A stretch of 23,777 nt of DNA from an uncultured Lachnospiraceae bacterium (GTDB lineage Bacteria; Bacillota_A; Clostridia; Lachnospirales; Lachnospiraceae): contig CACYDL010000196.1 of the NCBI GenBank assembly GCA_902773195.1, positions 1 to 23,777 on the forward strand, read 5' to 3'. The notes below the pieces were generated by a model. It was not told the origin of the DNA and ran no database searches. It was given only the letters and a program-made list of their open reading frames with translations. Of this stretch, positions 1 through 23,777 are shown piece by piece; the first letter of the stretch is position 1; each line of letters starts with the position of its first letter. Position numbers and translations under genes: made by a program.

Positions 1-90
1 ACAGGCGTTCCGCTCCCCCCGGTGACGCGAAGTCCGAAAGAGAAAGCAGAAAGAGACAATAGAAAGAGCGAGCCGAAAGCAAAAGGAGAA

Positions 91-120
91 CGGGCCGGGC
101 TTCTTACGAAGTCCGGCCCG
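91..120 (-). terminator. Hairpin terminator downstream of the four-repeat SH3 protein
   Basis: Two 12-base arms (91-102 and 109-120) pair around a six-base loop, with one G-T wobble. The hairpin lies 22 bases past the stop codon of the minus-strand SH3 gene. On the minus strand it is followed by a pyrimidine-rich stretch (TTCTCCTTTTG). On the plus strand it is followed only by TTTG, so it could also stop a gene entering from the left. The rest of 1-142 shows no convincing gene. Confidence 0.7.
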
Positions 121-142
121 TTTGTGATGCGTCCGCGTCCCG

Positions 143-1090
143 TCACACGGGTCTTGTCCTGGACAGGTAGCCCATGTAGACATAGCCGTAATCTTCCGTC
201 GCCGGAATGTAGGCGTAGCCCCAGCTTCCGGTGGTGCTCAGCACCCTGACCCTGACGCCCCGCGACAGGCGGTGGAGCTCCTTCGAGGAGGAGGAGGGCT
301 GGGATCTCACGGAGAGGAAGGTGCGCACGTTGACGTAGTAGAGCGTCCCCTGCTCATCGGGATCGGGATACGAGGTCGACAGATAGCCCTTGTAGACGTA
401 GCCGGTGGCGTCCTTGGAGGGGACGTAGACGTAGGCCCAGTTACCGGTGGTGTCGAGGAGCCGGACCTCGGTCCAGGGATCCAGCCGGGTGATCTCGGAA
501 TAGGAGGTGGACGGGCCCCTTCTCAGGGCGAGGAAATCGCTGACGTCGGCGTAGTACACCGCGCCGTCGTAGTTCAGAGGATTCGTTTCGGAGATGTAGG
601 CGTTGTAGACGTAGCCGTACTCACCCGTCGACGGGACGTATACATAGGACCAGCTGCTTCCGCTGCTCTGGACCAGGAGCTTCGTGCCGTTGGAGAGCCT
701 GCGGATCTCGGCCGAGGACGAGGTGGCCTGCGTTCTCAGGGAGAGGAAATCGCTGACGTTGACGTAGCGGACGGTTCCGCCGGTGCCGGCGTCGCGGACG
801 AGATATCCTCCGTAGACGTAGCCGCTGTCGTCGACGGACGGGACGTAGGCGTAGGCCCAGTTCCCGGACCAGCCCTTTACGATCACCTTCGTTCCGTCCG
901 AGAGCCTGTAGAGCTCCGAGGAGGAAGAGGTGGCGGCCGCGCGGACGGAGAGGAAGTCGCTCACATTTACGTAGTAGACTTCCCCGGAGGTTTCGGCGCA
1001 GACGGTCTGCGTGAGAATGACGGCGGGAGATGAAAGCGTGCCTGCTGCCAGGAACAGAGCCGCGGCAGCTGCCAGTAATCTTTTCTTCAT
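143..1090 (-). CDS. Exported protein with four SH3b-like repeats
   Basis: This is a 315-residue secreted protein. A signal peptide (KKR, then an Ala/Leu core) ends near residue 32 at a V-C-A/E signal peptidase I site; there is no lipobox. The remainder is four copies of a repeat of about 63 residues, at roughly 37-99, 106-168, 177-239 and 248-310. Each opens with YYVNVSDFLSVR-like residues, continues through Ser-rich turns and L..LS.GT.V, and closes with W.Y.Y.P and GYVY.GYLS. This matches the bacterial SH3 (SH3b/SH3_3) layout that often binds cell-wall peptide or glycan. No catalytic domain is present, so a wall-binding or scaffold role is inferred. The start is supported by AGAGG eight bases upstream. 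An extended -10 element about 165 bases upstream suggests its own transcript. Confidence 0.85.
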   Translation of the reverse strand: MKKRLLAAAAALFLAAGTLSSPAVILTQTVCAETSGEVYYVNVSDFLSVRAAATSSSSELYRLSDGTKVIVKGWSGNWAYAYVPSVDDSGYVYGGYLVRDAGTGGTVRYVNVSDFLSLRTQATSSSAEIRRLSNGTKLLVQSSGSSWSYVYVPSTGEYGYVYNAYISETNPLNYDGAVYYADVSDFLALRRGPSTSYSEITRLDPWTEVRLLDTTGNWAYVYVPSKDATGYVYKGYLSTSYPDPDEQGTLYYVNVRTFLSVRSQPSSSSKELHRLSRGVRVRVLSTTGSWGYAYIPATEDYGYVYMGYLSRTRPV

Positions 1091-1131
1091 ATCAATTGCC
1101 TCTCATAAATGATGGAAATGGAATAAATCTT

Positions 1132-1180
1132 TTCCTGCCTGCAGTGACTGCGGGATAAACCGCTTCCTGTCTATAGTGAC
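1132..1180 (-). repeat. 17-base direct repeat, 32-base period, in the SH3 gene leader
   Basis: The plus-strand units at 1132-1148 (TTCCTGCCTGCAGTGAC) and 1164-1180 (TTCCTGTCTATAGTGAC) differ at three positions and start 32 bases apart, about three DNA turns. Both lie between the predicted promoter and the start codon of the four-repeat SH3 gene. They could be protein-binding sites or part of a structured leader; no known motif is recognised. Confidence 0.5.
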
Positions 1181-1253
1181 AGAAAAAACGGAACCGCGGT
1201 TACAGATTTTTGAAAAACCGGTCCCCGTATCGCGGGGGCGGCGTCCTGCCGCC

Positions 1254-1262
1254 ATTATATCA
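1254..1262 (-). promoter_or_regulatory. Extended -10 promoter for the four-repeat SH3 gene
   Basis: Read on the minus strand the sequence is TGATATAAT, a perfect extended -10 element (TG-N-TATAAT). No good -35 hexamer is seen at the usual distance (GAAACG at 17 bases), which fits extended -10 promoters. A start near 1247 would give a leader of about 157 bases. A 7-base inverted repeat (1268-1274 and 1291-1297) flanks the -35 region and could be an operator. Confidence 0.6.
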
Positions 1263-1344
1263 TATTTTCCCGCGTCCGTTTCCTCTTTTCCGCGGGATCC
1301 TGTCTTCCGCGTGTCTTCGTTCCCGTCGTTTCCGGGCGGAGACC

Positions 1345-2493
1345 TCACGAAAGATCCGTCTCGTAGGCGCCGGACAGATCGATCTCCGTGCCGTCCAGCA
1401 GGACGCAGGAGGTGATGCCGAGCGGGGCGGCGGAGCGGCAGTACATGGTCAGGAACCTGGTGCGGACGTTCGTCTCGTCCTCTCCGTCGTCCTCCAGCGC
1501 CGCGGCGATCTCTTCCGTGAAGCCCTCGATCTCCGCCAGCTCCTCGTCGGAGGCGGCCAAAGTGAGATCGGAGACGCGGAAGCCGCCGTTTCCGTCGGGC
1601 TCAAGGAGGATCCTGCCTTTTCTTCTGATGCCGGCGGTCTCCACCAGGGCGCCCTGATCGACAGCGTAGTTGCTGATGCCGAAGTCTCCCCACAGCTCGA
1701 TGCGGGAGGGGTCATCCGGGTTGAAGACCCGGATCACGGGGCAGGGGATGGAGACCAGGTTCTGGCGCAGGTCGTCCAGCTTCTCGTCCGGCAGAAGAAG
1801 CAGGGCCGACGAGACGGCCGCCTCGATGCCGTCCGTGCCGGTGTACTCAAAGGCCGGATACTTTTCCTCGCTGTTTTCCTCCTCGGCGGGGACGACCTCC
1901 TCGTCGAAGACCAGCGCTATCTCCGTGCCGTCGGCCAGAAGGGCCTCGCTCACGTCCGTGAGACCGGCGGAGAGGCAGTACATCCGGAGGAATTCCGTCT
2001 TTGCGTAATCCGTATCGGCTTCCAGGTGGCTCATGGCCGAGGCGACGTCCTCGTTCCAGCCCTCCAGGGCCTCGACCTCATCGCCGCCGGGAGCGTTGTT
2101 CCAGGATTCGACGGAGTAGGAGCCGTCCTCCTGCGCGTTGAGGATGACGTTTCCGCGGCTGCTGTATTCCTTTTTCTCCACCAGAACCCCGTCCTCCAGA
2201 TCGTAGAGCGAGACGCCGAAGGAACCCCAGATGACGGGACGCGCGGGATCCTCTTCGTCGAAGTACTCCAGCACGGCACAGGGAATGAGGGCGGATCCGC
2301 TGTCTCCGAACAGGTCCTCAGCCTGGCGGAGAATGAGCGACGTCACGGCCGCCTGCATCGGATCGTTTTCGGTGTACTCAAAGGCCGGGAGGGAGGACCC
2401 GGCGCTTTCTTCCGCCGCGCAGACGCCGGCGCCAAGCGCCGCGGTAAGGGCCGCCGCGGCAAGAATTCTGTTGAGCTTCCTTAAGGGCTTCAT
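1345..2493 (-). CDS. Exported protein of unknown function with internally duplicated domain
   Basis: This 382-residue protein has a signal peptide (residues 1-27, likely cut at V-C-A/A-E). Its two homologous halves lie at about 36-196 and 212-374. Shared landmarks occur in order in both: PAFEYT, an IPC..VI/L segment, (I/L)WG.FG(I/V)S.Y, G.LVE, RG.I/ILL, then a Glu-rich stretch before (F)L.MYC.SAG and LLADGTEI/LLDGTEI. Each half has one Cys in IPC and one in MYC, which may form a disulfide outside the cell. I do not recognise the family; an NTF2-like or cystatin-like fold is possible but not shown. The start has a strong AAAGGAG nine bases upstream. It sits 69 bases behind the three-repeat SH3 gene and is probably co-transcribed with it. 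Confidence 0.8.
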   Translation of the reverse strand: MKPLRKLNRILAAAALTAALGAGVCAAEESAGSSLPAFEYTENDPMQAAVTSLILRQAEDLFGDSGSALIPCAVLEYFDEEDPARPVIWGSFGVSLYDLEDGVLVEKKEYSSRGNVILNAQEDGSYSVESWNNAPGGDEVEALEGWNEDVASAMSHLEADTDYAKTEFLRMYCLSAGLTDVSEALLADGTEIALVFDEEVVPAEEENSEEKYPAFEYTGTDGIEAAVSSALLLLPDEKLDDLRQNLVSIPCPVIRVFNPDDPSRIELWGDFGISNYAVDQGALVETAGIRRKGRILLEPDGNGGFRVSDLTLAASDEELAEIEGFTEEIAAALEDDGEDETNVRTRFLTMYCRSAAPLGITSCVLLDGTEIDLSGAYETDLS

Positions 2494-2542
2494 AAAGGTT
2501 TTCTCCTTTCTGTGCGCGAATCTGACAGCTTCATCGGGAAGA

Positions 2543-2556
2543 GCGCGGTTCCGCGC
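2543..2556. other. Short GC-rich inverted repeat between two exported-protein genes
   Basis: GCGCGG, TT, then CCGCGC form a 14-base interrupted palindrome within the 69-base gap between the three-repeat SH3 gene and the duplicated-domain gene. No U-tract follows on either strand, so it is more likely an mRNA structure than a full terminator. Confidence 0.35.
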
Positions 2557-2562
2557 CGCCGT

Positions 2563-3294
2563 TTACTGGAATACGTGTGTATATTTCGAGGAGACCCAGC
2601 CGTAGATGCCGCGGTAGGCGACGTTGTACCAGACGACGTTGCGGGAATCCCGCTCGAAATTCTCCGTGTACACCAGGTACGCGCCCTCCGGGACGGTGGT
2701 GATCGTGTTGAAGTACAGCCCGGGGCCTTCGCGGAGGTTGACCGCGGTGGTCACGACGATGGTCCGGGTTTCCGGCTCCGCCGAGGAGACGAGACGGGAG
2801 CAGTTGGAGGAGATCCAGCAGGTCATGCCGCTGTATCTCACCTCGAACCAGCAGACGCCCCTGGAATCCGTGCGGGTGCCGCCGAGGAACGTCAGGTAGG
2901 TCCCCTCGGACACCGTCGCCGCGATGCTGTATTCCAGGCCGGCGCCCAGCCGGAGATTGGCGTCCGTGACGACCTGGACGTAATCCTCGGAGGAGAAGCT
3001 GCCGGACTCGTCGCTGTAGGAGGAGCGGGTCACCTGGTTTGAGGATACCCAGTAGGTGCAGCCCATGTAATACACGCGGTACCAGAGAACGCCCCGCCCG
3101 TCGTAGTCCGAGTCGTAGGCGTAGCTGAGGGAGGTGCCTTTGGACACCGTCTCGCCGATGGAATATTCCTGGCCGGGGCCGTAGCGGAGATTGGTGGTGG
3201 CGACGGTGATGAAAGAGGAGCCGTCGGCGTAAGCGGCGGCGGGAACGAGGAGCAGAAGGGTGAGAACCAGAAAGACGGAAAGAAGTTTTTTCAT
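2563..3294 (-). CDS. Exported protein with three SH3-type repeats
   Basis: This 243-residue protein has a signal peptide (MKKLLSVFLV, Leu-rich core, A-Y-A/D cut near residue 23). Three bacterial SH3 (SH3_3-like) repeats follow at about 27-86, 105-170 and 178-240. Each shows the family signature: V.T..LNLR-type strand (TNLRYGPG, ANLRLGAG, VNLREGPG), a .G..L turn, WY.V.Y.G or WFEVRYSG, and (G/Y/C)W(V/I)SS. These domains usually bind peptidoglycan; no enzyme domain is attached. The SH3 repeats differ in type from those of the four-repeat protein at 143-1090, so the two are not recent duplicates. The start has AAGGAGG nine bases upstream and a promoter about 70 bases upstream. Confidence 0.87.
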   Translation of the reverse strand: MKKLLSVFLVLTLLLLVPAAAYADGSSFITVATTNLRYGPGQEYSIGETVSKGTSLSYAYDSDYDGRGVLWYRVYYMGCTYWVSSNQVTRSSYSDESGSFSSEDYVQVVTDANLRLGAGLEYSIAATVSEGTYLTFLGGTRTDSRGVCWFEVRYSGMTCWISSNCSRLVSSAEPETRTIVVTTAVNLREGPGLYFNTITTVPEGAYLVYTENFERDSRNVVWYNVAYRGIYGWVSSKYTHVFQ

Positions 3295-3360
3295 GGCGTG
3301 CAGCCTCCTTTTCGATGGACAGCGCGTGGCGCTGAAGATACCGCTGATTCTTTCTATTCT

Positions 3361-3389
3361 ATTTTATCCTATTTTCGAACGGGTGGAAA
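3361..3389 (-). promoter_or_regulatory. Sigma-A-like promoter for the three-repeat SH3 gene
   Basis: On the minus strand, TTTCCA (3389-3384) and TAAAAT (3366-3361) are 17 bases apart. The -35 matches TTGACA at four of six positions and the -10 matches at five of six. It is an AT-rich island in GC-rich surroundings, with expected transcription start near 3354. It probably drives the three-repeat SH3 gene and the duplicated-domain gene behind it. Confidence 0.55.
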
Positions 3390-3417
3390 GGCGCAGATCG
3401 GCGCGGGACGGATTTCG

Positions 3418-3524
3418 CCCGGTCCGCCGCGCGGGAGAACCCGTTCCTGACCTGCCGCACGGAAAACCCGTTCCCCGTCCGCCGCGCGGGAAGGCCGCTC
3501 CTGATCCGCCGCGCGCGGGAAAAA
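3418..3524 (+). repeat. Four imperfect tandem repeats between divergent promoters
   Basis: Units at 3418-3439, 3440-3466, 3467-3494 and 3495-3524 share the pattern CCCGTTCC, (T/C)G(A/T)CC, GCCGCGCGGGAA with small changes in length. They fill the space between the minus-strand promoter at 3361-3389 and the plus-strand promoter at 3528-3556. The whole gene-free stretch 3295-3625 (331 bases) therefore holds two divergent promoters, this repeat block and a leader hairpin; no credible gene lies within it. Confidence 0.6.
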
Positions 3525-3527
3525 GAG

Positions 3528-3556
3528 TTGCCTGCTTCATGGAAGAAGCATATAAT
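3528..3556 (+). promoter_or_regulatory. Sigma-A promoter for the exported trigger-factor-like gene
   Basis: TTGCCT (3528-3533) and a perfect TATAAT (3551-3556) are separated by exactly 17 bases. Transcription would start near 3563, giving a leader of about 62 bases. The leader contains a CCGCGG/CCGCGG hairpin (3577-3582 with 3590-3595) just ahead of the ribosome binding site AAGGAGG (3611-3617). Confidence 0.75.
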
Positions 3557-3625
3557 TGAACCGTTACGCGGGTGGACCGCGGGTTTCGTCCGCGGCAGGG
3601 AGAATGTGTAAAGGAGGCAGACAGA

Positions 3626-4891
3626 ATGAAACGCAGAACCAGAGAGATATCGACGCTTTTCGCGGCAGGCGTGGCGGCCGCCGCGCTGATGACGGGAGCC
3701 GTCTGCGCGGCAGAGGTTGAGTCGGTCGCTGAGCCGGCGGCGTACGCGGAGGCGGAATCCGCCGCGGAATCCGTCGCGGAATCCGTCGCGGAAGAAGCCG
3801 AGGAGCCGGAGAAGGTACATCCCGAATACCGCGGTCTCGATTTTATCACGCTCGGGCAGTACAAGGGCCTGACGGTGGAGGTCGATCCGATCGACGTGAC
3901 GGACGCCCAGGTGGACGCGAGAATCTCGGACGAGATCCGCTACTCGCCGGAAGGAAGCGAGACGTTTACCGAGGGAACCGTCGCGGAAGGCGACGTCGCG
4001 AACATCGACTTTGTCGGCATGCTGGACGGCGAGCCCTTTGAGGGCGGCACCGCGGAGGGCTATGAGCTCGAGATCGGCTCCGGATCCTTCATCGAGGGAT
4101 TTGAGGAGGGACTGATCGGCGCGGAGATCGGCAGTACGCTGGATCTCAACCTGAAGTTCCCGGAGAACTACGGCAATGCGGATCTCGCCGGAAAGGACAC
4201 GGTGTTTACGGTCACGGTCAATTCCACGAAGCGCTACAAGGAGCTGGACGACGGCCTGGCGTCCTCGCTCTCGGGCGGAGAAGCCGCGACGGTGGAGGAG
4301 TACCGGGAGAGAATCCGCGCGATGCTGGAGGAGGACGCCCTCAACAGCAGAAATGAAAGCGTGAAGAACGAGCTGCTTCAGATGGCGGTGGAGAACTGCA
4401 CGGCCGAAGAGCTGCCGGAGGATCTGGTGGAGTTCACCGTGGACGACGTCACGGACTACTACAAGTCCTTCGCGGATATGTACGGCGTTGACTTCAACAC
4501 CTTCCTCTCCACCATGGGCGGCATGACCGAGGAGCAGTTCCCGGAATTCGCGAGACAGGTGGCCGAGAACAGCGCGAAGCAGGAGCTGACCATCGACGCG
4601 ATCGCGGAGGCGGAGCACCTTCTTCCGGAGGGAGACGAGCTGGAGAAGGCTTATGACGATCTCGCCCACGAGGTCGGCATGGAGGACGGCGTGAGCCTCG
4701 TCGCGGAATACGGCGAATACACCGTGAACTACAGGCTGAAGTATGACGCGGTCGGTAAGCTGCTTCTCGAGAACGCCGTGATCACGGAGAAGGAACCGGC
4801 CGCGGCCGTCGAGTCGGGCGTGGCGGAGGCCGAATCTGTGGCGGAGGCGTCCGGCGCGGAGGTTGAGTCCGTGGCGGAGCCGATGGAATAA
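3626..4891 (+). CDS. Exported trigger-factor-like FKBP-type peptidyl-prolyl isomerase
   Basis: From this start the protein is 421 residues. AAGGAGG lies eight bases upstream, and the signal peptide (KRR, Ala-rich core, V-C-A/A-E near residue 28) begins here. An upstream in-frame ATG at 3572 would bury it. Residues about 118-200 match the FKBP domain of trigger factor (GDVANIDFVGMLDG, FEGG, IEGFEEGLIG, FPENYG, LAGK). Residues about 205-388 resemble the helical trigger-factor C domain that cradles clients. The N-terminal ribosome-binding domain is missing, which fits an extracytoplasmic folding helper for exported proteins. Both ends carry acidic low-complexity repeats (residues 30-60 and 389-421), and the peptide AEVESVAEP occurs at both. 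It is surrounded by exported-protein genes that may be its clients (inference). Confidence 0.85.
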   Translation: MKRRTREISTLFAAGVAAAALMTGAVCAAEVESVAEPAAYAEAESAAESVAESVAEEAEEPEKVHPEYRGLDFITLGQYKGLTVEVDPIDVTDAQVDARISDEIRYSPEGSETFTEGTVAEGDVANIDFVGMLDGEPFEGGTAEGYELEIGSGSFIEGFEEGLIGAEIGSTLDLNLKFPENYGNADLAGKDTVFTVTVNSTKRYKELDDGLASSLSGGEAATVEEYRERIRAMLEEDALNSRNESVKNELLQMAVENCTAEELPEDLVEFTVDDVTDYYKSFADMYGVDFNTFLSTMGGMTEEQFPEFARQVAENSAKQELTIDAIAEAEHLLPEGDELEKAYDDLAHEVGMEDGVSLVAEYGEYTVNYRLKYDAVGKLLLENAVITEKEPAAAVESGVAEAESVAEASGAEVESVAEPME

Positions 4892-4935
4892 AAAGAACGG
4901 GTTCCGGACCCTTGCGCGCGGAAGCGGCCGGGGAT

Positions 4936-5031
4936 CCGGACCGGACGTAAAAAACGGCCGGAAAGACCGGACCGGACATAAAAAGAGCGGCCCGGGAGAA
5001 CGGGCCCGGAAGAAACGGCCCGGAAGAAACG
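4936..5031 (+). repeat. Purine-rich tandem repeats downstream of the isomerase gene
   Basis: Two imperfect units (4936-4966 and 4967-4999) share CCGGACCGGAC, G/ATAAAAA and CGGCC(C)GG. An exact 14-base tandem follows at 5004-5017 and 5018-5031 (GCCCGGAAGAAACG), then purine-rich GAAACGAAA-type runs to 5060. The gap 4892-5159 has no credible gene. On the minus strand this tract reads as pyrimidine-rich RNA just past a terminator. Confidence 0.55.
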
Positions 5032-5060
5032 GAACGAAAGAAACGAAACAAAAGAAACGA

Positions 5061-5090
5061 AAGAGGAGGCTGCCGCGGCAGCCTCCTCTT
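5061..5090 (-). terminator. Perfect 30-base palindrome, terminator of the DUF3048 gene
   Basis: The 30 bases are fully self-complementary, from AAGAGGAGG to CCTCCTCTT about a CCGCGG centre. Read on the minus strand the hairpin is followed by a T-rich tract (TCGTTTCTTTTGTTTCGTTTC, 5060 downward). It lies 70 bases past the DUF3048 stop codon. On the plus strand it is followed by GGCGCG, so termination there would be weaker, though convergent use is possible. Confidence 0.8.
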
Positions 5091-5097
5091 GGCGCGT

Positions 5098-5134
5098 CCG
5101 GGCGGAAGGCGGCGCAGCCGCCGGAACCGCCCGG
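5098..5134 (-). other. Nested hairpin upstream of the DUF3048 terminator
   Basis: Outer arms CCGGGCGG (5098-5105) and CCGCCCGG (5127-5134) enclose inner arms GGCGGC (5108-5113) and GCCGCC (5117-5122) around a GCA loop. All 14 base pairs are perfect. It sits between the DUF3048 stop codon and the U-tailed palindrome, so the minus-strand transcript ends in two stacked hairpins. Confidence 0.6.
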
Positions 5135-5159
5135 AGGTTCGTTATTCGGGATGTCCGGT

Positions 5160-6314
5160 TTACATTCCGTCGATGACGTGGGTGTCGATGGAACGGTCGT
5201 CGGAGATGACCACCTTCGACGCGTCGTTGGAGCGGACGATCTCCACGAACGTCTTGCCCCTGTTCAGGGTGATCTCGTTTCCGTCGGAATCGTAGTAGCG
5301 GGTGACGTTGAAGTCGCACCGGCGGACGTCGAAGGCGTACTTCGCGGCCGTGATGGTCGTCAGGATGGGGTTGTCGGCGCTCCAGTAGGACTTTCTCCAG
5401 GTGATGCGCTCCGCACGGCCGTTGGTGATGTACCAGCCCTCGCCGGTCTCGCCCTGGATCGCGGGATCCGTGAACAGGTAGGAGTCGTCCAGCATGTGGG
5501 ACGGGCCGATCTGGATGATGATGTTCTTGAAGGAGAGCTGCTTTCCGTTGCCGTGGTCAAGCTGGGGAGAGTCAAACTCGGAGCGGTAGTAGACCTCTTC
5601 CTCCTCGTTGTAGTCAAATCTGGCGTGGTTGTTGACGAAGCCCGGGATGACGACCTTGGCTGACTCGCCGTTCTCCAGACGGACCGCCGAGCCCGGCTCC
5701 GCGAACTGGTAGTGGCCGGTGTAATCCGCCGGATATTCGGTGGGCCATTCCGCGTTCTTGACGAAGGAGCTGAGCATGTCGTAGTTGGTGTAGATGCCGG
5801 TGACGCCTTCGTGATCGCGCCGGTAGGCGGTGCTGCCGTCGTTGAGGCGGTAGTTCTGTCCGCCTTCACCCGTGGGAATGCCGGCGATGTCGTAGCTGTC
5901 CGGCATCTGCAGGATCGGAACGGCGTAGATGACCTGTCCGTAGTGTCCGTAGTAGGCGTTGAATTCGCGGGAATAATAGACGAACTGCGGGCGGCAGGAG
6001 CGGATCGGCATGATCATGGGCACGTCATGGAAATCCTCGAAGAAGGCTTCCATACGGGTGATGCCGCCTTCCACCATGGCTTCGTAGATGATGGACGCGC
6101 TGCTGGTGCCCCGCTGCCACTCCAGGGCGTTTTTGTCATTTTCAATCATGAGCGCAAACGGACGACTGCGGCCCACGGACGTGGGAACGAGTTCTCCGGT
6201 GAGATAGCTTCGGCAGGTATCTCCCGACGTCTCCTCCGCAAAGGCGGAGACGCTCATCGCGGAAATGGCCATGACGGCGGCGACGGCTGCTGCGATAATG
6301 CGTTTTCTGGTCAT
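5160..6314 (-). CDS. Exported DUF3048 (YerB-like) protein
   Basis: This 384-residue protein has a signal peptide (MTRKR, Ala-rich core, A-F-A/E near residue 26). Residues about 48-200 carry the DUF3048 signature: RPFALMIENDKNA, SIIYEAMVEGGITR, then IMPIRSCRPQFV, and a later YRRDHEG. Residues about 225-345 match the DUF3048 C-terminal domain, ending in RGKTFVEIV. The best-known relative is the Bacillus lipoprotein YerB, whose function is not settled. Unlike YerB this copy has no lipobox and appears to be released by signal peptidase I. AAGGAGG lies 13 bases before the start, a long spacing, but no alternative in-frame start is seen between them. It has its own promoter and tandem hairpin terminator, so it is a single-gene unit. 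Confidence 0.87.
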   Translation of the reverse strand: MTRKRIIAAAVAAVMAISAMSVSAFAEETSGDTCRSYLTGELVPTSVGRSRPFALMIENDKNALEWQRGTSSASIIYEAMVEGGITRMEAFFEDFHDVPMIMPIRSCRPQFVYYSREFNAYYGHYGQVIYAVPILQMPDSYDIAGIPTGEGGQNYRLNDGSTAYRRDHEGVTGIYTNYDMLSSFVKNAEWPTEYPADYTGHYQFAEPGSAVRLENGESAKVVIPGFVNNHARFDYNEEEEVYYRSEFDSPQLDHGNGKQLSFKNIIIQIGPSHMLDDSYLFTDPAIQGETGEGWYITNGRAERITWRKSYWSADNPILTTITAAKYAFDVRRCDFNVTRYYDSDGNEITLNRGKTFVEIVRSNDASKVVISDDRSIDTHVIDGM

Positions 6315-6409
6315 AATAACCCTGTGTCCTCCTTGAAATAGAAAATAGTTCAGGTTCGGAATGAGGCGGGGAACGTCCGGAGGATCTGTCCGCCCGGGCC
6401 CCGCTTCCC

Positions 6410-6442
6410 CATATTATAATATGTTTTCGTGAAGAATGACAG
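6410..6442 (-). promoter_or_regulatory. Promoter for the DUF3048 gene, with palindromic -10 region
   Basis: The 14 bases CATATTATAATATG (6410-6423) are a perfect palindrome that contains TATAAT on both strands. On the minus strand, TATAAT (6418-6413) has CTGTCA (6442-6437) 18 bases upstream, matching TTGACA at four of six positions. No -35 match is seen for the plus-strand reading. The expected leader is about 92 bases. Confidence 0.55.
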
Positions 6443-6503
6443 ACCCGAATCGCCGGGGCGCCGGAAATGTGAAAAATCTCTGGTGGGTGAGGTGCTTATG
6501 AAT

Positions 6504-6509
6504 TATAAT
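6504..6509 (+). promoter_or_regulatory. Probable -10 element for the amidase gene
   Basis: A perfect TATAAT sits in an AT-rich island 73 bases before the amidase start. No convincing -35 is present at 16-18 bases (TGGTGG at 17). The resulting leader contains GCCGGC at 6516-6521 and again at 6537-6542, which can pair. Moderate support only. Confidence 0.4.
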
Positions 6510-6582
6510 ATTCCTGCCGGCAGACGCCGTCCGATTGCCGGCGCCGGAAAAGTCGACGAAGCATGCCGCAAGGGTTTTTGAG

Positions 6583-7611
6583 ATGAAAAAACAGATCACA
6601 CGGTTTCTGATCGGCGCCTGCCTCCTGCTGATGACGGGGCTCGCCGCGGCGCCCGCGCACGCCGGGCTCTATCCGACCTGCTACAAGGGGGTCGAGTACG
6701 ACCGTGTCTACAGCTACAAATTCTATATCAAAAACAATCCGGCCGTCGTGCGGAAGGTGGGGACGGACCCCGAGAAGGTTCTCGCCTATTTCGTGAAATA
6801 CGGGATGTACTACGGCCACCGGGCGCGGGGCGATTTTGACGTGAAGGAATATTTCAATTCCCACAAAAACCTCCGCAAGGTGCTCGGAAACGGCTACAGG
6901 AAGTATTTCCTCTACTACCAGCTCTACGGAAGATGGGGCGACGGGAGCGCGAGGGCGAAGAAGGGAATAAAGATCTTCTCGACGACGGTATGCATCGACC
7001 CGGGGCACCAGCTGCACGCGATGTATACGAAGGAGCCCATCGGACCGGGCTCCGGCACCTACAAGATCAAGGTCTCCAGCGGAACCTACGGCCCCTGGTC
7101 GCGGCTCAACGAGTACGAGGTCGTCCGCCGGATCGGACTCAAGCTCCGGGACGAGCTCAAAAAGAGAGGGTACAACGTCGTCATGACGAGGACCAGGAAC
7201 GAGGTCTCCCTCAGCAACGCCGACCGCGCGAAGATCGCCAACAGCAGCAAGGCCGACGTCATGATCCGCCTGCACTGCGACGGACAGGATTACGGTTCGT
7301 ATCTGCACGGCGTCAGAGGCATGGCGGCGGCGGGCGGCAACCGCTATCTGAGCGGCAGGGTGGTCTCCGGGGGACAGCGTCTCGCGAGGCTCCTGGCCCA
7401 GTACCAGGCGAAATCGACGGGACAGCCGTGGCTGGAGACGCTCTACACCAACGAGATGACCGGCATCAACTGGGCCAAAATGCCCTGCGCCATCGTCGAG
7501 ATGGGCTACATGAGCAATTACGCCGAGGATCTCAACCTCGCGAGGCCCGCCTACCAGGACAAGATCGTGACCGGGCTCGCGAACGGGCTGGACAGATACG
7601 TGGCGGGCTGA
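6583..7611 (+). CDS. Exported N-acetylmuramoyl-L-alanine amidase (Amidase_3) with N-terminal repeats
   Basis: From this start the protein is 342 residues and opens directly with a signal peptide (MKKQITR, hydrophobic core, A-H-A/G at 27). An in-frame ATG 48 bases earlier would extend it implausibly. Residues about 130-342 are the zinc amidase domain that cuts the bond between MurNAc and L-Ala in peptidoglycan. Expected ligands and catalytic Glu are visible: H142 in IDPGHQ, E177 in LNEYE, H231 in RLHCDG and E306 in VEMGYMSN. Residues about 28-125 hold two Tyr/Phe-rich helical repeats (FYIKNNPAVV...YFVKYGMYYGHRARGDFD and EYFNSHKNLR...YYQLYGRWGDG), probably a wall- or surface-binding part. The ribosome binding site is weak (AAGGG). 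An ABC exporter follows 36 bases later, likely on the same transcript. Confidence 0.9.
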   Translation: MKKQITRFLIGACLLLMTGLAAAPAHAGLYPTCYKGVEYDRVYSYKFYIKNNPAVVRKVGTDPEKVLAYFVKYGMYYGHRARGDFDVKEYFNSHKNLRKVLGNGYRKYFLYYQLYGRWGDGSARAKKGIKIFSTTVCIDPGHQLHAMYTKEPIGPGSGTYKIKVSSGTYGPWSRLNEYEVVRRIGLKLRDELKKRGYNVVMTRTRNEVSLSNADRAKIANSSKADVMIRLHCDGQDYGSYLHGVRGMAAAGGNRYLSGRVVSGGQRLARLLAQYQAKSTGQPWLETLYTNEMTGINWAKMPCAIVEMGYMSNYAEDLNLARPAYQDKIVTGLANGLDRYVAG

Positions 7612-7647
7612 GACGTCCGCCGCGCTTCACGGAGGACGAGCAGTCAG

Positions 7648-9429
7648 ATGAGTGAAAAACAGAACAGCGGCGGCCGCTCCTACGGGACGAAGGAACTCCT
7701 GGGGCGCTTTCTGCCGTATTACCGCCCGCATCTGGGCACTGTCGCAAAGGACCTCCTCTGCGCGGGACTCACCTGCGCGGCCGAGCTGGTCCTTCCGATG
7801 ATCATCCGGTATCTGACCAACACCGGGATGAACAACCTGGCGGCGCTGACCGCCGGGGTCGTGCTGAGGCTGGTTCTCCTGTACCTGGCCCTCCGGATCG
7901 TGGATACCCTCGCGGCCTACTACATGGCCTACCAGGGCCACGTCATGGGAACCTACATCGAGACGGACATGCGGCGCGACGCCTACGCCCATCTGCAGCG
8001 GCTGTCGAACTCCTTCTACAGCAGCACCAAGATCGGGCAGATCATGGGGCGCATCACCAACGACCTCTTCGACGTCACGGAATTTGCCCATCACTGCCCG
8101 GAGGAATTCTTCATCGCGGCCGTGAAGACCGCGGTGTCCTTCGTGATACTGGTCCGGATCCACGCGCCCCTCACCCTGCTGGTGTTCCTTGTCCTGCCGG
8201 TCATGCTCGCGGTCTCGATGAAGCAGAACCTCAGGATGAAAGAGGCCTTCGCGAGACAGCGCTACCACACGGGGGAGCTCAACGCCCGGATCGAGGACAG
8301 CCTGCTGGGGCAGAAGGTGGTCAAGGCCTTCACCAACGAGGAGCTCGAGGAGGAGAAATTCAATAAGGAAAACGTCACCTTCTTTCAGATGAAGCGCGAC
8401 ACCTACCGGTACATGGCGGCCTTTCAGATCACGGTCAGGGTGTTCGAGGGCATCATGTACCTGGTCGTGCTGGGGGGCGGCGGTCTGTTCCTCCTGAAGG
8501 GAATGATCCGTCCCGGGGACCTGGTCGCCTACGTCCTCTACGTGACGACGCTGATCGCGACGATACGGAGAATTATCGAGTTTGCCGAGCAGTTCCAGCG
8601 CGGCATGACGGGAATCGAGCGGTTTCTGCAGATCATGGACGCCGACATCGAGATCTTCGACGAGGAGGGGGCGGTGCCCCTGGAGAACCCGGAGGGCAGG
8701 ATCGAGTTCCGCGACGTGACGTTCTCTTATCCGGACGACGGCGAAAACGTCGTTCTGCGGAACCTGAACCTCTCCATCCTTCCGGGCGAGAAGGTGGCGA
8801 TCGTCGGGCCGTCGGGCGGCGGAAAGACGACGCTTTGCAACCTGATACCGAGATTCTACGACGTGACCTCGGGGGAGATCCTGCTGGACGGCACGGACGT
8901 GAGGCATTTTACGCTGAAGAGCCTGCGGGGCAGCATCGGCATGGTCCAGCAGGACGTCTATCTCTTCTCGGGGACGGTCTATGACAACATCGTCTACGGG
9001 AAGCCTGAGGCGTCCCGGCAGGAGGTCGAGGAGGCCGCCCGCCGGGCGGGAGCGGACGAATTCATACGGCAGCTGCCCGACGGGTACGACACCTACATCG
9101 GGGAGCGGGGCGTGAAGCTCTCGGGAGGACAGAAGCAGAGGCTGTCCATCGCCAGAATCTTCCTGAAAAATCCGCCCATCATCATTCTCGACGAGGCGAC
9201 CTCCGCCCTGGACAACGAGAGCGAGTACGAGGTGGCGCAGTCCCTGGCCGGCCTGTCCGCCGGGCGGACGACTATCACCATCGCCCACCGGCTCAGCAGC
9301 ATCGTCCGGTCCGACCGCATCCTGGTGCTGACCGACGACGGCATCGAGGAGGAAGGGACCCACGAGGAGCTGATGGCGAAGAAGGGGATCTACTGCCGCT
9401 TCTACACCAGGGCCAGCGAGGTGCGGTAA
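7648..9429 (+). CDS. ABC exporter, fused membrane and ATPase domains
   Basis: This 593-residue half-transporter has a six-helix type-1 exporter domain (about 20-325) followed by an ATPase domain (about 350-590). Visible motifs are Walker A GPSGGGKT (387-394), the Q-loop in MVQQDVYLFSG, signature LSGGQ (491-495), Walker B IIILDEA with D515 and E516, and the switch His H547 in TIAHRLS. The coupling-helix segment YAHLQRLSNSFYSSTKIGQIMGRI is divided as usual for MsbA/LmrA-type exporters. No partner half lies alongside, so a homodimer is likely. The substrate cannot be told from sequence; lipid, drug or peptide export are all possible. GGAGG lies 12 bases before the ATG. Confidence 0.92.
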   Translation: MSEKQNSGGRSYGTKELLGRFLPYYRPHLGTVAKDLLCAGLTCAAELVLPMIIRYLTNTGMNNLAALTAGVVLRLVLLYLALRIVDTLAAYYMAYQGHVMGTYIETDMRRDAYAHLQRLSNSFYSSTKIGQIMGRITNDLFDVTEFAHHCPEEFFIAAVKTAVSFVILVRIHAPLTLLVFLVLPVMLAVSMKQNLRMKEAFARQRYHTGELNARIEDSLLGQKVVKAFTNEELEEEKFNKENVTFFQMKRDTYRYMAAFQITVRVFEGIMYLVVLGGGGLFLLKGMIRPGDLVAYVLYVTTLIATIRRIIEFAEQFQRGMTGIERFLQIMDADIEIFDEEGAVPLENPEGRIEFRDVTFSYPDDGENVVLRNLNLSILPGEKVAIVGPSGGGKTTLCNLIPRFYDVTSGEILLDGTDVRHFTLKSLRGSIGMVQQDVYLFSGTVYDNIVYGKPEASRQEVEEAARRAGADEFIRQLPDGYDTYIGERGVKLSGGQKQRLSIARIFLKNPPIIILDEATSALDNESEYEVAQSLAGLSAGRTTITIAHRLSSIVRSDRILVLTDDGIEEEGTHEELMAKKGIYCRFYTRASEVR

Positions 9430-9439
9430 ACAGACGCGG

Positions 9440-9540
9440 GGCGGCGGACCTTATGCGGGGCGCGGCGAAAACGCGCGGCGGCGGACCCTGCGCGAAGGCG
9501 CGGCGGCGGATCTTATGCGGGGCGCGGCGAAAGCGCGCGG
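9440..9540 (+). repeat. GC-rich triplicated intergenic repeat
   Basis: Copies at 9440-9478 and 9502-9540 (39 bases each) differ at two positions and start 62 bases apart. A shorter third copy (about 9477-9501) lies between them; all begin GGCGGCGGA(C/T)C. The last copy folds, with the following CCCC, into a strong hairpin with a GAAA loop (about 9519-9544). It occupies most of the 147-base gap between the ABC exporter and the CHR transporter genes and has no U-tract. Confidence 0.65.
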
Positions 9541-9576
9541 CCCCAAAGACATATTCTTCAGCACAGAGGAGACGGA

Positions 9577-10164
9577 ATGAAAAACAGCAGAATACGTACC
9601 TGTGCCGATCTGTTTCTGACGTTTCTCAGGATCGGCCTGTTCACCTTCGGCGGGGGCTACGCCATGCTCTCCATCATCGAGGACATCTGCGTGGAGAAGA
9701 AGAAATGGATCACCCACGACGAATTCCTCAATCTCATCGTGGTCGCCGAATCCACGCCCGGTCCCGTCGCCATCAACAGCGCGACCTATATCGGGTACCG
9801 GCAGGGAGGAATGGCCGGCGCGTGCGCCGCGACGGTGGGCGTCATCGTCCCGTCGTTCGTGATCATCTACGTGATCTCGATGTTCCTCGACAACTTTCTC
9901 GAGATCCGGGTTATCGCCAGCGCCTTCCGGGGCATCAAGGTCGGCGTGGGCTTCCTCATCGTGAACGCCGCCCTGAACCTGATCAAAAAGATGCCCATGG
10001 GGAAGCTGTGCCGGGTGATCCTGGTGGTTTCCATCGCGGCGATGCTGTTGATTAACGTGTTCTCCTGGAACTTCTCCTCCATCAGCATGATGCTGATCGC
10101 GGGCGCGGTGAGCCTCGCGGCCTACTGCGCGGGAGGACGCGCGGAGGAAGGAGGCCGGCCGTGA
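9577..10164 (+). CDS. Chromate-transporter family protein, first half
   Basis: This 195-residue membrane protein belongs to the short-chain CHR family. The N-terminal hallmark is clear: FLRIGLFTFGGGYAM, then W(I)T..EFL.LI, and ESTPGPVAINSATYIGYR. About five or six hydrophobic segments follow. Short-chain CHR proteins work as pairs made by adjacent genes with the halves in opposite membrane orientation, and the partner starts at the stop codon of this gene. Family members export chromate, but many in anaerobes have no tested substrate, so chromate export is only the family label. The start has GAGGAG seven bases upstream. Confidence 0.88.
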   Translation: MKNSRIRTCADLFLTFLRIGLFTFGGGYAMLSIIEDICVEKKKWITHDEFLNLIVVAESTPGPVAINSATYIGYRQGGMAGACAATVGVIVPSFVIIYVISMFLDNFLEIRVIASAFRGIKVGVGFLIVNAALNLIKKMPMGKLCRVILVVSIAAMLLINVFSWNFSSISMMLIAGAVSLAAYCAGGRAEEGGRP

Positions 10165-10772
10165 TGCTTCTGGACCTGTTTATCGGATTTCTGAAGGTCG
10201 GTCTTTTCTCCTTCGGCGGCGCCTATTCCGCGATCCCGATCATCCGGGACGTGGTCTCGTCCCGGGGCTGGCTCACCGACGAGATGCTTTCCTATATGAT
10301 CGCGGTGAGCGAGAGCACGCCCGGACCGCTCATGATCAACCTGGCGACCTACATCGGAAGCCGGAAGGCGGGGATTCCGGGCGCCATCATCGCCACCTTC
10401 GCGGTGGCGCTGCCGGCCTTTGTGATCATACTCCTCGTGCTGGCCGCGTTCCGCTTCCTTCTGAAGAGCCGGTACGTCCAGGCGGTGCTGGACGGCTTCA
10501 AATCCTGCATCATGGGTGTGATTCTCGCGACGGGAATCACGATGATCGCGGAGAGCGTCGCCGTGCAGCAGGAGGCCGGCGCCGCGGCGGAGGCCGGCAG
10601 CCTTCCGCGGCTGTCCGTCTTCGGGGTGCCGCTGGAGGCCAGGGCCCTGGCCATCGCCTGCCTGGTCGCGGCGGTGCTGTTCGGCGGGAGGCTGATCCTC
10701 AAAAAGAAGGTGTCGCCGATCCTGCTGATTCTGATCTCGGCCGCCCTGGGGATCGTTTTTTACGGCGTATGA
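10164..10772 (+). CDS. Chromate-transporter family protein, second half
   Basis: This 202-residue protein is the partner of the preceding short-chain CHR gene. It repeats the family signature: FLKVGLFSFGGAYSA, then W(L)TDEML, and ESTPGPLMINLATYIGSR. It has about six hydrophobic segments. Its ATG shares one base with the upstream TGA, and GGAAGGAGG lies at 10146-10154. A GTG three bases earlier (10161) would give a four-base overlap and one extra residue; the two starts cannot be separated from sequence. Between helices there is an Ala/Gly/Glu-rich stretch (EAGAAAEAGS) not expected in the core fold. Tight coupling suggests equal expression of the two halves. Confidence 0.87.
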   Translation: MLLDLFIGFLKVGLFSFGGAYSAIPIIRDVVSSRGWLTDEMLSYMIAVSESTPGPLMINLATYIGSRKAGIPGAIIATFAVALPAFVIILLVLAAFRFLLKSRYVQAVLDGFKSCIMGVILATGITMIAESVAVQQEAGAAAEAGSLPRLSVFGVPLEARALAIACLVAAVLFGGRLILKKKVSPILLILISAALGIVFYGV

Positions 10773-10836
10773 CGCGCCGGCGTTCCCGCCCGGGCCTTCC
10801 TTTCACGATGACGGGAAAACGGTGACAGAAGAAGAC

Positions 10837-10857
10837 GTCCGCCGGTGAGCGGCGGAC
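10837..10857 (+). other. Hairpin in the thioesterase leader
   Basis: GTCCGCCG (10837-10844) and CGGCGGAC (10850-10857) form a perfect eight-pair stem around a GTGAG loop. It lies 18 bases before the thioesterase start and has no U-tract. It probably structures the leader close to the ribosome binding site. Confidence 0.55.
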
Positions 10858-10875
10858 CGGACGAAGGGAAGAGAC

Positions 10876-11637
10876 ATGTACGAATTTTCATCAAGAGTCA
10901 GATACTCGGAGATCGGATCCGACAGAAAGATGACGATCACCGCGCTCATCACGAGGCTGCAGGACTGCTGTGTGTTCCAGCTGGATTCGGTCGGCAGGGG
11001 CCCGGAGATATGGCAGCGGGAGAAACGGGGATGGATCATCGTCTCCTGGCAGGTGAAGCTCTTTGAGCTTCCCGAATTCGGCAGCCTCGTCACCGCGAGA
11101 ACCATTCCCTACCGGTTCCACGGGTTTGAGGGAGACCGGAACTTTGAGGTCTTTGCCTCGCCCTGCGGCGGGGAGAGGGCCGGAACCGGCCCGGGCGCCG
11201 CCCGGGAGGGGGGAGAGGAGCCCGTGCTCTGCGCGGTCGCGAATTCCCGCTGGGTCTTCTACGACATGGAGCGGCAGATCCCGATCCGGGTCCCCGAGGA
11301 GGAAAAGGCGAATATCCCGCTGGATCCCCCGCTGGACATGGAGTGCTCCCCGAGGCGGATCCGGCTGCCGGAGACGGAGCCGGTTCTTCTGGAGCCGGTG
11401 CGCGTCACGGAGACCTTCATCGACACCAACTATCACGTGAACAATCTGAGATACATCGAGATGGCCTGCGCCTGCCTCCCGGAGGATTTCCGGTGGAAGG
11501 AGCTGCGGGTGGAGTATCTCAGACAGTGCAGACTCGGGGAAACGATCTGTCCCAGGGTGTACAGGACGGACGACGCCGTCTACGCGGCCCTCTGCTCACA
11601 GGACGGGGCGGCCTGCGCCGTCGTGATGTTCCTGTGA
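10876..11637 (+). CDS. Acyl-ACP thioesterase (FatA/FatB-like)
   Basis: This 253-residue enzyme releases free fatty acids from acyl carrier protein in the cytoplasm. It has the double hot-dog layout: residues about 1-135 (YSEIGSDRKMTITALITRLQD, RGWIIVSWQV, IPYRFHGF, RWVFYDME) and about 160-253. The catalytic segment of the second half is present as D183-T-N185-Y-H187-V-N-N, with E195 following in YIEMA; this matches the Asp-Asn-His-Glu arrangement of plant and bacterial members. The first half carries a Gly/Ala/Glu-rich insertion at about 97-116. The start follows GAAGGGAAG. Bacterial members may adjust membrane lipid composition or release free acids; which role applies here is not shown. Confidence 0.88.
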   Translation: MYEFSSRVRYSEIGSDRKMTITALITRLQDCCVFQLDSVGRGPEIWQREKRGWIIVSWQVKLFELPEFGSLVTARTIPYRFHGFEGDRNFEVFASPCGGERAGTGPGAAREGGEEPVLCAVANSRWVFYDMERQIPIRVPEEEKANIPLDPPLDMECSPRRIRLPETEPVLLEPVRVTETFIDTNYHVNNLRYIEMACACLPEDFRWKELRVEYLRQCRLGETICPRVYRTDDAVYAALCSQDGAACAVVMFL

Positions 11638-11685
11638 TTCCCGCGGGACGGAAATCGGGTGCGAAAATACGGAGACTATGATACA

Positions 11686-12567
11686 ATGATCAGGATTGGT
11701 GAATATCAGGAGCTTGAAATTGCAAGGATCAGGGAACAGGGCGCCTATCTGAGGGAGCGGGAGGAGACCGCCCCCGCCGGCGGGGAAGCGCCCGGCGCCG
11801 GGAGCTTTCCCGGGGAGGTGCTTCTTCCGAGGAAGCAGCTTCCGGAGGACGCCGCCGTCGGCACCGCCGTCAGGGTGTTCGTCTACCGCGACTCGTCCGA
11901 CCGGCTGATCGCGACGACGGCGCAGCCGGCCCTCACGCTCGGCGAGGTCCGGCGTCTCAGGGTGCTTCAGAAGACGAAGATCGGGGCGTTCCTGGCCTGG
12001 GGCCTGGAGAAGGACCTTCTGCTTCCCTTCCGGGAGACCACCGGCGAGATCCGTGAGGGCGACGAGATTCTGGCGGCCCTCTACGTCGACAAGAGCGGGC
12101 GCCTCGCCGCCACGATGAAGCTGTACCCCTACCTGAAGCTCGCCTCGCCCTATCAGACGGGCGACAGCGTCTCGGGAACGGTGTACCAGAACGCGGAGAA
12201 TTTCGGCACCTTCGTCGCGGTGGACGATCAGTACTCGGGCATGGTCCCGAAGAAGGACGCCCAGAGAGGCTTCCGCGTCGGAGAGACCCTGACGTTCCGG
12301 GTGACCGGCGTCAAGGAGGACGGGAAGCTGGATCTGTCGGTCCGCGACAAGGCGTATCTCGAGATCGGAGAGGACTCGGAGCGCATTCTTCAGAAGATCC
12401 GCGCGGACTACGCGGGAGAGCTCCCCTTCGACGACAAGGCCGACCCCGAGGTGATCCGCGAGGTCTTCGGTCTCTCGAAGGCGGCGTTCAAGCGCGCGGT
12501 GGGACATCTCTACAGGGAGCGCCTGGTGGAGCTGTCCGGCGGAAAGATCCGGCTGACGGAAAAGTGA
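11686..12567 (+). CDS. cvfB: CvfB-like S1-domain RNA-binding protein
   Basis: From this start the protein is 293 residues. It begins MIRIGEYQELEIARIREQGAYL, the usual opening of the CvfB/YitL family, so the in-frame GTG 27 bases earlier is less likely. GGAG lies 11 bases upstream. Three S1-like modules can be seen at about 1-75, 80-145 (TKIGAFLAWGLEKDLLLPF) and 155-222 (GDSVSGTVYQNAENFGTFVAV through LSVRDK). A winged-helix C-terminus follows (VIREVFGLSKAAFKRAVGHLYRE). Family members bind RNA, and Staphylococcus CvfB influences virulence gene expression; the target here is unknown. The first module contains a Pro/Gly/Ala-rich insertion (about 25-43) absent from typical members. Confidence 0.87.
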   Translation: MIRIGEYQELEIARIREQGAYLREREETAPAGGEAPGAGSFPGEVLLPRKQLPEDAAVGTAVRVFVYRDSSDRLIATTAQPALTLGEVRRLRVLQKTKIGAFLAWGLEKDLLLPFRETTGEIREGDEILAALYVDKSGRLAATMKLYPYLKLASPYQTGDSVSGTVYQNAENFGTFVAVDDQYSGMVPKKDAQRGFRVGETLTFRVTGVKEDGKLDLSVRDKAYLEIGEDSERILQKIRADYAGELPFDDKADPEVIREVFGLSKAAFKRAVGHLYRERLVELSGGKIRLTEK

Positions 12568-12611
12568 TTTCACGACGGGAACCGGTCCGGACAGGGCCGG
12601 ACGCTCACGAT

Positions 12612-12649
12612 CCGCTCCGGTCCGGGCGGACCCGGACACGGCGGAGCGG
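12612..12649 (+). other. Extended nested hairpin downstream of the S1 protein gene
   Basis: Outer arms CCGCTCCG (12612-12619) and CGGAGCGG (12642-12649) enclose inner arms GTCCGGG (12620-12626) and CCCGGAC (12631-12637) with a CGGA loop. There are 15 pairs with one four-base bulge (12638-12641). No U-tract follows. It sits in the 161-base gap between the S1 protein and the membrane protein, where I see no other element. Confidence 0.6.
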
Positions 12650-12728
12650 CGGAAGCATCATGACCATGAGACGGCTGCGGTACCGTCCCTGAAGAACGGG
12701 GCGGGAGAAAGACAGGGAGGAGATAGTT

Positions 12729-13346
12729 ATGGAAGAAAGTCTGAGACAGCTGAGTCAGTATCTGAATATCGAAGCCTTAAACACGGACAAGAGCCTGATG
12801 ATCGCGGTGATCATTTCACTGGTGTTCGGGATTGTCTACTGCTTCTTCGGCTACAAGGCGATCCGGGTCTGCGCCGCGATCTACGGCGCGCTGATCGGAA
12901 TCATCGCCGGCAGCGCGATCGTCAGACAGTTCGCCCTTCAGTCGCCGGTGAGCCTCATCGTGGTGATCGGCCTGGCGGTTCTTCTCGCGCTGCTCGGATT
13001 CTTCCTCTTCAGGGTGGGCGTTTTCATCGTCGTCCTGCTGGGGGTCGCCGGAATCGTCTATCCCCTGCTGCAGAGCCGCACGACGCTGGAGCAGCTGATC
13101 ATGAGTATCATCGCGCTGGCCGCCGGCCTGGTGGCCGCGATCCTCGCGGTGATCTACATGAAGCCCGTCGTGATCGTGCTCTCCGCGATCATGGGAGCGC
13201 AGACCATCTCGAGCACGATCTTTACCTATCTTGTCCACATCAGATGGAGCAGGTCGCTGGAGCTTCTGGTCGTTCTCGCCGTATTTGTCCTGTTTGCGGT
13301 GATCGGCATGGTCTACCAGTTTGCGTCGACCAGGCATATGGACTGA
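12729..13346 (+). CDS. Multi-pass membrane protein, DUF4203-like
   Basis: This 205-residue protein has a short polar N-terminus (about 1-22) and roughly seven hydrophobic helices to residue 198. The segments include MIAVIISLVFGIVYCFFGYK, a Gly-rich AAIYGALIGIIAGSAIV, LIVVIGLAVLLALLGFFLF, and later IIALAAGLVAAILAVIYM. The small-residue-rich helix after YKAIR and the overall size resemble DUF4203/TMEM198-type proteins, whose function in bacteria is unknown. No catalytic motif is seen. GGGAGGAG lies close upstream. It sits between the S1 protein and dnaE with no visible promoter of its own. Confidence 0.75.
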   Translation: MEESLRQLSQYLNIEALNTDKSLMIAVIISLVFGIVYCFFGYKAIRVCAAIYGALIGIIAGSAIVRQFALQSPVSLIVVIGLAVLLALLGFFLFRVGVFIVVLLGVAGIVYPLLQSRTTLEQLIMSIIALAAGLVAAILAVIYMKPVVIVLSAIMGAQTISSTIFTYLVHIRWSRSLELLVVLAVFVLFAVIGMVYQFASTRHMD

Positions 13347-13448
13347 CGGAGGATTTGACCGGGAAGGAGCCCCTTTCGCAGAACCGGAGCCCGCGCGCCG
13401 CGCCGGGCGGGATTCCGGCCGTGAAGGGCAGGCCGCGGAAAGGGAAGT

Positions 13449-16400
13449 ATGTCATTTGTTCATCTGCACGTCCACACGGAGTACTCCCTGCTGGACGGAT
13501 CCAATAAAATAAAGGAATATGTGTCCCGGGTGAAGGAGCTCGGCCAGACGGCCGCGGCAATCACCGATCACGGCGTGATGTACGGATGCATAGATTTTTA
13601 CAAAGAAGCCCTCGCGCAGGGGATCCGTCCGATCCTCGGCTGCGAGGTCTATGTTTCTCCGGGAAGCCGGTTTGACAAGGAGGCGGGCGTTTCTGACGAC
13701 CGCTATTATCATCTTGTGCTTCTCGCGGAGAACGACGCCGGCTACGGAAATCTGATGAGGATCGTCTCCGCCGGCTTCACGGAGGGCTTCTACTACAAGC
13801 CCCGGATCGACAAGGAGCTTCTCCGGGAATATCACGAGGGCCTTATCGCCCTGTCGGCGTGCCTGGCGGGCGAGGTGCCGCGCCGCATCGGGGACAACGA
13901 CTTCGCCGGGGCGAAGAAGGCGGCGCTGGAGTACCTGGACATCTTCGGGGAGGGCAATTATTTCCTCGAGCTCCAGGACCACGGTATCCCGGAGCAGAAG
14001 CACGTCAACCAGATGCTGATCCGCCTCCACGAGGAGACCGGGATCCCCCTGGTGTGCACCAACGACGTCCACTACACGCTGAAGGAGGACGCGGAATCCC
14101 ACGACATTCTGCTGTGCATCCAGACCCAGAAGAAAGTCTCGGACGAGGACCGGATGCGCTACGAGGGCGGCCAGTACTTCGTCAAATCGGAGCAGGAGAT
14201 GGCGGCCCTCTTCGGGTACGTCCCCGAGGCGATGGAGAACACCGCCCGCATCGCGGAGCGCTGCCATGTGACCATCACCTTCGGCGAGCGGAAGATTCCC
14301 GCCTACGACGTCCCCGGGGACATGTCCTCCTGGGACTACCTCAATCTCCTCTGCCGTCAGGGAATGGAGAGAAACTACGGGGCGGACTACGAGGAGCGCC
14401 GGCCGGAGCTTAAGGAGCGGCTCATGTACGAGCTGGCGACGATCCGGGACATGGGCTTCGTCGACTACTTCCTGATCGTCTGGGATTACGTGCGCTTCGC
14501 GAAGGACCACGATATCATCGTGGGGCCGGGCAGAGGCTCCGCGGCGGGCTCGATCGTCTCCTACGCCCTGGGGATCACCGAGCTGGATCCCGTCCGCTAC
14601 TCCCTTCTCTTCGAGCGCTTCCTGAATCCGGAGCGCGTGTCGATGCCGGATATCGACGTCGACTTCTGCTTCGAGAGGCGCCAGGAGGTGATCGACTACG
14701 TGGTCAGCAAATACGGCCGCGAGCGGGTCGTCCAGATCGTGACCTTCGGCACGATGGCCGCGAGGGGCGTGATCCGGGACGTGGGCCGGGCGCTGGATTT
14801 CCCCTATTCGGAAACCGACCGCATCGCGAAGATGATCCCCCAGGAGCTCAACATGACGCTGAACCGGGCGCTGGAGATGAACCCGGATCTCCGCCGGGAG
14901 TACGAGGGGGACGAGAAGGTTCACTACCTGATCGACATGTCGAAGCGCCTGGAGGGGCTTCCCAGAAACACCTCCATGCACGCCGCCGGCGTGGTGATCT
15001 GCGGACGGCCGGTGGTGGACTATGTGCCGCTTTCGCGCGCCCAGGACGGCTCGATCACGACGCAGTACACGATGACGACGCTGGAGGAGCTGGGTCTTCT
15101 CAAGATGGATTTTCTGGGGCTCCGCACGCTGACCGTGATCCAGAACGCGGTGCGTCTCGTCAACGACGGGCTGAGGGAAGCGTACGGCGATCCGGCGGAG
15201 GCGGTCCGGCCCGACGGGGGACGCGGCCTTCTCGACATGGAGAAGATCGATTACGACGACCCGAAGGTCATGGAAATGATCGGACACGGCCGCTGCGAGG
15301 GCGTGTTCCAGCTCGAGAGCAGCGGCATGAAGAGCTTCATGAAGGAGCTGAAGCCCCACACCCTGGAGGACATCATCGCAGGAATCGCCCTCTACCGCCC
15401 GGGCCCCATGGACTTCATCCCGAAATACATCCGGGGCAAGGAGCACCCGGAATCCGTGACCTACGACACGCCGCTGGTGGAGCCGATCCTCAGGCCGACC
15501 TACGGCTGCATCGTCTACCAGGAGCAGGTCATGCAGATCGTCCGGGATCTCGGCGGCTACAGCATGGGCAGGAGCGACCTCGTGCGCCGCGCGATGTCCA
15601 AGAAGAAGGCCGGCGTGATGGAGGAGGAGAGGCGGAACTTCATCTACGGAAATGAGGAGCAGGGGGTTCCCGGCTGCATCGCGGCCGGCATCCCGGAAAA
15701 TGTGGCGAGCCGGATCTACGACGAGATGACGGATTTCGCCAAATACGCCTTCAACAAGTCCCACGCCGCCGCCTACGCGGTGGTCTCGATGCAGACCGCG
15801 TACCTGAAATACTATTACCCCGTCGAATACATGGCGGCCCTCATGACCTCCGTGATCGACAGCCCCGTCAAGTGCGCCGAGTACCTGCTGCACTGCCGCG
15901 CGACGGGCATCCGCATTCTTCCGCCCTCCGTCAACGACGGACAGGGACGGTTCACCGCCTCTGGCGGCTCCATCCGCTGCGGCATGTACGCGATCAAGTC
16001 CGTCGGCCGGGGCGTGATCGACCGGCTCGTCGAGGAGCGGAACGCGGGGGGGCCCTATCAGTCCTTCCGGGATTTCATCACCCGCACCTACGGGAAGGAC
16101 ATGAACCGCAGGGCGATCGAGAACCTGATCAAGGCCGGCGCCTGCGACTGCTTCGGAGGAACGCGGAAGCAGCTGATGCAGGTCTATCCCGTCATTCTCG
16201 ACCGGGCGGCCTACGACAGCAAGGAGATGATTACCGGCCAGATGTCCCTCTTCGACTTCATGAATCCGGAGGAGAAGAAGGAGTTCGACGCCCCGTTTCC
16301 CGACGTCGGGGAGTTTACGAAGGAGGTCAGGCTCTCCTTTGAGAAGGAGGTCCTGGGGATCTATCTCTCGGGACACCCGCTGGAGGAGTACGAGAGCCTC

Positions 16401-16985
16401 TGGAAGAGCCGGGTTACCGCCGTGTCCTCGGACTTCGCCCTGGACGAGGAGACCGGGGAGGCGAAGATCCGGGCCGACTCGCGGCAGACCATCGGGGGAA
16501 TGATCTCCCAGAAGACCATCAAGTACACGAAGAACAACAAGACGATGGCCTTCATTACCCTGGAGGACGTCGTGGGAACCGTGGAGGTGCTGGTTTTCCC
16601 GAATGTGTACGAGCAGTACAGGGAGCTTCTGACCGAGGACGCCAAGGTGTTCGTCGAGGGACGGGTCTCCGGCGAGGACGACCGGGCGAGCAAGCTGATC
16701 TGCGAGAAAATCAGCCGCTTCGAGGACGTGCCCAGGGAGCTGTGGATCGCCTTCCCCACCGTGGACGATTTCCTCAGGCGCCAGGGGGAGATGGAGGATC
16801 TGATGGCGGAGTCGGAGGGCATCGACGAGGTGTGCGTGTTCCTTCGGGACACCAGGCGGTACCGCCGTCTGAGCGACAAAGGCCGGATTCTGATCTCGGA
16901 CCAGACCGTGGCCGCCTTCCGGCGCATCTTCGGGGAGGAGAACGTGACGGTCCGTGTCAGGAAGGGAGCGGGCGCTTCCGTCTGA
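13449..16985 (+). CDS. dnaE: DNA polymerase III alpha subunit
   Basis: This 1178-residue replicative polymerase (DnaE type) copies DNA in the cytoplasm as the core of the holoenzyme. The PHP domain opens the protein (HLHVHTEYSLLDGS, residues 5-18; ITDHGVMYG follows). The catalytic Asp residues are D401 and D403 in PDIDVDF and D554 in KMDFLGL, with GPGRGSAAGS just before the first pair. The FNKSHAAAYA segment and the tandem helix-hairpin-helix region come next. An OB-fold lies at about 1015-1080 (IKYTKNNKTMAFITLED...EVLVFP). Length is normal for DnaE. GGAAAGGGAAG precedes the ATG. A promoter for pfkA begins 36 bases after the stop codon. Confidence 0.97.
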   Translation: MSFVHLHVHTEYSLLDGSNKIKEYVSRVKELGQTAAAITDHGVMYGCIDFYKEALAQGIRPILGCEVYVSPGSRFDKEAGVSDDRYYHLVLLAENDAGYGNLMRIVSAGFTEGFYYKPRIDKELLREYHEGLIALSACLAGEVPRRIGDNDFAGAKKAALEYLDIFGEGNYFLELQDHGIPEQKHVNQMLIRLHEETGIPLVCTNDVHYTLKEDAESHDILLCIQTQKKVSDEDRMRYEGGQYFVKSEQEMAALFGYVPEAMENTARIAERCHVTITFGERKIPAYDVPGDMSSWDYLNLLCRQGMERNYGADYEERRPELKERLMYELATIRDMGFVDYFLIVWDYVRFAKDHDIIVGPGRGSAAGSIVSYALGITELDPVRYSLLFERFLNPERVSMPDIDVDFCFERRQEVIDYVVSKYGRERVVQIVTFGTMAARGVIRDVGRALDFPYSETDRIAKMIPQELNMTLNRALEMNPDLRREYEGDEKVHYLIDMSKRLEGLPRNTSMHAAGVVICGRPVVDYVPLSRAQDGSITTQYTMTTLEELGLLKMDFLGLRTLTVIQNAVRLVNDGLREAYGDPAEAVRPDGGRGLLDMEKIDYDDPKVMEMIGHGRCEGVFQLESSGMKSFMKELKPHTLEDIIAGIALYRPGPMDFIPKYIRGKEHPESVTYDTPLVEPILRPTYGCIVYQEQVMQIVRDLGGYSMGRSDLVRRAMSKKKAGVMEEERRNFIYGNEEQGVPGCIAAGIPENVASRIYDEMTDFAKYAFNKSHAAAYAVVSMQTAYLKYYYPVEYMAALMTSVIDSPVKCAEYLLHCRATGIRILPPSVNDGQGRFTASGGSIRCGMYAIKSVGRGVIDRLVEERNAGGPYQSFRDFITRTYGKDMNRRAIENLIKAGACDCFGGTRKQLMQVYPVILDRAAYDSKEMITGQMSLFDFMNPEEKKEFDAPFPDVGEFTKEVRLSFEKEVLGIYLSGHPLEEYESLWKSRVTAVSSDFALDEETGEAKIRADSRQTIGGMISQKTIKYTKNNKTMAFITLEDVVGTVEVLVFPNVYEQYRELLTEDAKVFVEGRVSGEDDRASKLICEKISRFEDVPRELWIAFPTVDDFLRRQGEMEDLMAESEGIDEVCVFLRDTRRYRRLSDKGRILISDQTVAAFRRIFGEENVTVRVRKGAGASV

Positions 16986-17020
16986 CGGGAGGGCGCGCTC
17001 CGAAAAAGAACGACAATTCA

Positions 17021-17049
17021 TTGAAAAAATGATGGGCATGCTTTAAAAT
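17021..17049 (+). promoter_or_regulatory. Sigma-A promoter for pfkA and the genes behind it
   Basis: TTGAAA (17021-17026) and TAAAAT (17044-17049) are separated by 17 bases, matching consensus at five of six positions each. Transcription would start near 17056, leaving a GC-rich leader of about 109 bases. The leader holds a CCCGGG/CCCGGG hairpin (17093-17098 with 17105-17110) before the ribosome binding site GGGAGGG (17152-17158). Confidence 0.78.
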
Positions 17050-17164
17050 GAACTGGTAAACTGTCTGCGCAGCAACGGCGGAGCAGCCGCGGCCCGGGGG
17101 ACGTCCCGGGACAAGGCGCGGGGCGGATTCCCGCAGCGGCCGCCTGTTTCCGGGAGGGAAAGCT

Positions 17165-18196
17165 ATGGCTGAATCGAAAAAAGAAATCAAGACCATCGGG
17201 GTTCTGACGAGCGGCGGCGACGCGCCGGGCATGAACGCCGCGATCCGGGCCGTTGTCAGACGCGGACTCGGCAGAGGACTCAGAGTTTTCGGTATCTACA
17301 GAGGATATGACGGCCTGATGGACGACGACCTCCGGGAGATGTCCGCCCAGGACGTCTCGGATACCATCCAGAAGGGCGGCACCATTCTCTACACGGCGCG
17401 CTGCGCCGAGATGCGCACCCCCGAGGGCCAGAAGCACGCCGCGGAGACCTGCCGGAAGCACGGGATCGACGGCCTCGTCGTGATCGGCGGCGACGGCTCC
17501 TACCGGGGCGCCCAGTGCCTCGCCCACCAGGGCATCAACGTCGTGGGGATCCCGGGGACCATCGATCTGGATATCTCCTGCACGGAGTACACCATCGGGT
17601 TCGACACCTCGGTCAATACCGCCATGGAGGCCATCGACAAGGTGCGCGACACCTCGACCTCCCACGAGAGATGCTCGATCATCGAGGTCATGGGAAGAAA
17701 CGCGGGCTACCTCGCGCTGTGGTGCGGAATCGCCAACGGGGCGGAGGACATCCTGCTCCCCGAGAAATACGACTACGACGAGCAGAAGATCATTGACAAC
17801 ATCATAGACAGCCGCCACAGGGGAAAGAAGCACCACATCATCATCAACGCCGAGGGCGTCGGCCACTCCGCCTCGATGGCGAGACGGATCGAGGCCGCCA
17901 CCGGCATCGAGACCAGGGCGACCATCCTGGGCCACATGCAGCGCGGCGGAAGCCCCACGGCGAAGGACCGCGTCTACGCGTCCATCATGGGCTGCATGGC
18001 GGTGGACCTCCTGATCGAGGGCAAGAGCGAGCGCGTCGTCGGCTACCGGAACGGACAGTTCCAGGATTTCGACATCGACGAGGCCCTGGCGATGGTCAAG
18101 GGCATCGACGATTACCAGTACGAGATCGCGACGGCGATGTCGGGCGGCTACCGCAAGGGCTCGATCGCGAAGGCGCTCATGGACGAGTCGCTGTGA
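17165..18196 (+). CDS. pfkA: ATP-dependent 6-phosphofructokinase
   Basis: This 343-residue enzyme phosphorylates fructose 6-phosphate to the 1,6-bisphosphate in glycolysis. Motifs in order: LTSGGDAPGMNAAIR (14-28), the ATP-site GGDGS (108-112) with Gly rather than the Asp of pyrophosphate-dependent enzymes, the catalytic loop PGTIDLD (130-136), MGRNAGY (176-182) and GHMQRGG. The usual TIDND loop reads TIDLD here, with both key Asp kept. It starts 115 bases after the promoter -10 and is the first gene of a probable five-gene transcript. GGGAGGG lies six bases before the ATG. Confidence 0.95.
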   Translation: MAESKKEIKTIGVLTSGGDAPGMNAAIRAVVRRGLGRGLRVFGIYRGYDGLMDDDLREMSAQDVSDTIQKGGTILYTARCAEMRTPEGQKHAAETCRKHGIDGLVVIGGDGSYRGAQCLAHQGINVVGIPGTIDLDISCTEYTIGFDTSVNTAMEAIDKVRDTSTSHERCSIIEVMGRNAGYLALWCGIANGAEDILLPEKYDYDEQKIIDNIIDSRHRGKKHHIIINAEGVGHSASMARRIEAATGIETRATILGHMQRGGSPTAKDRVYASIMGCMAVDLLIEGKSERVVGYRNGQFQDFDIDEALAMVKGIDDYQYEIATAMSGGYRKGSIAKALMDESL

Positions 18197-18211
18197 CCTG
18201 ATTTCCGGGGT

Positions 18212-18228
18212 CCTTGCGCGCGGAAGCG
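18212..18228 (+). repeat. 17-base intergenic sequence also found at 4910-4926
   Basis: CCTTGCGCGCGGAAGCG occurs here, between pfkA and the methyltransferase gene, and again at 4910-4926, just past the isomerase stop codon. Both copies are intergenic and in the same orientation relative to the gene they follow. Here TGCGC can pair with GCGCA just beyond. It may be a dispersed repeat of this genome. Confidence 0.45.
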
Positions 18229-18247
18229 CAGAGGGCGGAGCTTGGCA

Positions 18248-19084
18248 ATGCTATCCTTAAAAGATATCAAGTTTCTTATGAAGAATAAAAAGGCCCGCGA
18301 TACGCAGGGCCTTTTTGTGGCGGAAGGGGAGAAGCTGGTCCGGGAGGCGCCTCCGGCGGACGTCGTGCAGGTGCTGGTCTCCCGGAGCTTCGCGGCGGAG
18401 CACCCGGACGTGGAGAGCTGGTTCGACCCGGGCGCCGGCGCGCCGGAGCCCCAGGCGGTGGACGACGGCCGGTTTGCCTCCCTGTCGGACACCAGGAGTC
18501 CCCAGGGGATCATGGCGGTGGTGCGGCAGACGGCCTTTTCGCCGGAGGACGCCCTCGGCGGCGTGTGCCCCCTGGTGGTGGTGCTGGAGAATCTCCAGGA
18601 CCCCGGCAACGCGGGGACGATTCTCCGGACCGCGGAGGCGGCCGGGGTCGACGCGGTTTTTCTGACGGAGGGGTCGGTGGACCTCTACAGCCCGAAGACG
18701 ACCCGCGCCACCATGGGGTCGATCTACCGGGTTCCGCACTTTTACGTGCCGGACGGCAGGGAGCTGCTGAGGGCCCTGGCGGCGAGGGAGATCGCCTCCT
18801 ACGCGGCCCATCTCAAGGGCTCCCGGGTGTACACGGACTGCGGCTACCGCAAGGGAACCGCCTTTGTGATCGGAAATGAGAGCCGCGGCGTCACGGAGGA
18901 GACGGCGGCCGCCTGCAGCGGCCGGATCCGCATTCCGATGATGGGCCGCGTGGAGTCGCTCAACGCGGCGATGGCGGCGGGCATACTGATGTACGAGGCC
19001 CGGCGGCAGCGCCGGACGTACGGGGAGACAGCGGGTCCGGACATCCCGGAGCCGCAGAGCATACAGGAAGGAGATTTGCGATGA
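18248..19084 (+). CDS. SpoU/TrmH-family RNA 2'-O-methyltransferase
   Basis: This 278-residue SAM-dependent enzyme methylates a ribose in rRNA or tRNA. An N-terminal substrate-binding domain ([28 protein letters not shown]) precedes the knotted SPOUT domain. Its three motifs are [17 protein letters not shown] (115-131), [10 protein letters not shown] (206-215) and RIPM...[13 protein letters not shown] (228-246). Which RNA and site it modifies cannot be told; relatives include RlmB and TsnR. GGAG seven bases before ATG 18248 favours this start over a TTG six bases earlier. It lies 51 bases after pfkA, and its last bases overlap the next start codon (ATGA). A terminator-like hairpin is embedded in codons 14-23. 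Confidence 0.9.
18287..18316 (+). terminator. Terminator-like hairpin inside the methyltransferase coding region
   Basis: AAAAAGGCCC (18287-18296) pairs perfectly with GGGCCTTTTT (18307-18316). Inside it, GCG (18297-18299) pairs with CGC (18303-18305) around ATA, leaving one bulged A. A GC stem ending directly in T5 is the form of an intrinsic terminator, yet it spans codons 14-23 of an intact gene. It may act as an attenuator when the leader of this gene is poorly translated. Part of the pattern follows from conserved residues (KNKKAR, GLF). Confidence 0.6.
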
Positions 19085-20070
19085 AAAGCTTGAAGGGACG
19101 TTCATTTCTGACGCTCAGGGACTTTACGCCGGAGGAGATCACCTATCTTCTGGATCTCGCCGCGGAGCTCAAGGAGAAGAAGAAAAAGGGGATCTATGAC
19201 TACGATATCCCCCGCAGAAATATCGCGCTGATCTTCGAGAAGACGAGCACGAGAACACGCTGCGCCTTTGAGGTGGCCGCCCATGACTGCGGCATGCAGG
19301 TGACCTATCTGGATCCTTCCGGATCCCAGATCGGAAAGAAGGAGAGCATCGCGGACACCGCCCGCGTGCTCGGAAGAATGTATGACGGCATCGAGTACCG
19401 CGGCTTCGATCAGTCGATCGTCGAGGAGCTGGCGAAATACGCGGGCGTGCCGGTCTGGAACGGCCTCACCAACGAGTTCCATCCGACCCAGATGCTGGCC
19501 GACATGCTGACGATCCGCGAGCATCTCGGAGGCCTCAAGGGAAAGAAGCTGACCTACATGGGTGACGCGCGCTACAACATGGGCAACTCCCTGATGGTGG
19601 CGTGCTCCAAGCTGGGACTGCATTTCACCGCCTGCACCGCCGCGGCCTATTTCCCGGACGCCGCCCTCGTGGAGGAATGCCGGGAATACGCGAAGGAGAG
19701 CGGCGGCACCATTACCCTGACGGAGGACGTCAAGGCGGGGACCGCGGGCGCCGACGTCATCTACACGGACGTGTGGGTCTCGATGGGAGAGCCCGCCGAG
19801 GTCTGGGAGGAGCGCATCCGCGCCCTGCTGCCCTATCAGGTGAACGCCGCCGTGATGGAAAACGCGGGGCCTCAGGCGATCTTCATGCACTGCCTGCCGG
19901 CGTTCCACGATCTCGGAACCGGCATCGGCCGCGATATCCACGAGCGCTTCGGGCTCGACGCGATGGAGGTCACGGACGAGGTGTTCGAGTCTCCCCGCTC
20001 CGTCGTCTTCGATGAGGCGGAGAACCGGATGCACACGATCAAGGCCGTGATGGCGGCCACCCTCGGATGA
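19081..20070 (+). CDS. argF: Ornithine carbamoyltransferase
   Basis: This 329-residue enzyme joins carbamoyl phosphate to ornithine to make citrulline, in arginine synthesis, or runs the reverse step in arginine breakdown. The carbamoyl-phosphate loop STRTR (56-60) is followed by [17 protein letters not shown], the ornithine-site D.WVSMG and HCLPAFHD. These are the diagnostic OTC motifs and exclude aspartate carbamoyltransferase. The close match to the longer [18 protein letters not shown] type means a catabolic (arcB) role cannot be ruled out. No other arginine gene is in the window. AGGAAGGAG precedes the start, which overlaps the previous stop codon (ATGA). The end overlaps the next start codon in the same way. 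Confidence 0.94.
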
Positions 20071-21023
20071 AGCCCTGCGGAGACGGCGGGGCCCCGTGGG
20101 CGGAGGAGCTGGCCGGACTTCTGGAGAGGTCCGGCGACGACGGCTTCTACCGGCTGGTCTACTACCGGACGTGCGACTCGACGAACGAGTGCGTGAAGAG
20201 GGAGGCCGCGAAGGGAGCCCCGGAGGGACTCCTCGTCGTGGGAGAGGAGCAGACCGCCGGCAAGGGCCGGAGCGGCAGAAGATGGGTCAGCCCGAAGGGA
20301 GAGGCGGTCTATTTCTCCTTTCTGCTGAGGCCCGGCCTCGCGCCGGATCACGTCTCCGCCCTCACGCTGGTGATGGGGCTGTCCGTGGCCCAGGCGGTGC
20401 GGGAGCTCTTTCCCGGGACCCTCGGGCCGGAGGTCGGCATCAAGTGGCCCAATGACATCGTCATCCGCGGAAGGAAGATCTGCGGGATCCTCACGGAGGC
20501 CGGGGCAGAGGACGGCAGGATCGACTGGATCGTCATCGGGACGGGCATCAATGTAAACAACACCGCCTTCGCTCCCGAGATCCGGGACCGGGCGGTCTCT
20601 CTTCGTCTCGCGCTGGAGGAATGCCGGAGAAATCCCGCCTCGGGAAGCGGCGGAGACGGCGGACCCGGCCGGGACAGCAGCAGCGGGAACGCCGCGGCGC
20701 TTCCTTCGGAGCCCGCCGCGATGCCCCCGGAATCCCCCGTCATCTCCCGGGCGGAGGTGACGGCAGCGGTGCTGGCGAGGTTTCACAGAAATTACGGGAT
20801 CTACCTGGAGACCGGGGATATGGAGGGCCTGACCGCCGCCTATGACTCCCTTCTGGTGAGCCGGGACAGAGAGGTCCGCATCGAGGATCCGTCGGGCGCC
20901 TATACCGCCGTGTCGAGAGGCATCGACCGGCTCGGCCGCCTCGCGGCGGAGCGGGAGGACGGCACGGTGGAGTACGTCTCCGCGGGAGAGGTGTCGGTCA
21001 GGGGCATCTTCGGTTACGTGTGA
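20067..21023 (+). CDS. birA: Biotin--[acetyl-CoA-carboxylase] ligase, without DNA-binding domain
   Basis: This 318-residue enzyme activates biotin with ATP and attaches it to carboxylase carrier proteins. Visible motifs are CDSTNE, the biotin-binding loop GKGRSGR (65-71), KWPNDIVI (126-133) with the catalytic-type Lys, KICGILTE and GTGINVN. A small SH3-like C-terminal domain follows (about 265-318). There is no N-terminal winged helix, so it should lack BirA-type repressor activity. A Gly/Ser/Pro-rich insertion of about 35 residues (188-225) separates the catalytic core from the last helices. No good ribosome binding site precedes the start; translation probably relies on the ATGA overlap with argF. 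Confidence 0.93.
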
Positions 21024-21032
21024 CAGAGCCTT

Positions 21033-21060
21033 CCGGCGCGCTTCCTGCGGAAACGGCCGG
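21033..21060 (+). other. Nested hairpin between birA and the response regulator gene
   Basis: CCGGC (21033-21037) pairs with GCCGG (21056-21060), and inside it TTCC (21042-21045) pairs with GGAA (21049-21052). It fills much of the 63-base gap, with no U-tract and no promoter visible. Transcription probably reads through. Confidence 0.45.
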
Positions 21061-21086
21061 GCGGCAGGGGACAGGAGAACGGAAAA

Positions 21087-21776
21087 ATGAGCAGAATTCT
21101 GATTATAGAGGACGAGGAAGCCATCGCCCAGCTTGAGAAGGACTACCTGGAGCTCAGCGGGTTTGAGGTCGATATCGAGACGGACGGGACGAAGGGCCTG
21201 ACCGCCGCCCTTGAGGGCAGCTATGATCTGTACATCCTGGATCTGATGCTGCCGGGGACGGACGGCTTCGAGATCTGCCGGCAGATCCGGGAGCAGAAGG
21301 ACGTTCCGGTCCTCATGGTTTCCGCGAGAAAGGACGACATCGACAAGATCCGCGGCCTGGGCCTGGGGGCGGACGACTATATCACGAAGCCCTTCTCGCC
21401 GAGCGAGCTGGTGGCCAGGGTCAAGGCCCATCTGGCGAGGTACGACCGGCTCATGGGCGGCGGCGCCGGGAAGAACGACGTGCTGGAGATCCGGGGCCTC
21501 CGGATCGACAAGACGGCCCGCAGGGTGTGGGTCAACGGGGAGGAGAGACAGTTCACGGCGAAGGAATTCGACCTGCTCGCCTTCCTGGCGGAGCATCCGG
21601 ACCGGGTCTACAAGAAGGAGGAGCTGTTCCGGGAGATCTGGAACATGGAATCGGTGGGAGACATCGCCACCGTGACGGTCCACATCAAGAAGATCCGGGA
21701 GAAAATCGAGTTTGACTCCTCGAAGCCCCAGTACATCGAGACGATCTGGGGCGTCGGCTACCGCTTTAAGATTTAA
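21087..21776 (+). CDS. OmpR/PhoB-family response regulator
   Basis: This 229-residue DNA-binding regulator has a receiver domain (1-118) with acidic pocket D9/E10, phosphoacceptor D52 in LDLMLPG, S79 and K101 in TKPF. A winged-helix domain follows (about 130-229), recognised by FTAKEFDLLAFLAEHPDRVYKKEEL, the TVTVHIKKIREKI recognition region and the IWGVGYRF end. All phosphorylation residues are present, so control by a histidine kinase is expected. No kinase gene follows, which is unusual for this family; the next gene is a metabolic one with its own promoter. AGGAG lies nine bases before the ATG. The regulated genes cannot be inferred from sequence alone. Confidence 0.93.
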   Translation: MSRILIIEDEEAIAQLEKDYLELSGFEVDIETDGTKGLTAALEGSYDLYILDLMLPGTDGFEICRQIREQKDVPVLMVSARKDDIDKIRGLGLGADDYITKPFSPSELVARVKAHLARYDRLMGGGAGKNDVLEIRGLRIDKTARRVWVNGEERQFTAKEFDLLAFLAEHPDRVYKKEELFREIWNMESVGDIATVTVHIKKIREKIEFDSSKPQYIETIWGVGYRFKI

Positions 21777-21829
21777 AATCGGGAGCCGAAAGCCTGGAAG
21801 CCGCGTAAATACCGGGAGACCGTGAAATC

Positions 21830-21838
21830 TGCTAAGAT
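21830..21838 (+). promoter_or_regulatory. Extended -10 promoter for the deglycosidase pair
   Basis: TGCTAAGAT is an extended -10 element (TG-N-TAAGAT) in the only AT-rich patch between the response regulator and the deglycosidase genes. No good -35 is present (TACCGG at 17 bases), suggesting dependence on an activator or on the TG motif. A start near 21845 gives a leader of about 38 bases ending in GAGGAGGAG. Confidence 0.45.
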
Positions 21839-21882
21839 GGATATAGTAGAAACCTGTACAGAAACAAGAGGAGGAGAACAGA

Positions 21883-22353
21883 ATGTTTGACAACTTTTTG
21901 ATTGTCCCGGGCTCGCTGAAAAACGATCTCGACGAGAACGGGCATGCCGCGGGATTTCAGTTCGCCGTCCGCATCGCGGATTACCGCGGCTGCTTTCTGT
22001 CGCTGCACAACGGTTATTACATCGACTGCGACGGCGTGAACTATCCCCGGGAGACGCAGAGCTTCGAGATCAACGGAAAGCCGCCCAGGAGCTTCGAGGA
22101 GCTGAAGAGCTGCTGCTGGGAGCACTGGAACTACGACGACGCCGGAATCGTGCACGTGAAGAAGGAAGGCGGACTCGCGCCGGGAAAGCACACCATCGGA
22201 CTGCAGCAGAGCATCCTGGCCCAGTACGGCTATATGCCCTGGGACGAGGAGTGGGTGAAAAATCCGCCGGTTCCCGGCAGCGGCGGCGGAGCGGGAAAGA
22301 CAGAGACCATCAGTATGTTTGAGATGACGCTGGAAGAAGGAGGTGCCGCGTAA
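21883..22353 (+). CDS. Probable C-glycoside deglycosidase beta subunit (DUF6379-like)
   Basis: This 156-residue protein has no signal peptide or membrane segment. It resembles the small subunit (DfgB/DgpB/CarB type, DUF6379) of C-glycoside deglycosidases: MFDNFLIVPGSLKN at the start, GFQFAVRIADYRGCFLS, a .DGVNYP strand, SFEINGKPPRSFEEL, then WNYDDAGIVHV and GLAPGKHTIGLQ. The pattern suggests a beta-sandwich. The family partner is a TIM-barrel alpha subunit, and just such a gene overlaps the stop codon here by one base. Together they cleave the C-C bond of 3-oxo C-glycosides. The last 25 residues (Pro/Gly-rich, then Glu-rich) look flexible. The strong ribosome binding site GAGGAGGAG precedes the start. 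The assignment is from recalled family features without a search. Confidence 0.75.
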   Translation: MFDNFLIVPGSLKNDLDENGHAAGFQFAVRIADYRGCFLSLHNGYYIDCDGVNYPRETQSFEINGKPPRSFEELKSCCWEHWNYDDAGIVHVKKEGGLAPGKHTIGLQQSILAQYGYMPWDEEWVKNPPVPGSGGGAGKTETISMFEMTLEEGGAA

Positions 22354-23417
22354 TGTCGATCAGAAGAGGCGTATCCCTGTACAGCTATCAGCAGTCCCAG
22401 TTTTTCGGAAAAATGGACTGGAAGGCCCAGATCCGGGAGGTCCGGGAAGGCCTGGGAACCGACGGCATCGAGATCATCAATCAGCAGCTGATCCGCGATT
22501 ATCCCTTCCCCTCCCGGGAATTCCTCTATGACTGGCGCAGCTATATGGCCCGCTACGACATGACCGCCGTCACCATGGACGTCTATCTCGACGTCCACCA
22601 GTTCCGGGATCACGTGATGACCCACCGGGAGGCCGCGGAGCATCTGAAGAACGACATCCGCCTGGCGGCGGAGATGGGCTTCAAAAATATCCGGACGCTG
22701 GTGCTGGTGCCCATCGACGTGATGGAGATGGCCCTTCCCACGGCGGAGAAATACGACGTCCGCATCGGCAAGGAGATTCACGCCCCGTGGCCCATCAAGC
22801 CGGGCGGACACCGCGAAAAGGCCACCAAGGGCATGGCCGCCGGCATCAACTTCAACGCCGTCGAAGAGATTCTGGAGCTTCGGGAGAGGACGCAGAGCCC
22901 CTACATCGGCCTGGTCCCCGACTTCGGCATCTTCCAGTTCGCCCCCTCCCGCGTCGCCGTCGATTACATCCGGCGCCACGCGGCCGATCAGGACGCGGTG
23001 GATTTCATTCTGGAGAACGCGGCGAACTACGGTCACGACGAGCTGATCGACGTGGTGGACGAAAAATTCCCCGGCCATGGAATCCCGATCAACAGCATCG
23101 ACCGTCTGGCTCTCCACGAGCCCTGCTGCAAACCCGAGGATATCAGGGAAATCATTCCCTATATCATCAGTATCCACGGAAAGTTCTACGACATGACGGA
23201 GATCGAGGGGCAGCCGGGACATTACGAGGACAAGTGCATCGACTACGAGACGCCGATGAAATACCTGCGGGAGGGCGGCTTCGACGGCTACATCGATTCC
23301 GAGTTCGAAGGACAGCGTGATCAGCAGGACATGGGCGTGGAAGGACTGGTGGACGAAGTGGAACAGGTCCGCCGCCACCACGAGATGCTGAGGCGCCTTT
23401 CCGGGGAAGCGGAGTAA
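22353..23417 (+). CDS. Probable C-glycoside deglycosidase alpha subunit (TIM barrel, sugar isomerase-like)
   Basis: This 354-residue protein belongs to the sugar phosphate isomerase/epimerase (xylose isomerase-like) superfamily and resembles DfgA/DgpC/CarC alpha subunits. Barrel strands appear as RRGVSLYSYQ, DGIEIINQQ, AVTMDVYLD, FKNIRTLVLV, IGLVPDFGIF, YIISIHGKFYDM and GYIDSEFEG. Candidate metal ligands are E141 (in KEIHAPWP), D190 (VPDFG), H275 (ISIHGK) and E317 (DSEFEG); H143 is a candidate catalytic base. The Gly-Phe-rich barrel is cytoplasmic. In characterised systems this subunit needs the beta partner, and a separate oxidoreductase first makes the 3-oxo sugar; none is seen in the window. 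AGAAGGAGG precedes the start, which shares an A with the previous stop (TAATG). Confidence 0.8.
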   Translation: MSIRRGVSLYSYQQSQFFGKMDWKAQIREVREGLGTDGIEIINQQLIRDYPFPSREFLYDWRSYMARYDMTAVTMDVYLDVHQFRDHVMTHREAAEHLKNDIRLAAEMGFKNIRTLVLVPIDVMEMALPTAEKYDVRIGKEIHAPWPIKPGGHREKATKGMAAGINFNAVEEILELRERTQSPYIGLVPDFGIFQFAPSRVAVDYIRRHAADQDAVDFILENAANYGHDELIDVVDEKFPGHGIPINSIDRLALHEPCCKPEDIREIIPYIISIHGKFYDMTEIEGQPGHYEDKCIDYETPMKYLREGGFDGYIDSEFEGQRDQQDMGVEGLVDEVEQVRRHHEMLRRLSGEAE

Positions 23418-23420
23418 ACA

Positions 23421-23444
23421 GCGGCCCGGCTCATGCCGGGCCGC
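23421..23444 (+). other. Perfect hairpin after the deglycosidase pair
   Basis: GCGGCCCGGC (23421-23430) and GCCGGGCCGC (23435-23444) form ten perfect GC-rich pairs around a TCAT loop. It starts three bases after the stop codon and ends 17 bases before the next start. There is no U-tract, so partial termination or 3' protection of the deglycosidase message is more likely than full termination. Confidence 0.65.
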
Positions 23445-23461
23445 GGGAGAGAGGAACCGCC

Positions 23462-23777
23462 ATGAAAATCAGACATGCCGACATAAAAGACCTGGACCGG
23501 ATGATGGAGATCTACCGCTTCGCGAGACAGTTTATGGCGGAGCACGGCAATCCCCATCAGTGGGGCCCCACGAACTGGCCCCCCGAGGAACGGATCCGCG
23601 GCGATATCCGGGACGGCTGCAGCTACGTCTGTCTCAGCGACGACGGCAGGATCATCGGCACCTTCTTTTTCAAATGCGGGAAGGACGTCGAGCCGGGGTA
23701 TCGAAATATCGAGGACGGCGCCTGGATGGACGACAGTCCCTACGGCGTCGTGCACCGCATCGCCGGGGACGGATCCG
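23462..23777 (+). CDS. GNAT-family N-acetyltransferase, cut by the window end
   Basis: The reading frame is open from ATG 23462 to the end of the window, giving the first 105 residues. The opening (MKIRHADIKDLDRMMEIYRFAR) is the usual first strand and helix of GNAT proteins. It is followed by HGNPHQWG, a helix ending in the RIRGDIRDG segment, and strands SYVCLSDDGRIIGTFFF and the start of a VVHRIA strand that leads to the acetyl-CoA loop. GNATs move an acetyl group from acetyl-CoA to an amine; the acceptor is unknown. GAGAGAGGA lies a few bases upstream. It follows the deglycosidase pair by 44 bases across a strong hairpin, so co-transcription is possible. Confidence 0.8.
   Translation, partial: MKIRHADIKDLDRMMEIYRFARQFMAEHGNPHQWGPTNWPPEERIRGDIRDGCSYVCLSDDGRIIGTFFFKCGKDVEPGYRNIEDGAWMDDSPYGVVHRIAGDGS

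Follow-up and report, generated by a model that had tools for sequence, protein, structure and literature searches.

The window analysed here, the whole stretch of 23,777 nucleotides from an uncultured Lachnospiraceae bacterium, carries near its end two overlapping genes that an earlier note took for the beta (DUF6379) and alpha (TIM-barrel) subunits of a C-glycoside deglycosidase (CGD). They lie beside a response regulator and among housekeeping genes. The locus raises the question of what such a pair does in this place: whether it is a CGD at all, which reaction it would catalyse, and whether the neighbouring regulator and the solitary setting bear on that reaction.

Both genes are present as open reading frames on the forward strand. 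The beta gene (positions 21883–22353) codes for 156 amino acids and the alpha gene (22353–23417) for 354; the two overlap by one base, in the sequence TAATG. AGGAGG is found 8–9 nt 5′ of each ATG: the Shine–Dalgarno-like motif of beta lies at 21869–21874 and that of alpha, extended to AAGGAGG, at 22337–22343, within the 3′ end of the beta gene. A GC hairpin follows the alpha stop codon at 23421–23444 (z = −3.3 for the fold of 23405–23465). It has ten pairs, all GC, with no U tract on the forward strand; its tail on the reverse strand is TGTTTACTCC. No RNA element was detected at the Rfam gathering scores, and the tRNA search was also without a match. The reverse strand contains a 673-codon open frame (19872–21893) antisense to argF, birA and the regulator gene, which we take as a by-product of the high GC3 and not as a gene.

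The family assignment is clear for beta, which matches the Pfam profile PF19906 (CGDB, the former DUF6379) with E 2.1e-33 and 114.9 bits against a cut-off of 27.6. Alpha matches PF01261 (AP_endonuc_2, the xylose-isomerase-like TIM barrel) with 45.4 bits against a cut-off of 31.1. In NCBIfam, beta has no match and alpha none above the cut-off. Chance similarity is ruled out by the 1324 alpha and 671 beta homologues found at E<=1e-3. Among PDB sequences, alpha has eight distinct matches at E<=0.01, all of them CGD entries (best 8qvc_A, E 9.5e-46), and beta has seven at E<=0.001, again all CGD (best 9m3a_B, E 1.1e-14); the weaker beta matches are AgCarC2 at 0.0018 and three unrelated proteins at 0.33–0.47.

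Single-chain AlphaFold2 models (pLDDT 89 for alpha and 73 for beta) give the same picture. When the alpha model is compared with the PDB by Foldseek, 16 CGD chains rank first (E 2e-28 to 2e-19); the first other protein is the xylose-isomerase domain protein 4ovx (E 2.5e-12), and the first epimerase follows at E 8.6e-9. The beta model matches 17 chains at E<=1e-3, every one of them from a CGD. Natural beta–alpha fusions, which indirectly favour a complex of the two chains, occur among the relatives, namely in locus L002 (9150–10598) and in the CGD of M. testaceum (8qrz, 435 aa), alongside split CGDs. The profile and fold comparisons had been named beforehand as places where the CGD assignment could fail, and both agree with it, through the PF19906 match and the leading ranks of CGD chains. 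The two genes are thus very probably the two halves of a CGD.

The residues of the active site point the same way. The earlier note had placed metal ligands E141, D190, H275 and E317 and the base H143 in alpha; an alignment of the sequences finds them all, and K277 and E319 belong to the same site. In AgCGD2 the ligands are E147, D179, H269, K271 and E305, with H149 as base and E307 as helper (parts of PMC8563793), and this site aligns to E141, D190, H275, K277 and E317, base H143 and helper E319 of alpha, so that the CGD set of two Glu, one Asp, one His and one Lys is present. The codons lie at 22773–22781 (E141, I142, H143), 22920–22922 (D190), 23175–23183 (H275, G276, K277) and 23301–23309 (E317, F318, E319, the last predicted to position a water for the base). 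Across the alpha ORFs of the window and of the best 80 of 106 loci, which were gathered with profiles of the same family so that conservation is partly built in, E141 and D190 are found in 109 of 109 and H143 in 108 (one has D), while H275, K277, E317 and E319 are each found in 106, the three other rows being gapped. In beta, Tyr34 (codon 21982–21984) aligns, as counted by hand, to Tyr39 of PuCGE/DgpB and is Y in 102 of the 102 beta ORFs, a set gathered in the same way. Between D190 and H275, alpha has a set of helices (191–252 in the model) that corresponds to the lid of PuCGD and AgCGD2. The long loop of beta (about residues 112–140), between its last two strands, is well conserved in a 21-row alignment. 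A motif of this loop, GY.P.DE.W...PP.PG, was tried as a marker and discarded, as only 62 of the 102 beta ORFs contain it.

In the published scheme (parts of PMC8563793, PMC10628242 and PMC13273386), a dehydrogenase oxidises the sugar at C3 before the CGD acts; the base His of the CGD takes the C2 proton, the 3-keto group is held in place by the metal, and departure of the aglycone yields a 2-hydroxy-3-keto-glycal. We consider it likely that the window pair encodes an enzyme of this type: a heteromeric, metal-dependent alpha/beta 3-keto-glycoside beta-eliminase, delinked from the dehydrogenase that supplies its substrate and unrelated to the adjacent regulator. A dehydrogenase encoded elsewhere in the genome would oxidise C3 first. 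The alpha barrel would bind one divalent metal, probably Mn2+, via E141, D190, H275, K277 and E317, and H143, helped by E319, would abstract the C2 proton of the 3-oxo-glycoside. Beta would cap the barrel and form the aglycone pocket, with Tyr34 enabling the cleavage of C–C and not only of C–O bonds, and the products would be the free aglycone and a 2-hydroxy-3-keto-glycal. We infer that the substrates are plant aryl C-glycosides, perhaps also O-glycosides.

The balance between these two substrate types can be read differently. PuCGE acts on both O- and C-glucosides in their 3-keto form, and the study describing it suggests that it is a generalist (parts of PMC10628242); some relatives among the best 80 of 106 loci also adjoin GH3, GH39-AraC and esterase genes. 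The window enzyme could accordingly be a generalist 3-keto-O-glycoside eliminase, with O-glycosides as the physiological substrates and C-glycoside cleavage incidental. What speaks against this is the invariance of Tyr34 in the beta ORFs: its counterpart Tyr39 in the PuCGE beta subunit is required for C-glycoside but hardly for O-glycoside cleavage, and changing it costs little of the latter and nearly all of the former (same source). We hold a generalist O-glycoside role to be unlikely, but of some weight.

Among characterized systems, the best match of alpha, in sequence and in fold, is the Deinococcus aerius CGD (8qvc, 8umc; Foldseek E 2e-28, TMt 0.87), which has the same beta/alpha design; its beta is shorter (123–125 aa), and the match ends at query residue 119. 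PuCGD (DgpB–DgpC) of strain PUE (7bvr, 7exz), 27% identical, shares with the window the metal site, the base H143, the Tyr39 equivalent and the lid between D190 and H275. The published spacing from base to helper is 158 in PuCGD (H143 to E301; parts of PMC8563793) and 166 in MiCGD (H147 to E313), against 176 in the window. EuCGD (DfgA–DfgB, 7bvs) from Eubacterium cellulosolvens shares the metal site, and its beta has a long loop between the last strands, as in the window, which helps to form the pocket; its alpha is described without a lid, unlike that of the window (parts of PMC8563793), and its match to the window alpha falls into two stretches. Elimination from 3-keto-glycosides on a TIM barrel, as proposed here, is also known from the 3-keto-beta-glucopyranoside-1,2-lyases 8tct and 8tcr, although these are far weaker fold matches of alpha (E about 1e-6, ranks 35 and 39). 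AtOGE shares the reaction, the barrel and the Mn site and is described without a beta subunit (parts of PMC10628242); it is absent from the alpha Foldseek matches listed.

The phylogenetic tree of alpha was established from 100 of 109 alpha ORFs (those of at least 300 aa) and three PDB chains (DgpC, D. aerius CGD and DgpC1); MiCGD, AgCGD1, MtCGD and PurBC are not part of it. The window is the sister of UBA2860 (Lachnospiraceae; G001; support 100/95) within a clade of 13 rows (100/99). UBA2860 has the closest alpha among the best 80 of 106 loci, at 93% identity, and its ArgF is 86% identical. All three solved chains fall outside the 82-row clade of the window; those of D. aerius CGD and DgpC1 are long branches of uncertain place, and DgpC groups with the second CGD copy of locus L019. 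With these chains outside the clade and identity to the best solved relative, the D. aerius CGD, at only about 32%, known substrates can be transferred only loosely to the window enzyme. Nearer relatives are found in Catenibacillus scindens, with alphas 67% (L020) and 64% (L031) identical and a beta on the L031 contig 71% identical (P0177). CGDB matches number 14 in C. scindens, against four DgpBC named in PMC11170127 (in the parts drawn on here). The 2.6-Mb sheep-abomasum Lachnospiraceae MAG G008, the genome of locus L037, has 33, an extreme expansion; loci L030, L034, L054, L061 and L063 carry its isolate name.

The response regulator 5′ of the pair (21087–21776, forward strand) is of the OmpR type by Pfam. 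It had been described as unpaired, which holds locally because a kinase–regulator pair has been split in the sublineage of the window. A regulator orthologue of at least 77% identity is found in 31 of 42 genomes of the UBA2860 genus. In eight of eight loci of the usual kind, hand-chosen among these 31 genomes, a kinase gene lies directly 5′ of the regulator; the copy in L129 has HisKA and HATPase domains. The regulator loci compared were L107, L110 and L127–L134. G044 and G037 share with the window the position of the regulator behind birA; both carry the kinase orthologue (62% and 59% identical) on a separate contig.

On the forward strand, birA, the regulator and the CGD pair could form one transcript, with the regulator controlling the CGD. 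The gap between regulator and beta is only 106 nt, and the scan found in it neither a terminator-like site on the forward strand nor a promoter-like site. The promoter of its own that the earlier note had assigned to the pair could not be recovered: the sole sigma-70-like site in 20900–23777, where 0.8 are expected by chance, lies inside the regulator gene. With no terminator or promoter detected in the gap, transcription may read through from the regulator into the CGD genes. Control by the regulator is nevertheless improbable in our view. It is a core gene of the genus that normally follows its kinase. In G044 it again stands behind birA and is succeeded by an AAA_21 ATPase gene and a RloB-like gene (L107, 8354–10224); the 4.4 kb examined there contain no CGD. 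The G037 contig ends 145 bases past the regulator, and in UBA2860 the CGD and the regulator orthologue are on different contigs. RloB-type pairs are often defence genes, and the site 3′ of the regulator may be a variable insertion site. A link between regulator and CGD is thus unsupported, and we judge the regulator to lie outside the CGD unit.

The pair is distributed patchily in the genus. An alpha-like match of any kind is present in 12 of the 42 genomes and a close one in five (93, 84, 81, 80 and 68% identity); two contigs each carry a part of the 80% copy. The G037 orthologue, considered for a time as a broken frame, is intact, its TAA being the natural end of a 349-aa frame. The order acyl-ACP thioesterase, CvfB, TM198-like, DnaE, PfkA, SpoU, ArgF, BirA recurs wholly or partly in the genus genomes; together with the alpha and ArgF identities to UBA2860, this places the window probably in that genus or beside it. 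Amino acid identity of the CGD pair to UBA2860 is 92–94%, at four-fold-site identities of 59.9% (alpha, 137 sites) and 67.2% (beta, 58 sites); so high an amino acid identity at such synonymous divergence indicates purifying selection. The four-fold-site identities of DnaE, PfkA, SpoU, ArgF and CvfB to UBA2860 are lower, at 45.4–53.0%. Against G003, alpha reaches 60.7% and beta 49.1%, with ArgF at 41.8%; no excess of the pair is seen against G002 and G004, and none that is clear against G040, where the 50.0% of alpha is inside the housekeeping range. The GC3 of the pair is 79–83%, compared with 85–90% in seven other window genes. Four-fold-site identities, patchy distribution and a different location in UBA2860 together suggest, though not firmly, that the pair was transferred laterally at some point.

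It might even have come in by lateral transfer and have no working pathway in its host. This would fit with close orthologues (at least 68%) being limited to five genomes of 42, with the lower GC3, with four-fold sites closer to UBA2860 than those of five housekeeping genes, and with the different genomic place there. The frames are intact, however, the ribosome-binding sites are good and the amino acid constraint is strong, and the comparisons with G002, G004 and G040 give no clear excess. We find an idle passenger somewhat less credible still than control by the regulator, and keep to a functional beta-eliminase.

The solitary setting is what had led the earlier note to suppose a different substrate or reaction. 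Its premise, that oxidoreductase and transporter genes are missing nearby, stands for the 21.9 kb upstream, where neither the 21 window proteins nor the profiles gave a catabolic-type gene of either kind (the Pfam scan covered the window proteins except the small ORFs 1103–1348, 3260–3559 and 16957–17232); downstream, the window ends 360 bases past the alpha stop, and for that side the premise is limited to these. The neighbourhoods of relatives were examined within about 8 kb at the best 80 of 106 loci, neighbours being counted as six-frame matches to profiles built from the gene clusters of the loci themselves. Crude gene calls were set aside: they overlooked the beta of L005 and, in the window, preferred the long antisense ORF to the genes argF, birA and regulator.

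Among the 12 other members of the 13-row clade, ten have ABC importer genes; in L009 the only such partner is a Gfo/Idh/MocA gene (on a 6.1-kb contig), and UBA2860 has neither. Two short loci, L029 and L046, are close and both have importer genes, but their ORFs are below the length used for the tree. In the same 80 loci, the 41 with at least 60% alpha identity include 25 with an ABC importer, 15 with Gfo/Idh/MocA, 33 with either and eight with neither (L001, L018, L020, L022, L024, L025, L030 and L034, some on short contigs); the remaining 39 loci, which are more distant, give 9, 28, 31 and 8 in the same order. Further CGD neighbours are GH39-AraC, GH3, esterase, DUF624 and FMN-reductase genes, and at the soil locus L064 a GMC oxidase, a 7-bladed lactonase, a ROK protein and an MFS transporter.

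In UBA2860, exactly one CGDB match is found in 2.7 Mb, and three Gfo/Idh/MocA matches lie together on another contig. The first matches DgpA (E 4e-29) yet 3q2i/3q2k better; the second matches 2p2s and has no DgpA match at E<=1e-8; the third matches 3q2i first, then a glucuronide-3-dehydrogenase and then DgpA-type chains. In the CGD region of this genome (L001, 3506–11436), alpha overlaps the gene of a MATE protein, behind which stands a PLP gene of the D-cysteine-desulfhydrase-like type; a glycosyltransferase-like gene and an AMP-binding/condensation gene lie upstream of the CGD. We considered this context as a biosynthetic cluster and found no support for it. In G044 (8 kb examined) and G010 (12 kb examined), an orthologue of the MATE gene is present with neither a CGD nor the PLP enzyme beside it.

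The simplest reading is that linkage to importer and oxidoreductase genes was lost in the window–UBA2860 pair, as judged with 360 bases visible past the window genes. Separation of the two enzymes is an arrangement already known. Strain PUE has dgpABC in one operon, and in Catenibacillus dgpA lies apart from dgpBC (both from parts of PMC11170127); of the C. scindens alphas, L031 is among importer genes and L020 is not. Within the limits of the window the pair is truly isolated, a setting common to its nearest relative. As an argument for a new reaction this is weak, since most close relatives are linked to importer or oxidoreductase genes and the unlinked arrangement has been published; a different chemistry, proposed from the lonely setting, is thus unsupported. 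A stand-alone CGD could all the same have been recruited in the window/UBA2860 lineage for another job, such as the removal of 3-keto-glycosides that other dehydrogenases produce and that are toxic or a dead end, or the formation of C-glycosides, a direction in which PuCGE runs in vitro (parts of PMC13273386), with the beta loop shaping a pocket for an undescribed aglycone. We regard such a change of function as quite unlikely.

It is very unlikely that the assembly joined a CGD fragment to a housekeeping contig. The order birA–regulator–CGD is seen in none of the 42 genus genomes searched and the window ends soon after the pair, but the GC content of the pair (59–60%) is near that of the rest (61–68%), and the unrelated genes 3′ of the G044 regulator fit a variable site. 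That alpha is a generic sugar isomerase/epimerase or an endonuclease IV-like barrel, as its AP_endonuc_2 match might suggest, is scarcely credible given the paired CGDB subunit and the 16 CGD chains (E<=2e-19) ranking before any other fold.

A metal-dependent beta-eliminase acting on 3-keto-glycosides, with its dehydrogenase encoded elsewhere, thus remains the likely function of the pair. For the locus itself, a false lead is removed, the neighbouring regulator being an unlikely regulator of the CGD. For the family, the window and its relatives form a subclade of predicted C–C bond-cleaving enzymes to which no solved alpha chain of the tree, where three were included, belongs; the closest loci, among the best 80 of 106, are mostly from rumen and gut Lachnospiraceae records. 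If the proposed function is correct, a new subclade would be added to the small family that decides the use of dietary flavone C-glycosides, and solitary members such as those of the window and UBA2860 would be simple tests of whether a CGD can work when its dehydrogenase is unlinked, the situation proposed for Catenibacillus.
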